A DNA stretch of 33,372 nt from Bacteroidaceae bacterium (GTDB lineage Bacteria > Bacteroidota > Bacteroidia > Bacteroidales > Bacteroidaceae), in the NCBI GenBank assembly GCA_017453465.1, contig JAFTEV010000072.1:1-33372 (forward strand), written 5' to 3'. The translations under genes and the position numbers were made by a program. Position 1 is the stretch's first letter, and each line of letters starts with the position of its first letter. The notes beneath the pieces are model-generated. The model was given only the letters and a program-made list of their open reading frames with translations. It had not been told where the DNA came from and did no database searches. This document shows, piece after piece, positions 1-33,372 of the stretch.

Positions 1-79
1 ACCTCAAGTCGCATCGTGGGGTAAGGGGATGGTGGCTACATATTGATGTTGTGCTGTTGCTTTTTACTGAAAGCTGCTA

Positions 80-649
80 CTAACGACTCATAAATCTACC
101 CTTAATCGTGTATTGGATGATAGTTGCGGATTTTAGGTTTATTTCATATCGAATTTTCTTGATGCCTTTTGACAATTCTTGCATTTGCTCGTCTGTAACA
201 TCAAATGAGATTATTGCAGGATATAAAGTTACTGTAACACCTAATGCCGACCTGACAATAGGTAGAAAATCATCATTCGCATAAGTTACTACACAATCCA
301 ATCGACTATCATCCCCCAATTTAACAAGGAAGGGAGAATTTTTTTTAACATGAATGGCATAGTTCCTCCACGTAAAGAAGTTAATACGATAAACAACTTT
401 ATCACCTTGCCCTAAAGCAACCATTCCTATATATAAATCAGACTTGGGAGTCGTGCTGTTAGTTACACGATGTGCGCCACAAACTTGGCGAAATCCATCA
501 CTATTGACAGCGTCATCCCATACTCCAACCTTATTCTTTTGAGGATTCCAAGTTGTCTTGAACATTTGATCAATGGCTTTCTGAGTTAGTTGAGCCTTTA
601 CTGATGATAGGCACAATACACATACAATGAATAAAAAAATCTTTCTCAT
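80..649 (-). CDS. Secreted protein of unknown function
   Basis: A 189-residue protein. The N-terminus (MRKIFLFIVCVLCLSSVKAQ) is a clear Sec signal peptide that probably ends at Ala-Gln, so the mature part should lie in the periplasm or outer envelope. I see no lipobox cysteine, catalytic motif or further membrane span. The mature part looks mixed alpha/beta, with alternating hydrophobic stretches in its second half. I do not recognise a family. The next gene upstream (698-1114) also encodes a small exported protein on the same strand, so the two may share a transcript. They lie just outside the candidate small RNA at 1192-1322, so they could be cargo of the phage-like element or plain host genes. 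Confidence 0.7.
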   Translation of the reverse strand: MRKIFLFIVCVLCLSSVKAQLTQKAIDQMFKTTWNPQKNKVGVWDDAVNSDGFRQVCGAHRVTNSTTPKSDLYIGMVALGQGDKVVYRINFFTWRNYAIHVKKNSPFLVKLGDDSRLDCVVTYANDDFLPIVRSALGVTVTLYPAIISFDVTDEQMQELSKGIKKIRYEINLKSATIIQYTIKGRFMSR

Positions 650-697
650 ATGATAAAAAATTTAGATATAATAATCATCATAAAATCTCTTTGAATT

Positions 698-1114
698 TCA
701 GAAACTAACGGCAATCCTTCCAGCCGAAGCCTCTAAAAGTACACCTGAACGGAACTGGTAATTAATACTTACAAGTTCCATCAATCCACCAACAGCAATA
801 ATACTACACCCCACTGCCACGGGAGTCTGCTTTCCTTTACTCAATGCACAAACAATGCCACCAGTGGCACCAGTACAAATAGCACCTATCCTCCACATTG
901 CTGATCGCCGTTGGAATTTTCCGGCCTTTGCAATTAGTTCCGGAAACGTGGAATGGCCAATATCATAGCGTGTCGAAGTATCAATCTTCAGGTCAACCAC
1001 TTTCGTTGAATCAGAACTTGTATGACTACGTTCTTTGCGAACAGTGTACTGCTGGGCATTTACAGACACACCCATACCTACTACAAGCATCAACAATACT
1101 AACAATTTTTTCAT
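698..1114 (-). CDS. Small exported or membrane protein of unknown function
   Basis: A 138-residue protein with a signal peptide (MKKLLVLLMLVVGMGVSVNAQ), then a polar segment and a glycine/alanine-rich hydrophobic region at about residues 73-112 that could form one or two membrane helices. It ends in a short beta-like tail (INYQFRSGVLLEASAGRIAVSF). This layout is common among small Bacteroidales envelope proteins, but I cannot name the family. It lies 48 bp upstream of the secreted protein at 80-649 and could be co-transcribed with it. No consensus promoter is visible just upstream. The small RNA predicted at 1192-1322 ends about 80 bp upstream in the same direction, so read-through could reach this gene. 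Confidence 0.65.
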   Translation of the reverse strand: MKKLLVLLMLVVGMGVSVNAQQYTVRKERSHTSSDSTKVVDLKIDTSTRYDIGHSTFPELIAKAGKFQRRSAMWRIGAICTGATGGIVCALSKGKQTPVAVGCSIIAVGGLMELVSINYQFRSGVLLEASAGRIAVSF

Positions 1115-1191
1115 AATCTAGTAATGCGTTTCGGGAGTGCGTCGGTTTTTCCAGTGCATCCCTCCACATGATTCTAACAGTTTATTACTTC

Positions 1192-1322
1192 AAAAAAAAC
1201 GAAAACCCGAAAGCCTTATGAGACTCACAATTTCAGTAAGGATTTGGAAAGTCAAGATACGATTTGAAATCGAAATCTGACAACCAACAGGGAGGGGAAA
1301 CCCTCCCACCTTCGGGTTTTCG
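1192..1322 (-). ncRNA. Candidate structured small RNA with its own promoter and terminator
   Basis: A consensus promoter (1326-1357) points left and should start transcription near 1320. The transcript would begin with one arm of a perfect 12-bp inverted repeat (TTCGGGTTTTCG at 1311-1322) and end with the other arm (CGAAAACCCGAA at 1200-1211), followed by eight U residues (1192-1199). Inside the closing stem lie three possible hairpins: 1290-1307 (GGGAGGG/CCCTCCC, four-base loop), 1257-1277 (imperfect) and 1214-1241 (CCTTA..TAAGG). This gives a multibranched RNA of about 125 nt with no substantial ORF. It matches no RNA family I recognise. It is divergent from the RHH-like gene at 1367, and its promoter sits in that gene's leader. 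Confidence 0.6.
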
Positions 1323-1325
1323 CCG

Positions 1326-1357
1326 CAAAGATAATCAAAACTTTTCAATCCAACAAA
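1326..1357 (-). promoter_or_regulatory. Consensus Bacteroidetes promoter for the small RNA
   Basis: On the minus strand, TTTG (1354-1357), a 20-base spacer and TATCTTTG (1326-1333) match the Bacteroidetes primary sigma consensus. It fires left into the candidate RNA and lies within 10-40 bp of the divergent RHH gene start, so the two could affect each other. Confidence 0.7.
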
Positions 1358-1366
1358 AAACTCATT

Positions 1367-1561
1367 ATGGAAATCATTGCAGAAATCGAAAAGAATCCCA
1401 CACATGGCGGAGCAAGGCCTGGTGCAGGGAGAAAGCGCAAAGGAGTATTCTACTATGGATTCCGTGCCAGGCAAGAAGTACACGACATCCTCAAATCCGT
1501 CGAAGGCTCTAAAGCCGACTTCATCAACGAATGCATCCTGAAAGCCGCTGGAAGGCTCTAA
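1367..1561 (+). CDS. Small RHH-like DNA-binding protein of mobile elements
   Basis: A 64-residue basic protein. It has a flexible N-terminus with the motif GGARPGAGRKRKG, then a strand and two helices (residues about 29-62). That layout fits a ribbon-helix-helix fold, as in CopG-type repressors. GGARPGAGRK-type N-termini are frequent on small proteins of Bacteroidales phages and mobile elements. The likely role is DNA binding and autoregulation; the target is unknown. The leader overlaps the promoter of the divergent small RNA, so it may control that RNA. A hairpin terminator follows at 1598-1641. A longer ORF on the same strand at 1264 is in another frame and has no such features. Confidence 0.65.
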   Translation: MEIIAEIEKNPTHGGARPGAGRKRKGVFYYGFRARQEVHDILKSVEGSKADFINECILKAAGRL

Positions 1562-1597
1562 AATCACTGTTTTCATGCGTCAATCATTCTGATTTGT

Positions 1598-1641
1598 ACG
1601 GGGCGGTCGCGTCGATGGGCGGCCAGCCCCGTCATTTTTTT
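1598..1641 (+). terminator. Terminator after the RHH-like gene
   Basis: ACGGGGC (1598-1604) pairs with GCCCCGT (1626-1632), with further GC-rich pairing inside the loop, followed by seven T residues (1635-1641). It ends the rightward unit starting at 1367. Confidence 0.7.
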
Positions 1642-1706
1642 ACTCAATGCCGACCCCTCCCCACGGGAAAAAGAATAAACCGCATCTTCATTATTTCTCT
1701 CATTTT

Positions 1707-1738
1707 TTTGTACATTAAAAAAAATTTATGTACCTTTG
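1707..1738 (+). promoter_or_regulatory. Consensus Bacteroidetes promoter
   Basis: TTTG (1707-1710), a 20-base spacer and TACCTTTG (1731-1738) on the plus strand match the consensus. It drives the genes at 1773 and 2017, and its start site (about 1745) fits a start codon at 1773 better than one at 1728. Confidence 0.75.
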
Positions 1739-1772
1739 CAACGTCGAAATAAAAGAAGTAAAAAGCAAGCAG

Positions 1773-1973
1773 ATGGACAAACAAGAACTAAAAAAGCAAA
1801 TTCTCCACAGGCTAATGGAATTGAAAGCCGAAGACCAAATGAACAGATTTGTCTTCACAGAATTGGCAAACGAGAATTACAAAGACCTGAGAATGGATGA
1901 AGTACTCGACTTCGCCAATGACATCCAAAAAGAAGTCGAGAGACTCGAACAACTTCTGAAAGAACTTGATTAA
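1773..1973 (+). CDS. Small coiled-coil protein of unknown function
   Basis: A 66-residue, charged, mostly helical protein beginning MDKQELKKQI. The reading frame is open from 1728, but the promoter -7 box covers that codon, so the ATG at 1773 is chosen. The C-terminal third (residues about 47-65) has leucines in heptad-like spacing and could form a coiled coil for dimerisation. No catalytic or DNA-binding motif is evident. It is followed after 43 bp by a DUF5053-like gene and shares its promoter and terminator, forming a two-gene rightward operon that converges on the terminase operon. Confidence 0.6.
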   Translation: MDKQELKKQILHRLMELKAEDQMNRFVFTELANENYKDLRMDEVLDFANDIQKEVERLEQLLKELD

Positions 1974-2016
1974 CAAACCAGCCCTCCCTTCTGGAAGGGC
2001 ATAAAAAACACCTGAT

Positions 2017-2427
2017 ATGAGCAACTTTGACAAAGACATGAAAAAGCTGGAAAAGCTTTACAAGGAACATAAACAAGAAGAATTTACGGCACATTTCACA
2101 CAGATGAAGGAAAAATACCCATCCGAAGACTTCGGCGCAATCATGCTCAAATTCGTGAAAGGGAACTACCAACAGATGAAGGAGGAAGTGCAGGAACTGG
2201 CGGGCACAATAGAGCTTTACAAGCAAGTGGAGCCATTCAAGGAAATCGTGCCTTTCAAGTACATTGCGGAACACTACTTCGGAAAAAGTGCAGCATGGCT
2301 CACCCAACGTATCAAGGGAACCCCTGTTCGCGGCAGAATCTACACGCTGAAGCCGGCAGAAATCGACACCTTCAACACGGCCCTGCACGACATCGGTGCA
2401 AGACTTGGCTCCATTTCTATTTGTTAA
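2017..2427 (+). CDS. DUF5053-like protein
   Basis: A 136-residue protein, lysine-rich and helical at its N-terminus, with a C-terminal domain holding the pattern YIAEHYFGKSAAWLTQRIKG and then a segment (TLKPAEIDTFNTALHDIG) that looks like a winged or helix-turn-helix fold. From memory this matches DUF5053, a family common in Bacteroides genomes and elements; the function is unknown but DNA binding is plausible. A shorter relative sits at 6578-6859 on the other strand in the same element, sharing YF-x-KS-x-W-x-x-Q[RK]. It is the second gene of the promoter at 1707 and is followed by a strong terminator. Confidence 0.7.
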   Translation: MSNFDKDMKKLEKLYKEHKQEEFTAHFTQMKEKYPSEDFGAIMLKFVKGNYQQMKEEVQELAGTIELYKQVEPFKEIVPFKYIAEHYFGKSAAWLTQRIKGTPVRGRIYTLKPAEIDTFNTALHDIGARLGSISIC

Positions 2428-2448
2428 AACTGATTTATTTCGACACCC

Positions 2449-2482
2449 AGCCCCACGGATTGATCCATCCGTGGGGCTTTCT
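2449..2482 (+). terminator. Strong rho-independent terminator
   Basis: AGCCCCACGGAT (2449-2460) and ATCCGTGGGGCT (2467-2478) form a 12-bp perfect stem with a 6-base loop, then TT-CT. It ends the rightward operon 1773-2427. Confidence 0.8.
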
Positions 2483-2530
2483 GTCTCAGTCCCTCCCCTT
2501 ATCCGCCACGTTAGGTTATATCAGCCATTA

Positions 2531-2611
2531 TTTAACATTTCAAGCACAAAAACCCTATGAATAAGCCAGGCAGTGAACTGAATAGTTACCCCTAAAAACA
2601 GAAATGTTAAA
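2531..2611. repeat. 11-bp inverted repeat in the convergent intergenic region
   Basis: TTTAACATTTC (2531-2541) and GAAATGTTAAA (2601-2611) are perfect inverted repeats separated by 59 bases. The left arm and its flank (TTTAACATTT, AGCACAAAAA) recur almost unchanged at 7180-7204. The region 2483-2749 otherwise holds only a terminator (2645-2675) and no gene I can support. Confidence 0.5.
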
Positions 2612-2644
2612 GAAACCCAATAAAAAGACAACAAAAAGAAATTC

Positions 2645-2675
2645 AAAAAAGTAACATCCGCAGTGACGTTACTTT
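2645..2675 (-). terminator. Terminator of the terminase operon
   Basis: Read on the minus strand, AAAGTAAC and GTTACTTT (plus coordinates 2668-2675 and 2648-2655) form an 8-bp stem with a 12-base loop followed by a run of T (complement of 2645-2650). It lies about 235 bp downstream of the large terminase stop codon and faces the rightward genes. Confidence 0.6.
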
Positions 2676-2749
2676 CCTAAACACTCCCAGAGTCAATACC
2701 GACGTGCCCTATTCTCAGATTCACCCTTTTTCGCACCCAAAAAGGAAAT

Positions 2750-2887
2750 ATGACAGGCAATCACACACCTTCGGCCAATAAAAAGTGTGAGTCCTGCTAC
2801 AAAAAAAGGTGCGAACCATCGCGGTCAGCACCCTCCAAAGAATTTAGAAAAAATGAAACCATTGAACCTATACATAGGGCACAGTGA
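2750..2887 (+). CDS. Possible 45-residue protein with clustered cysteines
   Basis: ATG at 2750 has a good ribosome site (AAAGGAAAT) just upstream, which is unusual here, and opens a frame of 45 codons. The product holds C-x-x-C-x4-C (CESCYKKRC) with basic residues, like a small zinc knuckle, then a polar tail. It lies between two convergent operons and has no obvious promoter. The cysteine spacing and ribosome site are the only support; it could be chance. Confidence 0.3.
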   Translation: MTGNHTPSANKKCESCYKKRCEPSRSAPSKEFRKNETIEPIHRAQ

Positions 2888-2909
2888 CATGAAGTCATGC
2901 TCCTTGCCG

Positions 2910-4634
2910 TCAGAATCTTGCAGGGACGAATGAAATGGAATCCTTCAGCAGGTCGCCGTACTTGGTCCAGATACGTTTGTCCACCACGTCTCCAAAGTGG
3001 GTGGCCTCTTCTGGCAATACGGAGTCATTGCGTTCTGCACGTTTGTCCTTTTCAAACTTTCCGTCTCGTTGCCTTACACGAGTGTTGTTCATCGATATGA
3101 GGATGTATTTGCACTTTGTTGCATTGAATCGTTTCAGCGGGAAGCGTATGTCCGTTTCTGCCAGTATCTGCGACCAAAGCAGAAACTTGTCATGTTGCGG
3201 TGGTTCCATGCCTCGGTGGGTGAACTGTTCTACTGTCCATCCCTGTTTTTCCAGACGGGCGACGGCAATCTGATTGTATGTCCGTTTACTGTTGGCACGT
3301 CGTGCATCGCCATAACGGTCACGGTAGAACCTAACCACCTTGCAAGGGTGATGCCTGTAGTAGTGGCAGAATTTATCAATAAGCGCATTGATTTCAGTGT
3401 CGTCCTCGTCGTCACGCCGCACGAAGAACTCATTGATGGTGTTGTCCACCGTCCTGCCTATGACCGTGTACTTGTTTACGAAGTCGTAGTCAGAAGGCTG
3501 TGCCACCTCCATAAAGCTTGCTGCGCTTCCCCAGTCGAAGCAAATCTCCAAAGGTTTATTAGGGTTGCAGTCCAGGTCAAACCGTGAATCCAGCTGTGCC
3601 AGCTGCTGCCAGGAGTATTCGGTGTCCTCCGCGAAATCACGTATGAAATGGTCATTCGTAGCATTGTAGTACTTATGCCGCTCATCTATCTTGTAATAGC
3701 AATTATCCACACGGTCAATTACATAGTTCAAGATTTCTATCATGAACGACAACTTCTCCATTACCTTGTACTGGTTGATGATATACTGCATTCCCACATT
3801 GGCGATGTTGTCAAAGATGGAAGCCAGCACAAACAGAGTCCCGTCGCTGGAGACAAACGGTGTGATGGTGCGCCTGAGCCGGATGCACTCATTCCAGACC
3901 TCTCGGAAAAGCTGCAGGTCACCCTGCATTTTCGCATCGATAAGGACGAGATAAAGCTTCACCACTTTATTCCATACGTCAAAGAGCTGCACACCCCGCT
4001 CCTGCTCATAATACTTGGCTGGCTCCAACAGCCACTTCTGTTCAGGCTCATAAGGCATGGATGACAGGAACGTGTTACCATGGTGCTTATATACAGGGCA
4101 GCGCGACAGCCTTCCGAACTTGTCCTCATTACCACGGTTCGTAGGTGCCACCTCCTGGTCAAACTGTTCCTTGTCCAGTGTCTGTGCCTCGTCGGTAATA
4201 TTGTAATCCGCAGACGGGCCACGCGAGTTCCCGTCCTGAGTAAGGATGTACAGGCAGTGACCATTGCTGAAGGTGATGCAGTGCTCGTATGAAAGGATGT
4301 GTTCGTATGGGCGGAACCATCCGTCAGGAGGTGTCCGGCAAACAACATAGTCACCACTTTTAGTTTTAGGGTCATACCGCTTATAGCCCAATGTTTCCAG
4401 CATTTTGAAGGTGGAAGGCAGCGTCTTGGTGAGCGCCTGACCATAAGTTGCCTGTGCCATGGTAGTCACACCACGCGGCATCATGCGCACATTCTCGTCC
4501 ACTTCTGCCCCCACGATGTACGATTTGCCTGTGCCACGGCTCCAAATGATGTATTTGTGCCTGGCACGCATCAGCTGGTACATTGCCTGAGCCGGATTCA
4601 CCGTGATGCTTTCCTCCCAAACGCTTTCTTCCAT
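2910..4634 (-). CDS. Phage terminase large subunit
   Basis: A 574-residue DNA-packaging motor. The N-terminal ATPase has a Walker A at residues 31-38 (WSRGTGKS) and a Walker B ending in ITDEA at about 146-150. The C-terminal half has nuclease features: an acidic FDWG after the linker, DRYGD further on, and the family signature THFGDVVDK near the end. In tailed phages this enzyme docks on the portal, translocates DNA into the prohead and cuts it. It is the last gene of the leftward operon, 7 bp after the small ORF at 4642. Portal normally follows terminase, but here a terminator follows and no portal gene is seen. Length and motifs look intact. Confidence 0.9.
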   Translation of the reverse strand: MEESVWEESITVNPAQAMYQLMRARHKYIIWSRGTGKSYIVGAEVDENVRMMPRGVTTMAQATYGQALTKTLPSTFKMLETLGYKRYDPKTKSGDYVVCRTPPDGWFRPYEHILSYEHCITFSNGHCLYILTQDGNSRGPSADYNITDEAQTLDKEQFDQEVAPTNRGNEDKFGRLSRCPVYKHHGNTFLSSMPYEPEQKWLLEPAKYYEQERGVQLFDVWNKVVKLYLVLIDAKMQGDLQLFREVWNECIRLRRTITPFVSSDGTLFVLASIFDNIANVGMQYIINQYKVMEKLSFMIEILNYVIDRVDNCYYKIDERHKYYNATNDHFIRDFAEDTEYSWQQLAQLDSRFDLDCNPNKPLEICFDWGSAASFMEVAQPSDYDFVNKYTVIGRTVDNTINEFFVRRDDEDDTEINALIDKFCHYYRHHPCKVVRFYRDRYGDARRANSKRTYNQIAVARLEKQGWTVEQFTHRGMEPPQHDKFLLWSQILAETDIRFPLKRFNATKCKYILISMNNTRVRQRDGKFEKDKRAERNDSVLPEEATHFGDVVDKRIWTKYGDLLKDSISFVPARF

Positions 4635-4641
4635 CTATAGC

Positions 4642-4857
4642 TCAGAAACGTTCCAGTATCAGATAATTCTTCCCGTTCCTGCTGACAGGCTTGAAACGGC
4701 TGTGTCCAATATCCCGAACCAATCTTTCGCCATCCTGCGGCGTAAACTTCTCCGTCACCGTAAGCAGCACCTTGTCCTCTGTGATGGTGATAGCCTCAAT
4801 GCCCTTTCTGTCCATCAAGTACTTCACCAATGCCTTGTTTGTCTTTCTGGGTATCAT
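4642..4857 (-). CDS. Small phage protein between the terminase genes
   Basis: A 71-residue basic protein (starts MIPRKTNKALVKYL) with an apparent alpha-beta-beta-alpha-beta order and no known motif. It lies 7 bp upstream of the large terminase and about 40 bp downstream of the putative small terminase, so it is surely co-expressed with packaging. The 40-bp gap upstream is AT-rich and contains a duplicated AATAAAATAG motif. It may be a packaging accessory, but I cannot assign a family. Confidence 0.6.
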   Translation of the reverse strand: MIPRKTNKALVKYLMDRKGIEAITITEDKVLLTVTEKFTPQDGERLVRDIGHSRFKPVSRNGKNYLILERF

Positions 4858-4896
4858 TATGATAATAAAATAGTATTAGGTTTTAATAAAATAGCA

Positions 4897-5481
4897 CTAA
4901 GAATTAAAAATTTCTTCAGCTTCCATGTCCGACTCGATGGGTTGCAGCAAGGCATCCTGCACCTGCTGCAAATCTGCAGCGTCCAGCCCTCTCAACTTTT
5001 CCAGCGGAATATTGACCGAATGTCCAGCACCATTGTTTACCTGAATGTAGAACACGTTCTTCTCCATGCGGCGTGGATCTTCAGCCACAGCTGGTTTCTC
5101 GCCGATCATCTCACGTAACACTTTCTTGGCCGCATTCCAGTTCTTCAGGTCACCCTTCAGTTTACACTCACGAATCAGCTCCATCTGGTCTTTTATCATC
5201 CACGCAAACGACAACTCCCAGTCAAACGTGTGCTCCGTCTTGAACAACTGCTTGGCATGAGCAATATCCCGCCGCAACTGCGTCTTCGACATCCTATATT
5301 TCGCCTGCATCAACTTGACCACATGTCGCTCATCAGGATACTCATCAATCAGCCTGGCCGCAGCGACCACACGCTGAAACTCCGCCTCCAGACGTTCTGG
5401 CAGCGGATGCTCCTCTGGTGCAAGGATATGGGCCAGTATCTCGTCCGACCTGACATCCGACAAAGCAGGAATCCCTCTCAT
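4897..5481 (-). CDS. Probable terminase small subunit
   Basis: A 194-residue protein placed just upstream of the large terminase, the normal place for the DNA-recognition subunit. Residues about 66-85 (YRMSKTQLRRDIAHAKQLF) look like a helix-turn-helix, followed by a long amphipathic helical region and a C-terminal tail that could bind the large subunit. Small terminases form rings that recognise the pac or cos site. The call rests on position and the helix-turn-helix rather than clear similarity; a general phage DNA-binding protein is the alternative. Confidence 0.55.
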   Translation of the reverse strand: MRGIPALSDVRSDEILAHILAPEEHPLPERLEAEFQRVVAAARLIDEYPDERHVVKLMQAKYRMSKTQLRRDIAHAKQLFKTEHTFDWELSFAWMIKDQMELIRECKLKGDLKNWNAAKKVLREMIGEKPAVAEDPRRMEKNVFYIQVNNGAGHSVNIPLEKLRGLDAADLQQVQDALLQPIESDMEAEEIFNS

Positions 5482-5485
5482 ATCA

Positions 5486-5590
5486 TCACTTGTTCATGCT
5501 ATAAACCTGTTTCCGAAGAAAACTCAGCAGCTCTACCCGACACGCAGCCTTACCCGCAGGTTCCGAAAAAGTCACCAAGCGACAACCCAA
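5486..5590 (-). CDS. Possible 34-residue ORF, TTG start
   Basis: Directly after the stop of the 5591-6442 gene the frame stays open for 34 codons and ends 5 bp before the next ATG. The TTG start has a fair ribosome site (GGAAGGGG). The product (with FSEPAGKAACRVELLSFLRK) reads like real protein. It could be a tiny gene or a separated C-terminal piece of the upstream gene, since both share one frame split by a TGA. Confidence 0.3.
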   Translation of the reverse strand: MGCRLVTFSEPAGKAACRVELLSFLRKQVYSMNK

Positions 5591-6442
5591 TCACCCCTTC
5601 CGTGCAATGGCATACTGGAGACGCTCGACATCCTTTTTCAAGGCAGCAATCTCCGTCTCATACTTCACACGCTTGGGGCAATCAGGCAGCGGATTCGGCA
5701 CATCACCCTTCGTCTCCTGCTGATACTCCAGCAGGTTCGACTTGCGCAGAATCTTTGTCCTTGCACTCTTCAGCTGTTTCTGCAGCTCTTCCTTCGAGAG
5801 TTCCTCAAAGTCCGGAGCCTCCGTCTCCTCCACCACAGCAGCTGCATCCTTTGGCTCCTCATCAGCCAGCACCGCTTCCACAGCATCATCCTCAGGAATT
5901 GTGCCCTCGTCAAGAAAACCACTGACAAGCGGATACAACTTCTCCATTCTCGTAGTCAGCCTGTCAATCGCATCCGACAGGGTTCTACGCTCTGCCACAT
6001 GCTCATCATCGTTGCCTTCCGCCACCTTAGCCATTTTTCTGTGAGCCATCTCGCGCTCACGGTACATCCTGGCATATTCTATGATAGCTCTTCCAGCACC
6101 TGCAGGCGCATCCATCTCGCCAGCCTCCACCTTCATGCCCAGTTCATCCAGCGTCAGCCCCTTTTTCTCGTCCTCCTGCCCAAGTTCCTCCGGCTGCTGC
6201 CCATCGATCACGCCCAGTTCAGCATCCGTGTCCTCCACCTCACATCCGAAGAAACGCACATACTGTCTGATGTTCTCCACCAGATGCAACCTCGCGCCCT
6301 CACCCTCGTCGATGCTCTTCAGCCTACGCACAACACCAGGCTTGAATCCCGATGCCTCCAGAATCGCTACACCTTCGGCAAAATTACGACTTCTGGAATT
6401 CAGCCAGTCTATGGCCTTCTGTCTCTGATTACCGTTTACCAT
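5591..6442 (-). CDS. Phage protein of unknown function, upstream of terminase
   Basis: 283 residues from the ATG at 6442 (MVNGNQRQKAIDWLNSR); the frame is open further upstream, but that extension crosses a terminator and reads as non-coding. Residues 1-70 look helical and folded (a pattern with FAEGVAILEASGFKPGVVRRL). The middle is rich in Glu, Asp and Ala and probably disordered, and the C-terminus (about 215-283) is a coiled coil. Proteins with this N-terminus occur, as I recall, ahead of terminase genes in Bacteroidales prophages. A packaging or DNA-binding scaffold role is possible, but nothing in the sequence proves it. It is not a portal: too short and of the wrong composition. Confidence 0.6.
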   Translation of the reverse strand: MVNGNQRQKAIDWLNSRSRNFAEGVAILEASGFKPGVVRRLKSIDEGEGARLHLVENIRQYVRFFGCEVEDTDAELGVIDGQQPEELGQEDEKKGLTLDELGMKVEAGEMDAPAGAGRAIIEYARMYREREMAHRKMAKVAEGNDDEHVAERRTLSDAIDRLTTRMEKLYPLVSGFLDEGTIPEDDAVEAVLADEEPKDAAAVVEETEAPDFEELSKEELQKQLKSARTKILRKSNLLEYQQETKGDVPNPLPDCPKRVKYETEIAALKKDVERLQYAIARKG

Positions 6443-6507
6443 AAGAATTGATATTTTAAGTAAAAAACCGCGCGAAGATAGTGCGAAAATCACTGCGGAC
6501 CATAGGA

Positions 6508-6543
6508 CAAAAAAAGCCCCGCATCCGAATAGATGTGGAGCCT
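6508..6543 (-). terminator. Terminator between the DUF5053-like gene and the terminase genes
   Basis: On the minus strand an imperfect stem (GGCTCC-ACATC with GATG-CGGGGC) ends in seven T residues (complement of 6509-6515). It separates the short unit 7085-6578 from the genes 6442-2910, which then need read-through or their own weak promoter. Confidence 0.55.
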
Positions 6544-6577
6544 GGTTGCACCGCCAGCCCAAGCGACGACTTCTTGT

Positions 6578-6859
6578 TCAATTAAACGGCGTACCAACTG
6601 CCGGGGCTTCAATGGTGTCAGCCGCACGCCGAATGCGGGCGGAGAGGTCAAGAAGAGCGCCACGCAACTGCGCCGCCTCGTCGGGAGTGAAGCCGCCCAC
6701 GCCTCCATTGCCGTCGATGCCATACATCTTCTGCTGAAACCAGGGCACGGACTTGTTGAAATACGTGCGCACTATCTCACGCCATGACACGGACAGATAG
6801 ATGTCCCTCATGCGCTGCTTCATGTCTGTGATTCGTTCCTGTTTTGTTGCTACTTCCAT
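6578..6859 (-). CDS. DUF5053-like protein, short form
   Basis: A 93-residue protein with an N-terminal helix and the core WREIVRTYFNKSVPWFQQKM, followed by a TPDEAAQLRGALLDLSARI helix. The core has the same YF-x-KS-x-W-x-x-Q[RK] pattern as the 136-residue protein at 2017-2427, so the two are paralogues within one element, read from opposite strands. A DNA-binding role fits the fold and position. It follows the 52-residue gene at 6927-7085, with a small hairpin between them, and is closed by the terminator at 6508-6543. Confidence 0.65.
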   Translation of the reverse strand: MEVATKQERITDMKQRMRDIYLSVSWREIVRTYFNKSVPWFQQKMYGIDGNGGVGGFTPDEAAQLRGALLDLSARIRRAADTIEAPAVGTPFN

Positions 6860-6926
6860 TGTTGTCTTGTTTTTGTGGTTATTTCTTATGGAAGGCTCTC
6901 CCCGAAGGGAGAACCGTCCGTTTGTT

Positions 6927-7085
6927 TCATTTTGGCATGTCCGTCATCCTTGCGAAGATGTCCTCTGCGTAGTCGAGGAGTTCAGGGTAGCCGTTGGGGT
7001 AACTGTTGCAGTAGTTTCTGATGGCCTCGATGAGTTCTGCCTCTTCTTGGCTCAGTTCCATCTTGATTTTGTCTCTTTTTGTCAT
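6927..7085 (-). CDS. 52-residue phage protein
   Basis: A short gene just downstream of a consensus promoter. The product (MTKRDKIKMELSQEEAELIE... ending RMTDMPK) is a compact acidic helical protein with a central IRNYCNSYPNGYPELLDYA segment. From memory, similar small proteins with a NSYPNGYPEL-like stretch are common in Bacteroidales prophages. Function unknown. It is the first gene of the unit 7085-6578; its stop overlaps an ATG of a 14-codon frame containing a hairpin, perhaps a leader for the next gene. Confidence 0.65.
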   Translation of the reverse strand: MTKRDKIKMELSQEEAELIEAIRNYCNSYPNGYPELLDYAEDIFARMTDMPK

Positions 7086-7113
7086 GGTTGGTACTTGCTT
7101 TAATTGAACACTG

Positions 7114-7172
7114 CAAAGTTACTAACTTTTTGGAAAGTAAACAAACCTTTTACTAATTATTTTGTTAGTAAA
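7114..7172 (-). promoter_or_regulatory. Consensus promoter with upstream palindromic operator
   Basis: TTTG (7142-7145), a 20-base spacer and TAACTTTG (7114-7121) on the minus strand match the consensus exactly. Immediately upstream lies a perfect inverted repeat, TTTACTAA (7149-7156) and TTAGTAAA (7165-7172), spaced by 8 bases. It abuts the -33 box, so it is a likely site for an activator or repressor of the second half of the leftward programme. Confidence 0.75.
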
Positions 7173-7195
7173 CGAAAGATTTAACATTTGAGCAC

Positions 7196-7217
7196 AAAAA
7201 GCCCCGCCGAAGCGGGG
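7196..7217 (-). terminator. Strong terminator after the DUF4417 cassette
   Basis: CCCCGC (7202-7207) pairs with GCGGGG (7212-7217) around a CGAA/TTCG tetraloop; on the minus strand it is followed by five T residues. It cuts the leftward transcript just before the promoter at 7114. Confidence 0.8.
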
Positions 7218-7352
7218 TGGAATTTTCATTCACATTTCAGTCTCCTGCTGGCTACTTCACTTTATACACAATGTCCGCTATCATAAGCCGCTCGACTAAA
7301 GAGGCCGTTCTTCCATGCCACACAGCTCCAGCGTGTGTAGCCTCCTCAAAAA

Positions 7353-7525
7353 TCATATCCAATCAATCTCGTCAAGTTCATTCACAACCTCAAACAGCTT
7401 TCTTCCGTCCAGCAATGCACGTGCCCATGCTTGAATTGTTTATGAACCTCGGTATGGATGCTCCACTTCTTTTTGTGGTCCTTGCCATATCGAGCAATCT
7501 CACGCACACCACTGCCGCTTCAGCT
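7353..7525 (-). pseudogene. Decayed, internally deleted second copy of the two-gene cassette
   Basis: Reading the minus strand right after the stop of the 7554 gene, one frame gives VREIARYGKDHKKKWSIHT and then a VHCW, close to IKEIAKYGKDHRKVWAIHT and FHYW of the intact protein at 7901-8278. In another frame, about 100 bases on, it gives LLDGRKLFEVVNELDEIDW, close to KIDGKKLYEIVNELEDMEW at the end of the intact 7554-7901 protein. So a second copy of both genes existed, and a deletion plus frameshift near 7405-7415 joined the end of one to the end of the other. No intact ORF remains. Confidence 0.7.
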
Positions 7526-7553
7526 TCTGCCGGCGTGTGTATCCTCGCATTTC

Positions 7554-7901
7554 CTAATCCCATTCCATGTCTTCAAGTTCGTTCACAATCTCGTAGAGCT
7601 TCTTCCCGTCAATCTTGAAACCACGAATCAGGTCATTGGGCGAAGACCACGTGCTGATGATTCGGTTCGGCCCATCTGAGACCTCTACCCCTCCGTCCTT
7701 GCAATGGTAGAAGTAGTATTCCATCCCCTTGTGCCTGATGATTAAGGTCATTCCGACGGCAGCGAACTCATGGAACAAAAGACATTCGTTCCAAGTGCTG
7801 TAACCAGAATTAGAATTTCGGATGTTGCCAGAAGGCGGAAATTCCTCATTGAGATAGTCTTCCCATCCGTCCTCTATTACATGTTTGATTCCTTTTACCA
7901 T
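7554..7901 (-). CDS. Second gene of the DUF4417 cassette, possible immunity or partner protein
   Basis: A 115-residue acidic protein (starts MVKGIKHVIEDGWEDYL). It is predicted mixed alpha/beta, with a strand-rich centre (GMTLIIRHKGMEYYFYHCK) and a closing helix. No family is recognised. Its ATG overlaps the stop of the upstream gene by one base, so the two are translationally coupled. Small acidic proteins coupled to a preceding basic protein are typical of immunity proteins, and the decayed second copy downstream is also typical of such loci, but no toxin activity can be shown here. A phage accessory protein is the alternative. Confidence 0.6.
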   Translation of the reverse strand: MVKGIKHVIEDGWEDYLNEEFPPSGNIRNSNSGYSTWNECLLFHEFAAVGMTLIIRHKGMEYYFYHCKDGGVEVSDGPNRIISTWSSPNDLIRGFKIDGKKLYEIVNELEDMEWD

Positions 7902-8278
7902 TATCTTTTCATTTTGCGAACTTTTTCCAACAGTTTTTTCATTTTTGGAGTTAAAGCATGTGCATCTTTCTCTGGGCGACCATCTTTCCAGTAATGGAAA
8001 TGTGGCTTTATTCCCTTATGTTCATTTGTATGTATAGCCCATACCTTCCGATGATCCTTTCCGTACTTGGCGATTTCCTTTATATCGCTGCCATCCCTCT
8101 TGATGGATACATACACACGGTTAGCCGTATGGCTGACGCGAGGCATTCTTTCCTGATTTCCTTTCCTGTATTCAAGAATCTTAATGTTCTTGGTCAGGCT
8201 TCCCGCTTGCTTCCATTCCCATTTGTCGCGAGTGCCATAATTCAATTCTTTCCTTGAAAAGCTACCGTTTCCTCCCAT
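7901..8278 (-). CDS. Basic GGNGS-start protein downstream of DUF4417, toxin-like
   Basis: A 125-residue very basic protein. It begins MGGNGSFSRK, then a linker-like stretch, and ends in a compact domain with IHTNEHKGIKPHFHYWKDG, rich in histidines and aromatic residues. Proteins starting GG[RN]GS next to DUF4417 genes occur, as I recall, in phage-derived loci. The C-terminal domain is the part kept in the decayed copy at 7353-7525. The histidine pair and basic charge would fit a nuclease-like or RNA-binding domain, but this is inference. It overlaps the DUF4417 gene by 17 bp and the next gene by 1 bp. Confidence 0.6.
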   Translation of the reverse strand: MGGNGSFSRKELNYGTRDKWEWKQAGSLTKNIKILEYRKGNQERMPRVSHTANRVYVSIKRDGSDIKEIAKYGKDHRKVWAIHTNEHKGIKPHFHYWKDGRPEKDAHALTPKMKKLLEKVRKMKR

Positions 8279-8906
8279 ATTCCTTCAATCTCTTAATATA
8301 CTCATTCGGATAATATACACTGATATCCTCACGCTCTCCAGGCATCATGTCGCCATAACGAAGAATGAGCCGGGGACTGATTCGCCGCAGCATTTCCTCA
8401 TAGCCCTGCCTCCAGAAGTACATCGAGAGGGCTGACGAGCGTATGCCCATACAGTTGACGGCAACCACACTGTTGGTTGGCATTCCGTCAAAGCGGTAGC
8501 CGAAACTCTCAGGCGTTGACCAAGTGGCATTAGGAATCACCCTCACTCCCTCGCTTTGCCACCATGCAGCCAACATCTTCCCCCTGTAGTTCTGCCAAAT
8601 GCGCATAGACCCAGGCATATCAGCATACTGACTGAAATCCGGGGCTATCACACAACAAAAGCGTCGCAACACAGGCAAATAACGCTCTGCCTGCCCCCAC
8701 ACACGCTCAAACTGGTAGTCATCAATATAGAAATGAACGCCCGAATCGAAGTCACGGCTCCGCACAGCCACATTGAACGGAACAAGTCTCTCTGGCGGCT
8801 CGTCCAGAAAAGGCTGCAGACACGGCATATCCAATTCACCTGCAAAGGTAACACTTTTATTCAAATGCAGATTCAAAAGCCTATATTTTCTTTCATAAAT
8901 ACTCAT
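8262..8906 (-). CDS. DUF4417 family protein
   Basis: A 214-residue protein with the hallmarks of DUF4417 as I recall them: a FYIDDYQFERVWGQAERY block, CVIAPDFSQYADMP, a long central part ending in VNCMGIR, and a WRQGYEEMLRRISPRLILRYGDMM block before the C-terminus. DUF4417 proteins occur widely in phages and mobile elements; the biochemical role is unknown. The family looks like a TIM-barrel-like or nuclease-like fold, though nothing here proves catalysis. A terminator (8916-8954) lies just upstream, so expression may depend on read-through. The two downstream genes overlap or abut it, forming one translational unit. Confidence 0.8.
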   Translation of the reverse strand: MSIYERKYRLLNLHLNKSVTFAGELDMPCLQPFLDEPPERLVPFNVAVRSRDFDSGVHFYIDDYQFERVWGQAERYLPVLRRFCCVIAPDFSQYADMPGSMRIWQNYRGKMLAAWWQSEGVRVIPNATWSTPESFGYRFDGMPTNSVVAVNCMGIRSSALSMYFWRQGYEEMLRRISPRLILRYGDMMPGEREDISVYYPNEYIKRLKEYGRKR

Positions 8907-8915
8907 GACATCAAA

Positions 8916-8954
8916 ACAAAAAGAGGCACCACGGACAAGAAATCCGCAGTGCCT
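8916..8954 (-). terminator. Terminator between the structural genes and DUF4417
   Basis: On the minus strand AGGCAC and GTGCCT (complements of 8949-8954 and 8924-8929), with an inner CGGA/TCCG pair, form a hairpin followed by CTTTTTG. The DUF4417 start codon lies 10 bp beyond, leaving no room for a promoter. Confidence 0.6.
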
Positions 8955-8974
8955 TTCCCCAAAAAAGAAAAAGA

Positions 8975-9856
8975 CTAACCGCCAAATTCGGGATGTGTCA
9001 CAATCCCTGTAACGACACAGGTCTCACCAGCAGACGTAAATAACAGGAGTCCATCCCTCAGCAAGGCATTCAGACCCCCCGACGACAAACTGGAATCCAC
9101 TGCAAATAAAAGAATCGTATTGGCTCCAGACCCTGTTGAACGAACAAACTTGAAAGTACCTTTTTCCTCGACACTGAACGAAAAAGCTTTTGAAGCCTCA
9201 AGCAGCCGGGTAAACCCATAAGGTCTGTTATAACGAATACTGAGACCACCACGCTGAGTAACCTCACACGGAAAATCATTCAGCACAGTAAAATCATCCG
9301 TGACGAAATCCCCCTCAAAAACCAAGTTCCTTGGGCACTCATACGTAAAGCGCAGCGGCACACCATTGCGATCCGTGCTCGCAGTGCCAGTCGTCACAGC
9401 GTCGCCAGCAACCCTCCTGGCTCCCACCAGCCGGTCACCCATCAGATACTTCACGCCATTCTTGTCCGTCACCACGAAATACATCTTCCGACCTCTTGTG
9501 GCATTCATGAAGCCCAGGATCACATCAATAACCTTCGAGCGCACCAGGTCCAGCTGATACAGCACACTCTCGCCACCGCGCTCACCCTGGTCTGTCATCG
9601 TCAGAACACCAGTGCCGTCCGTAAACTCCAGCGTATGAACCTCAGCTCCTATTTTCAGCACAAGGTCACCATCCCACTTCCCTGCAGCAGCCAGCGTCAG
9701 GGGAGAAGCCGACGTACCCTCAGGCAGCGAAGGCCACATCTCCACCTCGTCCCAGTAGCCATACTGGATTCGTTTCACAACACCAGCCAGGTTGTCGAAG
9801 TCGGCGCACGACACACCGCTGTCAATGTCAGCCAAATTAACACATTTCTTCTCCAT
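8975..9856 (-). CDS. Phage structural-type protein, longer duplicate
   Basis: 293 residues from the ATG at 9856; an upstream extension to 9925 runs inside the neighbouring gene and is not used. Residues 1-185 match the neighbour at 9874-10443 at roughly three quarters identity by eye, with identical blocks such as TDGTGVLTMTDQGERGGESV and TTGTASTDRNGVPLRFTYEC. The remaining 108 residues are unique and look beta-rich. Position directly after the probable capsid gene suggests a decoration, head-fibre or tube-like virion protein. No lectin or enzymatic motif is evident. The function is inferred from position only. Confidence 0.6.
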   Translation of the reverse strand: MEKKCVNLADIDSGVSCADFDNLAGVVKRIQYGYWDEVEMWPSLPEGTSASPLTLAAAGKWDGDLVLKIGAEVHTLEFTDGTGVLTMTDQGERGGESVLYQLDLVRSKVIDVILGFMNATRGRKMYFVVTDKNGVKYLMGDRLVGARRVAGDAVTTGTASTDRNGVPLRFTYECPRNLVFEGDFVTDDFTVLNDFPCEVTQRGGLSIRYNRPYGFTRLLEASKAFSFSVEEKGTFKFVRSTGSGANTILLFAVDSSLSSGGLNALLRDGLLLFTSAGETCVVTGIVTHPEFGG

Positions 9857-9873
9857 ACGTCTCAAATCCGCTT

Positions 9874-10443
9874 TTATGCCAAGACTGCCGTCTTGTCTCC
9901 TTCGTAAACCAGACTTCTCGCACATTCATACGTGAAGCGCAATGGCACCCCGTTACGGTCCGTGCTTGCCGTACCCGTCGTCACAGCATCACCAGCCACA
10001 CGCTTAGCAGCATTCAGACGGTCACCCATCAGGTAGCTCACGCCATTCTTGTCCGTCACGATGAAGAACAAATCCCTGCCTCTCGTCGCGTTCATGAAGC
10101 CCAGAACCACATCACTCGTCTTCGAGCGCACCAGGTCCAGCTGATACAGCACACTCTCGCCTCCGCGCTCACCCTGGTCAGTCATCGTCAGCACACCAGT
10201 GCCGTCCGTAAACTTCAGCTTATAAGCACGGCAGCCATTCTTCATCACGACATCGCCGCTCCACTTTCCTGCGTTTGCCAGCGTCAGCGGAGAGTTCTCA
10301 GTCCCTTCAGGCAATGACGGCCAGCTGCTCACATCGTCCCAGTAACCATAGATAATCTCATCCACGACACCAGCCAGGTTGTCATAGTCGGCACACGACA
10401 CACCGCTGTCAATGTCTGCCAATTGAACACAATTCTTATCCAT
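9874..10443 (-). CDS. Phage structural-type protein, shorter duplicate
   Basis: 189 residues from the ATG at 10443 (a TTG two codons upstream also opens the frame). Predicted beta-rich, beginning MDKNCVQLADIDSG and ending in a short unrelated tail (DKTAVLA) where the longer copy continues. The two copies are in direct tandem 17 bp apart, a recent duplication still clear at DNA level. It follows the probable capsid gene after a long hairpin, an arrangement typical of abundant virion proteins. The homologous core could be an Ig-like or tube-like subunit; not provable from the sequence alone. Confidence 0.6.
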   Translation of the reverse strand: MDKNCVQLADIDSGVSCADYDNLAGVVDEIIYGYWDDVSSWPSLPEGTENSPLTLANAGKWSGDVVMKNGCRAYKLKFTDGTGVLTMTDQGERGGESVLYQLDLVRSKTSDVVLGFMNATRGRDLFFIVTDKNGVSYLMGDRLNAAKRVAGDAVTTGTASTDRNGVPLRFTYECARSLVYEGDKTAVLA

Positions 10444-10477
10444 ATTCAAAATCCTATAATTAAAAATCCAACAACAT

Positions 10478-10528
10478 CCTGGCAGGTGCCCCGTGCCGCA
10501 GACCAGCGTGCCACCGGCACCTGCCAGG
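10478..10528 (-). promoter_or_regulatory. Long hairpin between the capsid gene and the duplicated genes
   Basis: CCTGGCAGGTGCC (10478-10490) and GGCACCTGCCAGG (10516-10528) are a perfect 13-bp inverted repeat with a 25-base loop that can pair further. No T run follows on the minus strand, so it is more likely an RNA stability or partial attenuation element than a full terminator. Confidence 0.55.
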
Positions 10529-10545
10529 AAAAGAAAACACTCTCA

Positions 10546-11535
10546 TCAATCCGGCACAGTCATGCCCTTGTCATTACACAGGAACATCGACTTGTCAAAT
10601 GTCGCAAACTGGAATCCCAGCACATACTTCCCGGCAGCTGTATAGAGGTAAGGGTTACCGCTGTTGAACGGAATAATCCTGTTCATGTCGCTCTCCTGGT
10701 CATACCCATAGAACTGATTCTCCTTGACGGTAATCCACACAAACTGGCTGTTCGCCGGCATACCAGTCAGGCGAATCAGCTTACACTTCTTCTGCGTATT
10801 GCGCAGCCACTGCTGGCCGGCAGTCTCTGCACCACTGCCTGTGACGAGCGTGCCCTGGGCATCCAGCCAGTCATCATACATCTCGCCAAGGTCATTAGAG
10901 ATGTGCATCTGCACCTCATACTTCTTCATCGTGTCCGGGATGGCACGATACATCTTCAGAAGTTCCGTACCGATATTGGCCGGAGTCAGCACAGCCATGC
11001 CGCGATAGAGATTCCCGTTAGCCACAGAAATCTCCTTATCCGTAATGCCCTGCTGGATGATAGTCAGCGGACCGTCAAAACTGTCCGAAAGCGCAGTCTT
11101 CGATGTGTCGCTGTCATACTTGGCTGTCAGAATCACATCGTGCAGTTCCTTCGACGCCACCTTGATGCCATAGTTGTTCAGCCACACCTCAAACGGATGA
11201 CCATTCGGGTCAAGCCCGCCCTTCACCTCAGTGATATACGCACGACGATACCGCTCAGGCTCGTCGCTCATCTCCATCACACAGGGATAAACCTTCAGAG
11301 TCCTGGGCACAATCTTGCCCGAAGCCAGCTGCCCAAGGAACTTTCCCGTGTACTTATGACTGATTCTGCCCAGAGTTGTCCGACCCAGGGTAATCGAATC
11401 CTTCACACCAGGCATCGGGGTGAAATGCTGCAAGATGTCACCTGCCTGTTCCGCATCCAGGGTCACAAGCAGATCCTGATGCTCACGCACCGCCTCAATT
11501 ACAGCGGTAATGTCAATAGGGGTTGTCAAATCCAT
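10546..11535 (-). CDS. Probable phage major capsid protein
   Basis: A 329-residue protein directly downstream of the protease-scaffold gene, the standard place for the capsid subunit. The N-terminus (MDLTTPIDITAVIEAVREHQ) is helical, followed by a mixed region with a segment resembling the extended loop of HK97-fold capsids. The C-terminal half contains KLIRLTGMPANSQFVWITVK and ends with FATFDKSMFLCNDKGM, the type of ending I associate with capsids of Bacteroidales phages. No enzymatic motif. If correct, it forms the procapsid shell matured by the upstream protease. Assignment rests on order, size and general look, not on a conserved motif. Confidence 0.6.
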   Translation of the reverse strand: MDLTTPIDITAVIEAVREHQDLLVTLDAEQAGDILQHFTPMPGVKDSITLGRTTLGRISHKYTGKFLGQLASGKIVPRTLKVYPCVMEMSDEPERYRRAYITEVKGGLDPNGHPFEVWLNNYGIKVASKELHDVILTAKYDSDTSKTALSDSFDGPLTIIQQGITDKEISVANGNLYRGMAVLTPANIGTELLKMYRAIPDTMKKYEVQMHISNDLGEMYDDWLDAQGTLVTGSGAETAGQQWLRNTQKKCKLIRLTGMPANSQFVWITVKENQFYGYDQESDMNRIIPFNSGNPYLYTAAGKYVLGFQFATFDKSMFLCNDKGMTVPD

Positions 11536-11562
11536 AACTTAAAATCTTAAAAAAGGAAAACA

Positions 11563-11949
11563 CTACTTTCGGTTCTTCGCATTGTAGAACGCACGCATCT
11601 CCTGGTTGATGTCATCCTTGGCGGTCTCATCCAGCTTCTGCTGCTTGGCATCCGATGCACCCGCTGGCAACTGATTGCCAGCCGGAGCCTGGATGGGGAA
11701 CTGCCCCACAAGGCCCTTCAGGGCCAAAGCCTTGTTCTTCACTCCGTCCATGCCCTTGACATTGTCAGAGACAGAATCAAGCACATCCTCCACATCCTTC
11801 AGCTGCCGCCCAAGCTCCTTCGCCTCGGCCAGAGCACCCTCTATTTGCTCCAGCTGCTCCTTGTTCAGCGTCACGTCGCCATCCTCTTCCGTCACCTGGT
11901 TGCTTGCGATGGCCAACAGAGCAATCAGGTTCACAAACTTCTTGTTCAT
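11563..11949 (-). CDS. Possible internal start giving a separate scaffold protein
   Basis: The in-frame ATG at 11949 (MNKKFVNLIALLAIASNQ) lies right at the boundary between the protease-linker part and the acidic coiled-coil part. The bases upstream are AT-rich (AATAAAATCGGTGTTATT), as is usual before Bacteroidales start codons, in contrast to the GC-rich coding sequence before it. The 128-residue product would be a stand-alone scaffold. Lambda Nu3 within C is the known precedent. This is an inference from sequence context. Confidence 0.4.
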   Translation of the reverse strand: MNKKFVNLIALLAIASNQVTEEDGDVTLNKEQLEQIEGALAEAKELGRQLKDVEDVLDSVSDNVKGMDGVKNKALALKGLVGQFPIQAPAGNQLPAGASDAKQQKLDETAKDDINQEMRAFYNAKNRK

Positions 11950-12735
11950 AATAACACCGATTTTATTGATTGTTTGAGTTTGAATACCACCTACCGTGTC
12001 CTGTGCCGCGCCGCTCTGCGGCGTGGTTGTGTCCTGTGCCGCGCCGCCCTGCGGTGCAGATTTCATCAGCCCCTTCAGCCCGTCCAGCAGTTCCCTGACA
12101 ATCGATCTCTCCTCACGCCCTGGGAAATCCGGTGCAGGCAGATTCAGTGCAGCACAATTCTCCACAATCTGATTACGGCTCTCCTCATTCATGCGGTTCA
12201 CGCCAGGAATCACCCTGTCAACCAGCCCCCATTCCATAGCCTCCACCGCCGTCATCCAGCGTTCTTCAGCCATCAGCGTGATGACATCCTCCATGCTCTT
12301 CTTTCCCTTGGCTCGCGCCGCATACTTCCTCGCAATGGTCAGGTTAAAAGCCTCCTGGCTTTTCTTCAGGCTCTCCAGCTCCTTGATGGTCCCCTCGATG
12401 TCCTCTATCTTCATGCTCTTATAGATGCTGATGAGATTAGAACAATTATGTACCATCAAGAAAGCATCCTCGGCAATCTCCACCTCTTTCGCGCCATAGG
12501 CCATCCATGTGGCCGCAGACGCACAGCAACCGATGAAACGAACCACCACATCACCATGCTGCTCAAAAAGCTTGCTGATGGCCAGCCCCTCATTCACACT
12601 GCCTCCCAAAGAATTTATCACACAAAGCACTGGCACATCCTTATACCGATTCAGCAGATAACTCACGTTACTACGCTGGTAACCCCATGAATCCAACATG
12701 CCGTTAATATTGATTTGCTTTCGCTCCATACACAT
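11563..12735 (-). CDS. ClpP-type prohead protease with scaffold-like C-terminal region
   Basis: 390 residues in two parts. Residues 1-180 are a ClpP/S14 serine protease fold with the expected catalytic residues: Ser73 (CASAAT), His96 (LMVHN) and Asp173 (GLVDRV), plus the glycine-rich NSLGGSVNEG loop. Residues about 225-245 are a linker containing a tandem repeat (SGAAQDT type). Residues about 262-390 are acidic and coiled-coil-rich and look like an assembly scaffold. An in-frame ATG at 11949 with an AT-rich leader could make the scaffold part separately, as lambda Nu3 is made from within C. A second ATG two codons in (12729) is an equally good start. Confidence 0.8.
   Translation of the reverse strand: MCMERKQININGMLDSWGYQRSNVSYLLNRYKDVPVLCVINSLGGSVNEGLAISKLFEQHGDVVVRFIGCCASAATWMAYGAKEVEIAEDAFLMVHNCSNLISIYKSMKIEDIEGTIKELESLKKSQEAFNLTIARKYAARAKGKKSMEDVITLMAEERWMTAVEAMEWGLVDRVIPGVNRMNEESRNQIVENCAALNLPAPDFPGREERSIVRELLDGLKGLMKSAPQGGAAQDTTTPQSGAAQDTVGGIQTQTINKIGVIMNKKFVNLIALLAIASNQVTEEDGDVTLNKEQLEQIEGALAEAKELGRQLKDVEDVLDSVSDNVKGMDGVKNKALALKGLVGQFPIQAPAGNQLPAGASDAKQQKLDETAKDDINQEMRAFYNAKNRK
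11996..12055 (-). repeat. Tandem direct repeat in the protease-scaffold linker
   Basis: Two copies of a roughly 33-bp unit (each starting GTGTCCTGTGCCGCGCCGC on the plus strand) sit inside the gene and encode a repeated SGAAQDT/GGAAQDT linker. It is in frame and marks the hinge between the protease and scaffold parts. Confidence 0.7.
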
Positions 12736-12755
12736 TATATATTATTAAGGTATTG

Positions 12756-12763
12756 CAAAGATA
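12756..12763 (-). promoter_or_regulatory. Promoter -7 box ahead of the protease gene
   Basis: TATCTTTG on the minus strand, about 20 bp upstream of the start codon; the -33 box is not consensus. It lies just after a strong hairpin and could restart transcription for the protease-capsid genes. Confidence 0.45.
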
Positions 12764-12795
12764 ACACATCTCCCTCCTTTCATTGCGTGACAGAA

Positions 12796-12835
12796 ACACC
12801 CCGAAATATGGCTTTTTCGCCATATTTCGGGGTGT
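12796..12835 (-). terminator. 17-bp perfect hairpin between the 12863 gene and the protease gene
   Basis: ACACCCCGAAATATGGC (12796-12812) and its perfect complement (12819-12835) with a 6-base loop. On the minus strand TTTCTGT follows, a weak T run, so it may be a partial terminator or attenuator. Confidence 0.6.
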
Positions 12836-12862
12836 CCCTCCCATGTCGCTTTGCGGCGTGGC

Positions 12863-13345
12863 TCATTCTTCCACGGCAATTTCATCCTCCACCTCCACCG
12901 ACGGGCCTGGCTCCTGAGCCGAGAACCTGAACGCATCACCATTCATGCCCGCATTCCCGCCAGAACTCCTGCCACTGCTAAACAGCAGAGGCACGTCCTT
13001 CGTGCCAGAAAGCAGCACACACCCATTCCTGTCCCTGTGCATTACCAGCCACTGCCCCCTTTCCAAACGCTGCCTAATGCCAGAATCCGTATCATTACGA
13101 GGTATCACGCCACTGATTTCCACATTCCACAGCTGCCCTCCATCCCCCAGTTCCTGCTGTTCCGTAAATACAAAAGCCGCATTATAAAACACAGGCAACT
13201 CCACCAGCATCTCCTCATCACTCACACTTACCCGCACCGTACCTTTTGAAAAATCTGGCTGCAGCCTGTTGAACACCTCGGCAGGAATGGCAACAATCCT
13301 GCCAAGACCACCCACATTATCCATGCTGTAAGAGATTCTCTTCAT
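12863..13345 (-). CDS. Phage protein of unknown function, upstream of the prohead protease
   Basis: A 160-residue protein, beta-rich in its first 120 residues (MKRISYSMDNVGGLGRIVAIP...), with a conserved-looking LERGQWLVMHRDRNGCVLLSGT segment and an acidic, probably disordered tail ending VEDEIAVEE. From memory, similar proteins are common in Bacteroidales prophage and phage-like gene sets near unknown genes of the 13317 type, but none has a proven role. A head-completion or tail-tube-like role is possible given the beta-rich fold. It overlaps the preceding gene by 29 bp and ends before a strong hairpin. Confidence 0.6.
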   Translation of the reverse strand: MKRISYSMDNVGGLGRIVAIPAEVFNRLQPDFSKGTVRVSVSDEEMLVELPVFYNAAFVFTEQQELGDGGQLWNVEISGVIPRNDTDSGIRQRLERGQWLVMHRDRNGCVLLSGTKDVPLLFSSGRSSGGNAGMNGDAFRFSAQEPGPSVEVEDEIAVEE

Positions 13346-13916
13346 ATAAAACCCTCCCTTTCTGTGCTATTGTCCCATAATGGGACAACTGTTCCAAAAC
13401 AAACAACGTGTTTTTAACAAAATTTTCATTCTTTACGCACCTTTTCGCGATTCTGCGGTCTCTGAGCCACATCTTCCTCAGCGCATCCACCTGCCAGTCA
13501 TCCTCCGTGAAACCAAACGTCCGGCGGAAAAGACGGATACACTCAGCAAGATTACCACTATACAGATATGTAGCCGACAGGAAAGTCTTGGCCAACGTCT
13601 CACACCGAAGTTCCAGCACACGGCAAAACAGACGCTCGTCGCTCGCCGACAAAGCCCAACCATAACGGTAAAACTGGTCACGGCTAATCTCCACCGCAAC
13701 ACGCGCAGGATACTGGCGGCCCTCACACCGCTTGTCAAAACGATGTCCGGGCTTCATCAGCCGCCCATTGATAAAAGCAGCCAGCTCCCTGTCACCACGC
13801 ACGTCCACCAGCTCAGGCCAACGGGAATCATATACCCTGAAGTTCTGCAGCAGATAACGCCTCACATACGGCTTACAATGAATCCAGATAACAAATCGCT
13901 CTTTTGCCTTGCCCAT
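13317..13916 (-). CDS. Conserved Bacteroidales phage protein of unknown function
   Basis: A 199-residue basic protein, first gene after the repeat-rich region and its promoter. It begins MGKAKERFVIWIHCKPYVRRYLL and contains RWPELVDVRGDRELAAFING, RVAVEISRDQFYRYGW, and a C-terminal helical part (FRRTFGFTEDDWQVDALRKMW) like a helix-turn-helix. I recall similar proteins in Bacteroidales prophages next to genes of the 12863 type. As first gene of the late region with basic charge, it may bind DNA and regulate or link replication to late expression; this is inference. It overlaps the next gene by 29 bp. Confidence 0.6.
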   Translation of the reverse strand: MGKAKERFVIWIHCKPYVRRYLLQNFRVYDSRWPELVDVRGDRELAAFINGRLMKPGHRFDKRCEGRQYPARVAVEISRDQFYRYGWALSASDERLFCRVLELRCETLAKTFLSATYLYSGNLAECIRLFRRTFGFTEDDWQVDALRKMWLRDRRIAKRCVKNENFVKNTLFVLEQLSHYGTIAQKGRVLYEENLLQHG

Positions 13917-13952
13917 AACAAACTAGTCAAAAAAATTTTTTTTACATTTTTC

Positions 13953-14261
13953 CCGACCAACCGACCAACCGACCAACCAACACATCATCCTCGTTCATCC
14001 TCAGTCAATTAGCCATCCTGCAAGGCCGTTGGTCAACCGTCCAACCGTCCAACCAGCTGCCCCGACACGGATTTTTCTGCAAAGATACAAAATTCATCCC
14101 ACACTACCAAAAACCAACCACGACCAACCAAACCAACCACAATCCAACCAACCACGACCAACCACCAAAAAACAACCTAACAAATTACAAACTACACATA
14201 TACACTATATTTTTCAACCTGTGAAAAACCGCTGCGGTTGGTCGGTTGGTCGGTTGGTCGC
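13953..14261. repeat. Iteron and inverted-repeat region, candidate origin or switch
   Basis: The gap 13917-14415 holds no gene. Three tandem CCGACCAA units (13953-13976) are mirrored by three TTGGTCGG-type units (14238-14261), giving a 25-bp perfect inverted repeat about 257 bp apart. Between them lie two CCGTCCAA units (14037-14052) and two copies of a 17-base repeat, CCAACCACGACCAACCA (14114-14130 and 14148-14164, 34 bp apart). The plus strand here is almost free of G from about 14091 to 14210. A consensus promoter (14080-14111) sits inside. The region follows the primase-helicase gene. It could be the replication origin bound by that enzyme, or a late control region. Confidence 0.65.
14080..14111 (-). 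promoter_or_regulatory. Consensus promoter for the late (capsid) genes
   Basis: TTTG (14108-14111), a 20-base spacer and TATCTTTG (14080-14087) on the minus strand. It drives the genes from 13916 leftward, with a leader of about 155 nt that contains the iterons at 13953-14054. The repeats on both sides suggest control by a DNA-binding protein of the element. Confidence 0.7.
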
Positions 14262-14415
14262 CATTTTCCGAAAAATTTTTCACACATGCTCAATACTTCT
14301 CCTCCTTCTCCCCTGGGGGTATTCGGGGGATGAGAAAACAAATGCGCCCAACCTCACGGCCAGGCACATTCCACAAAGAATACATGAAAAAATCAATCAT
14401 CACCCTCCGCACACC

Positions 14416-17400
14416 TCAGAACGGCAACTCCAGCTCCCCCGCCGCCTTCTCCATTCCCTCCTCGTGCTCCGTCCGCTCCAGGTCAATCCCGTACATCGCT
14501 GCAAGCACATCATAATTCATCACCACAGCACTCGTCTGCTTCTGCCGCCACTCCATCTTGCGCATTACCTGCATATTCGCAACCGTCCCAGGACGCAACT
14601 CCACACCATCACTCACAGCAGCCTCCACAGCCTCGCGCCAGCGGAACTTCCAGTTACCCACATTGCCAATCCAAGCCTTGTTGCTCGTCAGGTTCGTCGT
14701 CAGCGTCTGCAGCGTCAACGGATGATTCTGGCTCCCCAGCTTCTTCTGATACTTCCCGTGGACACTCGTCAGTGTAAAATAAATCACAGCCGACTCAGGC
14801 CCAGGAGGAACCCGCGTGCCGCCACCCTTCAGCGTCACCTTCTGCCCCCTGCGGATGCAGAAATCACGGCCCTCCCTGATCTCACCGTCATCCAGCATCT
14901 GAGAAAACACAGCAAAAAATGTGCTCACCTTGTCACTGCCCATCAGCATACCCACCTGCCAGCGCACCTTCTCCACAGCCAGGCGGAAAAACTCCTCATA
15001 CGTGAACGGCAGCTTCAGTGCGGGCGCATACTCGCAAAGCAACTTCACCGTCGAGGCAAACATCGACACCGTCGTAATCACACGAGCCTGGTCACCCGTC
15101 GGGTCACTCGTCCGCTCCACCGCATCCTGCAGCTCACGCTCCGTCTGCTTCAGCAGCGCAGCAAAATACTTCCTGAACAAAGGACGCAGCTTCAGCACCT
15201 CCAGCAACAGATAGCTCAGTCCATCCTTCTCCGCCTCCTTCAGCTCCTGGAAGATACGCTGGGCCCGCTCGTCAAAATGTTCACGCTTTGGCACATTGCA
15301 CAGCACCACGCGGTTGGCCAGCGCATTGTCATCCTTCTGGGGCGACTCCTGCCCAAGCAGCACAACAGGCGCATACACCTTCGACACCGCAATATTATTG
15401 CTCGTCGCATCCTTCCGCTTCGTCTTGCCGTCACCGTCATAAGTCACAGACTTCAACCCCTGAAACTTATTGTCAGTAATCTTCTCGTCATTATACTCCT
15501 CCATCACCTGAGGCACGTCCCTGAACCTCTCCAGCACAGAAAAGAAGGCAGCATCCGAACCGAAATTCAGGTTAAACGACGGAGCGTCCGGCTTCACGAA
15601 CAGCGACCGGATACTCAGCGCAATCTGCGTCTTGCCGCTCATCGTCGGCCCAAGGAAGAAAATTGACGTGAATAAACGCCTGATAGGATGAATATCACTG
15701 CGGAAAGCACACATGATGGCAAACACCGTTGCCCACTTCCCGTTGTCATTCACACAGTACACCTCGTCCATCAGCCGCGCCCAGTGCTCAAAACTGATTC
15801 GGCGGTGCACAGGCACCTCCGTATAGACAAACCACTTGTCCTGCTCATTCTCGTCATCACCGTCACGCATCTTCTTGTTCACCCTGCTGAAACTCGGACT
15901 GTACAGATTCAGGTCACCATGCTTCATCAGCCCAAGCTCATCAGCATACTCCAGCACCCACTCCCCATCTACCTCATGGTAGATACTGTTCGCAAACAGC
16001 CAGCAACCCTCCTTCTGCTGACCATACACCTTAATCTCATTGCACTTCGGGAACTTGTGCGACATATACGTCCAGATACGGCTCCAGTCCTGGCTCGTCC
16101 CGTTCTCGAAATTATACCCGCCCTCATTGATCAGGCATTCCACCACCGTCCGCAGGTTCGCAAACGTCTTCGACGGCCAGGCAATGTACGTCGGCTTCTC
16201 CACCATCGAGTTCAGGCGGCACACACGCAGGTTCTCCTCGCTCTTGTCACTGTAGATGTGAAACAGCGGTTCCAGATAGAAATCACCCACGCGGTGAAGG
16301 CTACCCTTATCGTCCTTGAATACATAAGCTACAGGCACTCCTTTCTTGTTCAGCAGCGGGAAGTGCCAGAACCGCTTGAAACGGCTGCTCAACTCGTCGT
16401 TCTCTTCCACGTAGGCTGGCACAATGTCCAGATTCGAAGTCAGCAGGTTCGCCCACACCTCGTCACCCTCTGTCATCACGCGGGCCTTCGCACGCTTCTC
16501 ATTCAAAAATGGCCGTAGCATCTCTTTCAGCTGCACCGCCTTCAGCCCCAGCATGGAAGCCCAGTCAGGTAGGTTGATGGTCTGTTCCTGGCTCGTCGTC
16601 CAGCTAATCACCTCAGCACAACGCTGGATATAGCGGTTCCGCACCTCCACCCGTCCGCACTCCTTCGCAATCTCAGCACCGTAACACTGGATATAGTGGA
16701 ACACAAAACTCCGGGTCTCCATATCCTCCACAACCTCCACATTCACATTGCGCCTGTACAGAGCCTTCATCATCAGGATGTCATCACTCTCACGTGCCAT
16801 ACCCAGCTCCATCGACGGACTGTGCACCACAAAATGGTCACACTTCTGGGCCAGCTCCTGAATCTGCCCCTCATCGGGCAGCCCATAGTAAAACAAGTAA
16901 GGACGCTCCTCGCCCACCATCGTCTGCCAACGCTCAAAACTACCCGTCAGCTCAATCACAGGGTCATTCCCGTCAATATACGTGTCGATGAACTCCATCC
17001 CATAGAAGCCCGCCTCGAAACGAGCCGGACGCTGCGGCACCTTCGCCTCCTCCACCAGCTTCAGCACACCCTCCCTGCCATAGCCGGAACTGACAGCCAG
17101 CTCACCCACAAACTGCTCACGGATAATCCCCTCACCCTCCATGGCTATTACACCCGCAATCTCCTTCACAGCCTCCAGCCGTTCAAAACTCTGCTGGCCC
17201 TCACGGAAACACAGACCCGACAGAAAACGCACATAGCTGCCCTCTGCCTTGTCCAACCAAGCCTTCAGCCCAGCTCCCTGCTTCCGCGCCATGTCATCCG
17301 GGTCCATCCCCTCAGGCAGACGCACACACGTCACCCTAAAACCAGCCTGGACCATCCCCGGCAGATTCTTCCTGGCTGCATTCAGCCCCGCAGCATCACC

Positions 17401-18324
17401 GTCATACAGAAAAGTGACATTCAGCGTCACACCCCTCAGCAGCTTCATCTGCTCAGCCGTGAAAGCAGTCCCACTCCCGGCCACCACATTCTTTACCCCG
17501 TTCTGGTACATGGAAAGCACATCAAACTGCCCCTCCACCACATACACCTTGTCCTGCTTTCGGATTTCTCCCTGTGCCTGGTACAGTCCCCAAATCTGTC
17601 GCCCTTTCTGAAACAGCAGAGTTTCATTGCTGTTAAGGTACTTGGCAGGAGAAGTCCCCGACAAGTCACGCCCGGTAAAGCCGATAACCTCACCCCTGCG
17701 GTTCATGAACGGCAGCATGATGCGGTGCCGGAACGTGTCATAGAAAGACCCCTTCCGTTCATCCGACTCGCGCACCACATCGGCCATCACCATGAACTGC
17801 AGCCCGTAGCCCTTGTCCCCCAATACCCGCAGCAGCTGGTTCTTCTCATAGCTGTAGCCCAGGCCGTATGCCTTCATCGTCTCGGCATTGATGTCACGCT
17901 CTTTCAGATACGTCAGGGCCGCAGCACTCTCCCCAAGGTTCTGCCGGTAGAGTCTGGCCACTTCGTTCAACACCGCACGACAGCTTTCCTTGTCATCGTT
18001 CTTCCTCCGCTCCTCTGGCGTTAGCCGCTCCTCAGGCACGTCGATGCCATACTTCTTACCTATATACTGGCACGCCTCGGGAAACGTCCACCCGTTCTTC
18101 TCCTGAAGATACCACAGCACATTGCCGCCCTTGCCGCAGGCAAAGCACTTGCAGATACCCTTTACAGGCGAAACCACCAAAGATGGTGTTCTGTCGTCAT
18201 GGAATGGACATAGTCCCTTATAGTTTACACCTGCCTTCCGCAGCGCAATATCTTCACCGATGACCTCCACGATACTGGCCGTATCGATCAGAGTCGTCAC
18301 AATCTCTTCAGGAATCCTGTTCAT
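14416..18324 (-). CDS. DnaG-type primase fused to a helicase
   Basis: A 1302-residue replication protein. Residues about 38-65 form a CHC2 zinc finger (CPFHDD and CFACGKGG). Residues about 255-345 form a TOPRIM domain with the catalytic acidic residues (VVEGQFD near 265, YDGDAAG near 310). The C-terminal half has an AAA+/SF3-like ATPase: Walker A GPTMSGKT near 888 and an acidic EEYNDEK near 940. The central part (about 400-850) is of unknown fold. P4 alpha is the classic primase-helicase of satellite phages, but has a different primase type. It probably primes and unwinds the element's own origin, perhaps the iteron region just downstream. Confidence 0.85.
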   Translation of the reverse strand: MNRIPEEIVTTLIDTASIVEVIGEDIALRKAGVNYKGLCPFHDDRTPSLVVSPVKGICKCFACGKGGNVLWYLQEKNGWTFPEACQYIGKKYGIDVPEERLTPEERRKNDDKESCRAVLNEVARLYRQNLGESAAALTYLKERDINAETMKAYGLGYSYEKNQLLRVLGDKGYGLQFMVMADVVRESDERKGSFYDTFRHRIMLPFMNRRGEVIGFTGRDLSGTSPAKYLNSNETLLFQKGRQIWGLYQAQGEIRKQDKVYVVEGQFDVLSMYQNGVKNVVAGSGTAFTAEQMKLLRGVTLNVTFLYDGDAAGLNAARKNLPGMVQAGFRVTCVRLPEGMDPDDMARKQGAGLKAWLDKAEGSYVRFLSGLCFREGQQSFERLEAVKEIAGVIAMEGEGIIREQFVGELAVSSGYGREGVLKLVEEAKVPQRPARFEAGFYGMEFIDTYIDGNDPVIELTGSFERWQTMVGEERPYLFYYGLPDEGQIQELAQKCDHFVVHSPSMELGMARESDDILMMKALYRRNVNVEVVEDMETRSFVFHYIQCYGAEIAKECGRVEVRNRYIQRCAEVISWTTSQEQTINLPDWASMLGLKAVQLKEMLRPFLNEKRAKARVMTEGDEVWANLLTSNLDIVPAYVEENDELSSRFKRFWHFPLLNKKGVPVAYVFKDDKGSLHRVGDFYLEPLFHIYSDKSEENLRVCRLNSMVEKPTYIAWPSKTFANLRTVVECLINEGGYNFENGTSQDWSRIWTYMSHKFPKCNEIKVYGQQKEGCWLFANSIYHEVDGEWVLEYADELGLMKHGDLNLYSPSFSRVNKKMRDGDDENEQDKWFVYTEVPVHRRISFEHWARLMDEVYCVNDNGKWATVFAIMCAFRSDIHPIRRLFTSIFFLGPTMSGKTQIALSIRSLFVKPDAPSFNLNFGSDAAFFSVLERFRDVPQVMEEYNDEKITDNKFQGLKSVTYDGDGKTKRKDATSNNIAVSKVYAPVVLLGQESPQKDDNALANRVVLCNVPKREHFDERAQRIFQELKEAEKDGLSYLLLEVLKLRPLFRKYFAALLKQTERELQDAVERTSDPTGDQARVITTVSMFASTVKLLCEYAPALKLPFTYEEFFRLAVEKVRWQVGMLMGSDKVSTFFAVFSQMLDDGEIREGRDFCIRRGQKVTLKGGGTRVPPGPESAVIYFTLTSVHGKYQKKLGSQNHPLTLQTLTTNLTSNKAWIGNVGNWKFRWREAVEAAVSDGVELRPGTVANMQVMRKMEWRQKQTSAVVMNYDVLAAMYGIDLERTEHEEGMEKAAGELELPF

Positions 18325-18331
18325 GGCAAAA

Positions 18332-18775
18332 TCAATGATTTAAAACTGCCCCTAATGCTTCAGAACCTGTATCTGAGGGCATATCATCAAACAATGAAAG
18401 CTGTCTTTGGTAGAAAAACTCTGCATACTCTGCATGATTCATCTTTAGTTCCCTGCACACAGCTCTCAATTCAGCCTCCGTCGGCTGGACATACCCCTGG
18501 CGCAATGCGGAAAAACGCTTCTGGCTGATGCCCACCCGTCTGAAAAACTCTCTTGCCGGCCTGAAATACTCTGGCTCGCCAAATTTAACACGAAGCAGCA
18601 AAGTGAGCATGGGACGCTCCAGCGGCTGTCGGATGTTAATCTGGTGCCGCGTACAGAAGAGCCGCACAGCCATTTCCGACTTGCCCAATTGTTCTGCCAC
18701 TTGTGCCGGAGTCATCTTTTTGCCGATGTTCTCCTTCAGCACGGCAATCTCATCCGATGTCCAGTTCTTAGCCAT
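18332..18775 (-). CDS. Helix-turn-helix early phage regulator
   Basis: 147 residues from the ATG at 18775; the frame opens 47 codons earlier, inside the upstream gene, and that part looks like shadow sequence. Residues 1-50 (MAKNWTSDEIAVLKEN, with MTPAQVAEQLGKSEMAVR) are a SANT/Myb-like or sigma-like helix-turn-helix. A second HTH-like stretch lies at about 76-110 (RRVGISQKRFSALRQGY). It lies 7 bp upstream of the primase gene and overlaps the YopX-like gene by 8 bp, so it belongs to the early operon. A transcriptional regulator or replication accessory role is likely; targets are unknown. Confidence 0.65.
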   Translation of the reverse strand: MAKNWTSDEIAVLKENIGKKMTPAQVAEQLGKSEMAVRLFCTRHQINIRQPLERPMLTLLLRVKFGEPEYFRPAREFFRRVGISQKRFSALRQGYVQPTEAELRAVCRELKMNHAEYAEFFYQRQLSLFDDMPSDTGSEALGAVLNH

Positions 18776-19151
18776 TATTCCCTTTAGGTTGTTTAATGAG
18801 TTCTGGATTATCGTGAATGTTGCCGATGACTTCTGCCCATTCTTGAGTGGGTGAGCCTGTGGGGAACTCATCGTCAAGGTTGCCATCCCATAAAAATGCA
18901 AATACACCACGGACAAATCGAACTTCTATTCTTTGCCGGCAGCCACCTACTTTGAGGATATCGCCCTCGAATATTTCCTTCCCGTTCTTGTCGTATAAAC
19001 TCGTAAACTGACCGACGGTGTCACGTTTCACTTGTTCGCCCTTCGTGCCTCCTTGCTCGAAGATGCAAACGTCGTCCTTATGGTGTCTCAGGTCACCATA
19101 CAACCATTTGTTGCTCGCAATGTCTTGCGCTCTGAAAACGATTCTCCTCAT
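18768..19151 (-). CDS. YopX-family protein
   Basis: A 127-residue protein matching the YopX pattern as I know it: MRRIVFRAQDIASNKWLYGDL at the start, GQFTSLYDKNGKEIFEGDIL in the middle and an EVIGNIHDNPEL ending. YopX proteins are small beta-barrel-like proteins common in phages and mobile elements of Firmicutes and Bacteroidetes; their role is unknown. It sits in the early operon between a DUF4406-like gene and the HTH regulator, after a 76-bp gap with three tandem repeats. Confidence 0.85.
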   Translation of the reverse strand: MRRIVFRAQDIASNKWLYGDLRHHKDDVCIFEQGGTKGEQVKRDTVGQFTSLYDKNGKEIFEGDILKVGGCRQRIEVRFVRGVFAFLWDGNLDDEFPTGSPTQEWAEVIGNIHDNPELIKQPKGNNG

Positions 19152-19163
19152 AATATCATAAAT

Positions 19164-19227
19164 AATAAAATATTGGTTGCTGAAAAATAATACTGGTTGC
19201 TAAAAAAATAATACTGGTTGCTAAAAA
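19164..19227. repeat. Three tandem 20-21-bp repeats in the YopX leader
   Basis: The motif TA[TC]TGGTTGCT with AT-rich flanks occurs three times (around 19170-19181, 19191-19201, 19212-19222), spaced 20-21 bp, between the DUF4406-like stop and the YopX start. On the coding strand each unit reads AGCAACCA then an A/T-rich run. They may be protein-binding sites or RNA leader elements. Confidence 0.65.
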
Positions 19228-19572
19228 TTACCTTCTCAGTGTCCCGTTATTATACAGCTCCTCATCATAGATAATTTCCTTGCCCGTAGCGATAGCGTAA
19301 GCATGTTCCGCCTTCGCACCCTTCGAGTCAAGAAAATTCTCAAGCATATAGATGGCATCACACTCCATCACCTTACGGAGGTCATGCCAAAGGATTTCAG
19401 CATACGGCGACTGGCGTTCCCGAAACCATTTAGTCCAGGATGTGTCTGTAGGATTAAAGACCGAAAATCCCTGTGCCTTCAGTTTAACCTCGGCACTACG
19501 GAACAGAGCCATATACTCCCTTTCAGGAAGCCCGCTGATCTTTCCGCTGATATACACAGTTTTCCTTTTCAT
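19228..19572 (-). CDS. DUF4406 (deoxyribosyltransferase-like) protein
   Basis: A 114-residue Rossmann-like protein starting MKRKTVYISGKISGLP, with GFSVFNPT and the end block MLENFLDSKGAKAEHAYAIATGKEI. This is the pattern of DUF4406, related to nucleoside 2-deoxyribosyltransferases; the SKGAxxExxxA helix carries the likely active-site glutamate. Phages use such proteins in nucleotide metabolism or defence evasion, but the exact reaction is unproved. It is the third gene of the early operon and is separated from the YopX gene by tandem repeats. Confidence 0.8.
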   Translation of the reverse strand: MKRKTVYISGKISGLPEREYMALFRSAEVKLKAQGFSVFNPTDTSWTKWFRERQSPYAEILWHDLRKVMECDAIYMLENFLDSKGAKAEHAYAIATGKEIIYDEELYNNGTLRR

Positions 19573-19578
19573 ATTTAT

Positions 19579-19881
19579 TCACACGAAATGTATTAGTGGG
19601 TTTACACAACTTTCCTCCTCCTTCCGTCTCATGGCTTCAAGGTATGCAGAACCGAACTCCTTAACCGTCCCGTCTGTCGCTGCATCACAGCGACCCTCAT
19701 CACCCAGGTCAAACCCTTTCATCCTTTTCAAAGCCGTTCCATACGCCCGACCAGCTCCATCGTAGAGAACAGCCCTGTCGCCGATATGCGCCTTGCATAC
19801 CTGCACATGACCATCCTTCAGCTGAAACTCATCAATCTCCACACCCTTAGGCACCCTCCGTTCAAAATCTGCCACTCTCAT
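19579..19881 (-). CDS. Small early-operon protein of unknown function
   Basis: A 100-residue protein starting MRVADFERRVPKGVEIDEFQ with a short beta-rich N-terminal half and a helical acidic C-terminus. I recognise no family. Its ATG overlaps the stop of the upstream gene by four bases (ATGA), so it is translationally coupled, and it lies 6 bp ahead of the DUF4406-like gene. As second gene after the early promoter it may take part in early takeover or regulation. Confidence 0.6.
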   Translation of the reverse strand: MRVADFERRVPKGVEIDEFQLKDGHVQVCKAHIGDRAVLYDGAGRAYGTALKRMKGFDLGDEGRCDAATDGTVKEFGSAYLEAMRRKEEESCVNPLIHFV

Positions 19882-20132
19882 GCCGTCACCTCCTTTACCT
19901 CCCAGCCCTCATGCGGCTGAATGCCGTATGAATCCAGCACCTCATTGAGAGCCTCGTATTGCGGCACACCGATATTGACCACGCCCCTGTACAGAATCGT
20001 GACAATGCTGCCTGGTTTCCAACCCATAACCTCACACACATCCCGCTTGAATGCATCCACATCACCCTTCCTGTATTTCAGAAGCAATACAGCGGGAGCC
20101 AACGAATAACGCTTCGAACTCTTGCAATTCAT
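19878..20132 (-). CDS. First early-operon protein, unknown function
   Basis: An 84-residue protein (starts MNCKSSKRYSLAPAVLL), the first gene read from the early promoter and divergent from the repressor. Such a place often holds a Cro-like or excisionase-like regulator. The sequence, with WKPGSIVTILYRG and SYGIQPHEGWEV, has a mixed fold and only a weak helix-turn-helix-like stretch (residues about 26-47). The role cannot be stated; position suggests a regulator. The stop overlaps the next gene by four bases. Confidence 0.6.
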   Translation of the reverse strand: MNCKSSKRYSLAPAVLLLKYRKGDVDAFKRDVCEVMGWKPGSIVTILYRGVVNIGVPQYEALNEVLDSYGIQPHEGWEVKEVTA

Positions 20133-20176
20133 TTCAAAATTCCTTGTTTTTATGAATGTTTTATGTAAAATTTTTG

Positions 20177-20212
20177 CAAAGTTACAAACAATATTTCATA
20201 CACAGAAATATT
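20177..20212 (-). promoter_or_regulatory. Early promoter with overlapping operator
   Basis: TAACTTTG (20177-20184) on the minus strand is a good -7 box; the base position 20 away gives TTTC as a near -33 box. A perfect inverted repeat AATATTTC (20190-20197) and GAAATATT (20205-20212), spaced 7 bases, lies on the spacer and -33 box, so a bound repressor would block the promoter. A third AATATTTC half-site lies at 20232-20239. Confidence 0.7.
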
Positions 20213-20273
20213 TTGTTTACTTTTTTGAAAAAATATTTCAAGATAATAGACAAGCTATTTAAAAATCAATTTC

Positions 20274-20281
20274 TAATTTTG
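20274..20281 (+). promoter_or_regulatory. Promoter -7 box for the repressor gene
   Basis: TAATTTTG on the plus strand, 22 bp upstream of the repressor start codon. The -33 box is not consensus (CAAG region), suggesting a weak or activated promoter. The third AATATTTC half-site lies about 35 bp upstream. Confidence 0.45.
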
Positions 20282-20303
20282 AAAACTCAAAAAAACAACG
20301 CTT

Positions 20304-20648
20304 ATGTTTCACGAAACAATTATTGACAACCTCCGAAAAATAATGAATGAAAGGAGGTTAACACAGGAGACCCTTGCAGAATACGCAGGGATAAGCACCT
20401 CCCAAATGAGTAAGGTAATGAACGGAACCGTAAAATTAAGCCTTATCCAGCTTTCAAATATTGCAAGTAAGCTGTCACTGAGGGAAATCGACATCATTAC
20501 CTATCCCGAAATCTACGTCCCCAAGAACAAACAAAACACAGAGGACGATACAGAAGTCATGCTCCAGCTGAAACTCCGGAAAGACAAAAAGGACCAAATC
20601 CTAAAACTCATATTCGGTAACAACGACATCGAGATACTAAACAGATAA
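20304..20648 (+). CDS. Xre-family repressor
   Basis: A 114-residue protein with an N-terminal helix-turn-helix (residues about 10-60, with RRLTQETLAEYAGISTSQMSKVMNG) of the Xre/Cro type and a charged helical C-terminus that probably dimerises. There is no LexA-like peptidase segment, so induction by self-cleavage is unlikely. It is divergent from the early operon across a 171-bp gap holding an operator overlapping the early promoter. The likely role is to hold the element silent and control its own level. It shares its transcript with the next gene, 17 bp downstream. Confidence 0.8.
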   Translation: MFHETIIDNLRKIMNERRLTQETLAEYAGISTSQMSKVMNGTVKLSLIQLSNIASKLSLREIDIITYPEIYVPKNKQNTEDDTEVMLQLKLRKDKKDQILKLIFGNNDIEILNR

Positions 20649-20665
20649 CCCCCAGCTTCATTCTT

Positions 20666-21031
20666 ATGCCAAGCAATCTTTTCTACATATCCTTCTTTGG
20701 AGACAAAGACGCCATCCCCGCCTCCCTCGTCGAGCAGGTACACCACATCCTGCTCCAGGAAGCAGTCTGCCTCCAATTAAGCACAGAAGACAAAAACTGG
20801 CTGGTACTATCAGAGAAAGACGAATCCGCCTTAATGGACAGCATAAACTGCCGCCTCACCTCAGACGCTCTCTACATATCCCCATATACAGGCGACAACC
20901 CCATTTCAAGCTACATCCATCATCTGGAATCCACACTTGACGATGCCAAACAGGTCCTTCTTTCTCTCATGCAAAAAAACAGTGACTTAATGGAAGAAAA
21001 CGTCACCCTCAAAATTTCCCGTCCCCAATAA
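20666..21031 (+). CDS. Repressor-linked protein of unknown function
   Basis: A 121-residue protein (starts MPSNLFYISFFGDKDAI) with a folded, mixed alpha/beta body and a C-terminal coiled coil (about 90-115, DDAKQVLLSLMQKNSDLMEEN). No family is recognised. As second gene of the rightward unit, it is expressed with the repressor in the silent state and could modulate it or give superinfection immunity. It is the last gene of the element on the right; a terminator follows at 21181. Confidence 0.6.
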   Translation: MPSNLFYISFFGDKDAIPASLVEQVHHILLQEAVCLQLSTEDKNWLVLSEKDESALMDSINCRLTSDALYISPYTGDNPISSYIHHLESTLDDAKQVLLSLMQKNSDLMEENVTLKISRPQ

Positions 21032-21180
21032 CCACGCCCCAATGTCAATTCTGTGTCAAACCCAACAGAAAACCCCTCATTTCCCACCAATGTCCACATT
21101 TTTTCCCTCAATTCCTCCCCCCAAAACCACCCATTTTTGCACTTTTCCGTCCTGCCTCCGCAACAAAGAATTTCAAGAAC

Positions 21181-21224
21181 GACACGAATTGTTTCTCACA
21201 TGGAGATTAATTCGTGTCTTTTTT
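21181..21224 (+). terminator. Terminator at the right end of the element
   Basis: GACACGAATT (21181-21190) and AATTCGTGTC (21209-21218) form a 10-bp stem with an 18-base loop followed by six T residues. It ends the rightward repressor unit and meets the 3' end of the host helicase gene. The stretch 21032-21180 holds no gene and is unusually poor in G on the plus strand. Confidence 0.75.
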
Positions 21225-21225
21225 G

Positions 21226-24200
21226 TTATGGGCAGTGGCAGACGGTGGTGTCGATGAGCTGCTTGAAGATGGGGACACGGCTGAGGAGCGGACGGCAGCC
21301 CAGCAGGAGCAGTTGCTCACGCGCACGGGTCAGCGCCACGTTCAGTTTGCGGTCGATGAGGTGACCGTTTTCCAGGAAAGTATTGTTGGTGAGGAAGTCC
21401 AGCTGGTATGCGTGCTGGACGGTGAAACCATAGATGATGACATCGCGCTCGCTGCCTTGGTAGCGTTCCACGGTGTCGATGGTGATGAATTGCCAAGGCT
21501 TGGTGTCGGCAGCGGAAGGGCATTCGGCGCGGAAGCGGCGTTCTATCTCGCGGCGCACGACTGCTATCTGGTTGCGGTAGGGGACGATGATGCCCACCGT
21601 TTCTTCGGGCACAAAGGGGCGGGCGTTCTTTGTGTAGAGGCTGTAAACGGCACACACGGCTTCGGCTATGCGCTCCGCCTCGTTCTGGTTCACCTTGGCC
21701 GAAAGGCTGTGCTGCGGTGTGGGCACGTCGAGAAAGGCAATGCGGCGCGTGGCAAGCAGTCCCTCCATGCCGTCGGCCTTGTGATTTGCAAAAGGCAATG
21801 GCCGCTCCTGGTGGGGCAAAGGCACAACGCCGAGCAGCCCTTCGTAGAAGTTGTCGCAAGCAAACTGGGCCACGTCGCGGTGCATTCGGCCCTGACGGGT
21901 GAAGCGTTCTATGAGTTCGGGTGGAGACACGCGCAACAGCCGCTCGAAGAGGGAGTTGCGGCAGTTGGTCAGTCCGATGGCGTTCAGCGACGACTGGCTC
22001 ACACTGGACTCTTCCTCGGTCTGGCTGACGACAGCGGGCAGTTGTTTGTGGTCGCCAATGAGGTAAAACCGCCGCACACTGTTCTCGGCCCCGCATTTGG
22101 CTGAGAGTATGCCCAGCAGGTGAGGTTCCAGAATCTGGGAAGCCTCATCTACAATGGCCAGCGTGAAGGGTCGCAGTTGCAGGATTTCTTGGTGCGCAGT
22201 GATGGAGGTAGTCGTTCCCACCACGATGCGAGCCGTGAGCAGGAGCTGGCGAATCTGTGCCACATTGGAGCAGTCCTTCACTTTCTCCTCCAGCAGATAA
22301 GGTCTGTACCCGTCGGGACAGGACAGCCGACTGCCGATGCGCACAAAGTCGAGGCCGTCCTTCACGAGCTTCGAGCAGATTTCATCAATGGCGCGGTTGG
22401 TGTAGGAAAGCAACAGCACGGAGCCGCCCTGTGTTGCCAGCTCGCCGCGCAACTGCTTCATCAGGCCGAAGCTGGTCTTCCCCGTGCCCGGAGGCCCTAT
22501 CAGGATGGAGTAGTCCTGTGCCGTGGGTCGCCGCTGAGCCAGCAACAGGTCGCGGCGGTCCTTTCTCGCCGTCAGGAAAGCAAAGAGTGAGCGATAGAGA
22601 GCCGAGAAAGACGAGTCCATGAAGTCGTGCTCCACCGCCCACAGCGTATCGCCGTCCTGCTGGAACAGGTCGCGGTTCTTCTGCGAAGCCCTTAGCAGCA
22701 GACGCAGACTGTCTGTCTTTATCTCCTCAATGGACGCACGGAACACCATGCCTCGGCGCACGTCGGGCAGGGCTTCACGCGCATACTTATATAATATAAC
22801 GATGTCGCCGACACGGAAGTTGGGCAGGTAGTCGCCATCGGTTTCGGGCACCAGCAGTTCCACAGTGTCCACGCCCTCCGTGCCTTCCGCAGCCAGGACC
22901 GACAGGCCGTAGAAGATGTTGCCAGCCAGTCGTTTCTCGTCCAGCGTGCAGTTCCATAGCGCACTGAATCCACTGGCCTCCTTGCGCGAATTGCCTATCT
23001 TGGCCAGCACATGCTCGCGCTGCACAAACGTGAAGAGGCGGAAAAAGTAGTCGCGCTCCAGCGGCGTGGCGGCCTGGATGGTGTGAAGTTTCTGCTCGAT
23101 AGGCGGCAGGAGGTATTGCTTCGTAAAGCGGTCGTTCAGGCGCAGCACATTCAGTTTGTCCACGGTGAGCGTCTCCAGCAGCCTCGCCCCACCCCGACTG
23201 AGGTGGAACTCCATCCAGACCACCTGATTCCTCACGCGCAGAATCTCGAACAAGAGCTTCGGGGCGGCTGCCTCTTTGATGAGACCGTCGGGATACTTGG
23301 AATAGAGCAGGAAGCAAGACACTTCGTTGTTGCGCAGACCGAAGCCGTAGTGCAGCAGGGCCAGATAGAGCAACATCTGGCAATAGTGCTTCTGCACGTG
23401 CCCACCCGTCTTGTAGTCGCGCTTGCCCGACTTCTGCTCCATCAGCACACGGTAGTCGCTCTGCAGCAAGTCCATACGCCCCTGCACGCCAAGCATTTCG
23501 CAGAAGAACGAGGGTTCGAGCAGAATCTTCTCGGCATCAATCAGGCGGTCTTCCGCAAAGGCCGTGTGCAGAATCTCGCTGATGTTCTGCCGCTGCTGCT
23601 GTGCATCGTCGTGGAAGCCCGCCATGTCGTCGGGACAGCTGGCAAGGCTCAGGGCGTTGGCCCGAAAGAATGTCGCCGCGCTCTCCCTGTAGGGCACGGG
23701 CACAGGAGAGTTCAGCCGCTCGTCCAGCAATTGACTGGCAAAGTTTCCCAACAGAATGGGCCGCGTCGGGCTGTGGGGTTCCAGCTTCCGCAGCAAGTAG
23801 TTGTAGGCCGTTGCGCCGTAGGGCTGGAAACACTCGGCAAGGCTCGAAATGTCCATCAGATAGTCGGGCTGATAGATGATGAGTTCGGGGTAACACACGC
23901 CGTCCTTCATGTAGGGCCGCACGAGATTGAGCTGGTCACCCTTCGAGAGCAAACTGCCCACGTACTGCCAGTTGCCCAGGAAGTTGCTGTCCGTACGGTA
24001 GCACACCTTCAGCTGTCCAGCCTCATCGCCGTCGGGCAAAGCGTAAATGTAGTAGGCATCCCACGACACGACTGACACACGGAGGTACGACACGGTCGAC
24101 TGCTCACTCGCAGGGCGGCGGGCCAGGTCTCTGGGCAGGGCGGCCAACAGGCGGTCGGGCACCGGCTCCCCAAAGGCACGGCTGAAGAACTCGGTCACGG

Positions 24201-24501
24201 CCTTCAGGTCGTATGGAAAAAGGGCTTCGGGAAACTGCTGCCCACGCACTCTGCCACGGAAGGCATTGACCGCAGCAATCAGTCCCTCGTTCAGCCCGAC
24301 ACTCTGCGCCACGTAGGTGAAACGGGCGAAAGCGCCGGAAAAGTCCAGCCGATTGTCTGCCGTCAAGGTCATCAACGCTTCGTTGAACACACGGTACAGC
24401 TCGGTGTAGCACTCTGCCAGCGTGAAGCCCAAGGCTCTCCCCTGCCGCATGTCCAAGACCTGCAGCAGTTCGGCATAGAAGTATGTGGCCGATTTGTTCA
24501 T
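21226..24501 (-). CDS. Dna2-like nuclease and superfamily 1 helicase
   Basis: 1091 residues from the ATG at 24501, which has a strong ribosome site (GGGAGG); a GTG two codons upstream is too close to it. Residues about 335-375 hold a Cas4/RecB-type nuclease core: GRMDLL, then MEQKSG, then QMLLYLALL (the D, E-x-K and Q-x-x-x-Y pattern). The second half is an SF1 helicase of the AAA_11/AAA_12 type: Walker A GPPGTGKTS (about 672), VDEASQ, GDHKQLP, ERYQGSERD and VALTRARE. Probably a host DNA-repair or replication enzyme in the cytoplasm. It follows tatC by 10 bp and is probably co-transcribed with tatA-tatC. A role in defence against mobile DNA is possible but not shown. Confidence 0.85.
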   Translation of the reverse strand: MNKSATYFYAELLQVLDMRQGRALGFTLAECYTELYRVFNEALMTLTADNRLDFSGAFARFTYVAQSVGLNEGLIAAVNAFRGRVRGQQFPEALFPYDLKAVTEFFSRAFGEPVPDRLLAALPRDLARRPASEQSTVSYLRVSVVSWDAYYIYALPDGDEAGQLKVCYRTDSNFLGNWQYVGSLLSKGDQLNLVRPYMKDGVCYPELIIYQPDYLMDISSLAECFQPYGATAYNYLLRKLEPHSPTRPILLGNFASQLLDERLNSPVPVPYRESAATFFRANALSLASCPDDMAGFHDDAQQQRQNISEILHTAFAEDRLIDAEKILLEPSFFCEMLGVQGRMDLLQSDYRVLMEQKSGKRDYKTGGHVQKHYCQMLLYLALLHYGFGLRNNEVSCFLLYSKYPDGLIKEAAAPKLLFEILRVRNQVVWMEFHLSRGGARLLETLTVDKLNVLRLNDRFTKQYLLPPIEQKLHTIQAATPLERDYFFRLFTFVQREHVLAKIGNSRKEASGFSALWNCTLDEKRLAGNIFYGLSVLAAEGTEGVDTVELLVPETDGDYLPNFRVGDIVILYKYAREALPDVRRGMVFRASIEEIKTDSLRLLLRASQKNRDLFQQDGDTLWAVEHDFMDSSFSALYRSLFAFLTARKDRRDLLLAQRRPTAQDYSILIGPPGTGKTSFGLMKQLRGELATQGGSVLLLSYTNRAIDEICSKLVKDGLDFVRIGSRLSCPDGYRPYLLEEKVKDCSNVAQIRQLLLTARIVVGTTTSITAHQEILQLRPFTLAIVDEASQILEPHLLGILSAKCGAENSVRRFYLIGDHKQLPAVVSQTEEESSVSQSSLNAIGLTNCRNSLFERLLRVSPPELIERFTRQGRMHRDVAQFACDNFYEGLLGVVPLPHQERPLPFANHKADGMEGLLATRRIAFLDVPTPQHSLSAKVNQNEAERIAEAVCAVYSLYTKNARPFVPEETVGIIVPYRNQIAVVRREIERRFRAECPSAADTKPWQFITIDTVERYQGSERDVIIYGFTVQHAYQLDFLTNNTFLENGHLIDRKLNVALTRAREQLLLLGCRPLLSRVPIFKQLIDTTVCHCP

Positions 24502-24511
24502 TCCCACCTCC

Positions 24512-25195
24512 CTATCTCTTCACCAGCCAGATGCTCACTTCGTAGAGCAGGTACATCGGCACCGAAACAATCATCAGCGTGAAAGCGTCGCTCGTCGGGG
24601 TGATGATGGCTGCCACGACCACGATGAACACAATGGCGTGGCGGCGATACTGGCGCATGAGCGAACCGTTGATGATGCCCATCTTGCCCAGGAGCCATGT
24701 GATGACGGGGATTTCAAACACTGCGCCCATCATCAGACAAAGCACCATCAGCGTGTCAACGTAGCTCTGCAACGAAATCATATTGGCTACGTCGGCTGAC
24801 ACTTGGTAATTGCCCAGGAACGTAAAGGTAATGGGAAACACGACAAAGTAACTGAACGCCGTGCCCAGCATGAACATGAGGTAGCCGCTCAGTACCACGT
24901 GGGTAGCATAGCGTTTTTCGTTCTGATAAAGGGCTGGTGCCACAAAGCGATAGACCTCGAAGAGCACGTAGGGTGCAGCGACCAGCAGCCCCGCATAGAA
25001 GCTGACCATCATGTGAATGACAAATTGCGAAGTCAGCTCCGTGTTGATGAGCTGCACGGCTGGGTCTTTCGGAGCCAGCACCACAGCGAACACCTCGTCC
25101 TTAAAGGCAAAGGCGAGGCAAGCCACAACTGCCACTACAGCCAGACACCGCAGCAGCACCGAGCGCAGTTCGTCAAGATGGTCCCAGAAAGTCAC
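24512..25195 (-). CDS. tatC: Twin-arginine translocase subunit TatC
   Basis: A 227-residue integral membrane protein with about six hydrophobic segments. The N-terminal FWDHLDELR motif, which binds twin-arginine signal peptides, and the conserved F-E-V-Y-R-F-V-A-P-A-L and PTSDAFT segments are visible. It exports folded proteins across the inner membrane with TatA. The start is GTG at 25195. It lies 28 bp downstream of tatA, and the helicase gene follows closely. Confidence 0.95.
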   Translation of the reverse strand: MTFWDHLDELRSVLLRCLAVVAVVACLAFAFKDEVFAVVLAPKDPAVQLINTELTSQFVIHMMVSFYAGLLVAAPYVLFEVYRFVAPALYQNEKRYATHVVLSGYLMFMLGTAFSYFVVFPITFTFLGNYQVSADVANMISLQSYVDTLMVLCLMMGAVFEIPVITWLLGKMGIINGSLMRQYRRHAIVFIVVVAAIITPTSDAFTLMIVSVPMYLLYEVSIWLVKR

Positions 25196-25223
25196 GTCAA
25201 TTTACAATTGGACAATTTGCAAC

Positions 25224-25439
25224 TTACGCCTGAGCCGTTTCCTCTGGTTTCTGGTCCGCTTTCGGTTCGTCTTTCACCGCAGTCTCCATCTCCTTCATGC
25301 CGTCCTTGAAGGCACGCACACCTTGTCCTGCGCCGCGCATGAGTTCTGGAATCTTCTTGGCACCAAAGAGCAGGAGCACAATGATAAGGATAATGATGAG
25401 CTCCTGTCCACCAAGACCCATAAACAACAGGTTTTGCAT
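25224..25439 (-). CDS. tatA: Twin-arginine translocase subunit TatA
   Basis: A 71-residue protein with one N-terminal membrane helix and the hallmark [23 protein letters not shown] amphipathic helix region (shown in part), then an acidic, lysine- and proline-rich tail. It forms the translocation pore with TatC. It starts the minus-strand order tatA, tatC, helicase. The hydrophobic helix lacks a conserved Glu in the TatB position, so one TatA/E-type protein probably serves both roles, as in many Bacteroidetes. Confidence 0.93.
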
Positions 25440-25458
25440 ATCTGTGCGATTTATCTGT

Positions 25459-26508
25459 TTACTTTTTTCCTTTTTTGTTTCCCCACTTCTCCAGCCGCTT
25501 ATACTCCGCCTTGGTCAGTCGCATGAACGAACCATGCTGCGGTGCAGCCACGCCCTCAATGGTCACGGGGTCGTGGAAGTTACGCAGATACTTGTCTGCC
25601 TGACAGATGCGATACTGCCGGGGCTTCGTGCTGTACTGGATGTAAGCCACTCGCCAGCCCTCTTCGCCCGGTATCTGAAACGCGCTGCTTCCTTCACACT
25701 TCTTGTTGCCCTCAAAGTTCACGAAGTCCCGCTCGTCTGGCTCCGGGTAGGGACCCGTCAGCCGCTCGCTGCTGGTTTGGAAAATGCCGGGGTGCCCCCC
25801 TTCCTTCTTGATGAGCATGTGGTATCGCCCGTCGCTCTCAAGGTAGTTGATGTCGGCATCGATTGTGGCGTAGCCCCAGTCGAACAACAGGCGGGGCTTG
25901 GTCAGACGTGTGAACGAATGGTCGGCGTAACTGTAGTACATGCGGTCATACTGCTCTCCGTCGTCGGGATTCCACATGGAGTAGTACACCATGTATCCAC
26001 CCTGCGTGCCGTCGGGCCACACATACTGCGGGTCCCAGAAGACCTGCGGCGCCCACACCCGTTTGACGGTACTCCAGTTGCGGTACACATCGGGCGCGTC
26101 GGGGTCGCAGAATATCTCGGCTCCGCGACGAAAGTCAAACGTCGTACTCTCCCACTGAATCAGGTCGTCACTGCGGAGCAGGTTGATTCCGTAATTGAAC
26201 CAAGTGCGGCTCTTGTGGTTCGCCATGTCGGTCGTGACCATGAGGTACCCCTTGCCGCTGTCACTCTTGCGGCAGATGTAGGCATCCCGCGCTCCGCCCT
26301 CAATGGCACTGAGCCGCTCCGTGTCATAGACCTCGCCGCCGTCCAGCAGGTCGTGGTAGTGCAGACCGTCGCGACTCAGCGCGTAGGCAGTCCACTCCCC
26401 CGCCCCCGACATGTGGCAGTAGAGGAATCCATAATCACCCCGCTGCAGGTTTTGTCCCTGCAGCGCAGCGGCCAGCATGAGGCCGCCCAGTGTTGTCAGT
26501 AGTTTCAT
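25459..26508 (-). CDS. Secreted GH43-type glycosidase
   Basis: 349 residues from the ATG at 26508 with a signal peptide ([18 protein letters not shown]). The mature part has the repeated W-x-P/DPQ and SxDGL blade patterns of a five-bladed propeller: a DAYICRKS segment, [34 protein letters not shown] and [11 protein letters not shown], whose Glu is a candidate general acid. This fits family 43 (arabinosidase/xylosidase-like) or a related clan F family; the substrate cannot be read from the sequence. It acts outside the cytoplasm on plant-type polysaccharides. A TATCTTTG box at 26552-26559 is its likely promoter -7 region. Confidence 0.75.
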
Positions 26509-26525
26509 AAACAAGATTCACTTTA

Positions 26526-26574
26526 TTTCGTGCAACATGAGAAAGAATGCTCAAAGATAGGCAATTCGCACGAA
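26526..26574 (-). promoter_or_regulatory. Promoter box flanked by an inverted repeat, upstream of the GH43 gene
   Basis: TATCTTTG (26552-26559) on the minus strand lies between TTTCGTGC (26526-26533) and GCACGAAA (26567-26574), an 8-bp inverted repeat. The -33 box is not consensus, so an activator, perhaps responding to sugar, may bind the repeat. Confidence 0.4.
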
Positions 26575-26607
26575 ACACACAGCAGAATCAAGTTTTTTTA
26601 ACACAAA

Positions 26608-28587
26608 TCAGAACTGAATCAGCCAGCGCGTCTCGGTCAGCGGCTTGGCAGTGCCGTCGGCCAGCACACGCCCATCAGCATCCAGCAGTCGTATCTCTGT
26701 GAAGGGTTCGGTGCCAGACTCCACATCCACCGCGAAGCAAAGGTGCTGCAGGCGGACTGCATCCACAGGCTCCGTCAGCCGAATCTCCAGCAGCGACTGC
26801 TCGGCACTGTAGCCAAAGTCGAAATCCACCGTGCGGCGGAAGTTCCAGAAATCGCCGAAGTCCTCAAAGTTATACAGTCCCACGCGGTTACGGTCGGTCA
26901 TCTCCACCAGCATCTTCTCAGCCTCCATCTTCCAGGAACGGTTGGGGTGAATCAGCAGAATGGCCGGTGCGTAGTTTCCTTGCAGTTTGCTCTGCACGGC
27001 GTGCCACATAGCGGGCTTCTCCATCCAGTTCTCGGCATTGATGGGCGAAGAACTGATGACGTCGGAAATGTGGAGTGGCATCTGCAGCACACCGTTGAAG
27101 TCGCCACTCCAGTCGTTGCCCAGCCGCTCGCGGAATGGGAACTCGCTCAGCACATCGCCCGCCGAGTAGCAGGAGGCAAAGCTGTAGCCGCCCATCTGCT
27201 CTGCTTCGGGGATGTTCTTGTTCATGCACAAATGGCCCGTGCGGAAGGAGCGCACCTGATTTTGCAGGTCGTTCTCGATGATTTGCTTCGACATTACCAC
27301 CTCGACCCAGGTGGAGCCGCCCGTGGTCGTGCCTGTGGCGGTGCTGTCCTTCTCGTGGTGTGCCACGGCAGCGTAAGCCTCCCTCGTCGTCACCGTCATT
27401 GGGAAGCGGTCGGTCTGGCTAAAGTCGGGGAAGTGGCACACACTGTGGCTCCCCACCGTGTGGCCATCGGCGAGCAAGAGCCGCGCCTTGGGCATCGTCA
27501 CGTCGTCATAGAAGGCAGAGAGGTAGCCGGCATCACGGAAGTAGTGGACTGTCAAGAAGTAATGGGCCTTCAACTTCAGTGCGCGCTCATACTCAGACAT
27601 GTAGAACATCGAGTCGTATGCAGTGCGCGAGTCGCAGTCGTGGGTCGGGATAATGAGCGATTCGTAGCCGTCGGGGATTGTGAATTTCCACACACTCACC
27701 TTGCGATGCTTGGCGCAGACCGAGCGGATGAACAGCGGCACCACATCGGCTGAAGGCTCGTAGGCATTCGACGTGCTCCGCTGCGCCTCGAAGTCCTTGT
27801 TCAGCTGCGACCGCTGTATGATGTCGCGCCAGCGGAACCCGAAAGTATAAACCGCGCCACGCCCCAGCGAGCGGCGCACCACGGCGTTCTCGCCCGTCTC
27901 GTAGTGAGCCAGCACCTGCGTGGCAGAGTCTTCCGTCAGCGTGTAGGCGTATGTCTTGATGCTCTCGCCACTCAGTCGCTTGCCACGGCCCAGCGATGTC
28001 ACGCGCTCCTCGTCCGTGTCGATGTACTCCAGCTCCTTGTCGGCCCAGTGGCTGGGTGCCCACACCAACTGGTAGCGGTTCTTTCCCGACGCAGCCTTCT
28101 CTATACCGTAGAGCTGACGGCAAGCTGTGTGCACCGCGCTGGAACCGCTCACGGCCAGCGGAGCCTGCGACACCAGCACGCCGCCGGCCTCAACCCAGCG
28201 GCGCAGGGAGTCGTATTGCGCTTCGCTGAAAGTGCTGTTCCCCACCTCCGAAGAAAGCACGATGACCCCGCCCGTCTCGATGGCATCCGTGAGGGAGGCG
28301 GTCGTGACGAAGGGCACACCGGCCAGCTCCAGCATGTAGTCCGCAGAATAGACGTTGCGCGTGCTCAGTTCGTTCTCGCGTGCGCCGAAAGTCACGTCGA
28401 GCAGCACAGCACGCGGCTGCCGCTGCGGATGGAGCGCGGCTTCCTGCTGCTCCAGATAAGTAGAAATCAAGTCTGTAATGTCAGCGACCGTCACTTTACC
28501 GTCACCGTCCAAATCACCCAAAATCTGTGCATTGACAATGAAGGCCACAGCCCATGCCAGTGCTAATGAAATCAATGCTCTTTTCAT
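26608..28587 (-). CDS. Secreted dockerin/deacetylase-like protein
   Basis: 659 residues from the ATG at 28587 (good ribosome site AAAGG); an upstream extension of 48 codons is unlikely. A signal peptide (MKRALISLALAWAVAFIVNAQ) is followed at once by a type I dockerin-like EF-hand (LGDLDGDGKVTVADITDLI). Then comes a Rossmann-like domain resembling a class I amidotransferase fold (about 50-290), then a NodB-type deacetylase domain with IPTHDCDS and HTVGSHSVCHF, the usual metal-binding Asp and His residues. The C-terminal part is beta-rich. It probably acts on cell-surface or dietary polysaccharide. Only one dockerin motif is clear, so use in a cellulosome-like complex is doubtful. Confidence 0.7.
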   Translation of the reverse strand: MKRALISLALAWAVAFIVNAQILGDLDGDGKVTVADITDLISTYLEQQEAALHPQRQPRAVLLDVTFGARENELSTRNVYSADYMLELAGVPFVTTASLTDAIETGGVIVLSSEVGNSTFSEAQYDSLRRWVEAGGVLVSQAPLAVSGSSAVHTACRQLYGIEKAASGKNRYQLVWAPSHWADKELEYIDTDEERVTSLGRGKRLSGESIKTYAYTLTEDSATQVLAHYETGENAVVRRSLGRGAVYTFGFRWRDIIQRSQLNKDFEAQRSTSNAYEPSADVVPLFIRSVCAKHRKVSVWKFTIPDGYESLIIPTHDCDSRTAYDSMFYMSEYERALKLKAHYFLTVHYFRDAGYLSAFYDDVTMPKARLLLADGHTVGSHSVCHFPDFSQTDRFPMTVTTREAYAAVAHHEKDSTATGTTTGGSTWVEVVMSKQIIENDLQNQVRSFRTGHLCMNKNIPEAEQMGGYSFASCYSAGDVLSEFPFRERLGNDWSGDFNGVLQMPLHISDVISSSPINAENWMEKPAMWHAVQSKLQGNYAPAILLIHPNRSWKMEAEKMLVEMTDRNRVGLYNFEDFGDFWNFRRTVDFDFGYSAEQSLLEIRLTEPVDAVRLQHLCFAVDVESGTEPFTEIRLLDADGRVLADGTAKPLTETRWLIQF

Positions 28588-28677
28588 TCCTTTCACCTTA
28601 AAATTTCTATGTCGCCGTGCTGCCCATACATTCGGCAACACGGAGGAACCTTTCGCCATCAGTCCGCGAAAAGTGCT

Positions 28678-28686
28678 GCAAAGGTA
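28678..28686 (-). promoter_or_regulatory. Promoter -7 box upstream of the deacetylase gene
   Basis: TACCTTTGC on the minus strand about 90 bp upstream of the start codon; TTGC at 21 bases distance is a weak -33 box. It probably drives the dockerin/deacetylase gene. Confidence 0.45.
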
Positions 28687-28771
28687 CGACATTTCCATGA
28701 GAAATCGGCAACATTGCGTGTTTTTTAACACTGCGCTTCACACCAAACGCAGCGACATAGGCTTTTATTCT

Positions 28772-28854
28772 AAGAATCACACTTTGATTCTTAAGAATCA
28801 TTGTTTGATTCTTGTAAATCATTGTTTGATTCTTAAGAATCAAACAATGATTTA
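28772..28854. repeat. Palindromic 21-bp repeat array with a 40-bp perfect palindrome
   Basis: Three 21-bp units (28772-28792, 28793-28813, 28814-28834), each an imperfect palindrome with GATTCTT arms, are followed by an inverted unit. Together the last two make a perfect 40-bp palindrome at 28815-28854. The region 28688-28976 holds no gene; this array is its main feature. It may be a bidirectional terminator, a protein-binding array or a replication hotspot. Confidence 0.75.
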
Positions 28855-28970
28855 TAGTTTTATTGCCTATGCCGCAGCGTTCTGTATGAAGTGCGAGCAA
28901 GTTTCGTGTGTAGTTTGGGTGAATTTACGGCAAAGTCGAGCAAGAAAGGAAAACCAGCCGGACGGCGAAC

Positions 28971-29009
28971 CAAAAACCTCCCGAACTGCTTTCACAGCGG
29001 TTCGGGAGG
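28971..29009 (-). terminator. Terminator after the small secreted protein gene
   Basis: CCTCCCGAAC (28977-28986) pairs perfectly with GTTCGGGAGG (29000-29009); on the minus strand five T residues follow. It ends the gene at 29059-29493. Confidence 0.8.
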
Positions 29010-29058
29010 GGAAAAACTAACCTTTCTAACCTATGAATCATTACTTTCTGGGGGTGCG

Positions 29059-29493
29059 CTAACGGCTGAGGATTGCACCGATGACTGTGCCGATGACGGC
29101 TCCAGCTACGACTCCGGCGGGAGCTGCGTGCATGTGGTGGTGGGGTGGCACAGGAGCTGGTGGCGGTGGAGGAGGCACTGAGGCGCAGGGGGCGGGTCTG
29201 CCCACAACTACGTGCTCTACGACGCGAGGGGGCTGGTGTACGACTACAACGTCTCTGCCGCCACGGTTGTAACCCTGTGGTTGTGAGTTGCAGTAGCCCT
29301 GGGTGCGGCGATTGTCGTAGTTGCGACCCTGTCGGGATGCTGCGCCGTACATGTCGTCCTGGTTGCTGTAGCTTCCGCGACGGGGTGCAGACTGGGTGTA
29401 GGTCTGGCGATTATTGTAGTTGCCGCGCTGTGCGAAACAAGTTGTGGTGCTGAGCATCAACACTGTCATGAGGGTAAAAACTGTATTCTTCAT
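29059..29493 (-). CDS. Small secreted protein with glycine-zipper end
   Basis: 144 residues from the ATG at 29493 (MKNTVFTLMTVLMLSTTTCFAQ is a signal peptide); the upstream extension is not used. The mature part is rich in Tyr, Arg, Gln, Asn and Gly, then has a basic-proline segment (PPPPPPAPVPPHHH) and ends in a glycine zipper (GVVAGAVIGTVIGAIL), which could insert in the outer membrane. The function is unknown. Similar zipper proteins occur in Bacteroidetes envelopes. A TATCTTTG box lies at 29540-29547 upstream. Confidence 0.65.
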   Translation of the reverse strand: MKNTVFTLMTVLMLSTTTCFAQRGNYNNRQTYTQSAPRRGSYSNQDDMYGAASRQGRNYDNRRTQGYCNSQPQGYNRGGRDVVVVHQPPRVVEHVVVGRPAPCASVPPPPPPAPVPPHHHMHAAPAGVVAGAVIGTVIGAILSR

Positions 29494-29633
29494 AATGCTT
29501 ATCGTTTTGTGAGCCGAGGCTCGGTTAATGTTTCTGGTGCAAAGATAGGGGTAAAAAAAGAGCCGCGCACAGGTGAAAAACCTATGGCGGCGGGTATTTT
29601 TCCTATTTCGGGAGGATTTCCCTCCGGGGAGCA

Positions 29634-30368
29634 TCAGTGTCCGAACCTCTCTTGAGCCTCATGGTAGGTGTCGAGGCTGCCAATGTCGAAGCGGCCTGCA
29701 GTCATTGGCCAGGCGTGCACCGTGGTGTGGTCCACCATGTAGTGTGCAAGGTTGCCGGGCGCATCCTTGCCACAGCCGTTCTCCACACTGTGGCGCACGA
29801 GGTCGAGGTCTGCCTTCCTATATATATAAAAAGGTGGTACGGCCCAGTGCGATTTGGGCTGCTGCGGCTTTTCCTCCATGTTGAGCACGCGGTTTTGGTC
29901 GTCCAGCACGACTACGCCGGTGCGCTGCAACTTCTCCAGGGATGGTTGCTCGTGGCACATGATGCACGATGTGCCTTTCTGCTTTGCGAAGTCAACAAAC
30001 TCCTGGAATGAGAAGAAAAGGATGTTGTCGGCGGCTACGACCAGCAGGTCATCGTCTATCTGGAGCTTCTGCAAGGCAAAGAGCAGGTCGCAAACGGCTC
30101 CCAGCCGCGTCTCGTTGGTCTCCGTGCCGTCATCCACAATGGTGATGGGCTTGGTGTAGTGGGTCTGCAACTTCCACTGCTCGAAGTGGTGGGCAAACTT
30201 GTGATTGGTGATGACGATGTGTTCGTCAATGTCGGGAATGCGGTCGATGTCGTCCAACATTCGGCCCAGAATGCTGCTCTGCCCGATTTGCAGCAGTGGC
30301 TTGGGGAAATTCTTGGTCAGTTCGCCCAGACGAGTGGCGTAACCGGCAGCGATTACTATTGTCTTCAT
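29634..30368 (-). CDS. Sugar-1-phosphate nucleotidyltransferase
   Basis: A 244-residue enzyme of the RmlA/MobA-like NTP-transferase fold: AAGYATRLGELTKNFPKPLL at the start holds the nucleotide-binding GxxxRL and the FPKPL lysine, and VVAADNILF is the metal-binding Asp. It joins NTP and a sugar-1-phosphate to make NDP-sugar. It is the third gene in the order sugar kinase, epimerase, nucleotidyltransferase, so the likely partner product is the kinase's sugar-1-phosphate. UDP and uronic acid as substrates are inferred, not shown; dTDP or CDP use or a cell-wall role is possible. Confidence 0.8.
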   Translation of the reverse strand: MKTIVIAAGYATRLGELTKNFPKPLLQIGQSSILGRMLDDIDRIPDIDEHIVITNHKFAHHFEQWKLQTHYTKPITIVDDGTETNETRLGAVCDLLFALQKLQIDDDLLVVAADNILFFSFQEFVDFAKQKGTSCIMCHEQPSLEKLQRTGVVVLDDQNRVLNMEEKPQQPKSHWAVPPFYIYRKADLDLVRHSVENGCGKDAPGNLAHYMVDHTTVHAWPMTAGRFDIGSLDTYHEAQERFGH

Positions 30369-30373
30369 AAGGA

Positions 30374-30460
30374 TTAATTACGAATTACGAAATACGAATT
30401 ACGAATTACAAAACCAGCCGGATGGCCTTTCGTAATTCGGATTTCGTAATTCGGATTTAC
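30374..30460. repeat. Short inverted and direct repeat cluster between epimerase and nucleotidyltransferase genes
   Basis: The left part repeats ATTACGAA-type units (30374-30409) and the right part has two copies of TTTCGTAATTCGGA (about 30428-30455), which are inverted to the left units. The 95-bp gap can fold into a long hairpin. It may tune the transcription or stability of the operon. Confidence 0.55.
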
Positions 30461-30463
30461 TAT

Positions 30464-31525
30464 TTATTTTTTTCCATAATACCGTGCATACCATTCGGCA
30501 AAGGCGCGAAGCCCTGTGCGCAACGGGGTGGAAGGCTTGAAGCCGAAGTCTTGCTCCAGTGGCGTGGTGTCGGCGTAGGTCACAGGCACGTCGCCGGGTT
30601 GCATAGGCACCAGCTCCTTGTGGGCCTCAAAGTCGTAGTCGCTGGGGAGAACCTGGGCGCGGATGAGTTCCTCTTGCAGGATGGTCACGAAGTCGAGCAG
30701 GTTCTCTGGGCTGTTGTTGCCGATGTTATAGACTTTGTAGGGCGGCACAGGCAGGCCGTCTTCGCCTTGCTGCTTTTCGGGCGCGTGCTGCATGATGCGG
30801 ATGACACCCTCAACGATGTCATCGACGAAGGTGAAGTCACGCTTGCAGTGGCCGTAGTTGAATATCTGGATGGTCTGACCCGCACGCAACTTGTTGGTGA
30901 AGCCGAAGTAGGCCATGTCGGGACGACCTGCGGGGCCATAGACGGTGAAGAAGCGCAGACCCGTGGATGGGATGTTGTAGAGCTTGCTGTAGGCATGGGC
31001 CATCAGTTCATTGCTCTTTTTCGTTGCGGCATAGAGGCTGACGGGGTTATCCACCTTGTCGTCGGTGGAGTACGGCACTTTCTTGTTGCTGCCATAGACG
31101 CTGGAGGAGGAGGCATAGACCAGATGTTCCACCTCGTTCCATCGGCACGCCTCCAGGATATTGTAGAATCCAATGAGGTTCGATTCGATGTAAGAGCCGG
31201 GATTCGTGATGCTGTAGCGCACACCGGCCTGTGCCGCGAGGTTGACAACCACTGCCGGCTTGTAGTCAGCGAAGAGCTGATCGACTGCGGCTTTATCGGC
31301 GATGTTTACCTTCGCAAAGACAAAGCTCTCGTACTGCTCCAGTTCCTTCAGACGTTCATGCTTGATGTTCACGTCGTAATAGTCCGTGATGCAGTCAACA
31401 CCCACTACGCGGATGCTACTGCCTATCTGCTTGTAAAGTTGTTTCACCAAGTTTGCACCGATGAAGCCCGCTGCTCCGGTGACGAGGATGGTCTTGCCCT
31501 CCAGTTTTACGTTGTATTGTAACAT
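30464..31525 (-). CDS. UDP-glucuronate 4-epimerase type protein
   Basis: A 353-residue SDR enzyme: TGAAGFIGANL for NAD binding near the start, SSSSVYGSNKKVP, the catalytic Y-x-x-x-K (YAATKKSNEL), FFTVYGPAGRPDMAYFGFT and the C-terminal GDVPVTYADTTPLEQDFGFKPS, the usual pattern of UDP-glucuronate/UDP-galacturonate 4-epimerases. It interconverts UDP-GlcA and UDP-GalA in the cytoplasm, for capsule or glycan building. It lies 57 bp downstream of the kinase gene. Confidence 0.9.
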   Translation of the reverse strand: MLQYNVKLEGKTILVTGAAGFIGANLVKQLYKQIGSSIRVVGVDCITDYYDVNIKHERLKELEQYESFVFAKVNIADKAAVDQLFADYKPAVVVNLAAQAGVRYSITNPGSYIESNLIGFYNILEACRWNEVEHLVYASSSSVYGSNKKVPYSTDDKVDNPVSLYAATKKSNELMAHAYSKLYNIPSTGLRFFTVYGPAGRPDMAYFGFTNKLRAGQTIQIFNYGHCKRDFTFVDDIVEGVIRIMQHAPEKQQGEDGLPVPPYKVYNIGNNSPENLLDFVTILQEELIRAQVLPSDYDFEAHKELVPMQPGDVPVTYADTTPLEQDFGFKPSTPLRTGLRAFAEWYARYYGKK

Positions 31526-31582
31526 GATTTGCTGTGTTTTCTGTTGTTTTTTATACTATTCGCGACTGTTCGGCTGTGAGGT

Positions 31583-32725
31583 CTAAACAAAGCGTGCGCC
31601 GTCGTCGGGCTTCACGAAGAAGCACTGGAAGGTGTTTTCATATTCGGGGAACTGAGCCAAGTATTGTTTCGTCAGCTCGGCCTCGATTTGCTCCTTGTGG
31701 GCGGGATTCACAAGGGCGATGCAGGCACCCTTGAATCCGGCTCCGCTGAAACGTCCGCCCCACACGCCCGGCAGTTTGCGCATGATTTCGTAGATAGCCA
31801 CCAGTTCGGGACTGCCACACTCGTAGTTGCGGATGCTCGATTCGCAGCTGTCGAAACTCAACTTGCCAAAGAGCTTCAGATTGCCTGTCTCCCAGGCGGT
31901 CACACCCTGTCGCACACGGCGGTATTCGCTGTAGAAGTGTTCGGCGCGACGGGCAAAACGGGCGGGCATTGCAATCTTGGTCTTGTCGAAAGTCGCTTTC
32001 GGAATGTCGCGCAAGAAGGTCTTGTCGAAGGTCTTCAGGGGCTGGTCGGTGTAGGCCAGCATGTTCCAAGCCGCCGTCTTGCACTCATACACACGCAGGT
32101 TATAGTCGCTGTTGACCAAACTCCTTGTCAGACCGGAGAAGAAGATGCCCAATTCAAACTCCGGCATGGCTGGATTCTTCTTGATGATGCGGTAGTCGTT
32201 GGTGTCGCAATCGAGGAAGAGCAGACCGTCCTTCTTTCCCAGCGCGATGCAAGCCTGGTCGAGCAAGCCGTTATTGAGGCCGATGTACTCGCGCTCTGCT
32301 TCGCTGGCAATCTGCACAATCTCGAAGGGTTGCAGCGTAATGCCGTTGGCCTTGGCAAAAGCCATGACATAGGCAATGAGCACTGCGGCACTGGACGAAA
32401 GTCCGCCCACGGGCAGACTGCCCTGAATCACGCCGTCAATGCCGAGAGTGAGGTCAAACCGCTTGCGCAGTGCATACTTGGCACCCCGCGCATAGTCGCC
32501 CCAGTGACGTTCCTTCACCTGCGACGGCGTGTTGATGTGGAAACTCACGTCACCCTCAAAGGTGCGGGACGAAAGATTGACCTGGCTGTCAGACCGCACA
32601 TTGAACCAGAGGTCAACCCCCTTATCAATGGCGAAGCCCGTCACCAGTCCGTGCTGGTGGTCAACGTGTGCTCCCAGCGGACACACACGGTAGGGCGAGA
32701 AAATGTGATACTGGTATTCTTGCAT
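31583..32725 (-). CDS. GHMP sugar kinase, galacturonokinase-like
   Basis: A 380-residue GHMP kinase. It has the ATP motif LPVGGLSSSAA and the C-terminal PGVWGGRFSGAGFKGACIAL. The sugar-binding motif is PYRVCPLGAHVDHQHG, not the PGRVNLIGEHTDYN of galactokinase: the Glu and Tyr are replaced by Ala and His. As I recall, plant galacturonokinase has PYRICPLGAHIDHQGG. Shared blocks include WGDYARGAKYAL, NNGLLDQA, YNLRVYECKTAA and SSIRNYECGSPEL. It probably makes a uronic acid-1-phosphate from ATP and the free sugar. It is the first of three genes, with an epimerase and a nucleotidyltransferase downstream. Confidence 0.8.
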   Translation of the reverse strand: MQEYQYHIFSPYRVCPLGAHVDHQHGLVTGFAIDKGVDLWFNVRSDSQVNLSSRTFEGDVSFHINTPSQVKERHWGDYARGAKYALRKRFDLTLGIDGVIQGSLPVGGLSSSAAVLIAYVMAFAKANGITLQPFEIVQIASEAEREYIGLNNGLLDQACIALGKKDGLLFLDCDTNDYRIIKKNPAMPEFELGIFFSGLTRSLVNSDYNLRVYECKTAAWNMLAYTDQPLKTFDKTFLRDIPKATFDKTKIAMPARFARRAEHFYSEYRRVRQGVTAWETGNLKLFGKLSFDSCESSIRNYECGSPELVAIYEIMRKLPGVWGGRFSGAGFKGACIALVNPAHKEQIEAELTKQYLAQFPEYENTFQCFFVKPDDGARFV

Positions 32726-32759
32726 GTCGAAAACGTTAATTTAGGTTTCAGAAATCAAC

Positions 32760-32789
32760 AAAAAAGCCATTAGAGCGAACTCTAATGGC
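32760..32789 (-). terminator. Terminator overlapping the kinase promoter
   Basis: GCCATTAGAG (32766-32775) and CTCTAATGGC (32780-32789) with a four-base loop are followed on the minus strand by six T residues. The -7 box of a promoter (32792-32799, TAATTTTG) lies directly upstream, so the start site falls inside the stem. Confidence 0.7.
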
Positions 32790-32791
32790 GG

Positions 32792-32823
32792 CAAAATTAA
32801 GGTTTTTATTCCAAAACTACAAG
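32792..32823 (-). promoter_or_regulatory. Probable promoter of the kinase operon
   Basis: TAATTTTG (32792-32799) with a near -33 box, CTTG, at 32820-32823 after a 20-base spacer, on the minus strand. It is the only promoter-like pattern upstream of the kinase gene that I found. Confidence 0.5.
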
Positions 32824-32921
32824 ATAATCAGCTCAAAAAAGCATTTTTGTGCCAGCTTTTGACACAAAAACAGGGGTCAGCCCAAGGTTTTCTGTTTCTT
32901 ATACCAGCGTTTTGTTCGGGT

Positions 32922-33372
32922 TCAGAAGAACCAGCGCACTTCCGAGGAGGCTATGTGCCGCAGTCGCAACAGGTGGCGAAGGTAGAGGCTGGCATTGGCC
33001 AAATTGCCCCACAGGGTCTTGCTGCTCCGCTTCGCATTCTTTTTCCGACCGAAGTTGCCGCTCTCCATGATGAAGGCCAACAAGGTATGGGCATTTTTCC
33101 GTGCATCTTTCCACAACGCCCACTGCCAGCACGCGGCATCCAGCCCGAAGTGGTCCACGCCCAGCTGTGCGAAGGCGGAGAAGGCTTCCTGCAAGTGCAG
33201 TCCGTCGAGGTGCCACTGCAACTCCTCCACCTTATTATATATATAAGGCTCCAGCTGTTTCATCTGCACCATCCAGTCGCACACCTGCCGCAGCCCCACT
33301 CCTTCCGTCAGCAGGTGGTGAACCATGTGCCCCAGCATGTAGGCAGTGTTGAACGTGGGCTTGAAGCAGGGC
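32922..33372 (-). CDS. NTP_transf_5-like protein, 5' end outside the window
   Basis: The frame stays open to the right edge of the window, so only the C-terminal part (about 150 residues) is seen. FKPTFNTAYMLGHMVHHLLTEGVGLRQVCDWM fits the C-terminal pattern of the NTP_transf_5 family of uncharacterised nucleotidyltransferases (H-x-x-H-x-x-x-x-G-x-G-L-R-Q-x-x-D-W), shown in parts only. These often sit near polysaccharide or exopolysaccharide genes in Bacteroidetes. Its role here cannot be fixed from the fragment. It faces the same way as the kinase operon. Confidence 0.7.
   Translation of the reverse strand, partial: PCFKPTFNTAYMLGHMVHHLLTEGVGLRQVCDWMVQMKQLEPYIYNKVEELQWHLDGLHLQEAFSAFAQLGVDHFGLDAACWQWALWKDARKNAHTLLAFIMESGNFGRKKNAKRSSKTLWGNLANASLYLRHLLRLRHIASSEVRWFF

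Follow-up and report, generated by a model that had tools for sequence, protein, structure and literature searches.

A galacturonokinase-like kinase, a UDP-uronate-type epimerase and a small nucleotidyltransferase form a predicted uronate-salvage module in Bacteroidales

The window, that is the whole stretch of 33,372 nucleotides that was analysed (Bacteroidaceae bacterium, GCA_017453465.1, contig JAFTEV010000072.1, positions 1-33,372 of the forward strand), carries a module of three minus-strand genes at 29634-32725, identified by open reading frames and Pfam matches as a kinase, a UDP-uronate-type 4-epimerase and a small sugar nucleotidyltransferase:

31583..32725, minus strand: GHMP sugar-1-kinase of the GAHxDH clade, predicted galacturonate (uronate) 1-kinase; 380 aa, ATG start
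30464..31525, minus strand: SDR epimerase, predicted UDP-glucuronate/UDP-galacturonate 4-epimerase; 353 aa
29634..30368, minus strand: small NTP_transferase-fold protein, predicted uronate-1-phosphate uridylyltransferase; 244 aa
32922..33371, minus strand: NTP_transf_5-like protein, C-terminal piece, upstream of the module and cut by the contig end

In the reading direction the kinase is followed by the epimerase and then the nucleotidyltransferase, with intergenic gaps of 57 and 95 bases, the same order as in the original prediction. Their Pfam domains are GHMP_kinases_N/C with GalKase_gal_bdg, Epimerase, and NTP_transferase, respectively. The truncated upstream piece matches NTP_transf_5 at 22.0 bits, under the 31.2 cut-off, and probably lies outside the module; in the neighbour proteins of related loci this domain was found in one further neighbour, and in 5/56 in another batch scan. 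A hairpin with a T-run lies 41 bases before the kinase; among the 105 loci for which 150 or more bases of upstream sequence were available, only 5, the window being one of them, have a comparable hairpin.

The kinase had been expected to look like an annotated galactokinase while carrying GAHVDHQ instead of the GEHTDY motif. The PLGAHVDHQ motif is indeed seen directly in the sequence, and on the galactokinase model TIGR00131 (EC 2.7.1.6) the protein reaches 195.4 bits, under the curated cut-off of 226.65, as do two further clade kinases that were checked (206.6 and 193.2 bits). A second kinase of the same genome (C31), which adjoins a glucose/galactose-type transporter and a GalM-type gene, is over the cut-off at 282.1 bits. 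Phylogeny, proposed at the outset as a check, did not place the window kinase inside the true galactokinases: a branch with 100/100 support parts 20 clade members and a plant row (Arabidopsis galacturonokinase, approximate sequence) from 22 galactokinases, the plant row being an approximate sequence on a long branch, a type of join of which the tree program warns. Because it misses the TIGR00131 cut-off while C31 exceeds it, and because the tree places it outside, the window kinase has a galactokinase fold yet is, by the tests run, no galactokinase; it shares fold and catalytic residues with GalK but differs in score, sugar motif and branch. On a clade profile, the 19 rows used in building it scored 606.6-688.6, a partial row (L160) 489.3 and the 22 galactokinases 144.0-220.4, while the approximate plant row scored 347.9 as against 202.6 on a galactokinase profile.

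Y12, C15, P16 and H23 are invariant in the 19/19 clade rows covering the motif, and A19 is present in 18/19, the exception being Ser in a row from a viral contig (L161); at Y12, C15, P16, H23 and A19 the 22 galactokinases have G, N, L/I, Y and E/D. Since the motif residues are nearly constant across the clade and different in the galactokinases, the GAHVDHQ-type motif is, judged from these alignments, more than chance. The A19 column is acidic in 22/22 galactokinases (Glu in 20, Asp in 2, within the GEHTDY-type motif), and we take this acidic residue to contact the 6-OH of galactose in galactokinase structures. The residue after GAGF is Gly in 21/22 galactokinases, Lys in 19/20 clade rows and Arg in the approximate plant row. 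One kinase outside the 19-row set (L075, genome G034) deviates, with Tyr as residue 23 and Leu as residue 208. A structure model of the window kinase displays the galactokinase fold (mean pLDDT 76.5, but below 50 at residues 14-22, 105-110 and 151-161, sugar motif included), and all 50 Foldseek matches listed are galactokinases; the substrate is beyond the reach of this model.

Resemblance to plant galacturonokinase (GalAK, EC 2.7.1.44), the central claim of the original prediction, is suggested by the tree, in which the approximate Arabidopsis sequence, on a long branch, falls on the clade side of the 100/100 split; its identity to the window kinase is 41% (plant sequence approximate). GalAK residues Ala41, Tyr250 and Ala368 were reportedly described by Yang et al. 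in 2009, and that positions 41, 250 and 368 read A, Y and A is the sole check on the approximate sequence. A19, Y208 and A329 of the window kinase align with these three (plant sequence approximate); galactokinases have E/D at A19. Phe in place of Tyr250 presumably admits GlcA. Position 208 is Tyr in the window kinase and in all 80 named loci (the best 80 among at least 568 candidates, each sharing 82-91% identity with that kinase); across 26 survey loci it is Tyr in 11, Phe in 13 and Leu in one, with one row lacking the column. A tree of the nucleotidyltransferases requires two changes of the Tyr/Phe label over 44 labelled of 47 rows, mainly reflecting one deep split; the Phe-type rows G050 and G088 lie on a long branch, and one of them has an internal stop.

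The plant kinase, too, is a GHMP protein whose sugar motif carries Ala (plant sequence approximate), and the plant UDP-sugar pyrophosphorylase belongs, we assume, to another family than PF00483. According to PMC8636097, GalAK (At3g10700) and this pyrophosphorylase convert GalA to GalA-1-P and then UDP-GalA, the logic proposed here for the bacterial module. The bacterial module differs in that an NTP_transferase (PF00483) protein of 244 aa partners the kinase, often in a cluster with a UDP-uronate-type 4-epimerase. A search of the open-access literature returned no bacterial galacturonokinase among the matches listed.

The window nucleotidyltransferase scores 88.7 bits on PF00483 (cut-off 21.2) and does not pass the AglF equivalog (79.1 bits vs 400). 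We predict a uronate-1-phosphate uridylyltransferase, UTP being a guess from the nearest families. Bacteroides Fkp, from the same bacterial group, presumably couples a sugar-1-kinase and a nucleotidyltransferase in L-fucose salvage to supply surface glycans, but differs in using fucose and GDP and in being one fused protein. The zebrafish glucuronokinase/putative pyrophosphorylase likewise combines a uronate-1-kinase with a short bacterial-type nucleotidyltransferase, but as two domains of one protein and with a glucuronokinase-branch kinase described there as strongly divergent from GalAK; the authors did not reach confirmation of the pyrophosphorylase activity, and the legend of the nucleotidyltransferase-domain tree includes Prevotella and Alistipes sequences (PMC3938481).

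The window epimerase gives 373 bits to 5u4q and 135 bits to 6zl6, the solved B. cereus enzyme; Tyr149, Thr178 and Arg185 of the latter each have an identical counterpart in the window protein (RPDMA block). We assume that Thr178 and Arg185 have roles in this B. cereus UDP-glucuronate 4-epimerase, and Tyr149 is the catalytic residue according to PMC7984243. The window protein is thus a predicted UDP-glucuronate 4-epimerase (EC 5.1.3.6), with predicted UDP-GlcA/UDP-GalA activity.

Across 101 genomes of the family, 27 encode both kinase and nucleotidyltransferase, none the kinase only, one (G077) the nucleotidyltransferase only and 73 neither, so that the nucleotidyltransferase is found in 27/27 kinase genomes vs 1/74 others; two of the 27 are partial records (G086, only a 129-residue edge piece; G089, nucleotidyltransferase in two pieces). 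Eight of the 10 kinase genera (g1, g6, g9, g11, g13, g17, g21 and g30) include genomes with the pair and genomes without it; there the two genes are present or absent jointly, G077 excepted. Clade kinases in the family genomes share 41-92% identity with that of the window, and the epimerase also occurs in 27/74 kinase-less genomes. UxaC (uronate isomerase) is present in 27/27 kinase genomes vs 44/74 others, or 10/10 vs 10/20 by genus (p about 0.011); p-values and linkage counts were computed without regard to relatedness. Together with the motif and the uronate-type epimerase, and above all others, the 27/27 vs 1/74 co-occurrence supports the predicted kinase-plus-pyrophosphorylase unit for uronate salvage. 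The route had also been called unusual for bacteria: a bacterial uronate unit is supported, but at 27/101 family genomes it is no one-off.

Linkage was counted by tblastn, as the ORF-based picture of gene order misses genes under longer antisense ORFs. Within 4 kb of the kinase, 74/80 named loci (best 80 of 568) have the nucleotidyltransferase, 68/80 the epimerase and 67/80 both; the survey loci have them in 19/26 and 8/26, with the epimerase close to 6/11 Tyr-type vs 2/13 Phe-type loci. These 26 derive from 29 stretches after removal of a galactokinase control (L070) and two kinase fragments under 200 bits (L077, L078); they include two halves of one kinase (L057 and L079, genome G081), and at least one, G014:C30, is apparently the same contig as named locus L084, the two being equal in length. 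Six Bacteroidales genomes from outside the family have the nucleotidyltransferase linked in 5/6 and the epimerase in 6/6, and no epimerase was found in the sequence examined around the kinase on either viral contig.

The gene order of the module varies between its occurrences, which extend to other families and to a capsule plasmid of Lactococcus garvieae (identity to the window proteins: epimerase 75%, kinase 40%, nucleotidyltransferase 54%), where it is followed by a nucleotide-sugar dehydrogenase and glycosyltransferases inside a run of capsule-type genes. Part of the loci have surface-polysaccharide genes beside it. The neighbour scan covered 107 of 133 same-strand proteins (140-900 aa), from 22 loci, leaving out 26; its two nominal alignments served batching alone and are meaningless as alignments, and of the 81 and 71 families matched, the 25 most frequent were listed in each case. 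Close relatives (at least 200 bits) of the L. garvieae dehydrogenase occur in the window's own genome, in 20/27 kinase genomes and in 34/74 others, a count of close relatives only, distant dehydrogenases being listed as well; on these figures we reject the kinase as a stand-in for UDP-glucose dehydrogenase.

The genes themselves, separation of the kinase clade from galactokinases, co-occurrence and linkage are observed. From sequence, we estimate a probability of about 0.7 that the three genes form a salvage route serving surface polysaccharide, in which free GalA is converted to GalA-1-P and on to UDP-GalA, the latter in exchange with UDP-GlcA. The kinase would use ATP to phosphorylate C1 of free D-galacturonic acid, the nucleotidyltransferase would convert GalA-1-phosphate and UTP (the nucleotide guessed from the nearest families) to UDP-GalA, the 4-epimerase, going by family and active-site residues, would interconvert UDP-GalA and UDP-GlcA, and the UDP-uronates would enter surface polysaccharide synthesis, as neighbour genes in some relatives suggest. 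Besides the module, the genome encodes a canonical galactokinase, a UDP-glucose-dehydrogenase-like protein and a uronate isomerase, which would make the module a parallel branch that keeps some of the imported uronate from pectin out of catabolism. Why salvage should be needed is not obvious, because a dehydrogenase relative is found in this genome and in 20/27 kinase genomes; in L. garvieae, de novo UDP-GlcA and the epimerase could already give UDP-GalA.

Every argument for a uronate kinase would fit equally a kinase that prefers GlcA or takes GlcA and GalA alike, with GlcA-1-phosphate leading to UDP-GlcA and the epimerase supplying UDP-GalA. The Tyr250-equivalent is Tyr in the window and Phe in 13/26 survey loci, and the family may therefore hold both specificities; for the window kinase we consider a GlcA preference unlikely, given Tyr here and in all 80 named relatives (best 80 of 568) and the position of the plant GalA enzyme (approximate sequence) on the clade side of the tree. 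A galactokinase paralogue with an altered motif could still serve polysaccharide synthesis by acting on galactose or a different neutral sugar such as L-arabinose or D-fucose, since fold and catalytic residues are retained and loss of the 6-OH-binding acidic residue would also admit sugars without a 6-OH; a score under the galactokinase cut-off beside a genomic galactokinase over it, the RPDMA block of the linked epimerase and the UxaC co-occurrence make this quite improbable. The uronic acid might instead be recycled from turnover of the cell's own polysaccharide and not come from dietary pectin, as the surface-polysaccharide genes beside part of the loci would allow, but UxaC in 27/27 points to cells using external free uronate; the two sources are compatible, and we find an internal source on its own an improbable account.

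If free-GalA salvage is correct, bacteria would, as plants do, activate free galacturonate directly, gut and rumen Bacteroidales would couple pectin breakdown with the building of surface sugars, and galactokinase-like kinases in many such genomes would need another name. PMC7984243 states that GalA-1-phosphate can no longer be bought, and its authors found the plant GalA kinase to have poor stability and too little activity; the bacterial kinase family would supply many alternatives. A broader proposal, tentative and on balance doubtful, is that of a portable uronate-salvage cassette in Bacteroidales and, by transfer, on at least one capsule plasmid of a Firmicute. Its pyrophosphorylase would differ from that of plants, its kinase would come in two sub-types determined by a single active-site residue (GalA with Tyr, GlcA with Phe), and through it pectin GalA may be written straight into the capsules of gut and rumen bacteria.

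Direct reading of the window bore out the coordinates and strand directions originally predicted for the three genes of the module:

31583-32725, minus strand: kinase, with Pfam GHMP kinase N and C domains and the galactokinase signature
30464-31525, minus strand: epimerase, Pfam NAD-dependent epimerase
29634-30368, minus strand: nucleotidyltransferase, Pfam NTP_transferase

The window makes up the whole of contig C59 in a 3.16-Mb draft genome (estimated 85% complete, 6% contaminated). Its kinase scores 195.4 bits against the galactokinase model TIGR00131, below the cut-off of 226.65, which is also missed by two other members of its clade, the GAHxDH clade (206.6 and 193.2 bits). A second kinase in the same genome, 27% identical to the first, passes TIGR00131 at 282.1 bits and adjoins a glucose/galactose-type transporter gene and a GalM-type gene. 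Across 101 family genomes, the kinase search returned two groups of matches separated by a wide gap: the clade at 336.3-883.5 bits, plus contig-edge pieces of its members, and galactokinase-type proteins at 131.4 bits or less. We also aligned 20 clade rows with 22 galactokinases (from Bacteroidota, E. coli, Priestia, Leuconostoc, L. lactis and P. horikoshii) and a provisional Arabidopsis galacturonokinase (GalAK) row. In the resulting tree the kinase did not fall inside the true galactokinases, in keeping with the original prediction, as the clade split from all 22 with support of 100/100. The GalAK row is placed on the clade's side of this branch, a tentative position because its own branch is long and the program warns of such joins; profile scores plainly separate the bacterial clade from galactokinases without it. 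By the available tests, the window kinase is not a galactokinase.

A column comparison picked out 29 positions where the clade's residue, shared by at least 90% of its members, occurs in no more than 10% of galactokinases. The provisional GalAK row matches the clade at 20 of these: Y12, C15, P16, A19, H23, R80, L92, N127, L155, L168, F196, G274, W278, S297, N300, G304, Y312, F326, S327 and C335. Exceptions to clade uniformity are found in two viral-contig rows (L161, Ser at 19; L162, Asn at 332) and in the kinase of genome G034 (Tyr at 23, Leu at 208). The window kinase keeps R13, H20, D22, D156 and Y208 (window numbering), sugar-contact or catalytic residues whose roles we assume from galactokinase structures. 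The sugar-motif residue swapped in the clade is presumably galactokinase's binder of the 6-hydroxyl, and it sits where a uronic acid bears its carboxylate; our guess for a candidate carboxylate binder is the Lys or Arg that follows GAGF.

The clade is present in 27 of the 101 family genomes (long matches in 26, a contig-edge piece in G086) and in 7 of 295 genomes sampled across the order, our own included (E 1e-85 or better), while a phylum-wide sample of 296 genomes gave nothing above 162 bits to the window kinase except our own genome. Scanning GTDB contigs yielded at least 568 candidate relatives, and the 80 best-scoring became the named loci; among these, the closest come from Prevotella/Xylanibacter-type genomes, many ruminant-derived.

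The nucleotidyltransferase was found in 28 of the 101 family genomes: every one of the 27 kinase genomes and G077, which lacks the kinase. Since eight of the ten kinase genera show both presence and absence, and the two genes co-vary there in all but G077, their pairing goes beyond shared ancestry alone. They need not be neighbours: some 25 kb of a single contig separates them in G050 and G088, and in G030, G017, G040 and G079 they are on separate contigs. No other evidence speaks as strongly as this co-occurrence for a hand-over of the kinase product to the nucleotidyltransferase. The nearest model for the latter is the AglF uridylyltransferase, yet at 79.1 of 400 bits, far under the cut-off. 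A TAA interrupts the G050 nucleotidyltransferase (L168, 7235-7948), which sits with its G088 counterpart on one long branch; the kinases of both genomes are Phe-type (at position 208), nested among Tyr-type ones. These two nucleotidyltransferases have possibly changed function or are decaying.

A 4-kb radius around the kinase takes in the nucleotidyltransferase at 74 and the epimerase at 68 of the best 80 loci (52/56 and 48/56 where at least 4 kb is available on both sides), at 19/26 and 8/26 in the family genomes, and at 5/6 and 6/6 in six Bacteroidales genomes from other families. The genes are shuffled among loci and in some cases diverge, a pattern that speaks for linkage through function and not just through descent. 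At L188 (3614-7793), the nucleotidyltransferase and kinase lie between two copies of the epimerase. Among the matches listed for 107 neighbour proteins from 22 loci were glycosyltransferases, sugar-transferase initiators, dTDP-rhamnose genes and polysaccharide-synthesis epimerases; unrelated housekeeping genes also appeared, so a capsule setting applies to only part of the loci.

The epimerase is present in 24 of 27 kinase genomes versus 27 of 74 others, and hence has other routes too. It aligns with 6zl6, which we take to be the B. cereus UDP-GlcA 4-epimerase, through Tyr149, Thr178 and Arg185, the last two presumably functional in that enzyme. Its top solved-structure match is 5u4q (373 bits), deposited as a dTDP-glucose 4,6-dehydratase, which we suspect is a misnomer. 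Tyr149 is described as the catalytic base of the B. cereus enzyme in PMC7984243.

Of 83 plasmid records, the top match is a 46-kb Lactococcus garvieae plasmid, which alone among the 15 listed exceeds 32% identity and encodes epimerase (75% identical), kinase (40%), nucleotidyltransferase (54%) and a nucleotide-sugar dehydrogenase, in that order, inside a run of capsule-type genes. Its kinase is divided over two frames and its nucleotidyltransferase frame stops early (L160, 13967-15764), reflecting either pseudogenes or sequencing errors. Kinase and nucleotidyltransferase also occur on two IMG/VR contigs, with no epimerase of the module's kind in the stretches searched.

Elsewhere in the window, a ten-pair hairpin with a TTCG loop and T-run (32766-32789, minus strand) lies 41 bases 5' of the kinase start, directly after TAATTTTG, which we liken to the Bacteroidetes -7 element TAnnTTTG; it is a possible leader or attenuator, with comparable hairpins at only 5 of 105 loci. 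The epimerase-nucleotidyltransferase gap (30370-30465) is full of repeated and inverted AATTCGTAATTCG-like units, resembling a small intergenic repeat element. A 707-aa ORF (26608-28731, minus strand) had no Pfam match at 0.001, and its N-terminal part includes GDLDGDGKVTVADITDLI, which to us resembles a dockerin-type calcium repeat. The product of 25459-26514 (minus strand), matching an alpha-arabinofuranosidase model weakly (48.6 of 500 bits), is possibly a plant-polysaccharide enzyme.

Salvage of free uronic acid, as first proposed for this operon, remains the best-supported prediction, now as a recurrent bacterial module in a setting wider than a single operon. We put the probability that these genes form a GalA-using, kinase-based salvage unit at roughly 0.7; exclusive GalA specificity of the kinase, and UTP as the nucleotide of the nucleotidyltransferase, are each less probable. 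As predicted here, the module would be akin to the plant GalAK pathway and to bacterial fucose salvage. Among the open-licence papers listed were plant papers, a zebrafish glucuronokinase paper and unrelated ones, with none on a bacterial galacturonokinase, a scope that leaves room for one in print elsewhere. Uronate isomerase (UxaC) is present in 27/27 kinase genomes versus 44/74 others, and in 10/10 kinase genera versus 10/20 others, so free uronate is expected inside these cells. Our own genome encodes UxaC (contig C63) as well as a dehydrogenase (contig C61) that shares 78% identity with the one in the L. garvieae cluster; the module would therefore run in parallel with uronate catabolism and de novo synthesis.
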